IMG/VR virus record: IMGVR_UViG_3300028800_000238
Coordinates: 1 to 32,017 of that record
DNA length: 32,017 bases
From: a virus
Reading direction: 5' to 3' (one strand)
The notes beneath the pieces are model-generated. The model saw only the letters and a program-made list of their open reading frames with translations. It did not search any database and was not told where the DNA came from. Both the position numbers and the translations under genes were made by a program. Positions 1-32,017 of the stretch are shown piece by piece (within the stretch, counting starts at the first letter, position 1; the number at the start of each line of letters is the position of its first letter).

Positions 1-132
1 CGGGACCAGGCGTTCATGGGGTGGGCGTGCACCGATCCCCGCTGCGGGGCGTGGCTGAGCGACACGGAGGTCCGCCGGCTGGTGACGGCCGCCGTGGCGT
101 CGCCTGACCCTGTGCCGCTCGTGGTCACGTGA
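1..132 (+). CDS. 3' end of an upstream gene, product unknown
   Basis: An open frame enters from the left edge and ends at TGA 130-132, giving 43 residues. The fragment contains a small Cys pair in 'CTDPRCGAW' and ends in a Val/Pro-rich tail. Its stop overlaps the next start as GTGA, the coupling used all along this strand, which supports it being a real gene end. Too little is present to assign a family. Position just before a MuF-like gene suggests a virion or packaging gene. Confidence 0.5.
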   Translation, partial: RDQAFMGWACTDPRCGAWLSDTEVRRLVTAAVASPDPVPLVVT

Positions 133-389
133 CCGTGCCCGGCCTCGGCCACGTCATGTTCGGGGGCGACCGCTTCCCCGTCACCGGCGTGTTCCTTGAC
201 GGCGGGGCGGTCAACATCACCTGGGAGGTGGAGGGGCCTTACGACGGGGGCACCTGGCCGGTGACCATCTTCGGGGAGGACGGGCGGGGCATCGGGCAGG
301 CCGGGGAAACAGCCGTGCCGCCGCTGCCGGACAACGCGGTGATCGCGCTCACCAATGTCTGGGTGATCGGGTCGGTGACCGACTTGTGA
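129..389 (+). CDS. hypothetical protein, 86 aa
   Basis: GTG start overlaps the preceding stop (GTGA) and its own stop overlaps the next GTG in the same way, so it tiles exactly between neighbours. The protein is rich in Gly, Val, Trp and acidic residues and looks like a small beta-rich domain ('VFLDGGAVNITWEVEG'). There is no signal peptide, membrane segment or Cys motif. I do not recognise the family. A virion-associated or connector role is only suggested by position. Confidence 0.55.
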   Translation: MTVPGLGHVMFGGDRFPVTGVFLDGGAVNITWEVEGPYDGGTWPVTIFGEDGRGIGQAGETAVPPLPDNAVIALTNVWVIGSVTDL

Positions 390-1252
390 CCACCCCGCAG
401 CCGCCCCCGCAAGGCCAGCAGCAGCCCCCGCCCCCGCCCCCCTCCGGCCTTGACGACCCGGCCCTTGCCATCGCGGTCGCCGCGATCCTGGCCGGCGTCC
501 TCGGGCCTGCTGTCACCGCCGCCGCGGCGGTTGCGGGACTGAAGGCACGGTTCGCCCTGACGACTGCCGCCGCCTCCGCCCTCGGCGCGGTCCTGGGCAT
601 GATCATGGCCTACCCCCCGCCCCTGACCGGAACGATCGGGCCGGCATCGGAACAGGTCTCGAGGATGAACACGGCGAGACGGGCACAGTACGCGATCGCG
701 GCGGCAAAGCGGGTCAGGGCAGCCGAGGTGCAGGCGCGGGCGAAAGGCGAGCCGGTGAAGGCCGCACGGGAGGCGGCGCTGGAGACGGAACGGCGCTATT
801 ACGCCCAGCATCAGGCGGCGATGTGGCAGCGGTCGGCGGCCGCAGGCCGGATCGACATGGAGGCGGCCGTCCACGGGAACTTGCTCGGGTGGTATGCCAG
901 GGTCCGCGACAAGAGAACCACGCCGGAGTGCCGGGCATCCCATCGCCATAACTTCTACGTCGACAGCCCGCCGCGCATAGGACTTCCAGGCGTTGTTCAC
1001 GTCGGGTGCCGGTGCGAGAGTGGTCCTCCCTGGCCGGGCGGGAAGCTCCTCGAGGGCAGCGGGCCAAGACGCGCGAGGGCCGCGTTATGGCTGATTCTCC
1101 CGGCAAGAACACGCCCTGGTACCTCTGCCCGAACGAGCCGCCGTGCCCACACGCCCGCCTGTTCCACGATGTCTACGACGAAGAGGACGAGGTTCCCCGC
1201 TGCTGCGCTGAGGGATGCCGCTGCGGCGCGCGGCCGAAGGACGGCCCGATGA
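386..1252 (+). CDS. MuF-like minor head (head morphogenesis) protein, probable frameshift near the 3' end
   Basis: The N-terminus is Pro/Gln-rich, followed by an Ala-rich hydrophobic helical stretch (about residues 28-80) and a basic helical region. Residues 170-215 carry the signature of the Mu F / SPP1 gp7 C-terminal domain: a Cys in 'TTPECRASH', then 'GVVHVGCRC' with C208 and C210. Such proteins sit at the portal on the capsid inside, and the gene normally follows portal, which would lie left of the window. The last ~60 residues are Arg/Ala-rich and overlap the next gene by 166 bp, which is unlike every other junction here. Removing one G from the run at 1060-1062 would move translation into a frame ending at TGA 1092-1094, just over the next ATG (about 235 aa). 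A shift the other way would instead fuse it to the 1087 gene. The family call is fairly firm; the 3' end is uncertain. Confidence 0.7.
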   Translation: MTTPQPPPQGQQQPPPPPPSGLDDPALAIAVAAILAGVLGPAVTAAAAVAGLKARFALTTAAASALGAVLGMIMAYPPPLTGTIGPASEQVSRMNTARRAQYAIAAAKRVRAAEVQARAKGEPVKAAREAALETERRYYAQHQAAMWQRSAAAGRIDMEAAVHGNLLGWYARVRDKRTTPECRASHRHNFYVDSPPRIGLPGVVHVGCRCESGPPWPGGKLLEGSGPRRARAALWLILPARTRPGTSARTSRRAHTPACSTMSTTKRTRFPAAALRDAAAARGRRTAR

Positions 1253-1299
1253 CCCGCGAGGAGTACGCGGCCCTGCTAGCAGGCGAGGTGACCGCATGA
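1087..1299 (+). CDS. small Cys-rich protein, 70 aa
   Basis: ATG chosen at 1087, preceded by a GAGGG ribosome site near 1074. The protein has seven Cys, including 'CPNEPPCPH' and 'CCAEGCRCG', so it probably binds zinc. The C-terminus 'GPMTREEYAALLAGE' looks like a short helix. The stop overlaps the next start (ATGA). Its composition is protein-like, in contrast to the overlapping tail of the MuF frame, so this frame is the real one here. It may also be read as a fusion to MuF if the upstream frameshift runs the other way. Family not recognised. Confidence 0.6.
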   Translation: MADSPGKNTPWYLCPNEPPCPHARLFHDVYDEEDEVPRCCAEGCRCGARPKDGPMTREEYAALLAGEVTA

Positions 1300-1481
1300 G
1301 GTGCATGCCGTGGCCGCTGGCTGTCCTGTGCTGGCTGGACAACCGGAAAGGCCCGCACGACGAGACAGCCGGGATGGCCTGCCGCGCCCATGACACGGCG
1401 ATGAGGTGCTGGTGGAAGTGCTTTCCCGGCAGTGAGCGCAGGTTCAACCGCAAGTGGCTGAAGGCGGAGCGGGCCGCATGA
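1296..1481 (+). CDS. small Cys/Trp-rich protein, 61 aa
   Basis: ATG overlaps the stop of the previous gene (ATGA), and its own end overlaps the next ATG. The sequence contains C-x9-C and 'MRCWWKCFPG' clusters with several Trp and basic residues, consistent with a tiny zinc- or nucleic-acid-binding protein. There is no clear membrane segment. It belongs to the run of tiny genes between the minor head gene and the ADP-ribosyltransferase gene. Function unknown. Confidence 0.5.
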   Translation: MRCMPWPLAVLCWLDNRKGPHDETAGMACRAHDTAMRCWWKCFPGSERRFNRKWLKAERAA

Positions 1482-1687
1482 GCTGGCACCCGACGCTGAG
1501 CAGTATCGAGCGTAAGACGGACCTGCCGCAGGACCGTCCCCGCCCCGTAACGGACACGGCGAGGCGTGAGTCCCTGCTGCCGGTCATCGGCACCTGGAAC
1601 TGCTGGTGCGGGCAGGAGCGCGGCCACGGCTGGCCGGGCAAGGACGACGAAAGGCCGCACCCCAGGCGAGAGGAGGCGGCGGCGTGA
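1478..1687 (+). CDS. hypothetical protein, 69 aa
   Basis: ATG overlaps the previous stop (ATGA) and the stop overlaps the following GTG. The protein is polar, with many Arg/Pro residues and one CxC in 'WNCWCGQERGHGW', a possible metal or RNA contact. It is too short and too low in features for family assignment. The precise tiling supports it as a real gene. Confidence 0.45.
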   Translation: MSWHPTLSSIERKTDLPQDRPRPVTDTARRESLLPVIGTWNCWCGQERGHGWPGKDDERPHPRREEAAA

Positions 1688-1998
1688 TCGGGCGGCGCGT
1701 CGGCTCTATGGCTGAGATCGAGCAGCCCGGCGACTACTTCGGGCCGGTCGTCGGTTACACGGGCGACCTGCCTGCGGTGTTCTTCCTCAAGCCCAACGCC
1801 CGCGACCCGGAGGCCCGCCCGGAGGCCCGCAGTGTCCAGCACGTCTGCTCGCCGCCGCATACTTTCCGCGAGTGCCCGGACGGGTCGCTGGAGATCCGCA
1901 ACTCGATCAGCAACCTGCTGCGCGGCGACCCGGACGGCCGCACCGACGACGGATGGCACGGTTATTTGAATGAAGGCCACGAGTGGAGGCAGGTATGA
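1684..1998 (+). CDS. hypothetical phage protein, 104 aa
   Basis: GTG at 1684 overlaps the previous stop (GTGA); an alternative ATG at 1708 gives 'MAEIEQPGDYFGPVVGY'. The protein has a compact globular composition, with 'FFLKPNARDP' in the first half and 'CSPPHTFRECPDGSLEIR' followed by 'DGWHGYLNEGHEW' near the end. The His/Cys/Trp pattern suggests a folded metal-binding or ligand-binding domain. I do not recognise it. It is translationally coupled to the next gene (ATGA). Confidence 0.6.
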   Translation: MIGRRVGSMAEIEQPGDYFGPVVGYTGDLPAVFFLKPNARDPEARPEARSVQHVCSPPHTFRECPDGSLEIRNSISNLLRGDPDGRTDDGWHGYLNEGHEWRQV

Positions 1999-2462
1999 CA
2001 GACGTCATGCGGCAGGAAGCGCCGTACCCGCATGTCCTCGCCGACCTGCTGAGCAGGTTCACTTACTCCGCGCCCGGACGCGAGTGGGCGTTCACCCTCG
2101 CCGACGTCGACCGTGGCCAGGGGTCCAAAGGCCTCACCTTGACCATCAACATCACCGGCCCGGACACTTACCACCCTGAGCGGGTCATCTCGGTCAACCA
2201 CTACCAGCTGGTGCCGCCCGCCGCGTACAACGAGCGCTCCTGGCGGCACTGGCTGTTCGCCCAGATTTCCCTGGTCGAACTTCACGAGCGGATGGAGTTC
2301 TTCCGCATCGACGGCGAGCCCGCCATGCCCCCGGCGCACGGCCCGGGCAACGATCCCTACCTGGTGCTTGAGTACGGCACTGACACTGACCGGCGGACGT
2401 CGTTCCGGGGCGTCCTCGACGACGACGGCACGGGGCGCAGTCGCGGCGGGGTGAACCCGTGA
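1995..2462 (+). CDS. hypothetical protein, 155 aa
   Basis: ATG overlaps the previous stop; the GTG of the next gene overlaps this stop. It is a soluble alpha/beta protein with 'GLTLTINITGPDTYHP' and a helical 'RSWRHWLFAQISLVELHERM', ending in an acidic/Gly tail. The composition suggests a real globular domain (mixed hydrophobics, two Trp, several His), but no catalytic pattern stands out. It lies in the cluster of small accessory genes downstream of MuF. Confidence 0.6.
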   Translation: MTDVMRQEAPYPHVLADLLSRFTYSAPGREWAFTLADVDRGQGSKGLTLTINITGPDTYHPERVISVNHYQLVPPAAYNERSWRHWLFAQISLVELHERMEFFRIDGEPAMPPAHGPGNDPYLVLEYGTDTDRRTSFRGVLDDDGTGRSRGGVNP

Positions 2463-2701
2463 AGGGCTGGGACACCTCAGGCAACCCGCTCGAGCTTCAG
2501 CCCTGGCAGGAACTCGCCGTCCTGGGACTGCTCGGCTGGGATGAGGGGGAACGGACGGTCACCCTGATCTCCCGGGCCAGGGGCGAGGGGAAGACGGTGG
2601 TCCTGTACACCACGGCGCGGTATGTCGCTGCCCGTGCCAAGGGCAGGCCGCTACGGGATGACCCGATTCGGGGACGCGGGCAGGAAGGGGATTCGTCATG
2701 A
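2459..2701 (+). CDS. 80-aa P-loop protein resembling the N-terminus of a terminase large subunit
   Basis: Residues 12-50 read like the start of a phage terminase ATPase: 'LQPWQELAVLGLLGWD' (the adenine-side 'PWQ' motif of such ATPases), then 'VTLISRARGEGKT', a Walker A-like loop with the terminal GKT. The chain stops after the next helix, so Walker B, the coupling motif and the nuclease domain are missing. It tiles perfectly with its neighbours (GTGA before, ATGA after), which argues for a maintained small gene rather than random decay. Possible meanings are a remnant of a terminase gene or a small protein that binds the packaging motor. The motif is seen; the role is inferred. Confidence 0.55.
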   Translation: MKGWDTSGNPLELQPWQELAVLGLLGWDEGERTVTLISRARGEGKTVVLYTTARYVAARAKGRPLRDDPIRGRGQEGDSS

Positions 2702-3057
2702 CGGCTCCTGACCCGGAGGAAACAGCGCTGCTCGCGGAGATCGCGGAGGCGAAGGCCCGGCGTGCGGCGCTGACCCTGGAGCACGGCAAGCCGGAGAGCA
2801 TCGCCGCCTCTGATGCCCTCGCTCTCGCCAGGACCGCCCTCGTCCCCGTCGACCCGGCTGTTACCGCCGATGACGTCTTCGCCAGCATCTACCGGGACGA
2901 CGCGGCGGCGGACGCGTGGGCGGAATCCAACCGCGTTCACTACGGCCACCCGGTGCTGGCGAAGGTGCCCCTGCCGGACGGGCGGGTCGTCGGCATCCTT
3001 GACCTTCGCCCGGCACTGGAACGCTCCCGGCGCGAGGCATCAGAGGGGGAGCTATGA
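2698..3057 (+). CDS. hypothetical helical protein, 119 aa
   Basis: ATG overlaps the preceding stop and the stop overlaps the ATG of the ADP-ribosyltransferase gene. The N-terminal ~55 residues are Glu/Ala/Lys-rich and predicted helical, possibly coiled coil. The C-terminal part has 'DDVFASIYRDDAAADAWAE' and a small beta piece 'VPLPDGRVVGILDLRP'. No known motif seen. Coupling suggests expression together with the downstream toxin-like protein. Confidence 0.55.
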   Translation: MTAPDPEETALLAEIAEAKARRAALTLEHGKPESIAASDALALARTALVPVDPAVTADDVFASIYRDDAAADAWAESNRVHYGHPVLAKVPLPDGRVVGILDLRPALERSRREASEGEL

Positions 3058-4793
3058 CGGTGACGGCAGTCAAGCCGAAGGCAACGCCCGGCCCGGCCCA
3101 GGCGGGGACGCCAGGCCCGCAGGCAGCCAAGCCCCCGCCTCCCGCTGCCCCGTCCCGCCGCCGTGGCATCACCCCCCTCACCCCGATGCGCCAGGCCGCC
3201 GCGAAGTCGATGCGGAAACTCGCCGCCCACGTGCAGGAATCCCACCCGGACATGTCGGTTCACGATCACCTGCGGGACGCGGCAAGGACCCTGGAGTCAG
3301 GCAACGAGGAAGCCTCCCAGAGGCACCTGCGGGCGGCCATGTTCGCCCTCACCCCGCAGAGCCTGATGCGCAACGGCCTGCACACCGACGACCATCATGT
3401 CGCGGCGCGCGGGGCCATGCACGACGTCCACCGGCATCTCCTGCTGGTGAAGGACATCGCCGACGTCGGGGCGAAGAACCAGGCGAGGATCGCGCGCCTC
3501 GGCGGGGAGGACGACACCGCCCCCCGTCCTGCTGACCCGAACGCCGGGTACGGTCCCGGGGCGAACGCCCAGAAGCCGACCGTACGGCAGCCTCCGGGGA
3601 ACCAGGCACTCAACGCCCCTAACAAGAGTGACGGCGGGGGGAGTGACCCGGCTGTAGCAGACCCGGACAGGCCGCCGCTGAAGATGAGCAAGCAGTTCAG
3701 CTACGGGTGGGATGACCTCGCGCGGGTGATCGAGCTGGCGGCCAGCCCGGAAGTCGTTGACCTGGTGGGACCCAAAGGCTATATACATGGCTGGATCTAC
3801 GTGGGCGGCGCCGGGCTGCCGTCCGTTGCCAGTCACGACGCGAAGCTGAGGGCGAAGGGCGTCACGCCTCCGACGAGGGCGCACCCGGCACTGACCAGCA
3901 AGCCTCCGTCCGTTAAGGCGGCACCTAAGGCAGCAGCGGCTAGGCCCGCAGCGGCTGTAAAGGCAGCCCCGAAGCCGGCTGCCACTGCCAGCAAGGCGCC
4001 TGCCGTCAAGGCGGCGCCGGCGGTTAAGCGGTCACTGTCCGACATCCCGGATTTCGCCCGGATGAACATGTCCAAGGATGAGAGGAAGCAGTACCTCCAG
4101 ACCGGGGACCTGCCTCCCAAGATCAAGGGATGGCTGGCTAAGGCGAAGGAACCCGCGCCCCCGCCGGCCCCGGCTAAGCCCAAGGTCGCCCCGAACCTGC
4201 TGCCGCCGGTCAAGCCGGACGCGAACGGGAACCTGCCCGCCCAGGAGAAGCAGCGGCTCGTCCTTGAGTGGACCGGGGGAACCAGGTACAGCAACGTGGG
4301 CGACGTCAGCGGGCAAGGGGGAAAGCGCGCGATGGACTTCGTCAGCGAACTGCACCGGCTGCTGTCCACCAACAAGCCGCCTGATGAGTGCGGGATGGGC
4401 TGCCAGGACGCGCACAGCTTCCTCGCTATGGTGGACCACGGCGCGACCGCGCAGAAGAGGGAAATGCAGCGCGGCATCGTCCTGAGCAGCGCCAAGGCCC
4501 AGAAGATGTTCGGGCCGGGGAGCAAGAAGACAATGGACCTCCCCGCCGCGTCATGGTCGGTCAACCCTGACGTCGCCAAGGAATTTTCAGGCGGCAACGA
4601 GCCTGAAAAGGGAAAGACGCAGGTCGTCCTGCACGCGGCACCAGGGGCGAAAGGGTTGGACATCGCGTCCATGTCGCTTATCCCGGAGGAGCAGGAAGTG
4701 GTGTCGGGCGGCCGTTTCAACGTGGACAAGGTCCAGAACGTCGGAGGGGTTATGCACGTGTACGTGACACAGCAGGCGTTCAGTGCTCACTAA
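3054..4793 (+). CDS. large head-associated protein with C-terminal mono-ADP-ribosyltransferase domain
   Basis: The N-terminal ~45 residues are Pro/Ala-rich. Residues 45-155 are helical with many His ('MHDVHRHLLLVKDIAD'). A 'GWDDLARVIELA' segment near residue 220 and 'GPKGYIHGWIYVG' follow, then a Lys/Ala/Pro linker. The C-terminal ~150 residues carry the R-S-E signature of arginine-type ADP-ribosyltransferases: R473 in 'MQRGIVLSS', the S-x-S motif S500-W-S502 followed by 'NPDVAKEF', and the E-x-E motif E546-Q-E548 in 'SLIPEEQEVV'. Such enzymes move ADP-ribose from NAD+ onto proteins or RNA. In T4, Alt is packaged and injected with the genome, and MuF neighbourhoods often carry toxin domains. 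The gene lies in the minor-head cluster, so delivery with the virion is likely but inferred. All three catalytic motifs are intact. Confidence 0.75.
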   Translation: MTVTAVKPKATPGPAQAGTPGPQAAKPPPPAAPSRRRGITPLTPMRQAAAKSMRKLAAHVQESHPDMSVHDHLRDAARTLESGNEEASQRHLRAAMFALTPQSLMRNGLHTDDHHVAARGAMHDVHRHLLLVKDIADVGAKNQARIARLGGEDDTAPRPADPNAGYGPGANAQKPTVRQPPGNQALNAPNKSDGGGSDPAVADPDRPPLKMSKQFSYGWDDLARVIELAASPEVVDLVGPKGYIHGWIYVGGAGLPSVASHDAKLRAKGVTPPTRAHPALTSKPPSVKAAPKAAAARPAAAVKAAPKPAATASKAPAVKAAPAVKRSLSDIPDFARMNMSKDERKQYLQTGDLPPKIKGWLAKAKEPAPPPAPAKPKVAPNLLPPVKPDANGNLPAQEKQRLVLEWTGGTRYSNVGDVSGQGGKRAMDFVSELHRLLSTNKPPDECGMGCQDAHSFLAMVDHGATAQKREMQRGIVLSSAKAQKMFGPGSKKTMDLPAASWSVNPDVAKEFSGGNEPEKGKTQVVLHAAPGAKGLDIASMSLIPEEQEVVSGGRFNVDKVQNVGGVMHVYVTQQAFSAH

Positions 4794-5262
4794 GGCCGGG
4801 CTGCCCGGCTGGTTCCCCGAGGACTTCAGCACCGACCCGGAGCTTCACGCGGCGCTCGATGACAGCGCCGGGTGGCACGCGGCGGGCAAGAAGGCCGCGC
4901 ACGGGAAGCCGCGCGCTCATCAGCACGCGGTCACCTGGGATGACCTGGACGGCCTGCTTGAGTTCTCCGCGAGGACGGCCATGCTGGAGAGCACCCCGGC
5001 ACCGAGGGGGAAGCCGGGAGGGCCAGGGCTCTACCATGTCGCCGGCCAGGGACATACGGCTTATGAACAGCAGATCGTCAAGGCGCTCATTGAGAAGCGG
5101 GGCATGGACCCAGGCCGGGCGTACGCGATAGCGCGAGGGGCGATCCGCAAGTGGATGCGCGGGGGCGGTCACGTCCATCCCGAGGTGCGCGCGGCCGCCA
5201 CGGCGGCCGAGGCTGGCGAACTGGCGAGACAAGCAAGGGCAAAAGCCATGCATGGGCACTAA
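4783..5262 (+). CDS. actinophage minor head-associated protein, 159 aa
   Basis: GTG start lies 11 bp inside the end of the ADP-ribosyltransferase gene. The protein has 'HAVTWDDLDGLLEFSA' near residue 50, matching the WDDL segment of its upstream neighbour. The C-terminal helical domain ('AYEQQIVKALIEKRGM', 'RAYAIARGAIRKWMRGG', 'HVHPEVRAAATAA') is a pattern I associate with actinophage minor head proteins that carry a 'xAIAxGxxKRWxxGGGxVxPEVRAAA' helix pair. A structural or portal-proximal role is likely but not proven. Confidence 0.6.
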   Translation: MLTKAGLPGWFPEDFSTDPELHAALDDSAGWHAAGKKAAHGKPRAHQHAVTWDDLDGLLEFSARTAMLESTPAPRGKPGGPGLYHVAGQGHTAYEQQIVKALIEKRGMDPGRAYAIARGAIRKWMRGGGHVHPEVRAAATAAEAGELARQARAKAMHGH

Positions 5263-5285
5263 TACGCGCAGGCCAGAGCAGAGAA

Positions 5286-5294
5286 TGTTATAAT
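5286..5294 (+). promoter_or_regulatory. extended -10 promoter for a leaderless HNH gene
   Basis: TGTTATAAT: a TGn element directly followed by a perfect TATAAT hexamer (5289-5294). Its centre lies so close to the ATG at 5302 that transcription would begin at or next to the start codon. There is no ribosome site between, and no good -35. The surrounding late genes have no such promoter. Confidence 0.6.
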
Positions 5295-5301
5295 TGACGG
5301 T

Positions 5302-6327
5302 ATGCCTAAGAAGCAATACCGCCTAGACAAGCCGAAGGGATGCGACATCGACGGATGCGTTCGCCCTCATCACTCGAACGGCCTATGCGTAGCGCATTGG
5401 GGTCGTCGGCAGAAGTACGGCGACCCCCTGGCTGGACCACCGCTACGCAAACCACGTAGCGACGCCGGAAAGCCCCGGCAGGGGTACGGGACCGGCCTGA
5501 CGGACGAGTACCACGTTAACCACAAGAAGGTCCGGGAAGCACGGGGGCCGGCGTGGCAGCACGAGTGCGTGCACTGCGGCGAGCAGGCGGCCCAGTGGGC
5601 AACCGTCAAGGGTACTGCGGGAGAAACGCCCGATGAGTTCCTGGCGCTCTGTCTTTCATGTCATGCCAAGTATGACGACTTCGCTTCCAGGATGACCAGG
5701 CCGTCTGGCGAGACCCACCACAGCGCCAAGCTGACCGGGGAGCAGGTCCGCGAGATCAAGGCAAGAGGTTCCGAGAGCAGGTCCGCCCTCGCCCGCGAGT
5801 TCAGCGTCACGTACAGCGTGATTTACAGCATCCACACCGGCAAGATCTGGAAGGGGGCCGGCGGCCCCGAACCCCCTGCGGCCGGCCGTACGCGACCCCG
5901 GCCGGCGGAACGATCCGTAGAGCCCGGCCAGCGGTTCGGCAGGCTCACAGTGGCCGGCCCTGTCATCCGGGAGGCTACGGGCAGGAACCGGAAGGCCGTT
6001 GAGTGCCTCTGCGATTGCGGTACGAGCAAGGTCATCCGCCTGGAGAACCTGTTCCACGGGAACACGAGGTCGTGCGGGTGCCGGCAAAGGGAAACGGGAC
6101 GCGAGAACCGCAGGCTGGCGGTGGAGGCTGGCCAGCGGTTCGGGCGCGGCGTCGTGCTAGAGCCTAACCTGCGCTTCGGTGACAGGCGGCGGTTCGTCAG
6201 GCTTCGCTGTGACTGCGGGCGTGAGTACGTGACCGTGATCTACGCCTTGCTCAACGGCGCCACAGTTTCGTGCGGCTGCCGTCGGCGGGAAACGCAAATC
6301 AGGAGCGGCGAAGGGGGCCGAGGGTAG
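5302..6327 (+). CDS. multi-domain HNH homing endonuclease with zinc modules
   Basis: Domains in order: a zinc knuckle C14-x4-C19-x9-C29-x2-H32; an HNH-type zinc domain (about residues 70-130) with 'NHKKVREARGPAW', 'CVHCGEQAAQW' and 'CLSCHAKYD'; a helix-turn-helix segment 'HHSAKLTGEQVREIKARG' to 'HTGKIWKG'; then two copies of a 'GQRFGR...CDCG...SCGC' zinc module (about 208-265 and 275-330) that probably grips DNA. This layout fits free-standing phage homing endonucleases, which cut a cognate site and spread by repair. It has its own extended -10 promoter and appears leaderless, unlike the neighbours. Its stop TAG is shared with the next GTG, so insertion left the downstream gene in register. 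Family call firm; target site unknown. Confidence 0.85.
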   Translation: MPKKQYRLDKPKGCDIDGCVRPHHSNGLCVAHWGRRQKYGDPLAGPPLRKPRSDAGKPRQGYGTGLTDEYHVNHKKVREARGPAWQHECVHCGEQAAQWATVKGTAGETPDEFLALCLSCHAKYDDFASRMTRPSGETHHSAKLTGEQVREIKARGSESRSALAREFSVTYSVIYSIHTGKIWKGAGGPEPPAAGRTRPRPAERSVEPGQRFGRLTVAGPVIREATGRNRKAVECLCDCGTSKVIRLENLFHGNTRSCGCRQRETGRENRRLAVEAGQRFGRGVVLEPNLRFGDRRRFVRLRCDCGREYVTVIYALLNGATVSCGCRRRETQIRSGEGGRG

Positions 6328-7097
6328 TGCGTGAATATGCGAGAACCTGGGATGAGCTTGCTGGCGTGATCGCGTTTCTGGCAGAGCCGGCACAGGCGAT
6401 CACGCTGGCTGCTGTTCCCTCTACGGCTGGAGGAGGCCCTGCATCCTCAGCCTCAGCAGCGGCAGCGTCCAAGGCATCCTCGTCCTCGTCCTCGGGCGGG
6501 TCGGGCTCGCCTCAGGCTCGTGTCCCGGCAGGGCAGGCGGGAGGCGGGCGGTTCGGTTCCGGCGGCGGCCAGGCGACAGCGGGCAAGCAGGCGGCGAAGG
6601 CGCCCGCTAAGCCCCTGACGGCCGCGCAGAAGGCCGCTGCCGCCCATGCCGCGCACGTCGCCCATGTTGCCCACGTCGCCCAGGTCGCCTCCCAGAAGGC
6701 CGCCCTGATGGCCACCGCCAAGGATGACCAGGCTAAGGCAGCGGCCCTGATCCAGCAGCGCAACGTGCTCCAGAAGGCCCTCGCGAGCGCCGGGGGGAAG
6801 GTCAGCAGCGGGCAGGCGGGAGCGAAGACCGCGACGACGGCGACCACCAAGACGACCGCGCCCGCCACGGCGAGCACCGCGACCAGCACGACTGCGGCGG
6901 CGAGCACGACCGCGGCGAAGACCCCGGCTGCCGCGGCGACCACGGCTAAGGCCGCTGCCACCGCGGCACCCGGGACCGCCGCGGCGAACGCGACCGCCGC
7001 CCAGCTCACCACCCAGATCGCCAGCCTGAACACCCAGATCAACCAGCTGCTCGCGGCAGCCAAGCAGGCGACAGCCCAGGCCGCAGCGCTGAAGTGA
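6327..7097 (+). CDS. Ala/Thr-rich head-associated protein with C-terminal coiled coil
   Basis: GTG start overlaps the HNH stop by one base. The N-terminus 'YARTWDELAGVIAFLAEP' repeats the WDDL-type segment seen in the proteins starting at 3054 and 4783. Next comes 'SPQARVPAGQAGGGRFGSGG', a linker style common in actinophage head proteins. A His/Val/Ala repeat ('HAAHVAHVAHVAQVA'), a long Ala/Thr low-complexity stretch, and a final heptad-like helix ('LTTQIASLNTQINQLLAAAKQ') follow. The long flexible part with a terminal coiled coil suggests an extended virion or packaged internal protein. No catalytic motif seen. Confidence 0.6.
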   Translation: MREYARTWDELAGVIAFLAEPAQAITLAAVPSTAGGGPASSASAAAASKASSSSSSGGSGSPQARVPAGQAGGGRFGSGGGQATAGKQAAKAPAKPLTAAQKAAAAHAAHVAHVAHVAQVASQKAALMATAKDDQAKAAALIQQRNVLQKALASAGGKVSSGQAGAKTATTATTKTTAPATASTATSTTAAASTTAAKTPAAAATTAKAAATAAPGTAAANATAAQLTTQIASLNTQINQLLAAAKQATAQAAALK

Positions 7098-7107
7098 GGG
7101 GGAACGC

Positions 7108-7434
7108 ATGATCGTCGAGGTTCACGAGGTCCCGGACGAGGTGCTGCAGGGACTGCTCGACGCGATGCCGGACCCGAACCTCCTGGACGCCGAGTGGCGC
7201 GCAGGATGGCGGCAGGCCCTCGCAGCGGCCCTGACCGCCTGGGAGGCCAGGCCCCGGGACCTTGCGCCCCTGACTGCCGCCCACGAGTGCACGTGGCGGA
7301 ACGTCGCCGTGCAGCACCGTGACGCCATCCTCGGCATCAGGCAGACGGACGTACTCCAAAGGTGCGACGGGTGCGGTGAGGTACGCACGCCTACGCTCAA
7401 CGGGACGTGGACGGTGGAGCAGCTTCGTGCCTGA
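7108..7434 (+). CDS. hypothetical protein with a Cys pair, 108 aa
   Basis: ATG is preceded by a GAGGGGG ribosome site. The first half is acidic and helical ('VPDEVLQGLLDAMPDPNLLD', 'WRAGWRQALAAALTAWEA'). The second half ends with 'RCDGCGEVRT', one CxxC that with C87-type and His residues upstream may bind zinc. The gene overlaps the next start by 8 bp. Family unknown. Confidence 0.55.
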   Translation: MIVEVHEVPDEVLQGLLDAMPDPNLLDAEWRAGWRQALAAALTAWEARPRDLAPLTAAHECTWRNVAVQHRDAILGIRQTDVLQRCDGCGEVRTPTLNGTWTVEQLRA

Positions 7435-7627
7435 GCACCACGCGATGACGCCCGCCGAGCAGGAGATCTTCACCGGGCTGCTGCTGCGGCTGTGCAGGGG
7501 CGTGGCCGCCCGCCTCGGGCATGACCCGGATGACCCGGCAGTAGAGCAGGCGGTAATAGCGGAGATGCGCACCGGGTACGACTGGCTGGTCACCGAGCAG
7601 ATCGGGCTGAAGGAGGCGGGCAGGTGA
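7427..7627 (+). CDS. hypothetical protein, 66 aa
   Basis: GTG at 7427 is chosen because GGTGGAG lies 7 bases upstream; ATG 7445 is an alternative. It encodes a short amphipathic helical protein: 'EQEIFTGLLLRLCRGVAARL', then 'VEQAVIAEMRTGYDWLV'. Its stop overlaps the GTG of the broken phosphoesterase gene. No family recognised. Confidence 0.5.
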   Translation: MPEHHAMTPAEQEIFTGLLLRLCRGVAARLGHDPDDPAVEQAVIAEMRTGYDWLVTEQIGLKEAGR

Positions 7628-8123
7628 CGATCACCGATCAGGCGCTCGGCGGCGGCACGATCACCGCGCAGTTGGCGAACCGGGGTTTACGAGCTGAACG
7701 CGCGCTCGGGCATGATCTCCCTTGACCTGCCGGACGGCATCATCACCCCGGTCCCGGGCGGCGTGACCGATACGCTGCACATCACCGTCGTTTACCTCGG
7801 CCCGGACGTGGACCGCGTCAGTACCGGGCCCGCTTAACGGGATGGTCGGCGGCATCGGCACCTTCCCGCCCTCAGGCGGCAGCGACGGGAAGGTCCCCGT
7901 GTGGGCCGGGGTGATACTGCCCGGCGCGGAACGGCTCCGCTCGGCACTGGAAGACCTGTCAGCGAGCGAGCACAAGGACTGGCACCCGCACGTGACGGTA
8001 ACGTACGCGGACCCCGGTGACCCGCTGCCGCCTCCCGTCCCGTCGATGCAGGTCTCACTCAGTCACCTGTCGGTGCACCGGGGTGACGATGAGGTGATGC
8101 GGTACCCGATCGGGGGCGCTTAG
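7624..8123 (+). pseudogene. 2H phosphoesterase (2'-5' RNA ligase / LigT-like), broken by two +1 frameshifts
   Basis: Three frames joined in order give one ~166-residue protein. Frame A runs from GTG 7624 to a stop at 7723; frame B is open from about 7682 to TAA 7835; frame C runs from about 7830 to TAG 8121. The joined protein has both H-x-T/S motifs of the 2H superfamily: 'LHITVVYLG' in frame B and 'HPHVTVTYA' in frame C, with 'SLDLPDGIITP' before the first. These enzymes open 2',3'-cyclic phosphates or 2'-5' linkages in RNA. Each junction is repaired by removing a single G from a G run (7682-7685 and 7826-7828). Either the gene is decayed or the assembly carries extra bases. It overlaps the upstream stop (GTGA), so it belongs to the same operon. 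Confidence 0.75.
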
Positions 8124-8141
8124 GCCGGTAGGGTGCCCGTC

Positions 8142-8558
8142 ATGAGCGGCGATATCGAGCGGCGAGGCGAGGATGGGCCCGCGACCGTGTTCCGGCCGGG
8201 AAACTGGGACGGCGGACGCCCGGGCGGTCACGGCTACTCCGCAGGACGTCAAGCCGGATCACTTGACCCTGAGTGGGTGATGGCAGGCGTTGACGTCCCG
8301 GCGGGCAAGCGCCTTTACGCGTCCCGGGACCTGAAGGGCAGTGCGTTCGCGGTGGCCGCGCAAGAGCACAGCTACACGGCGGACGGCTGGCACCTCACCA
8401 CCACGATGCAGCGGATGCTGGTCATCACCAAGCCCACCTACGGGGAGTGCCTTGCCGAGCTGATGAGCATCTGGCAGAACTGGGACAACGAGGGGCGGGA
8501 ACTGCCTGCGGCCCGCACGGGTAACGGACGGGCAATCTCGCGACCCGCCGGCGCGTAA
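8142..8558 (+). CDS. hypothetical protein, 138 aa
   Basis: ATG 8142 has GTAGGG 8 bases upstream and is preferred over GTG 8133. The N-terminal ~45 residues are Gly/Arg-rich and polar; the rest is globular ('GVDVPAGKRLYASRDLKG', 'WHLTTTMQRMLVITKPTYG', ending in a helix 'CLAELMSIWQNWD'). It is the last gene before a non-coding stretch with RNA signals. No family recognised. Confidence 0.55.
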   Translation: MSGDIERRGEDGPATVFRPGNWDGGRPGGHGYSAGRQAGSLDPEWVMAGVDVPAGKRLYASRDLKGSAFAVAAQEHSYTADGWHLTTTMQRMLVITKPTYGECLAELMSIWQNWDNEGRELPAARTGNGRAISRPAGA

Positions 8559-8578
8559 ATCCGGAGGCGTTCCCCGGT

Positions 8579-8592
8579 CGATGCGCTACGGT
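8579..8592 (+). promoter_or_regulatory. promoter-like motif with TACGGT -10 box
   Basis: The 14-mer CGATGCGCTACGGT contains an actinobacterial-style -10 box TACGGT at 8587-8592. It matches the 14-mer upstream of the Y RNAs (9208-9221) at 11 of 14 positions. No convincing -35 is visible at 17-18 bases. Transcription would start near 8599, just before a hairpin. Confidence 0.4.
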
Positions 8593-8598
8593 GGAGGC

Positions 8599-8692
8599 AG
8601 TTCAAGCCACTTCCCGGTGCGAATACCTGGCTTAGCTAGACCTGATCTCGGGACGGCGGCACTTTCGGGTGCTGCCGTTTTCTCGTCCCGAG
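8599..8692 (+). ncRNA. candidate structured leader or small RNA upstream of HNH gene
   Basis: The non-coding stretch holds two hairpins. Hairpin one pairs AAGCCA 8604-8609 with TGGCTT 8628-8633 and inside it GGT with ACC around loop GCGAAT. Hairpin two pairs GCGGCAC 8656-8662 with GTGCTGC 8669-8675 and is followed by TTTTCT, like an intrinsic terminator. An outer stem CTCGGGACG 8647-8655 / CGTCCCGAG 8684-8692 can enclose it and covers the start of the GAGAGG ribosome site of the next gene. So this may be an ~85-nt terminated RNA, or a leader that represses the HNH gene. Structure is seen; function is inferred. Confidence 0.4.
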
Positions 8693-8701
8693 AGGCGCGC
8701 T

Positions 8702-9187
8702 GTGCGCACGGTCGAAGAACGGTTCTGGTCAAAGGTCGCCATCGGCGATCCGGATGAATGCTGGGAATGGCAGCGGAGCCGCAGGGGCGGCGGGTACGGG
8801 CAGTTCAGGATCGCGCCGGACCAGTCCCCGCAGCGGGCCTCGCGGGTAGCGTGGGCGCTTGCCTCCGGCCCGGTTCCTGACGGTCTGTGGGTGCTCCACC
8901 GCTGCGACAACCCGCCGTGCTGTAACCCGGCTCACCTGTTCCTCGGCGACCGTGCCGCCAATGTCGCGGACATGGTAGCCAAGGGCCGCGCCGCGGTGCA
9001 TCGTCCGGCAGACGTGGCGCGGCTCGTTAAGGCGGTGCGGCGGCTCACTGACGATGAGATCCGGCTGGCCAGGAAGCTGCACGAGGGCGGCGAGTCGTGC
9101 CGCTCGATCGGCCGGCGGCTCCACGTCGCGCACACCACGATCAGCCGCCTAGTCAACGGGACGCACTGGCGGGGACACGCCGCATAA
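8702..9187 (+). CDS. HNH homing endonuclease with C-terminal helix-turn-helix
   Basis: GTG 8702 has GAGAGG 6 bases upstream. The N-terminus 'VEERFWSKV' and 'DECWEWQRSRR' is the usual opening of this phage HNH family. The core is 'LWVLHRCDNPPCCNPAHLF', then 'NVADMVAKGRAA', giving the His-Cys-Asn zinc/metal centre. Residues 115-158 form a helix-turn-helix ('LTDDEIRLARKLHEGG' to 'HTTISRLVNGTHW') that binds the target. Length (161 aa) is typical. It sits alone between structured RNA elements, 46 bp before the Y RNA cluster, and has a leader hairpin overlapping its ribosome site. Target unknown. Confidence 0.88.
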   Translation: MRTVEERFWSKVAIGDPDECWEWQRSRRGGGYGQFRIAPDQSPQRASRVAWALASGPVPDGLWVLHRCDNPPCCNPAHLFLGDRAANVADMVAKGRAAVHRPADVARLVKAVRRLTDDEIRLARKLHEGGESCRSIGRRLHVAHTTISRLVNGTHWRGHAA

Positions 9188-9207
9188 GCGGATGCCTCAT
9201 GCCGGGG

Positions 9208-9221
9208 CGATCCGGTACGCT
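9208..9221 (+). promoter_or_regulatory. putative promoter of the Y RNA - Ro60 unit
   Basis: CGATCCGGTACGCT ends in the -10-like box TACGCT (9216-9221). The start would fall near 9228-9231, immediately before the first paired base of Y RNA 1. It shares 11 of 14 positions with the motif at 8579-8592. The -35 region is not recognisable, so it may depend on a phage or alternative sigma factor. Confidence 0.45.
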
Positions 9222-9233
9222 CCATAGCAGCAC

Positions 9234-9306
9234 CTCTCCCGAAGTGCAGGCTGCGGTTCCTTCTCATGCTTCGAAAAGACCCGCCGCCGATCCGTTGTCG
9301 GGAGGG
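9234..9306 (+). ncRNA. Y RNA 1 (short form, Ro60-binding)
   Basis: Closing stem 9234-9242 pairs with 9298-9306 (CTCCCGA with TCGGGAG plus two outer pairs). It is followed by the conserved-looking 5' strand GAAGTGCAGG and 3' strand CGTTGTCGGG around an internal loop, the layout of Ro-binding Y RNA stems. A second stem GGCTGCGG 9249-9256 pairs with CCGCCGCC 9281-9288 with one U-C mismatch. The loop is 24 nt and pyrimidine-rich. The same two sequence blocks recur in Y RNA 2 at 9328-9341 and 9454-9463. It lies just upstream of the Ro60 gene, as bacterial Y RNAs do. There is no tRNA-like domain in this copy. Confidence 0.75.
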
Positions 9307-9310
9307 ATCA

Positions 9311-9480
9311 ACTTTCATGACGGCGTGCCCGAAGTGCAGGCATCGGCTACTTCAATGGGAACTGAGGGTTGCGGGTTCAAATCCCGCCCGGACGGCCAGG
9401 CCGCCCGGTGGCGCAATCTGGTAGCGCATCAGTACGAAACGCCGGAGCTGACTCGTTGTCGGGCACGCCAGTCATGAAGT
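9311..9480 (+). ncRNA. Y RNA 2, YrlA-like, with a circularly permuted tRNA domain
   Basis: A closing stem joins the ends: GGCGTGCCCGA 9322-9332 with TCGGGCACGCC 9459-9469, extended by CATGAC 9316-9321 with GTCATG 9471-9476 past one bulged A. The Ro-site blocks GAAGTGCAGG and CGTTGTCGGG flank it. Inside, P2 9343-9347/9441-9445 leads to a tRNA in permuted order: anticodon-type stem ACTGA 9361-9365 / TCAGT 9429-9433 (5 bp); variable loop GGGTT; T arm GCGGGTTCAAATCCCGC 9371-9387; acceptor CCGGACG 9388-9394 with CGCCCGG 9402-9408 (one A-C mismatch); capping loop containing G-CCA; U at position-8 equivalent (9409); D arm 9411-9427 with loop AATCTGGTA holding the GG; one base (A9428) before the anticodon stem. 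All spacings match canonical tRNA. Known YrlA RNAs mimic tRNA this way. Only 4 nt separate it from Y RNA 1. Confidence 0.85.
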
Positions 9481-9489
9481 GAGGCCCTC

Positions 9490-9505
9490 CCCCTGCCGTC
9501 AGGGG
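9490..9505 (+). promoter_or_regulatory. hairpin covering the Ro60 ribosome site
   Basis: CCCCTG 9490-9495 pairs with CAGGGG 9500-9505 around CCGT. The 3' arm contains the AGGGG that serves as Shine-Dalgarno for ATG 9511. It could mask translation or act as a weak end for the Y RNA transcript; no U run follows, so a terminator is unlikely. Confidence 0.45.
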
Positions 9506-9510
9506 TTGAG

Positions 9511-11178
9511 ATGAGCAAGAACAACCGGGGAACTGTCCGCCCGGCCGTGGCAAGCCCGGTCGCCACCGAGGAACGCCCGTCGGGAACCACCGCGCTCGGC
9601 GCCCCGGGGTACGCGCGGGACCTCCAGTCGGAACTGTTCCTCCTGGCAGTGTGCAACCTGCCCGGCGAGAAGGCATTCCATGAGGGCACCGACGCGCGGG
9701 TGCTCCGCTTCCGCGACCTGGTGCGCGAGGCGTCTGTGACCGTCCCGGACTGGACCGCCGCCCTGCTGCCGTACCTGCGCGGCCCCGGTAACCTGCGGCT
9801 CGCCCCCGTGGAGGCGGCAGCCGAGTACGCGTGGGCACGCCGCGACGAGGCGGGAACGGGCCGCGAGGTGAGCAACCCGCCGTCAGTGACGGTGCGGAAG
9901 GTCGTTGACTCGGTGCTCCAGCGCGCCGACGAGCCGGGTGAGGTCATCGCCTACTGGCTGGCCCGCTACGGGCGGAAGATGCCGATCGGCTTCAAGCGCG
10001 GCGTCGCCGACGCGGTGCTTCGCCTCTACACGGAATGGTCGCTGCTCAAGTGGGATACCCGTGAGGCCGCGGTGCGGTTCGGCGACGTGATCGAGCTGGT
10101 TCAGCCCCGCTACACCGGGAGCACGTACGGTACCTGGCGGGATGACCTGTACAGGTACGCGATCGAGCGGCGCCACAACCGGGACAACCCGATCCCGGAG
10201 CCGCTGGCGATGATCCGGGCGAACGCGGCGCTGAACGCGGCGGCGGCCACCGACCCGAGGGTGCTGCTCGACACCGACCGTCTGCGGGCGGCCGGGATGA
10301 CATGGCAGAACGTGCTGTCCATGGCCGGGGACAAGGTCGACAAGGGAAAGCTGTGGTCAGTGCTCGCCCCGCTCATGGGATACGACGCGCTCCGGAAGAA
10401 CCTCCGCAACTTCGACCAGGCAGGCATGCCCGATGACGTCGCCGCCGTGGTCGCCGCGCGGCTGTGCGACCCGGAGCAGGTGGCGAAGTCCCGCCAGTTT
10501 CCGTTCCGGTTCCTCTCGGCGTACCGGGCGGCCCCGTCGCTGCGCTGGGCGTACCCGCTGGAGAAGGCGCTGAACGCCTCCCTGTCGAGCGTCCCGGCGC
10601 TCAAGGGCCGCACCCTCGTGCTCGTGGACCGCTCGCCGTCGATGTGGGACCAGAAGTTCAGCGAGCACTCTGACATGCCGTGGGCTGATGCTGCGGCCCT
10701 GTTCGGCGCGGCGGTCGCGCTGCGGGCCGAGAGCGCGGACCTCGTGGAGTTCTGGGGGATGTCACGACCGGTGCCGTTCCGGGCCGGGGACTCGGTGCTG
10801 AAGCTCACAGAGCGGTTCAGCTACCAGCCCGCGCCGGGCGGGACCGATATTCCCTCAGCGGTCCGCGCGCACCTGCACCCGCATCACACGCGGGCGGTCA
10901 TCGTCACCGACGAGCAGACGCAGGCCGGCTACCTGCCGTCGAATATGCACTACCAGCACGGCGGGATGCCCCCGACGCTGATCGACGACCTGGTGCCGAA
11001 GACGGTGCCGCTGTACATGTGGAACTTCGGCGGTTACTCCCGCGGTGCGGCGCCGTCCGGGACGGGAAACCGGGTTACGCTCGGCGGACTGTCGGATTCC
11101 GCCTTCAGGCTTATCCCCATGCTTGAGGCTGGACGTGACTCCAGGTGGGATGACCTGTTCGGGGGCACTGCGGACTAG
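9511..11178 (+). CDS. rsr: Ro60/Rsr TROVE-domain RNA-binding protein
   Basis: At 555 aa it is close to known Ro60/Rsr proteins (about 530-540). Residues 35-360 are the helical TROVE (HEAT-repeat ring) region: 'YARDLQSELFLLAVCNLPG' opens it, with 'YWLARYGRKMPIGFKRGVAD' at the RNA-binding face. Residues 367-555 form a von Willebrand A domain with a complete metal site: D373-x-S375-x-S377 in 'VDRSPSM', T445 in 'GGTDIPSA', D467 in 'VIVTDEQT'. Ro60 binds misfolded RNA ends in its ring and Y RNA on its outer surface; in bacteria Y RNA links it to nucleases such as PNPase. Two Y RNAs lie directly upstream, apparently in the same transcript, and a strong terminator follows. The start has AGGGG 6 bases upstream inside a hairpin. 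The protein is intact, so the RNP is probably functional. Confidence 0.92.
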   Translation: MSKNNRGTVRPAVASPVATEERPSGTTALGAPGYARDLQSELFLLAVCNLPGEKAFHEGTDARVLRFRDLVREASVTVPDWTAALLPYLRGPGNLRLAPVEAAAEYAWARRDEAGTGREVSNPPSVTVRKVVDSVLQRADEPGEVIAYWLARYGRKMPIGFKRGVADAVLRLYTEWSLLKWDTREAAVRFGDVIELVQPRYTGSTYGTWRDDLYRYAIERRHNRDNPIPEPLAMIRANAALNAAAATDPRVLLDTDRLRAAGMTWQNVLSMAGDKVDKGKLWSVLAPLMGYDALRKNLRNFDQAGMPDDVAAVVAARLCDPEQVAKSRQFPFRFLSAYRAAPSLRWAYPLEKALNASLSSVPALKGRTLVLVDRSPSMWDQKFSEHSDMPWADAAALFGAAVALRAESADLVEFWGMSRPVPFRAGDSVLKLTERFSYQPAPGGTDIPSAVRAHLHPHHTRAVIVTDEQTQAGYLPSNMHYQHGGMPPTLIDDLVPKTVPLYMWNFGGYSRGAAPSGTGNRVTLGGLSDSAFRLIPMLEAGRDSRWDDLFGGTAD

Positions 11179-11191
11179 TTCCGGGCGAAGC

Positions 11192-11233
11192 AGAGCCCCG
11201 GATGCCAGCGCTGGCATCCGGGGCTCTCGCGTT
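11192..11233 (+). terminator. strong bidirectional-type terminator after Ro60
   Basis: A perfect 36-base palindrome (18+18, arms 11192-11209 and 11210-11227), followed by CGCGTTTT. It begins 14 bases after the Ro60 stop and separates the RNA cassette from the head operon. Confidence 0.8.
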
Positions 11234-11237
11234 TTAC

Positions 11238-11280
11238 GGGACTGGGGCACTTGACAGGGCTGCTGACGGTGCCCCAGCCC
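11238..11280 (+). promoter_or_regulatory. second GC-rich hairpin in the intergenic region
   Basis: GGG 11238-11240 and CTGGGGCAC 11242-11250 pair with GTGCCCCAG 11269-11277 and CCC 11278-11280, with one bulged A and an 18-nt loop that contains TTGACA. No U run follows. It could be a backup terminator or a protein or RNA binding site. TTGACA has no -10 at the right distance. Confidence 0.4.
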
Positions 11281-11306
11281 TGCGGAAATAACCCTAGCGA
11301 AACTCG

Positions 11307-11356
11307 CGTGCACGTGCATTCGCCTCGTGCACCTGCACGTGCACGTGGTGTAGGCT
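11307..11356 (+). promoter_or_regulatory. operator-like inverted repeat with promoter for the head operon
   Basis: CGTGCACGTGCA 11307-11318 and TGCACGTGCACG 11334-11345 are perfect inverted 12-mers 15 bases apart, with a further GTGCAC in between. A TAGGCT -10 box (11351-11356) lies 5 bases downstream; the -35 position falls in the repeat (GTGCAC). A repressor or activator on the palindrome would control the genes from 11398 on. It is the largest non-coding gap in this part of the head region. Confidence 0.5.
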
Positions 11357-11397
11357 GCCGTTTCAGGACAGTGGGCTGCTGACCGGGGAAAGGAACC

Positions 11398-12564
11398 GTG
11401 TCGGCGTCCCTTGATCTGGCAGCGCCCAAGCTCGGCAGCGGTGCCCGGTTCAAGAAGCTGTCCACCACCCTCGCCGCCCGGGGCGCGAGCAACCCCGACG
11501 GCCTCGCGGCTTTCATCGGCCGCAAGCGCTACGGCGCCAGGGGCATGGGCCGCCTCTCCGCCGGCAAGAGCCTCGCCAACGACGACCTGGGCATCTACCT
11601 CGCTGACGGCCCGCAGCCGTACCACCGGGACCCGGACGAGAACGTCCGGTGCCCCTCCTGCCAGAAGTACAACGACACCGACGCCCGTTACTGCGACCAG
11701 TGCGGGGCGAAGCTTCCCGCCTCCGCGTTCGCGGACCTGTCGAACGCCTACGGCCTCGCCGCAGACGACAGCACCATGACCTGCCCCGCATGCGGGCACA
11801 AGGGCACGGCCGGGGAGTTCGGCCCCCGCAGCCCGTCGGGCACTAGTGACGGCCCGTCAGGCAGCCTCCGCACCCCGTCCCCCTCTACCGGCGGCGTCCG
11901 CTCCGGCGTGCCCCTGACGGTCCGCGGCGGCAGTGCCCGCGCCCTCGCCAACAGCACCCGTGACGCCCTTGAGCTGGCCGCAGGCACCCGGACAGCCCGT
12001 CCCGCCGTCTCCGGCCCCTACGACGTCGGGGTGAAGCGCGGAGGGGTCCTCTACCACCGCCGGGGTGGCAACGAGATCGGCCAGGTCAGGAAGAACGACG
12101 ACGGCACCTGGACGGCCGTCGTCGCCGGGAAGCCGCTTGCCGCGCACCAGCACCAGCGGGCCGCCCTCATGGAAGCGGTGGGGACGTACAACGCCGCCGT
12201 CCACGCCGGGACAGCCCGCCGGGACGCCCCCCTGCAGCCGCCCCCGCAGCAGACGGAGCTGATGGCCGAGTACGGCATCCCCGCGATGCGGTCCGCAGCT
12301 TTCGCGAACACCACCCCGGTCACCAGCTCAGGCGCGGGCCCCCGGATGACCACGGCGGCCAGCAGTTCGGGGAAGTTCGACCCGGACAAGGACGGCGATG
12401 ACGACTCCAGCGCCTCCGGTGACACCGACAAGGACGCGGCCGGGGGACTGAGCCCGAAGGCCCTGGCGATCTACAAGAAGCTGAAGGCGAAGGGGTTCCC
12501 CACGGCACGGGCACTGGCGTTCGCGAAGAACAGCGAGAAGTTCGGCAAGCCGGCGGCCGCCTGA
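11398..12564 (+). CDS. zinc-ribbon minor head protein, 388 aa
   Basis: GTG start with AAAGGA upstream. The N-terminus 'LGSGARFKKLSTTLAARGAS' and 'LAAFIGRKRYG' is a pattern I associate with actinophage proteins encoded just before the capsid protease. Two zinc sites follow: C85-x2-C88...C99-x2-C102 ('CPSCQKYNDTDARYC', 'DQCG') and 'CPACGHKG' near residue 128. The middle is Ser/Gly/Pro-rich; residues 205-260 form a small domain around 'GVLYHRRGGNEIGQV'. The C-terminus ends in 'ALAIYKKLKAKGFPTARALA', a helix common in such proteins. First gene after the operator region; next ATG follows its stop by 1 base. Head association is inferred from context. Confidence 0.6.
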   Translation: MSASLDLAAPKLGSGARFKKLSTTLAARGASNPDGLAAFIGRKRYGARGMGRLSAGKSLANDDLGIYLADGPQPYHRDPDENVRCPSCQKYNDTDARYCDQCGAKLPASAFADLSNAYGLAADDSTMTCPACGHKGTAGEFGPRSPSGTSDGPSGSLRTPSPSTGGVRSGVPLTVRGGSARALANSTRDALELAAGTRTARPAVSGPYDVGVKRGGVLYHRRGGNEIGQVRKNDDGTWTAVVAGKPLAAHQHQRAALMEAVGTYNAAVHAGTARRDAPLQPPPQQTELMAEYGIPAMRSAAFANTTPVTSSGAGPRMTTAASSSGKFDPDKDGDDDSSASGDTDKDAAGGLSPKALAIYKKLKAKGFPTARALAFAKNSEKFGKPAAA

Positions 12565-12565
12565 G

Positions 12566-13933
12566 ATGACCAGCGCCGTCCTGACCCCGTTCACCGCCGG
12601 CGCGGCGGTCGAGCTCGGCAACCGCCTGTGGCGCAAGAAGGTGCTCCCGGTCGGCGACGTCGAGTACAAGGGCCGGACCCTGCACTTTACCCGCGACTAC
12701 CTCGGGCGCCTGGTGAGTGCCTTCCAGAACCGCGCCTACGACCAGGTGCCGTTCCAGCTGGCCGACCACGAGAACCGCCACAGCAACGACCCGGAGCGCA
12801 CCCGGGGCGAGGTCGAGTCGATGGAGCTGGGCGACGACGGCCTTTACATCACGGCAAGGCTCACCGAGGACGGGGAGAAGGTCCTGGCGGCCAACCCGAA
12901 GCTCGGCGTGTCCGCCCGGATCGTGGAGGGCTACCAGCGCAGCGACGGCAAGTTCTTCGGCGAGGCCGTCCAGCATGTCCTCGGCACCCTCGACCCGAGG
13001 ATTCCCGGGTTGGGGGCATGGCAGGCGATCGAGGCGGCCTCCCCGGTCCCGGACACGGTCCTCGACCTGACCGCGGAGTCCTTTACCGACCTCGCCGGGG
13101 ACGGCAAGGCAGCCCGGAAGGCCGCGAAGAAGGCCGCGAAGGCCGGCAAGGCAACCGAGCAGCAGGAAGAGACCGCCAGCGATCCCGCCGGCGCCGACCC
13201 GGAAGGGGGCGCCGTCATGGCGGACCTCACGGATGTGCAGAAGCAGAAGCTGGCACGGCTCCTCGCCCTGCCCGATGACGTCCTGGACGCGATCGAGGCC
13301 GGGGGCACGGTGGTCACGCCGGAGGAACTGGCGGCACTCACCGCCACGGGCGAGACCGAGGACGGCACCGAGGACGAGGCACCGGACCTCGCCGACGAGA
13401 TCGCCGCCATGAGCGACGAGGAGCTTGCCGCCCTTGAGGCCGAGTTCAACGCCGAGGGGCAGGGACAGGCCGCGGGCCCGTCGTCATTCACCCCGAATTA
13501 CCAGCCGGAGGGGGAGCCCGTGGCAGCAGGACTGAGCGCGGAAGCCCAGTTCGCGATCGACCTGGCCAACGCGAGAGCCGACGAGACCGCCCGGGAGCTG
13601 AGCGTCGTCACCGCACGCCTCCGCGAGGAGGACTACCAGGCGGAGAAGCGCCGCATGGCCGACCTCGGGGTTCCGCCGTACATCACGGAGCTCGCCAAGC
13701 CGCTGCTCGAGGGCGCAGGCCGTGCGGTTGAGCTGGCCAACGGCAAGACGGTTGACGCCGGGGCGGTGATGCGCCGGGTGCTGACCGAGTTCGCCCGCCA
13801 GGTCAAGCTCCTCGACCTGTCCGCCGAGCTGGGCTCGCCGATGGACGAGCCCGAGGACGCCGGCCGGGCGGAGGCGGAGACGTCCCGTGAGGACCTGGTT
13901 GGCCGCTTCAAGTCCGTGACGGGCCTGAAGTGA
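12566..13933 (+). CDS. capsid maturation protease fused to scaffold domain
   Basis: Residues 1-165 resemble the Mu gpI type prohead protease: 'VPFQLADHENRHSND' with candidate catalytic H68, 'GEVESMELGDDGLYITARLT', and 'LGVSARIVEGY' with candidate nucleophile S116. From about 170 the chain becomes Lys/Ala- then Asp/Glu-rich and helical, typical of scaffolds, ending with 'AELGSPMDEPEDAGR'. In this layout the protease and scaffold are made as one chain, enter the prohead and are cut on maturation. An in-frame internal start at 13217 probably makes free scaffold. It precedes decoration and major capsid genes, as expected. Protease-fold call good; exact catalytic residues inferred. Confidence 0.75.
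   Translation: MTSAVLTPFTAGAAVELGNRLWRKKVLPVGDVEYKGRTLHFTRDYLGRLVSAFQNRAYDQVPFQLADHENRHSNDPERTRGEVESMELGDDGLYITARLTEDGEKVLAANPKLGVSARIVEGYQRSDGKFFGEAVQHVLGTLDPRIPGLGAWQAIEAASPVPDTVLDLTAESFTDLAGDGKAARKAAKKAAKAGKATEQQEETASDPAGADPEGGAVMADLTDVQKQKLARLLALPDDVLDAIEAGGTVVTPEELAALTATGETEDGTEDEAPDLADEIAAMSDEELAALEAEFNAEGQGQAAGPSSFTPNYQPEGEPVAAGLSAEAQFAIDLANARADETARELSVVTARLREEDYQAEKRRMADLGVPPYITELAKPLLEGAGRAVELANGKTVDAGAVMRRVLTEFARQVKLLDLSAELGSPMDEPEDAGRAEAETSREDLVGRFKSVTGLK
13217..13933 (+). CDS. nested scaffold protein from internal start, 238 aa
   Basis: ATG 13217 is in frame with the protease gene and has GGAAGGGGG (13200-13208) 8 bases upstream, a better site than most gene starts here. It begins exactly where the acidic scaffold part starts ('MADLTDVQKQKLARLLALP'). 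Lambda C/Nu3 and other phages make scaffold this way. Not a separate reading frame, so it can only be verified experimentally. Confidence 0.5.
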   Translation: MADLTDVQKQKLARLLALPDDVLDAIEAGGTVVTPEELAALTATGETEDGTEDEAPDLADEIAAMSDEELAALEAEFNAEGQGQAAGPSSFTPNYQPEGEPVAAGLSAEAQFAIDLANARADETARELSVVTARLREEDYQAEKRRMADLGVPPYITELAKPLLEGAGRAVELANGKTVDAGAVMRRVLTEFARQVKLLDLSAELGSPMDEPEDAGRAEAETSREDLVGRFKSVTGLK

Positions 13934-13998
13934 CACGGGGACGGCCCGGCGAGGAGCCGGAGCAGGGCAGCGGCTGGCACCTAGGAAGGCACCGGGAC

Positions 13999-14451
13999 AT
14001 GAGCGCACAGGACAAGCAGGCACCGGCTGACAAGGACGCGGCGGCCCGCCGCGAGGCCGACCTGAAGGCAGCGGCGGACAGCGTTTCCGCGACCCGCGCG
14101 GCGGAGGACGAGGAGACCGCCCAGCGGCGCCTCGCCGAGGACGAGGAGCTCGCCGACAAGCGCACCGAGGAGGACCGGGTGATCGCCTCCGCCCGCAACC
14201 GCCTCTCTGTCGCGGCGGCCGCGGTCGGCGCGGCAACCGCCTCCGTATCGGCGGGCGGCGACCCGGCTGAGCTGAGGGTCGCGAACGCCGAGCTGCAGGA
14301 GGCCGTCTCCGGGCACCTCGCCGCCGCCCCCGAGCAGCCCGCCCCGGAACGGCCGCCGGCCCAGGGGCAGCCCGCCCAGGGGCAGCCCGCCCAGGGGCAG
14401 CCCGCCGCGCCCGGGGCGGACAGGAACGACCGGGAAGGGGACCGCCGGTGA
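13999..14451 (+). CDS. coiled-coil acidic protein with GQPAQ repeats, 150 aa
   Basis: ATG 13999 is chosen because AGGAAGG lies 9 bases upstream; a GTG at 13930 overlapping the previous stop would add 23 residues. Residues 5-75 are highly charged and helical ('AEDEETAQRRLAEDEELADK'), consistent with a coiled coil; then a second helix, and a Pro/Gln tail with three repeats of five residues. It lies between scaffold and decoration genes, so a scaffold-like or head-assembly role is plausible. The stop overlaps the next GTG (GTGA). Confidence 0.55.
   Translation: MSAQDKQAPADKDAAARREADLKAAADSVSATRAAEDEETAQRRLAEDEELADKRTEEDRVIASARNRLSVAAAAVGAATASVSAGGDPAELRVANAELQEAVSGHLAAAPEQPAPERPPAQGQPAQGQPAQGQPAAPGADRNDREGDRR
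14361..14405 (+). repeat. three tandem 15-bp repeats
   Basis: The unit CCAGGGGCAGCCCGC occurs three times without change and encodes repeated GQPAQ. Identical DNA copies suggest recent slippage expansion; unit number may vary between relatives. Confidence 0.85.
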
Positions 14452-15002
14452 CCGCGGTACTGCCGCACTACGCCAGAGGGCCGGCCAGCTACCAGGCCGC
14501 CGCCCTCATCTACGGCGGCCAGTTCGTCGAGCCCGACACCCAGACCGCGGGCACCACCGACCTGACCGTGAAGGTATCGGTCGGCGGCACCACCTCCGCG
14601 GGGGCCGTCTACTCGGTCGGCGTCGCCGGCGCCGACGCCAACGTGATCGCCGCCCAGACCGGCGCCGCGAACAGCTACGGCCAGCCCCTGATCGACATCA
14701 GCGTCCTGAGCGACTACGTGGCCGTGTACGCGGGCGGCTGGGACATCTGGGTGTGGTACGGCGGCCAGGCCAACCCCGGTGAGCTCCTCGTCGTCGGCGC
14801 GGCTGTCGGCGCGAACTGCAACGGCACCGTGATGGGCGCCGGGCAGACCCCCAAGAACGCCTCCGCGACCATCACCCCCGCTTACAACAACATCGTCGCC
14901 CGCTGCACCCATCCCGGCGGGATCTCCAGCGCGATGCTCACCCAGCAGATCGGCGGAACGGGCTCGGCCGTCTACTTCCTGGGCCGCGCCCGGGTCCTCT
15001 GA
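14448..15002 (+). CDS. putative capsid decoration protein, 184 aa
   Basis: GTG overlaps the previous stop. The sequence is Gly/Ala/Thr/Val-rich and all-beta in character: 'ALIYGGQFVEPDT', 'VYAGGWDIWVWYGGQ', 'GTGSAVYFLGRARVL'. Small beta-rich proteins encoded immediately before the major capsid gene are usually head decoration or head-fibre proteins. It is followed after 13 bp by the capsid gene. No enzymatic motif. Assignment rests on composition and position. Confidence 0.55.
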   Translation: MTAVLPHYARGPASYQAAALIYGGQFVEPDTQTAGTTDLTVKVSVGGTTSAGAVYSVGVAGADANVIAAQTGAANSYGQPLIDISVLSDYVAVYAGGWDIWVWYGGQANPGELLVVGAAVGANCNGTVMGAGQTPKNASATITPAYNNIVARCTHPGGISSAMLTQQIGGTGSAVYFLGRARVL

Positions 15003-15015
15003 AAGGACATAGCAG

Positions 15016-15927
15016 ATGCCTGTTGGCGCGAGAGGTTTCAGCGACTCCCCGCGGATCACCGTCTCCGAGCTGCTCAAGGACCCGCTGGTCATCCCGGCGC
15101 TCATCCTGGACATCACCAGGAACGAGTTCATCATGGACTCCGTCCTGCGCATGGGCGGGGCTGCTCCCAGCGGCGCGGTCCGCTACTCGGAGAGCACCCC
15201 GCTGTACGCGGACGACTTCCCGGAGATCCGGGCGGAGTTCGCGGAGGTGCCGGTCGTCCCGACGTCCATCGGCGTGCCCCGCGTCGTGTTCAGCCACGAG
15301 CGCGCCATGGCGATCATGGTGTCGGATGAGATGCGGCGGCGCCAGGCAATTGACCCGGTAACAAGGCAATTGCTCCAGGTCAAGAACACGATGGTTTACA
15401 GCTGGAACACCGCCTTCTATTCGGCCGTGGTGGCGAATGCCTCTATCCAGACGCTGGCCGTCGCGAACCCGTGGGCCTCAGCTTCGGCGACAATCCGCGC
15501 GGATATCGCCCAGGCCGTTTACCTCGTGGAGAATGCGAACATTGTTTCGCCTTCTGGCGTTACCCAGTGGCTCGGCTTCGAAGCCGATACCTTGATCATC
15601 AACCACGGGACGAAGAACACGCTGCTTCAGAGCAGCACATTCGCGGCGCCGTATATCGGCGATATCGCCTCGGAAAACCTCCAGTACACGGGCGTACTGC
15701 CCAACAAGATTTTCAACCTGGACGTGCTGATAAGCCGTCAGGTGCCCGCAGGCAACGCGATCATCATGCAGCGTCAGCGGGCCGGAGGCTACGCCGATGA
15801 GCTGCCGTTCATGGCAGGGCCGCTTTATCGCGATGAGCCAAGAAAGACGTGGCGCTCGGACACGCAGCGTAGTTCTGCGATTTTTCTAGATCAGCCCTTG
15901 GCCGTAGCTTTGCTGAGTGGCGTCTAA
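15016..15927 (+). CDS. major capsid protein (HK97 fold)
   Basis: ATG with AAAGGA 8 bases upstream. At 303 aa it is a typical size. The N-terminal arm 'SELLKDPLVIPALILDIT' is followed by 'ADDFPEIRAEFAEVPVV', then 'VFSHERAMAIMVSDEMRRR' (the long spine helix region) and 'TLIINHGTKNTLLQSSTF', with a C-terminal 'NAIIMQRQRAGGYADELPF' strand region common in this family. Placement after protease/scaffold and decoration genes supports it. No long N-terminal delta domain, consistent with separate scaffold. The 3' half (from about 15340) uses more A/T-ending codons than the 5' half, and an HNH gene follows directly. Confidence 0.85.
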   Translation: MPVGARGFSDSPRITVSELLKDPLVIPALILDITRNEFIMDSVLRMGGAAPSGAVRYSESTPLYADDFPEIRAEFAEVPVVPTSIGVPRVVFSHERAMAIMVSDEMRRRQAIDPVTRQLLQVKNTMVYSWNTAFYSAVVANASIQTLAVANPWASASATIRADIAQAVYLVENANIVSPSGVTQWLGFEADTLIINHGTKNTLLQSSTFAAPYIGDIASENLQYTGVLPNKIFNLDVLISRQVPAGNAIIMQRQRAGGYADELPFMAGPLYRDEPRKTWRSDTQRSSAIFLDQPLAVALLSGV

Positions 15928-16033
15928 ATTCGAATACGTACGCGAACACGGAGAGTTATATGCATCGGGAAGACGAACGAGGGGGGTGGCGTGGAATGAC
16001 CGCTATGCCGCCATTTGTTCGATTCCCGTCGCA

Positions 16034-16095
16034 TATACTGGGATGTAAGGACCCCCGCGACCGGGAGTGGGCTAACACTCCAAACGGCCCGGGGG
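16034..16095 (+). promoter_or_regulatory. promoter box and leader hairpin of HNH gene
   Basis: TATACT at 16034-16039 is a good -10 (no -35 at 17 bases; TTGTTC lies 13 bases upstream). Twelve bases later a tiered hairpin begins: CCCCCG 16052-16057 with CGGGGG 16090-16095, CCG 16061-16063 with CGG 16085-16087, and GGAGTG 16064-16069 with CACTCC 16076-16081 around loop GGCTAA. The hairpin ends 18 bases before the GAGAGG ribosome site. The rest of the ~200-bp gap (15928-16033) shows no gene I can support. Confidence 0.45.
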
Positions 16096-16126
16096 CATGG
16101 CCACACCTGTCTGAGAGGTGCGACGA

Positions 16127-17485
16127 ATGCAGGCTACCCCTGCCCCGAGGATTTGCTCCGTCGAGGGCTGCGGCGCCCCGCTCCGCGCGACGAACACCAT
16201 CGGCCGATGCCGCGAGCACGCCTACGTCCCTGCTGCCGGCGCTGTCTGCGGCGCTGACGGGTGCGGCACGGTTCTCCGCAAGGACAACACCACCGGCTTC
16301 TGCACCCCGCACAAGCGGGCAAAGAGCCGCGGGCCGGTTCCGAAGCGGGACTTCTCCGGCCGCGTCTTCAAGCCCCGCACGTGCCCGGACTGCGGAGTCG
16401 ACTTCAGTCCGCGCAGCGGCAACGACGAGCGCTGCCCCGGGTGCCAGCATCCTCACCGCCTCGCCCTCCGGGCTGAGCGCGAGGGCCGCAACGACCGGGA
16501 CACCTGCTCCGTTCCCGGCTGCGGCGCGAAGCTCCGCACGAGCAACACGACCGGCCGGTGCAGCGACCACCGCTACTACGCCGGCGACCGCCCCGTGTGC
16601 GCCGCTGACGGCTGCGAGCAGGCGCTCCGCAAGGACAACCGCACCGGGTACTGCGACGCCCACAAGTACGCCAAGGACCGCGAGCCTGCCCGGTACTGCG
16701 GCGCTCCCAACTGTGACCGCCAGATCCGGACGGACAATACGACCGGCTACTGCAGCGACCACATTGAGCCCTACTGGCGCACACGGGAGTACCTGGACAA
16801 GCGCAAGGCCGACTACGACGCGCAGCCGAAGGCACCTGACACCCGGCGGACCTGCTCAGCGGACGGCTGCGAGCGGAAGATCCGCTCCGATAACACGACC
16901 GGCCGCTGCACCGATCACGCCTTCATTCACATCGACTGGGCAGTCTGCTCTGTCGACGGGTGCGAGGCGCGGATCAGGCCGGACAACCAGCTGGGCCGCT
17001 GCGTGGAGCACCGCGGCCTCTACTGGGGAGGCGACCCCCCTAAGTGCGGCGAGCCGGGATGCGGCAGAAAGCTTCACCGGGACAACGCCGTTGGCTTCTG
17101 TCACGAGCACCGCGCGGCGTGGCGGGAAGCGTACAACCGGGACTACTACGAGCAGACTCAGGACGAGCGCCGCGAGTACGCCCGTCAGTACCGCGAGGTG
17201 TACGCCGACGAGCACCGTGCCGCTGCGAGCGCGAGGCGAGGCGCGGCCAGGTCTGGCATGGACGATGCCGACCTCACTCTCTCCGCTGCCTATCGGCTTG
17301 CGATCCTGCATGACCCCTGTTGGTACTGCGGGTCACCTGTCACCGACCATGTGGACCACTTCTTCCCGATCGCCAAGGGCGGCCGCGAGTTCTGGTTCAA
17401 CTTGCGCCGCGCCTGCAGTAAGTGCAACCACGCCAAGTACGACAGATGCGGCACTGCTTACCTGCTGCGCAGGGGCCGCCTATGA
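16127..17485 (+). CDS. HNH endonuclease with eight C-x4-C / C-x2-H zinc-knuckle repeats
   Basis: ATG 16127 has GAGAGG 8 bases upstream; GTG 16118 overlaps that site and is less likely. The 452-aa chain carries eight near-identical knuckles C-x4-C-x12-C-x2-H, the first C10-C15-C28-H31, most spaced 31-33 residues apart with one longer gap. Each shares the core 'lR.dNtTGrC..H' (e.g. 'LRTSNTTGRCSDH'). A CxxC...CxxC ribbon ('CPDCGVDF', 'CPGC') sits between knuckles two and three. After a helical Arg/Tyr/Glu-rich linker, residues ~395-440 form the nuclease: 'CWYCGSPV', 'DHVDHFFPIAKGG', 'NLRRACSKCNHAKYD'. The array probably reads a long DNA target in modular steps. It has its own promoter and interrupts the capsid-connector operon; the host gene borders are intact. 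Confidence 0.85.
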   Translation: MQATPAPRICSVEGCGAPLRATNTIGRCREHAYVPAAGAVCGADGCGTVLRKDNTTGFCTPHKRAKSRGPVPKRDFSGRVFKPRTCPDCGVDFSPRSGNDERCPGCQHPHRLALRAEREGRNDRDTCSVPGCGAKLRTSNTTGRCSDHRYYAGDRPVCAADGCEQALRKDNRTGYCDAHKYAKDREPARYCGAPNCDRQIRTDNTTGYCSDHIEPYWRTREYLDKRKADYDAQPKAPDTRRTCSADGCERKIRSDNTTGRCTDHAFIHIDWAVCSVDGCEARIRPDNQLGRCVEHRGLYWGGDPPKCGEPGCGRKLHRDNAVGFCHEHRAAWREAYNRDYYEQTQDERREYARQYREVYADEHRAAASARRGAARSGMDDADLTLSAAYRLAILHDPCWYCGSPVTDHVDHFFPIAKGGREFWFNLRRACSKCNHAKYDRCGTAYLLRRGRL

Positions 17486-17503
17486 CCTAGGGGGTAACGC
17501 CTG

Positions 17504-18073
17504 ATGGCGGACACCGTAACCGCGACTCCGGTCCTCGACCCGCTGTCCTCCGTCGAGCGGGACGCCCTGGCGGAGCTGCTCGCCCGTGACTCCGCGTCCA
17601 AGGGCCCGGCCGGGCGGATCGGCGAGCCCTACGAGGCGCTGATTAACCTGTCGGTTCCCAGGCGGGGCGACAAGGACCGCAACAGCGACCTGGTGCTCGC
17701 CGGCGAGACCGTGTACCTCACCGACGAGGAAGCCCGGAAGTTCAACCGGCACGACCCCGGCCGTGACGGGCGGATGGTGCCGGTGGTCCGCAAGCTGTCC
17801 GGCCCGGACGGCTCCCGTGAGCCCGTCCCGCGCCTGCTGCCCCGTCATGTTTCCGGTCGCCTGTTCCGGCCCGCCATGCCGCCCTCCGGCTCCGACGCGC
17901 CCCGCCCGGACCCGCCGGAGAGCTCGGCCATCCAGGTGATCGAGGAGGGCCGCGCCCCGGAGACTTCCGGCTCGGTGTCGCCGGAGCCGTCCGAGACAGC
18001 CGACCACCTGCGCGAGCCCGTCGCGGACGCCGTTGACCTTCCCCCGTCCCGCACCAGGGCGAGGGGCCGGTAG
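17504..18073 (+). CDS. virion-associated hypothetical protein, 189 aa
   Basis: ATG has AGGGGGT 8 bases upstream. Residues 1-110 look globular ('VERDALAELLARDSASKG', 'ETVYLTDEEARKFNRHDPG', 'RMVPVVRKL'); the rest is Pro/Ser/Glu-rich and probably disordered. Its place right after the capsid gene (if the HNH is removed) is that of head-tail connector or minor capsid proteins in actinophages. No sequence motif proves it. Confidence 0.55.
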   Translation: MADTVTATPVLDPLSSVERDALAELLARDSASKGPAGRIGEPYEALINLSVPRRGDKDRNSDLVLAGETVYLTDEEARKFNRHDPGRDGRMVPVVRKLSGPDGSREPVPRLLPRHVSGRLFRPAMPPSGSDAPRPDPPESSAIQVIEEGRAPETSGSVSPEPSETADHLREPVADAVDLPPSRTRARGR

Positions 18074-18076
18074 CCC

Positions 18077-18697
18077 ATGCCAGTCAGCGGAGCGCTCCTG
18101 CCAGCGGAGGTCAGCAAGGTGACCTGCCCCCGCTGCCGGTTCCCCGCGCGCATGGTGCCCCTGGCGGCGCTCACGTTCCGCTGCTCACGGTGCGAGTGGG
18201 ATTTTGCCCTCGCGGCCCCGGCGGTGGCGAGCCCGGCGGTCCCGCTGACGACGGTCGCGGCCGCGAACAGCACGGGCACGGTCGTGAACGTCACGATCTC
18301 AGCCGGGACGCTGACGTCGGTTGCCGTCAACGGCGTGCAGGCGGGGACAACGGCAGGCACCTACCTGGTTCCGGTCGCGGGGACGATCAGCATCACCTAC
18401 TCGGTGGCGCCGACGTGGGCGTGGGCACTGCCGGTCACGAGCGCCTCGGTGGCGGCGGGCGGGCAGGCCCTGACGTTCGCGCCCACCGGGACCAACGTCG
18501 CGTTCAGCACCGAGCAGCTGCTGATCGTCGACCCGGCGGGGACGAGTGACGTGGTGAAGGTGACCGCGGGCGCGACCGCGACGAGCGTGCCGGTCGGCAG
18601 CCTGAACTCCGCGCACAACTCCGGCGTGAGCGTGGCTGTCGCCGTGCTTTCCCCACTGCTGTCCGCCGTCGAGGCCGTCCCGGCGACGGCGTACTAG
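18077..18697 (+). CDS. zinc-ribbon plus beta-module virion protein, 206 aa
   Basis: The N-terminus has a zinc ribbon: 'VTCPRCRFPARM' and 'FRCSRCEWDF' (CxxC pairs about 17 apart). The remainder is Thr/Val/Ala/Gly-rich beta sequence; 'TSVAVNGVQAG' to 'TISITYSVAPTWAWALP' forms a module that recurs in the gene starting at 19259. Such modules fit surface or decoration proteins. The gene starts 3 bp after its upstream neighbour. Confidence 0.55.
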   Translation: MPVSGALLPAEVSKVTCPRCRFPARMVPLAALTFRCSRCEWDFALAAPAVASPAVPLTTVAAANSTGTVVNVTISAGTLTSVAVNGVQAGTTAGTYLVPVAGTISITYSVAPTWAWALPVTSASVAAGGQALTFAPTGTNVAFSTEQLLIVDPAGTSDVVKVTAGATATSVPVGSLNSAHNSGVSVAVAVLSPLLSAVEAVPATAY

Positions 18698-18705
18698 GAG
18701 GCGGC

Positions 18706-18984
18706 ATGGCGATCGGCAGGTACGTGCTCACCGCGAACTACACGACGGCGGCGGGAGTGCTGGCCACGCCCGTGGCCGGGGAGCCGGCGACGGGCGGCGT
18801 GGCGGGCTACGGGACCGGCGACGTGGCCTCCGGTTACAGCCTCTACCCGCAGGTGTTCCTCGCCGGGACGCCGATCGTGCTCGACAGCGCCGGGCCCCTG
18901 TACGCGATCCTCAACGGCGCGAGCGTCCTGCGGGCATGGGTGGACGGCCAGGACAACGTCGGTCATGCCGGGCTGAGCAACTGA
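18706..18984 (+). CDS. hypothetical small virion protein, 92 aa
   Basis: A near-ideal ribosome site AGGAGGC precedes the ATG. The protein is Gly/Ala/Val/Thr-rich ('GRYVLTANYTTAAGVLATPV', 'LYPQVFLAGTPIVLDSAGP'), probably all beta. No Cys, no signal peptide. Strong translation signal and position suggest an abundant structural protein, but no family is recognised. Confidence 0.55.
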   Translation: MAIGRYVLTANYTTAAGVLATPVAGEPATGGVAGYGTGDVASGYSLYPQVFLAGTPIVLDSAGPLYAILNGASVLRAWVDGQDNVGHAGLSN

Positions 18985-18995
18985 CAGGGGATGCG

Positions 18996-19259
18996 ATGAA
19001 CTTCACGATTCTCGACCAGGCCGGGCTGCCGATGACGTGCGACACCGGGGGCTGCCAGAACCGCGCGACCTCCGTGTGGACGACGGGCGTCATCGCGGGC
19101 GGCCACAGCGCCGGGCAGCGGCGTGCGTGTGACGAGCACAACCCGATGAGCCTCCCGGCCTCGCTGCCGATGAACTTCCATTCCCGCAGCATCTGCCATG
19201 CGTGCGGCCAGCCCGTCAGCACCGGCAACCTGGCCGTGAGCGGCCGAGGAGGATTCTGA
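18996..19259 (+). CDS. small Cys/His zinc-binding protein, 87 aa
   Basis: ATG has CAGGGG upstream. Potential zinc ligands: 'CDTGGCQN' (C-x4-C), 'RRACDEHN' (C-x2-H) and 'ICHACGQPV' (CxxC). The first four match the C-x4-C...C-x2-H order seen in the HNH knuckles, but here there is no nuclease domain. The stop overlaps the next ATG (TGATG). Likely a structural or regulatory zinc protein; function unknown. Confidence 0.55.
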   Translation: MNFTILDQAGLPMTCDTGGCQNRATSVWTTGVIAGGHSAGQRRACDEHNPMSLPASLPMNFHSRSICHACGQPVSTGNLAVSGRGGF

Positions 19260-19903
19260 TGATCATCCAGCCAGCGGTACCCGCGACCTCGCCCGCCGGA
19301 CTCACCAACTTCGTCGCAAATCCCACGAGCAACACAGCCTATGTGACAGTTGGGGCAAATGGGGCAACGATGGCGAATTATTGGGTGAATGCGGTCAGCG
19401 TGGCCACCTCGGCGACCGCGTTCATGATGGCGGTCCCCCCGGGCGGCACCTGCGCGCTGCAGTACACCGTCGCGGTCCCCGTCTGGTTCTGGTCGGCCTG
19501 CACCCCGGCCCTGCCCGTCTCCACCGCCGTCACCGTCAACACGACCGGCCGGGACATCGACGTCGTGTTCACGGGCGGCGGGTCCGTGAGCGCGATCACC
19601 GTCAACGGCCTGACCACCAACATCACCCAGGCCCCCGGGATGCAGCCCAACGTCGCGTTCACCCAGGGGATCCCGCTGACCTCCGGGGCGACCATCGCCG
19701 TCACCTACACCGGCACCGTCTGCTGGTCCTGGCTCGACCCGCTCGCCATGGTCTCCCTCGGGCACTCCGACGCCACCAACTACGCGGCGTCCAACACCGT
19801 CGCGCCGACCGGGGCGAACGGGTTCAGCCCGTACAACACCCTCCCGTACGCGCCGCACGCCGCGACCGGCAACAGCGGATTCGGGACGGGAGTAGCGAAC
19901 TAG
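19259..19903 (+). CDS. two-module beta-rich virion protein, 214 aa
   Basis: ATG overlaps the previous stop and has GAGGAGGA 5-6 bases upstream. The chain contains two copies of a ~65-residue beta module, each ending in a tyrosine strand and Trp pair: 'CALQYTVAVPVWFWSA' and 'TIAVTYTGTVCWSWLDP'. One related copy is in the gene at 18077. The C-terminus is Ala/Asn/Gly-rich. This suggests a decoration or surface protein of immunoglobulin-like character; inferred from composition only. Confidence 0.55.
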   Translation: MIIQPAVPATSPAGLTNFVANPTSNTAYVTVGANGATMANYWVNAVSVATSATAFMMAVPPGGTCALQYTVAVPVWFWSACTPALPVSTAVTVNTTGRDIDVVFTGGGSVSAITVNGLTTNITQAPGMQPNVAFTQGIPLTSGATIAVTYTGTVCWSWLDPLAMVSLGHSDATNYAASNTVAPTGANGFSPYNTLPYAPHAATGNSGFGTGVAN

Positions 19904-19905
19904 CC

Positions 19906-20130
19906 ATGAGCCGGTACCCGCGCCGCGTCCTCACGGACACAGTCGTGAGCTGGGACCCGCACGCCAACGGGGCGGGGCGGTCCACCTTCACGCGGCACGG
20001 GACGGTCGTCGACGTGGTGCCGGGAAGCGCCCTGGAAGCCGCCTACGGCTCGCTGAACCTCTCCGGGGTCATCCCCCTCAGCCAGCGGGGCGACGAAAGC
20101 TGCTGCTCGCGAGAGGCGGTGAGCAACTGA
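19906..20130 (+). CDS. small conserved phage protein, 74 aa (paralogue of 20309 gene)
   Basis: The sequence 'VVSWDPHANGAGRSTFTRHG' then 'TVVDVVPGSALEAAYG' aligns with the product starting at 20309 ('TTFTWDGGQQYLHRGQVIDV', 'TPDSALERAIG'). Both look like a short beta-barrel unit. The stop overlaps the next ATG. Function unknown; likely connector-region structural. Confidence 0.55.
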   Translation: MSRYPRRVLTDTVVSWDPHANGAGRSTFTRHGTVVDVVPGSALEAAYGSLNLSGVIPLSQRGDESCCSREAVSN

Positions 20131-20309
20131 TGGCGCCGAAGACGGTCACGGTGATCGACCTCACGGGACTGCCCCGCAGCTTCCGGGCGGACAAGTTCGA
20201 CGTGGACGAGAACGGTTACCTGACGCTGCGCGCCGATGACACGGTGGTCGCCCGGTTCTCTCCTGCCGCCTGGCACGGGGTGTACGGGGCGGAGGCGATA
20301 GCGAACTGA
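20130..20309 (+). CDS. small hypothetical protein, 59 aa
   Basis: A complete frame from ATG 20130 (sharing TGATG with the previous stop) to TGA 20307-20309, which is itself shared with the next ATG. The product is alpha/beta and acidic: 'TVTVIDLTGLPRSFRADKFD', 'GYLTLRADDTVVARFSPAAW'. The double TGATG coupling and protein-like composition make it credible despite its size. It sits between two paralogous genes. Family unknown. Confidence 0.6.
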   Translation: MAPKTVTVIDLTGLPRSFRADKFDVDENGYLTLRADDTVVARFSPAAWHGVYGAEAIAN

Positions 20310-20578
20310 TGTCAGCCAGCCCGCGCACCGTAGCCGTCAGCACGACCTTCACCTGGGACGGCGGGCAGCAGTACCTCCACCGCGGCCAGGTCATCGATGT
20401 CACGCCGGATTCGGCCTTGGAGCGAGCCATCGGCAGGGAGCGGCTCGTCTCGCTCCGCGGTTTCCCTCTACCGCCCCCGGTAGAGCCGGCGAATTCAGTA
20501 GAGCCGGCAGGGGCCGCCCCGGCCAAGGCCCGTGCCGCAGCGAAGAAGCAGGACAACGGCAAGGACGGTGCGTCATGA
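20309..20578 (+). CDS. small conserved phage protein with Ala/Lys tail, 89 aa
   Basis: The first 50 residues are the paralogue of the 19906 product ('YLHRGQVIDVTPDSALERAI'); residues 51-89 are a Pro/Ala/Lys-rich flexible tail ('KARAAAKKQDNGKDG'). Overlaps the next ATG (ATGA). It may represent a duplicated connector or decoration protein. No catalytic feature. Confidence 0.55.
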   Translation: MSASPRTVAVSTTFTWDGGQQYLHRGQVIDVTPDSALERAIGRERLVSLRGFPLPPPVEPANSVEPAGAAPAKARAAAKKQDNGKDGAS

Positions 20579-20778
20579 CCACGCCGAACCCGAACCCTCA
20601 GCCTTACCCGTACCAGCGCGGGTACTGGAGCCTGTCCCGGATCCTGCTCGTCATCGGGGCGATCCTGTTCACCCTCGCCGCATTCGCCGCCGGGGGCCAT
20701 CCCCTCGCCGGGGTTCCCGAGTGGGCGTGGGGGTTCGGCGCGTTCGCCGCCTGGGTGCTTTCGGGGGCGGTGCCGTGA
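20575..20778 (+). CDS. small membrane protein with two transmembrane segments, 67 aa
   Basis: After a polar Pro/Asn N-terminus come two hydrophobic segments, about residues 22-40 ('ILLVIGAILFTLAAFAAGG') and 49-66 ('EWAWGFGAFAAWVLSGAV'). The short loop holds 'HPLAGVP'. Holins look like this, but the gene is within the head-tail connector region rather than a lysis cassette and no endolysin is adjacent, so a holin call is not justified. The stop overlaps a following GTG. Confidence 0.6.
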   Translation: MTTPNPNPQPYPYQRGYWSLSRILLVIGAILFTLAAFAAGGHPLAGVPEWAWGFGAFAAWVLSGAVP

Positions 20779-20957
20779 CCGGGCGCACCCGCGGCGGGAC
20801 TGCGGGATTCGAACCCGCGCGTCCCCCCCGTACCAGATTCGGAAGGAACGGCCCTGGCTGGCCACCGGCTGGCCTGCCGGGCTCTCGCCCGGCTACATCC
20901 CCCGGCGCTTCGTCCCGCTGCGGGTGCTCGTCCCCAACCATACAGGGGACGTCATGA
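20775..20957 (+). CDS. doubtful 60-aa reading frame
   Basis: GTG overlaps the previous stop (GTGA) and its TGA overlaps the next ATG (ATGA), so it tiles perfectly. Yet its product is Arg/Pro/Gly/Ser-rich without fold signs, and the same DNA reads on the minus strand as a tRNA-like element. It may be a non-gene stretch that stayed open by chance. Confidence 0.25.
   Translation: MTGRTRGGTAGFEPARPPRTRFGRNGPGWPPAGLPGSRPATSPGASSRCGCSSPTIQGTS
20794..20918 (-). ncRNA. tRNA-like element (T arm plus closing stem) on the minus strand
   Basis: Minus-strand GCGGGTTCGAATCCCGC (20802-20818) is a textbook T arm. A 7-bp closing stem GCGGGAC/GTCCCGC joins 20912-20918 to 20794-20800, one unpaired base from the T arm. 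Between them three more hairpins can form: GCCGGGC-GAGA-GCCCGGC (20876-20893), GGCCA/TGGCC (20860-20874) and a mismatched stem at 20828-20851. At ~125 nt, without D-arm consensus or encoded CCA, it is not a standard tRNA. A decayed tRNA or tRNA mimic is possible. Confidence 0.3.
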
Positions 20958-21502
20958 CCACGCCCGTAGCGTCGGGGCCGCTGTACGCCTCGGTTGCCGA
21001 CCTCCGCAACATCATGTCCGGTACTGACTCCGGAACAGGCACCGCGGCGCAGCTCACCGACGCCCAGCTTGAACTTGCCCTGTACTCCGCGTCCAACCGC
21101 ATCTCGGTTTACGCCGGCAACCTCTTCGACAGTTCCGTCCCGCAGGCCGTGCCCCCGCCTATCCTCCACGACCTGACCCTCGACCTGGCCCGCTTCTGGG
21201 CTGCCGTCACCTACCTCAAATGGAAATCGGTCGACACGACGTCACCGACCTACATCGCCTACAAGGACGCGATGAGCCTGCTCGAGGACGTCAGGGACGG
21301 CAAGGTCACGCTCGGGGTCGGCCCGGCCCCCGGCGTCGGCGAGGACACGGGGATCGTGATCAACCGGATCCCGCCAGTTTTCACCGGCAGGGACAGCAAC
21401 ACCCGTGTCGATGTGACTACCGGCACGCTCGAGGCCGACAGTCCCTTCTACACGCCCCGCACCAGCGGCCTCTTTGACGGTTCGGCGGTGTACCAGGGGT
21501 AA
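20954..21502 (+). CDS. head-tail connector (head completion) protein, 182 aa
   Basis: ATG has CAGGGG upstream. 'LYASVADLRNIMSG', 'LTDAQLELALYSASNRISVY', 'LHDLTLDLARFWAAVTY' and 'YIAYKDAMSLLEDVRDGKVTL' form the helical layout of gp6/DUF1320-like adaptor proteins that sit under the portal. A C-terminal acidic/Thr tail follows. Its position at the start of the connector-tail series fits. The next gene starts within its stop (TAATG). Confidence 0.7.
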   Translation: MTTPVASGPLYASVADLRNIMSGTDSGTGTAAQLTDAQLELALYSASNRISVYAGNLFDSSVPQAVPPPILHDLTLDLARFWAAVTYLKWKSVDTTSPTYIAYKDAMSLLEDVRDGKVTLGVGPAPGVGEDTGIVINRIPPVFTGRDSNTRVDVTTGTLEADSPFYTPRTSGLFDGSAVYQG

Positions 21503-22029
21503 TGGCATCGACCTTCGCCGAGCGTATCGACGCGCTGCGCACCCTGACGGGCAGGGGCGAGCGCCTGACAGGCACGGTCACAGTCGACCAGCGGTACGCC
21601 CACTACCAGCACGAGCGGATGGACCTGCACCACCCGCGCGGCGGCAGTGCAAAGTACCTTGAGCGCCCGCTGATGGACGGGTACCGCGACTACCTCGACG
21701 ACTACGCCCGCACGGTCCTCACTGACGGCGGACAGCCCGCGATGCGCCGGTCCATGGATCACCTGAGCGACGCGGTAGAGGTGACCGCTCCCCGGGAATG
21801 GGGCGACCTCCGCAAGTCCGGTCACCCGAAGGTGACCCTCGCCGACCGTGTCGTCTACGACCGCCCCCCGAAGGCCGCACGCCTCACCGCTGAGGAACTG
21901 AAGGCGAAGTCCCGGGCCACCATGCGGCAGCGCCTAGCCGAGGGTCTCACGGTCTACTTCATGCGCCACGGCAAGGTCATGGTCATCCCCGGGAAGAACG
22001 AGCCGCACGCGCTGCGAGGCCGGCTATGA
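21502..22029 (+). CDS. neck / tail-completion type protein, 175 aa
   Basis: A basic, soluble protein: 'AERIDALRTLTGRGERLTG', 'RYAHYQHERMDLHHPRGGS', 'PREWGDLRKSGHPKVTLAD', C-terminal 'LTVYFMRHGKVMVIPGKNE'. Its place between adaptor and tail terminator is that of stopper or HK97 gp10-like tail completion proteins. Sequence similarity is not evident by eye, so the role rests on synteny. Overlaps the next ATG (ATGA). Confidence 0.55.
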   Translation: MASTFAERIDALRTLTGRGERLTGTVTVDQRYAHYQHERMDLHHPRGGSAKYLERPLMDGYRDYLDDYARTVLTDGGQPAMRRSMDHLSDAVEVTAPREWGDLRKSGHPKVTLADRVVYDRPPKAARLTAEELKAKSRATMRQRLAEGLTVYFMRHGKVMVIPGKNEPHALRGRL

Positions 22030-22460
22030 CGATGCCCGCAGTCATCCTCACGCCCCGCGTCACGGTCCTCATCGACTGGCTGACGATGACGGGCTGGGAC
22101 ACGTCACAGGAGACGGGCTACCCGCTGCTCCCCGGCAGCGAGATCCTCGCGATGCCTGACAAGGCGGTGTTCCTGACTCCCGGCGGCGGCCCTGGCTACA
22201 CCACGGAGGAAGCCGGGACGGACGCGTGGACCTTCCAGGCGCGACTTCGCGGCCCCTCCGACGACCCCTTGCAGGCCCAGGCGGACGCGCAGCTCCTCGA
22301 CTACGTGATCCTGCACGGCCCTCACCCGGTGCTGGTTGACGGGGTGCCGGTGCTGAACGTGCAGCGCCTCGGATCGCCGCCCTCGCCTCTCCCGCTTGAC
22401 CCGTCGGACCGCCGGTTCGAGTACGTCACCAACTACATCCTCACGACTGGAGGCGGCTGA
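22026..22460 (+). CDS. tail terminator protein, 144 aa
   Basis: 'PRVTVLIDWLTMTGWD', 'DAWTFQARLRGPSDDPLQAQ', 'ADAQLLDYVILHGPHPV' and 'RRFEYVTNYILTTGGG' fit the alpha/beta tail terminator fold (lambda gpU class): an N-terminal helix, central beta sheet with an 'FQ.R.RG' strand, and a C-terminal strand. It caps the tail tube and joins it to the head. It is one gene before a virion protein and two before the major tail protein region. Confidence 0.7.
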   Translation: MTMPAVILTPRVTVLIDWLTMTGWDTSQETGYPLLPGSEILAMPDKAVFLTPGGGPGYTTEEAGTDAWTFQARLRGPSDDPLQAQADAQLLDYVILHGPHPVLVDGVPVLNVQRLGSPPSPLPLDPSDRRFEYVTNYILTTGGG

Positions 22461-22948
22461 TGGCCGGCGGCCTGGTTACGACACCGATACAGCCTTACAA
22501 CCTGAACTCGCAGAACACGACCGGGTCGTTCTTCGCCGGCGGCCTGCCGTCCGTCTACGGCTACGACAACGGCACCACCATCACGGCCTGGGGCGGCAAC
22601 AACGTCATCCTCGTCCCGAACGGCAGCGGAAATACCTGGTTGTGGTACTACTGCGGGCCCACGAACGCGGGCGGCATCACCCAGGTCCTCGTCGGCCAGG
22701 TCCTCGCCGGGCAGATCCTCCCCGCCTCCACCACCCGGACGATCGCCGTCAACGAGTCCGGCTGGCTCGGCCCGTTCTCACCGTCGATTTACAACATCGA
22801 CAACGTGAGCGTGGTGCCCACGGGCATCGCCCAGGGGCCGACGATCGCGTCCTGGCCGACTGCGGCCCTCGGCTGCTACGCGGTGGCGTTCACGCTGACC
22901 ACCCAGCTCCTCGTCCGCGCCTACACCATGTCCTCCGTCCAGCCGTGA
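22460..22948 (+). CDS. beta-rich virion protein, 162 aa
   Basis: ATG shares TGATG with the previous stop. The sequence is Gly/Thr/Asn-rich with Trp/Tyr clusters ('NGSGNTWLWYYCGPTN', 'GGITQVLVGQVLAGQILP'), reminiscent in style of the decoration-like product starting at 14448 ('WDIWVWYGGQ'). It probably forms a beta barrel. Possible tail or head decoration; no firm family. Confidence 0.5.
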   Translation: MAGGLVTTPIQPYNLNSQNTTGSFFAGGLPSVYGYDNGTTITAWGGNNVILVPNGSGNTWLWYYCGPTNAGGITQVLVGQVLAGQILPASTTRTIAVNESGWLGPFSPSIYNIDNVSVVPTGIAQGPTIASWPTAALGCYAVAFTLTTQLLVRAYTMSSVQP

Positions 22949-22964
22949 CAAGGAGCTGAGCCCC

Positions 22965-23273
22965 ATGACAGAGCAGCCAGCCGCGACGGCCCCCGGCAAG
23001 CCCCCGGTCCCCCCGTCACCGCCGGACGCCGCCGTCACCGCCGCCAGGGAGCGCGTCGGGAAGCTCCGCGCGCAGCTCCTCGAGGCGGAGGCGGCACTCC
23101 CGCAGGAGCCCGGCACGATCCGCCTGAAGGTCATGCCGCCGCATGACACCTTCACCGTCGGCGGCTTCACCATCGGCAGGGACCCTGTTCCCGTGCCCGC
23201 GGCCGCCACGGAGCGGCTGATGTCCGCGGCGGCCGACTCGGGCGTCACCATCGAGGAGGTCCCGGGTGCCTAG
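22965..23273 (+). CDS. hypothetical protein with helical hairpin, 102 aa
   Basis: AGGAG lies 9 bases before the ATG. After a Pro-rich N-terminus comes a helix 'AAVTAARERVGKLRAQLLEA', then a beta part 'HDTFTVGGFTIGRDPVPV' and an Ala-rich helix. The end overlaps the major tail protein start by 8 bases. Small proteins before the major tail protein can be tail-tube accessory factors; not recognised. Confidence 0.5.
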   Translation: MTEQPAATAPGKPPVPPSPPDAAVTAARERVGKLRAQLLEAEAALPQEPGTIRLKVMPPHDTFTVGGFTIGRDPVPVPAAATERLMSAAADSGVTIEEVPGA

Positions 23274-23883
23274 CCTGACCTACACCGCGCCCGCGTACGG
23301 GACGACTGACGTCCTGTACGGGACGGGGATCCTGTTCACCGCGAGCAACCCCTCACCGGGGGTGGGGGCGACGGTGCCGTCGGACGCGAACCTGGGCGTC
23401 GGGTCGTCCTGGCTCGGCCTCGGCTGGAACTACGTCGGGGCCACCGAAGCGGGCGTGACGCAGACGTACAACCCGACGACGCAGAACATCAACATCGAGG
23501 AGCAGCCCACGCCGGTCGGCGTCGCGGTCAACACAGCTGACCTCACGTTCACGTGCAACCTCTCCGAGGAGACCCTCGCCAACATCAACCTCGCCTACGG
23601 CAACAGCGGGGCGATCGCCACGACTCCCGCCGGGGCAGGGCAGCCGGGCAAGTCGGTGCTCACCCTCTCCACCACGTTCGCGACCCTGTCCGCGGCGCTG
23701 ATCGCGAAGAACGCGTTCGGGTTCGCGACCGTCCTCTACATCCCGGTGATGATCAGCGCCGGGCAGGTGCAGACGGCGTTCAGGCGCGCGGCGCAGCAGC
23801 GGCTGTACCCGCTCACGCTGAGTGCGATCTGCCCGTTCAGCGCAATCAGCTTTACCCAGCTCACGAGTGTGGCGACGAGCTAG
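23266..23883 (+). CDS. major tail (tube) protein, 205 aa
   Basis: GTG start inside the previous gene's end. 'GLGWNYVGATEAGVTQTYNP' then 'NINIEEQPTPVGVAV' and 'DLTFTCNLSEETLANINLAYG' match the tube-protein pattern, in which an early beta hairpin gives way to a 'tvsf.l.E.tl.nl..a.g' helix. The C-terminus holds 'YPLTLSAICPFSAISFTQLT'. Followed by the chaperone pair and tape measure, exactly as in siphoviruses. Hexameric rings of this protein make the tail tube. Confidence 0.8.
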   Translation: MPSLTYTAPAYGTTDVLYGTGILFTASNPSPGVGATVPSDANLGVGSSWLGLGWNYVGATEAGVTQTYNPTTQNINIEEQPTPVGVAVNTADLTFTCNLSEETLANINLAYGNSGAIATTPAGAGQPGKSVLTLSTTFATLSAALIAKNAFGFATVLYIPVMISAGQVQTAFRRAAQQRLYPLTLSAICPFSAISFTQLTSVATS

Positions 23884-23923
23884 GCCTGTGAACGAATTCG
23901 GACCAAAGAGAGCAGGTGACTGA

Positions 23924-24361
23924 TTGGCAGGCTTTGACGCCGGCAACGTGGTCGAGCCGCTCGACTACACGCTCAAGCCGCACGTCGACAAGTCCGGAAC
24001 CGTCAAGGAGCCGACCGACCAGCAGATCGCGGCCTACCTGGCCGGGGTCCAGAAGCTGGTCAGGGACTTCCGCGGCAAGCTGCCCGACGCGATGATCGCC
24101 GGCGGCGGCGACGTCGGCGCGATGCTGACTGCCGTCGAGGACATGGATCCCGAGGTCGCCGTCAAGTTCAACGAGGAACTGGCCGCCCTCGCCGCCGCCC
24201 TCTGCTCTGGTGAGCCGTCGCAGGAGGACATCCTCGCGGTCCCGCCGCGCATCCGCGGCAAGTTCATGGTCTGGCTGCAGGGCGAGGTGATGAACCCGGA
24301 AGCCGCAGCCGGCGGTGGGAGCGGGCAGGCGAGGACCCTGCGGTCCGTAGCCGCCGGGTAG
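23924..24361 (+). CDS. tail assembly chaperone, upstream frame (gpG-like)
   Basis: TTG start with AGCAGGTGA just upstream, 40 bp after the tube gene. The N-terminus 'VVEPLDYTLKPHVDKSG' is followed by 'QQIAAYLAGVQKLVRDFRG' and a helical core; 'ILAVPPRIRGKFMVWLQGEV' near the end. This gene always precedes the tape measure and helps it load tube protein. The stop TAG 24359-24361 is bypassed by a -1 shift to make the long form. The rare TTG start may hold its level down. Confidence 0.7.
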   Translation: MAGFDAGNVVEPLDYTLKPHVDKSGTVKEPTDQQIAAYLAGVQKLVRDFRGKLPDAMIAGGGDVGAMLTAVEDMDPEVAVKFNEELAALAAALCSGEPSQEDILAVPPRIRGKFMVWLQGEVMNPEAAAGGGSGQARTLRSVAAG

Positions 24362-24612
24362 TCATCTATGCCGTCCGCCGCTGGCTGCACTTCACACCCG
24401 ATGAGTGGGACGCCCTGTCCTGGGACCTGCGGGAAACCTACCTTGACGGGCTGAGCGAGGAGGAGGACATCCCGTTCCGGATGGAGCGGGGCGCACGGGC
24501 AGCAGGTGACGGGCCGAGGACCAGGCAGGTGGACGCGGCGGTCGCGGTGATCGACCTGGACGCGATGAGGCAGGAGCTGGAGGCGAATCCGGCGGCGAGG
24601 CGACGGACGTAG
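24362..24612 (+). CDS. tail assembly chaperone, -1 frameshift extension (gpT-like)
   Basis: In the -1 frame the sequence continues without start codon as 'VIYAVRRWLHFTPDEWD', 'LSWDLRETYLDGLSEEED', ending at TAG 24610-24612 after 'AVIDLDAMRQELEANP'. The protein-like composition and place right before the tape measure are those of the gpT part of gpGT. The -1 frame is open from 24214, so the shift must occur between 24214 and 24361. No classical heptamer stands out there. The extension has no ribosome site of its own; the first in-frame ATG (24481) is too late. Confidence 0.7.
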
Positions 24613-24629
24613 GCGGGAGGTGAGGGAAA

Positions 24630-27600
24630 GTGTTCGACGCCGGGGCAATCGAAAGTTCCCTCACCGTTGACACCTCGAAGTTTGACCGTGCGCTCGCCGA
24701 CGCAGAAGCCAAGGTCAAGCGCTTTGAGTCGGAGCGGCACGAGGTTAAGATCGCGGCCGTTTTTGATCAATCGTCAATTAGCCGCGCCAGGCAGCAGTTC
24801 GCCCAGCTGGACAACCAGATCAGCAAGGACGCGATGTCCCGCCTGCGGTCCTCCCCGCAGGGCAGCGTCCTGGGTGCCCTGAACGCCCTGTTCAGCCCGC
24901 ACCCGGTGACGGGCGCCCCGTCGGCGCAGCAGGCGGCCACCCAGGGGCTGCCCGGCAAGATGATCTCCGCTCCCGGGGGCGGCGGCCCGGCATCCGGCGG
25001 CAGCGGGAGCACCGTCCGCACCGTCCTGAACCAGGCGGCGGCCGCAGCCAGCCCGGCGGGCACCGGGAACGCACCGGGCAACGTGACCACCTCCGACAAC
25101 ATCAAGCGGATGATCACCGGGGCAGCCCCGGGTGACGTCACCACCACCGACACGATTAAGCAGGCGGTCACCGGCAAGGGGCCTGGCGACGTCACCACGA
25201 CGGACACGGTCCGGGAGAAGCTCGACCCGGCGTCAGCTGCGAAAACGGAAGCGGACTCCAAGGCGAGCGGTGACAGGTCCGGCGGTGGCTGGCTGTCGTC
25301 GTTCACCGGCCACATCAAGAACCTGCTGCCCTCCTCGGCCACGAGCACGGCGGAGAAGGCCGCCGGGGACTCCGGGAACAGGTCCGGGGCGGCGATGGGC
25401 AAGGGGCTGCTGTCCGGCATCGGCCCCGGCATCGGCGGCATCAGCGGCAAGGTCAGCGCGATCGCCGGGGCGGTCGCCGTCGGCCTGGGCGCCCTCCCCG
25501 CTGTCGCCGGGGTCGCCGGGGTCGGTACCGGGGTGGCGCTGATCGGCGGGATCGTCGGCATCGTGTCCAAGGGCGCGGTCACCGCGGTCCAGCCGGCGGT
25601 GCAGGCGTTCCAGGCGCTGCAGGCCGCCGCCCCGGGACCCAAGCAGGTCGCTGCCCTGGCGGCGTACCAGAACGCGCTCGCGCAGCTGACCCCCGCCCAG
25701 CAGTCCCTCGCCAAGTCCCTGGAGGGCGCCCAGGCCGCCTGGCAGAACTTCGTGAAGTCGAACACCGCCGGGGTGTCCGCGATCATCGGCGGCGGCATCG
25801 GGCTGCTCCCCGGCATCCTCAAGTCGATGTCCGGGGTGTTCCAGGCGGTCGTCCCGCAGATGAGCTCGGTGTTCCAGTCCCTCAACGGGGTGGTGCAGGG
25901 GCTCATCGGCGTCGCGAAGACCGCCGTCCCCGCGTTCGCCCCGTTCATCAACGCGGTCCTCGGCCTCGTCACGAACATCCTCCCCGGCATCGACGTGGTG
26001 ATCAAGGCGACCCTCCCGTACATCAGCCAGTTCGCCGGGATCCTCGGCAGCCTCGGCAAGAACCTGGGCGGCCTGTTCGCCGCTGCGGCGCCCGCCATCG
26101 GCGCGAGCATGAAGATCCTGGGCAGCCTCCTCGGCCTAGTCGGCGGCCTGCTGCCCGTCATCGTCAAGCTCGGCGACGTGTTCGCGACCGCCCTCGCCCC
26201 CGTCTTCAGCACCTTCGCCGGGGTCATCACCCGGCTGCTGCCGCCGCTGGTGCAGCTCGGCGGGGTCCTCGCCTCGTTCGCGGGGGCGGTCATCGGGGAC
26301 CTCGCCGGGGCGCTGTCCGCCGTCGCGACCCTCATCGGGGCCCTGGCCCCCAGCCTCACCGTCCTCGGCACCACCCTGTCGTCCGTCTTCACGATCATGG
26401 AGAACGCCGGGGTGTTCGCCGTCCTCGGCAGCAGCCTGGAGAACCTCGCCGCCCCCGTCGCCGGCCTGGTCAACGCGCTGGTCACCGGGCTCGCCCCGGT
26501 CCTGCCGGTCCTGATCACCGCCTTCTCCCAGCTGGTCACCGCCGGGACCGTCGCCCTGTCAGTGTCGCTCGGCGCCCTGCTGACCGCCCTGACGCCGGTT
26601 GTCGCCGCCCTCGCCCAGGTGGTTGTCGCCGTCACCGGGTTCCTGCAGTCTGCGGGCCTGCTGCTGCCGGTCATGGCGGGCCTGATGCTCACCGTCGGGC
26701 CCCTCGCCAGCGGCCTCAAGGCGATGGCGGCCGGGGCGGCCCTGTTCGCCGAGTCGGGGATGGCCGGGGCGGTCGGCGGGATGATCGGCAGCCTGAAGGA
26801 GTTCGCCCTCGCCACCGAAGGGGTGACCCTGGCGGAGAAAGCGCAGTACGCCGAGATGCTCCTGATGGACGCGATCAGCCCGTTCGGGTGGGCGGTGATC
26901 GCCGGGGTCACCCTCGCCGCGGTGGTGATCGGGCTGAACCAGCTTCAGTCCGGCATCGGCGCCACCGTGGCGGCCCTGGCGAAGCAGGATGACGCGGTCG
27001 GCTTCAACATCGCCGGCTACCAGAAGCTCGCCGCCCAGACGCAGGCACTCGGGGAGCAGCAGTCGAAGACGGCCGAGGGCATCGGGACCAGCGCCGCGAA
27101 GGGCGCGGGGGTTGTCCGGGGGGTCGTGGCCGCCAACGGCGCCGCCTTCACCGCCGCCTCCACCCAGCTCACCACCCTCGCCGCGAACATGGGATCGCGG
27201 CTGACGGCCCTCTCCGGCACGTTCGGGGTGTCGCAGGCGCAGATCGAGAAGTGGGCGGGCGCGGCAGGGATCAGCGCCGCGAAGTTCGCCGGCGCCGGGG
27301 AGAACGTCGGGCTGCTCACCACCCAGATCGGCGCGTTCGTCGACAAGAACGCCCTGGCCATCACGAGCACCGCGAGCCTGTCAACGAACATCGCGATCTT
27401 CGGCGGCGACGTTTTCTCCGCCACCACCCAGCTCGACGCGTTCAACGCCATCTGGAACACCCTCGTCGGGAACCTGCTCACCAAGCAGCAGGCGGTCACC
27501 CAGGGGCAGACGTCGTTCGACAACCTGAAGACGTCGATCGCCCAGGGCGGCACGGCGTCCGACCAGAGCAAGCAGTCGTTCGAGCAGTACATCCAGCAGA

Positions 27601-29006
27601 TCCAGTCGTCCCTTGACGCCCTGCAGAAGGGCGGCGCGTCGGTTTCCGACCTGAACGGCTACCTGCAAACCCAGATCGGCAACCTGGAGTCCCTTCACAA
27701 CCTGACCCCCGGCGAGCAGCAGGACCTCGCCAACCTGAAGACACTCCAGGACGACCTCGCCAACTCGGTCCACGGCCTCAACAGCGCCCAGCAGGCCCTG
27801 ATCACCCAGTTCGAGGCGTCCCTGATCCCCGACCTTCAGCAGATGGCCGCCGACACGCCGACCGTCAAGACCGACATCAGCAACCTGGCCGACGCGATCA
27901 TCCAGACGGGGAACAACTCCGCGGCCACCGCGGGAGACCGGGCGCAGCTGATCGCCGACCTGAAGCAAGCCGGCCTGACCTCGCAGGAGGCCGCCGCGTT
28001 CGTGAAGACCCTGCAGGGGCAGATCGATGCCCTCAAGGGCAAGGTCGTCACCGTCGGGGTCACCGCCACCGCGCAGGGCACCCTGAACGCGATCAGCCAC
28101 CTCGCCGGGCAGAACCCGTCCACCTCCATCCTGACGCTCAGCACCGCCGCGAACGGGATGCTGGTGTCCGGGGGCACCCCCGGCAAGGACAGCGTCCTGG
28201 CGATGCTGATGCCCGGTGAGGTCGTCGTCCCCACCGCGATGGTGGCGGGCGGGGCGGTGGACCACCTGCGGGGGCAGATCCCCGGGTTCGCGACCGGCGG
28301 CATGGTCAACCTCGACGGCCCCGGGTCGTGGGCGGCGTCCAATGAGGGGACCTGGGGGACGGCCGTCGCGACCGCGTGGGCGCAGGCCAGCAAGGCCGCG
28401 TTCGACACCGCCGCCGCCGCGGCGGCCGCGCAGGCCGCCGCCGCCGTGCAGGGCATCGCCGCCGGGGCTATTGAGGCGGCGTTCGTCAGCATGGCGGCGG
28501 CACGGGGGTGGACGGGGTCGCAGCTGACCGCGCTGCTGCAGGTAGAGCAACGCGAAGCAGGATTCAACATGACCGCACAGAATCCTACATCCAGTGCCTA
28601 CGGCCTGGCACAATTCATTAACGGGCCTGGTGAGTACGCCCAGTGGGGCGGCAACTCAACCACCGCAACCGGACAAATCACCGCAATGCTCAACTACATT
28701 GCCGCTGTTTACGGAACCCCCCAGGGCGCCTGGAATCACGAGTTGAGCTACGGATGGTACGACCGCGGCGGCTCCCTCAACCCCGGCTACACCCTCGCCT
28801 ACAACGGCACCGGCCGCGCCGAGCACGTCGTCTCCGGGGCGTCCATCACCGACCTCGCCTCACGCCTCGACCAGCTTCACGCTGACATGAGGGAGATGGT
28901 TAACGCCACCCGGGCGGTCCCGGCAGGGGTAGGGGCTCATGTTGGTGGTGCCCTCAACGGGGCTGCGGCCGACGCATCATTTCGCTCGCGTTATCCGAGG
29001 TCCTGA
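24630..29006 (+). CDS. tape measure protein with C-terminal lytic transglycosylase domain
   Basis: GTG start after GGGAGGTGAGGG. At 1458 aa and ~0.15 nm per residue the tail would be near 220 nm. The N-terminus has helical 'KFDRALADAEAKVKRFESE'; residues 130-220 carry three imperfect repeats of 'PGDVTTTDTIKQ'; the centre (about 260-770) is long and hydrophobic with many Ala/Gly/Leu/Val helices; 800-1170 is helical. Residues ~1290-1380 form a peptidoglycan-cleaving domain: 'QLTALLQVEQREAGFN' with E1309 the likely catalytic acid, 'AYGLAQFI', and 'AMLNYIAAVYGTPQGAW'. The end 'GTGRAEHVVSGASITDL' is typical of such proteins. It would cut the wall on genome entry. The transglycosylase core uses noticeably more A-ending codons than the flanks. 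Confidence 0.9.
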   Translation: MFDAGAIESSLTVDTSKFDRALADAEAKVKRFESERHEVKIAAVFDQSSISRARQQFAQLDNQISKDAMSRLRSSPQGSVLGALNALFSPHPVTGAPSAQQAATQGLPGKMISAPGGGGPASGGSGSTVRTVLNQAAAAASPAGTGNAPGNVTTSDNIKRMITGAAPGDVTTTDTIKQAVTGKGPGDVTTTDTVREKLDPASAAKTEADSKASGDRSGGGWLSSFTGHIKNLLPSSATSTAEKAAGDSGNRSGAAMGKGLLSGIGPGIGGISGKVSAIAGAVAVGLGALPAVAGVAGVGTGVALIGGIVGIVSKGAVTAVQPAVQAFQALQAAAPGPKQVAALAAYQNALAQLTPAQQSLAKSLEGAQAAWQNFVKSNTAGVSAIIGGGIGLLPGILKSMSGVFQAVVPQMSSVFQSLNGVVQGLIGVAKTAVPAFAPFINAVLGLVTNILPGIDVVIKATLPYISQFAGILGSLGKNLGGLFAAAAPAIGASMKILGSLLGLVGGLLPVIVKLGDVFATALAPVFSTFAGVITRLLPPLVQLGGVLASFAGAVIGDLAGALSAVATLIGALAPSLTVLGTTLSSVFTIMENAGVFAVLGSSLENLAAPVAGLVNALVTGLAPVLPVLITAFSQLVTAGTVALSVSLGALLTALTPVVAALAQVVVAVTGFLQSAGLLLPVMAGLMLTVGPLASGLKAMAAGAALFAESGMAGAVGGMIGSLKEFALATEGVTLAEKAQYAEMLLMDAISPFGWAVIAGVTLAAVVIGLNQLQSGIGATVAALAKQDDAVGFNIAGYQKLAAQTQALGEQQSKTAEGIGTSAAKGAGVVRGVVAANGAAFTAASTQLTTLAANMGSRLTALSGTFGVSQAQIEKWAGAAGISAAKFAGAGENVGLLTTQIGAFVDKNALAITSTASLSTNIAIFGGDVFSATTQLDAFNAIWNTLVGNLLTKQQAVTQGQTSFDNLKTSIAQGGTASDQSKQSFEQYIQQIQSSLDALQKGGASVSDLNGYLQTQIGNLESLHNLTPGEQQDLANLKTLQDDLANSVHGLNSAQQALITQFEASLIPDLQQMAADTPTVKTDISNLADAIIQTGNNSAATAGDRAQLIADLKQAGLTSQEAAAFVKTLQGQIDALKGKVVTVGVTATAQGTLNAISHLAGQNPSTSILTLSTAANGMLVSGGTPGKDSVLAMLMPGEVVVPTAMVAGGAVDHLRGQIPGFATGGMVNLDGPGSWAASNEGTWGTAVATAWAQASKAAFDTAAAAAAAQAAAAVQGIAAGAIEAAFVSMAAARGWTGSQLTALLQVEQREAGFNMTAQNPTSSAYGLAQFINGPGEYAQWGGNSTTATGQITAMLNYIAAVYGTPQGAWNHELSYGWYDRGGSLNPGYTLAYNGTGRAEHVVSGASITDLASRLDQLHADMREMVNATRAVPAGVGAHVGGALNGAAADASFRSRYPRS

Positions 29007-29008
29007 TG

Positions 29009-29740
29009 CTAAACGTCCGGCGGCTGACCATGGACAGTCCTCCACAGCGTGCCTCGTGTCACTCCGTACTCGGCAGCCAGAACGGTTCGCGACTCTCCCG
29101 CGGCATGGCGCCTGTGAGCTTCCTTGGCGATTTCCGGGGTGAGTTTCGCGCCGTTACCGCCAAATCCCGGGCGCGCCGGCACGGCATTAGGGAGCCACGA
29201 CCATGTGATCCCACGGACGGCAAAGCTCATGCAAGCCACAGAGACGCCGTATTCGGCAGAGAGAGCCGTCTGCGTCTCGCCGGCGGCGTGGCGCCTACGG
29301 CACTCAAGGACGATCGCTTCCGTCAGGCTTGCGCCCTGATGCGAGTCGCCGCGCAGAAGGGTTCCGTCTCGCAGCCTGTCCTCGCCGGAGTTCTTGGCGT
29401 GCGAACCGTAGGAAAGGTTGGCGATTCGGTTATCTCGTACCCCTCCGGGACCGTGACACACGACGAGTCCCTTCGGGCGCGGTCCGGCAAAAGCCTCCAT
29501 GACCAGCTGGTGCACCAGCCTGGTCTTCGGGCTGCCATTCACGTTGAGAACTACCCTCAGGTGACCGCGGTTGCCGACGGCCGGCCGAAGCACCGTCCCG
29601 CGGTAGGAGTACTTCCGTCCGTCGCTGTAGATCACTACCCGGTCCACGCTGCGCACGCGGCCTTGGTCGCTGACCTCGTACGAGCCTTCTGCCCCTCGGA
29701 CCGGCAGCCATCTCTCGGGCATAGCATCATCCGTAGCCAC
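29009..29740 (-). CDS. NUMOD4-HNH homing endonuclease with two helix-turn-helix repeats
   Basis: The only convincing gene on the minus strand. GTG start (29738-29740) with GAGGAGG 5 bases upstream. Residues 8-60 are a NUMOD4 domain ('RWLPVRGAEGSYEVSDQGRV' followed by 'RGTVLRPAVGNRGHLRVVL'). The HNH core is 'VHQLVMEAFAGPRPKGLVVC', then 'HGPGGVRDNRIANLSYGSHA' and 'NSGEDRLRDGT'. Two C-terminal repeats ('EAIVLECRRRHAAGETQTAL', 'EIAKEAHRRHAAGESRTVLA') are helix-turn-helix DNA readers. It lies between tape measure and distal tail genes; its stop abuts the tape measure stop. Own TATAAT promoter upstream. Confidence 0.88.
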   Translation of the reverse strand: MATDDAMPERWLPVRGAEGSYEVSDQGRVRSVDRVVIYSDGRKYSYRGTVLRPAVGNRGHLRVVLNVNGSPKTRLVHQLVMEAFAGPRPKGLVVCHGPGGVRDNRIANLSYGSHAKNSGEDRLRDGTLLRGDSHQGASLTEAIVLECRRRHAAGETQTALSAEYGVSVACMSFAVRGITWSWLPNAVPARPGFGGNGAKLTPEIAKEAHRRHAAGESRTVLAAEYGVTRGTLWRTVHGQPPDV

Positions 29741-29770
29741 TGCGGCCTCCTCTACAGGTCCTGGTGGTCA

Positions 29771-29806
29771 GGCCCGGGTTGCGGTGCTCGTAACACCGTC
29801 CGGGCC
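29771..29806 (-). promoter_or_regulatory. leader hairpin of the minus-strand HNH gene
   Basis: GGCCCGG 29771-29777 pairs with CCGGGCC 29800-29806; inside, CGGTG 29782-29786 pairs with CACCG 29794-29798 around a 7-base loop. It lies between the HNH promoter and its ribosome site. It could equally fold in plus-strand transcripts between the tape measure and distal tail genes. Confidence 0.5.
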
Positions 29807-29824
29807 GCTATTGAATTCCTGCTC

Positions 29825-29830
29825 ATTATA
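29825..29830 (-). promoter_or_regulatory. TATAAT -10 box for minus-strand HNH gene
   Basis: Read on the minus strand the sequence is AGCTATAATGAGC. Start of transcription would fall near 29818, 12 bases before the leader hairpin. No good -35 is seen. The remaining bases to 29877 hold nothing further that I can support. Confidence 0.5.
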
Positions 29831-29877
29831 GCTGATTCGCCCGCATTTTCGGCCACTGTCGGGACGGGTGACAGCTA

Positions 29878-32017
29878 ATGGGCTGGGATAGTCTTATTGT
29901 CGCGAATAGTTTCGAATTGTTGGGCGGCGGAGTTTACTCCCAAAACCCAAATTGTCTGAACGCGCAATTCCGCCTGCAACCAGGAGCAGATCCCGGGGCG
30001 CCACAGCCGACCACGGACTTCGTCGCCTCGCTGCTCCTTGACGGCGAGCGGCCGTTCGGCAGACGCGCGTCCAACAGGACGATCAAGCTGCCGATCTGGA
30101 TCACCGCGCCCGATCGCCGCACTCTAGGAGCAGCTCGCGAAGCCCTTCAACAGGCAATCGACCAGGACTACTGGACGATGACGTGGACCCGGGACCCCAC
30201 TGCGGGCAACCCGGGCAACGCGCCTCTCCCGCTGATCTTTGACTGCTTCAGAGCTCAACCGACAGTACCGATCTTTCAGACGCTCCGGGAAAAGCAGCTG
30301 ATCGGCCTGCAAATCGAATTGACCATCCCGGCACTCCCTTACGGCCGCTCGGATACCCAGACGCAGGTGAGCTTCTCGAGCCCGGCCCCGGTGTCCCCGT
30401 CGGTTCCCCCGCCCCCGTCCCCGGTGGTCCTGGATAACTTCGCGGCGATCTCCTCGACCAGGTTCTCCCAGTCCTCGCAGTGCGTGGTGGGGCCGACGAC
30501 GGCGTGCTGGGACCCGGACTCGTTCGGGGACTTCGGCGGCCAGGCGACGTCGCTCAGCTACGGGACGTCGTTCTCCTCCCCGGTGAACCTGACCAACATG
30601 GCGAGCCTGCAGTTCTGGTTCGGCCTCGGCAGCCGGTATTACAGCAACCTGGAGTACCACGGCAAGACCCACGGCGTGAGCTTCTACTTCACCCTCACCG
30701 ACGTGAGCGGGAACCAGCTGTCGTTCTCCCGGGGGAACCTGCTGATGCCGGTGGCGAACTCCGCGCAGTCCCCGGTGTTCTCCCGGGTGACGGTCCCCAT
30801 CCCGCAGGGCAGCGCGACGTTCAACTACGCGGGGGTGGCCTCCTACTCGCTGACGGTCCTGAACCGGCAGGACCGGGTCCGGCGGCTGTCCTGGGTGACG
30901 GCTTACCTTGACGCCCTGACCGCGCTTCCGGGCAGCCAGCAGGTCAGCCCGGTCACCCGGGGGACCGTCTACACGGTGTACGGGGTGGCGGGGACCGCGC
31001 GGGCCCCGGTCACCATGAGCTTCACGCAGCCGCCGACGCCGGGCACGGTCACCACGGTCACCGCGACGGGCCCGGGGACGTACACGGTCCCGGCGAACAC
31101 GACGTGGCTGAAGGTGGAGGCGACCGGCGGGGGCGGCGCCGGGGCGGGCCTGACCGCCGCGGGAGTCGGGGCGGGGGCGGGGGGGGCCGAGTACGCGGCG
31201 GAGCTCGTCTTCCCGGCGACCGCGGGGCAGGTGATCCCGTACGTCGTCGGGGCGGGAGACACGGCGGGGGCGAGCCCCCTGGGCGGGCAGGCGACCATCT
31301 TCGGCCCGGCCCCCGGCGGGACGCTGCAGGTGACCGCGAACGGCGGGGCGTCAGTCGCCACGAACGGCACCACGGCGGGCGCGGGAGGCACCGGGTCGGC
31401 GAGCTCGACGGAGCACGCGGGCGGGGCGGGGCGGGCGAACCCGGCGGGGACATTCGGCGGCGGCGGAGGCTCGAGCGGCGGGGACCTGTCGGCAGGCAAC
31501 ACCCCGATGGGCTCCGGGAGCGTGCTGTTCACGACGGCGGGGACGTTCTCCGCCGGGTCGGGGTGGCTGTGCCCGGCCGGGGTCACGTCCGTCCTCGCGG
31601 AGTGCTGGGGGGCGGGCGGCGGCGGCGGGGCCGGGACGAACGGCGGGGGAAACGGGGCGGGCGGCGGCGGCGGCGAGTACCGCAACGCCCTCGTCGCGGT
31701 GACCCCGGGCACCCATTACACGTTCACCGTCGGGGCGGGCGGGGCCGGGGGCACCGCGGGCGGCAACGGGTCGGCGGGCGGGCAGTCGTCGTTCGCCGGG
31801 GACAGCCTCACCGTCACGGCCCTGGCCGGCGGCGGCGGCCTGGACACCACGAGCTCTCACAGCGGCTGGGGCCTGGGCGGGTCGGGCGGGACGGGGACGA
31901 CGGGGTTCCCGGGCGGGAACGGCGGCAACGCCTACCCGTACACGGGCGGCGGCGGGAGCTCAGCGGGCCCCTCGGCGCAGGGCAACGCCGGAACCAGCCC
32001 GGGGGGTGCCCCGGCGC
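29878..32017 (+). CDS. distal tail / minor tail protein with glycine-rich extension (3' end outside window)
   Basis: ATG 29878 opens a frame that never closes in the window (713 residues seen). Residues 1-165 look like a distal tail protein: 'FVASLLLDGERPFGRRASN', 'RTIKLPIWITAPDRRTLGAA', 'ALQQAIDQDYWTMTWTRD', 'LQIELTIPALPYGRSD'. Residues ~180-345 form a beta-rich, sugar-binding-like domain beginning 'VVLDNFAAISSTRFSQSS'. From about 385 on come two copies of a Gly-rich tail-fibre module: 'GTYTVPANTTWLKVEATGGG' and 'GWLCPAGVTSVLAECWGAGG', each followed by 'YVVGAG' or 'TFTVGAGG'. The product probably forms the tail-tip base and a receptor-facing fibre. No ribosome site is obvious before the ATG; the first ~160 codons are less GC-rich than the rest. 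Confidence 0.75.
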   Translation, partial: MGWDSLIVANSFELLGGGVYSQNPNCLNAQFRLQPGADPGAPQPTTDFVASLLLDGERPFGRRASNRTIKLPIWITAPDRRTLGAAREALQQAIDQDYWTMTWTRDPTAGNPGNAPLPLIFDCFRAQPTVPIFQTLREKQLIGLQIELTIPALPYGRSDTQTQVSFSSPAPVSPSVPPPPSPVVLDNFAAISSTRFSQSSQCVVGPTTACWDPDSFGDFGGQATSLSYGTSFSSPVNLTNMASLQFWFGLGSRYYSNLEYHGKTHGVSFYFTLTDVSGNQLSFSRGNLLMPVANSAQSPVFSRVTVPIPQGSATFNYAGVASYSLTVLNRQDRVRRLSWVTAYLDALTALPGSQQVSPVTRGTVYTVYGVAGTARAPVTMSFTQPPTPGTVTTVTATGPGTYTVPANTTWLKVEATGGGGAGAGLTAAGVGAGAGGAEYAAELVFPATAGQVIPYVVGAGDTAGASPLGGQATIFGPAPGGTLQVTANGGASVATNGTTAGAGGTGSASSTEHAGGAGRANPAGTFGGGGGSSGGDLSAGNTPMGSGSVLFTTAGTFSAGSGWLCPAGVTSVLAECWGAGGGGGAGTNGGGNGAGGGGGEYRNALVAVTPGTHYTFTVGAGGAGGTAGGNGSAGGQSSFAGDSLTVTALAGGGGLDTTSSHSGWGLGGSGGTGTTGFPGGNGGNAYPYTGGGGSSAGPSAQGNAGTSPGGAPA

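Follow-up and report, generated by a model that had tools for sequence, protein, structure and literature searches.

The 452-residue HNH nuclease of an uncultured soil phage, whose N-terminal half is an array of putative zinc-binding units, is probably the product of a free-standing homing-endonuclease cassette, which in this tailed phage lies at the start codon of the gene that follows the capsid gene; the array is the likely DNA-binding part of the nuclease, and a two-hairpin leader appears to control its expression. The first-pass annotation had treated the gene as a lone nuclease, and the evidence presented here points instead to a mobile cassette with its own leader. As in the homing family, the nuclease motif is intact, and the gene stands on its own between conserved phage genes and is missing in close relatives. 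Enzymes of this class are known, but a search of open-licence papers returned no account of the long-loop array, of its transfer between nucleases or of the leader they share. The window, i.e. the whole stretch of DNA analysed, is a 32-kb uncultured virus record (32,017 nucleotides), and the gene and its surroundings are as follows.

15016..15927, + strand: major capsid gene, the upstream neighbour (PF25209, E=6.4e-7; PHROG 1650 major head protein, 9.4e-70)
15950..15962, + strand: site where the downstream gene originally began, with its Shine-Dalgarno (GGAGAG) and start codon, now cut off from that gene by the insert
16127..17485, + strand: zinc-module array HNH endonuclease gene, 452 aa (ATG at 16127, stop at 17483-17485)
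17504..18073, + strand: downstream gene, 189 aa, no family match; its start codon is the insertion point

The zinc-module array and its relatives

The N-terminal half of the protein contains nine putative zinc-binding modules, namely eight units (located by motif match) and one C4 ribbon, followed by a linker and the nuclease domain.

16154..16219, + strand: unit 1, CSVEGCGAPLRATNTIGRCREH
16247..16312, + strand: unit 2, CGADGCGTVLRKDNTTGFCTPH
16382..16444, + strand: C4 zinc ribbon, CPDCGVDFSPRSGNDERCPGC, the sole module retained in array-less relatives
16505..16570, + strand: unit 3, CSVPGCGAKLRTSNTTGRCSDH
16598..16663, + strand: unit 4, CAADGCEQALRKDNRTGYCDAH
16697..16762, + strand: unit 5, CGAPNCDRQIRTDNTTGYCSDH
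16853..16918, + strand: unit 6, CSADGCERKIRSDNTTGRCTDH
16946..17011, + strand: unit 7, CSVDGCEARIRPDNQLGRCVEH
17045..17110, + strand: unit 8, CGEPGCGRKLHRDNAVGFCHEH
17111..17266, + strand: basic helical linker from array to nuclease domain; relatives differ in its length and the helices are a low-confidence prediction
17318..17455, + strand: HNH nuclease domain (DPCxYCG..HVDHFFP..N..C..CN..K; PF01844 5.8e-8, PF14279 4.3e-8)

All eight units match C-x4-C-x12-C-x2-H exactly, with first residues at 10, 41, 127, 158, 191, 243, 274 and 307, whereas shuffled versions of the window protein contained a mean of 0.007 units and a maximum of 1 (2000 shuffles). The spacings are 31, 86, 31, 33, 52, 31 and 33 residues, five of the seven falling within 31-33, and the ribbon (C-x2-C-x13-C-x2-C, residues 86-106) sits in the gap of 86 residues that separates unit 2 from unit 3. 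The HNH core (DH...N...CxxC, residues 398-443) is intact, its motif residues are conserved among relatives, and both PF01844 (residues 401-443, E=5.8e-8) and PF14279 exceed their gathering scores. The first-pass annotation had described eight such units, mostly 31-33 residues apart, before an HNH domain; that inventory stands, but it missed the C4 ribbon. Units 3-5 (16505-16762) and 6-8 (16853-17110) form two triplets, both spaced 31 and 33, whose linkers align, which suggests that the array may have grown by triplet duplication. The same annotation had placed a single knuckle at the start of a gene at 5302, and we indeed find one short-loop knuckle at the N-terminus of the product of this second HNH-like gene (window 5302-6327; PHROG 374), for which neither a Pfam match nor a leader match was found.

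The whole-protein AlphaFold model (pLDDT 61, pTM 0.20) was too poor to be fit for structure search. A model of units 3-5, built from 22 unit-triplet sequences, reached moderate confidence (pLDDT 79.7) and gave no significant match to the PDB with Foldseek and VIA-align; its top matches were C2H2 arrays (WT1, YY1, TFIIIA) at E 0.6 or worse and Z 2.1, and the sequence profile likewise weakly matches GLI (E=0.005). The array thus resembles the C2H2 arrays of GLI, YY1 and TFIIIA in its x12 inner loop, its pitch of about 30 residues and these weak profile and fold matches, although shared x12 spacing alone could yield such matches and kinship between the two is only a possibility. In contrast to the C2H2 finger (C-x2-4-C-x12-H-x3-5-H), all eight units have Cys as the third ligand and end in C-x2-H, so that their ligand pattern is not that of the C2H2 class. 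The retroviral CCHC knuckle (C-x2-C-x4-H-x4-C) is ruled out by ligand order and spacing. Pfam CxC6 (PF18721) matches residues 158-215 with 38.7 bits against a gathering threshold of 27.5, a threshold also passed by L062 and L136 while L092 scores below it; the match is likely to be a similarity of spacing.

Relatives 42-68% identical to the window protein keep the array, with 8, 6 or 5 units; proteins with different unit numbers, the search for which had been recommended in the first-pass annotation, were found. Eight units occur in the window, L001, L004 and L007; six in L062, where units 1-2 are removed in frame, and in L092 and L093, the units of the latter including C-x2-C and C-x5-C variants; five in L094. 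L097, L099 and L107 have none and keep the C4 ribbon; all three sit behind the capsid gene. L136, which surfaced in the leader search described below, has a gene (L136:1037-1918, - strand) with five units followed by an Endonuclease VII domain (Endonuclease_7, PF02945, 4e-22), at the same capsid site and behind the same leader as in the window, and its array aligns in register with window residues 152-345, i.e. units 4-8 (BLASTP, 4e-27). Because relatives carry 0, 5, 6 or 8 modules, and because the modules are once joined to a different nuclease, the array is modular, as the first-pass annotation had supposed, and it looks like an exchangeable targeting part. Since HNH relatives without units live at the same place, the array is not obligatory for the site, and the idea that it alone fixes the insertion site is weakened.

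The long-loop array was looked for more widely. A tblastn search with the window protein against 50,697 phage records returned nothing at 1e-5 and one with the L092 protein returned matches to the HNH domain only; long-loop arrays were therefore not found in isolated phages, with the caveat that the BLAST low-complexity filter may hide some. A scan of genome contigs yielded no relative, and a DNA pattern for the unit matched five contigs, none with at least two units in one frame.

Within the units, columns 1, 6, 17, 19 and 22 are invariant, and N occupies column 14 almost throughout. Units with the same number are 73% identical between phages, against 51% for units with different numbers, and the best-matching unit carries the same number in 71 of 96 tests. 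The first-pass annotation had pointed to differences between units at fixed positions, and the variation is in fact concentrated in a few columns, of which 12 and 18 are unit-specific: between units they carry 2.5 and 1.5 bits, and per unit across four phages 0.33 and 0.20 bits, being nearly fixed. L093 repeats the column-18 order of units 3-8, R Y Y R R F; in L092 the order ends in H (R Y Y R R H), and the L136 Endo VII protein reads F F R R F. With dN/dS of 0.27-0.45 over the whole nuclease gene and 0.23-0.44 within the units, purifying selection acts equally on the units, the linkers and the HNH domain.

Two other accounts of the array have to be weighed against its likely role as a DNA-binding part. 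The better of them, to which we give about one chance in four, holds that the array is a low-specificity DNA binder or has RNA or protein as its partner (its own leader or the capsid, for instance), the site being chosen by the HNH domain and the basic helical linker. This would agree with the array-less relatives at the site, which retain ribbon, linker and HNH domain, and with the occurrence of short-loop arrays, another kind, on related HNH domains elsewhere; the unit-specific conservation and the ordered transfer of five units to another nuclease at the same site, however, both exceed the needs of a non-specific clamp. The other account, which we consider unlikely, is a modular base-reading code in the manner of TALE repeats or designed C2H2 fingers, each unit contacting a few bases with a preference set by columns 12 and 18. 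Those columns behave as expected of specificity residues, varying between units and staying nearly fixed per unit across four phages; the column-18 order of units 3-8 recurs in L093, in L092 save for its last residue (H), and in L136 as F F R R F; and the profile matches the GLI, YY1 and TFIIIA fingers weakly (E 0.005-0.2). Against it, structural roles would produce the same pattern and also fit the conservation among orthologues, the spacing is C2H2-like yet the third ligand is Cys, and array-less relatives occupy the same site.

A broader proposition, slightly more doubtful still, would cast the array as a naturally evolved, modular reader of DNA in a phage, in which ordered zinc modules with their own specificity residues (columns 12 and 18) allow a homing cassette to re-target by module reshuffling, its expression being set by a hairpin leader family that serves several nuclease folds. 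Modules could then be added, removed or moved between nuclease domains. To our knowledge, few protein arrays besides eukaryotic zinc fingers, TALEs and PPR/PUF proteins read sequence through units that can be exchanged. The present system would allow a DNA code to be tested directly, since the number of units differs among natural relatives, each unit keeps its identity, and at a single known locus five of them reappear in the same order on a second nuclease.

The two-hairpin leader

The nuclease gene is preceded by a putative promoter and two hairpins.

16034..16039, + strand: -10-like box TATACT of the cassette's putative promoter, at the same position in most aligned leaders
16050..16096, + strand: leader hairpin 1 (GACCCCCG...CGGGGGC), GC-rich, with compensatory changes at 5 of 10 pairs in 18 sequences
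16104..16120, + strand: leader hairpin 2 (CACCT-7 nt-AGGTG), with compensatory changes at 4 of 4 core pairs and 97% of cells paired

In relatives the -10-like box reads TATAAT, TAGAAT or TAGACT. The 3' strand of hairpin 2 contains part of the Shine-Dalgarno of the nuclease gene (AGAGG, 16114-16118). Over the 18 leaders, 92.9% of cells are paired and two-sided changes occur at 10 of 15 pairs; double-sided compensatory cells number 37, against 10.8 when shuffled and 2-9 when slid. No Rfam family matched the leader, even at E up to 1.

A covariance model (R1) finds the leader in L082, L111, L132, L133, L145-L147, L151-L195, L201 and others; the many phages that bear it are largely actinobacterial and include isolated Arthrobacter and Gordonia phages. 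It precedes genes for HNH-AP2 (L082, L111) and NUMOD-type HNH (L133, L097) proteins, as well as Kumotta gp5 (Endo VII), Faith5x5 gp29 (GIY-YIG) and Bauer gp40 (HNH-AP2), some of the gene types behind it having been assigned by reading the sequences; among the covariance-model matches there is one exception to the nuclease rule, L113. A scan with hairpin 1 alone, a test that takes no account of gene content, matched 45 viral contigs, with the hairpin end mostly 24-34 nt upstream of a start codon; of the 38 proteins downstream, Pfam assigned 11 to HNH, 7 to HNH_3, 5 to Endonuclease_7 and 3 to T5orf172. In L161 and L165 the hairpin-1 match lies upstream of a gene for a replication-type protein, not a nuclease, and the usual second hairpin is absent. 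The leader is not general to phages, since each of 17 phage records contains only 0-2 copies.

We read the leader as a shared element that may control the translation of homing nucleases. Its occurrence before HNH, HNH-AP2, Endo VII and GIY-YIG genes suggests one control system for the gene parasites of these phages, and would make it a simple marker for finding such parasites and correcting start codons. Its position suggests that two annotated starts are wrong, that of Kumotta gp5 (L146:2511-3047) being too early and that of Bauer gp40 (L147:2690-3034) too late.

The insertion locus and the carrier frame

The nuclease gene is placed inside the structural operon, between the capsid gene and the 189-aa gene. 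In the comparison set, i.e. capsid homologues 88-96% identical, with their surroundings, the downstream gene follows the capsid gene and the array HNH is absent at 71 capsid loci (some near-duplicates). The distance between the two genes in these insert-less loci is usually within 50 bp; a few carry an unrelated small ORF there, which accounts for intervals of about 220-390 bp. About 10 phages carry the insert, namely the window, L001-L005, L007 and L062, with L016 and L019 partial and L041 represented by its leader. Compared with L010 and L013 over shared stretches of 6.0 and 3.2 kb that reach up to the junction, L011 shows 99.8-99.9% identity; at the junction L011, alone of the three, enters the first unit of an array gene, and its contig stops inside unit 1. 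On the capsid tree the array label requires about 10 changes, which is not an unbiased rate, since the seven rows of the most distant clade were chosen for carrying an endonuclease.

In empty relatives (e.g. L009, L058, L034, L022), CGAACACGGAGCGTAAC..ATG directly opens the downstream gene, whereas occupied phages have this old Shine-Dalgarno and start at the insert's left end and, at its right end, a further start preceded by a Shine-Dalgarno of its own; comparison of the two places the insertion point at the start codon. The divergence of the nuclease gene within the occupied group is about that of its neighbour genes, which indicates an old resident of the group and not a recent arrival in every phage. 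Among relatives without the cassette, only L029-L036 other than L034 (e.g. L036:1538-1810) retain a remnant of it, some 45 bp from its left end joined in frame to another small ORF and probably a scar left by its loss. In L004 (1738-3738) and L005 the nuclease stop is lost and the frame continues into the downstream gene, giving a 666-aa frame. Elsewhere in the structural region of the window phage lies a gene for a TROVE (Ro60-like) RNA-binding protein (window 9511-11178; PF05731, 9e-12); no tRNA was found in the window.

The position within a structural operon could also be taken to mean that the gene serves the phage, as a packaging nuclease or as a weapon against competing phages, and homing endonucleases can exclude co-infecting phages, as in T4 marker exclusion (PMC2988022). 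We regard such an accessory function in place of a parasite as improbable, given that most close relatives with the same operon are without the gene and that exact insertion at a start codon, together with a leader common to many unrelated nuclease genes, argues for a mobile cassette.

The insert is traversed by a second open frame.

15960..17504, + strand: carrier frame, open from the old start codon across the entire insert and lying +1 to the nuclease; its closing TGA and the ATG of the following gene overlap

All five phages with a complete insert (window, L001, L004, L007, L062) have the same start and the same frame, and in L016 and L019 the frame is open as far as the sequence reaches. 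Likewise, all eight leaders of the window group are open from the old start in the frame +1 to the nuclease, the distance from old start to nuclease being 149, 152 or 167, in each case 2 modulo 3. In the five complete inserts no stop interrupts the carrier frame within the nuclease gene, and the frame closes 0-183 nt beyond the point where the start of the downstream gene begins. Synonymous resampling predicts 8.1 stops summed over the five inserts with their own codon usage and 13.1 with that of the window, against 0 observed, evidence that is weaker than five independent draws because the five genes are related; in 11 other nuclease genes of the wider family expected and observed stops agree, at about 63 each. 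Variation over the first 90 nt is flat across codon positions (0.30, 0.36, 0.35), and since there is no codon-position bias a ribosome path, and not a protein, seems to be selected; a functional carrier protein was rejected on the same ground. That the carrier frame is nevertheless the real product and the array a reading artefact, as its openness in every complete insert of the window group might hint, is already refuted by the sequence evidence and can be dismissed, for the Pfam HNH match, the invariant Cys and His residues and the dN/dS below 1 all belong to the array frame. The stop-free carrier frame suggests how the insert spares an essential structural operon from harm.

Proposed mechanism and comparison with known systems

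We propose a series of steps for a homing cassette of this kind. The array, perhaps with the basic linker, would bind the junction between the capsid gene and the downstream gene in an empty phage, the eight modules and the C4 ribbon most likely placing the nuclease on the DNA. The HNH domain would then nick or cut the junction in insert-less phages, and recombination repair from an occupied genome would copy the cassette into the cut phage. The leader, with the ribosome site in hairpin 2, may keep nuclease synthesis low or timed, while ribosomes from the old start would read +1 through the insert to the new start of the host gene; such carrier-frame ribosomes might also open hairpin 2 and hand translation to the downstream gene. 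The modules themselves behave as units that are inherited separately, can be deleted in blocks and can be attached to another nuclease domain. Relatives that lack the array may rely on the linker and the ribbon, or the site may just be a permissive one.

Close parallels are found among the mobile genes of T-even phages (PMC2988022). MobA and MobE are likewise HNH genes that lie between conserved phage genes in the same orientation and have a patchy distribution. The presumed DNA-binding part of T4 Mob proteins is a distinct C-terminal region, whereas here it would be an N-terminal zinc-module array. The ribosome site of MobE and I-TevI is masked by an RNA hairpin, and the regulation of SegB, I-TevI and MobE by such hairpins is similar in idea to the leader described here, in which hairpin 2 contains part of the Shine-Dalgarno and covaries at 4 of 4 core pairs. 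Unlike the T4 hairpins, the hairpin holding the Shine-Dalgarno is here conserved and covarying, and the predicted -10-like box lies upstream of both hairpins, so that a transcript from it would include them. I-TevI also has a zinc module within a homing endonuclease; it is a GIY-YIG enzyme, however, whose single finger is described as affecting cleavage fidelity and is not part of an array.

ShiLan, an HNH endonuclease concealed within an actinophage methylase (PMC11855218), shares with the cassette a zinc-finger HNH protein that is out of frame, an insert that is stop-free in the frame of the host gene and a disjunct distribution. Whereas ShiLan, with two zinc fingers, splits a coding sequence, the present insert lies at a start codon, has nine zinc modules and supplies a new start for the host gene. 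The L136 protein, with its C-terminal Endonuclease_7 domain, has the arrangement of F-CphI, an Endo VII-type enzyme (PMC6083498); F-CphI is not known to carry a zinc-module array, and the window protein differs in being an HNH enzyme.

Finally, the short-loop arrays (C-x4-C-x8-C-x2-H-Y, near Pfam Zf_WRKY19) of isolated actinophages also consist of a row of Cys3His units, variable in number, before an HNH or Endo VII domain. They differ from the long-loop array in having an inner loop of about 8 instead of 12 residues and in lacking the R..N.TG.C core, and their proteins are annotated only as HNH or Endo VII. Examples in isolated Gordonia phages are ClubL gp149 (HNH, L148:2022-2771) and Yvonnetastic gp162 (Endo VII, L150:1983-2588), both of which lie behind a Lysin B gene, with arrays that are 33% identical and nucleases that are different.
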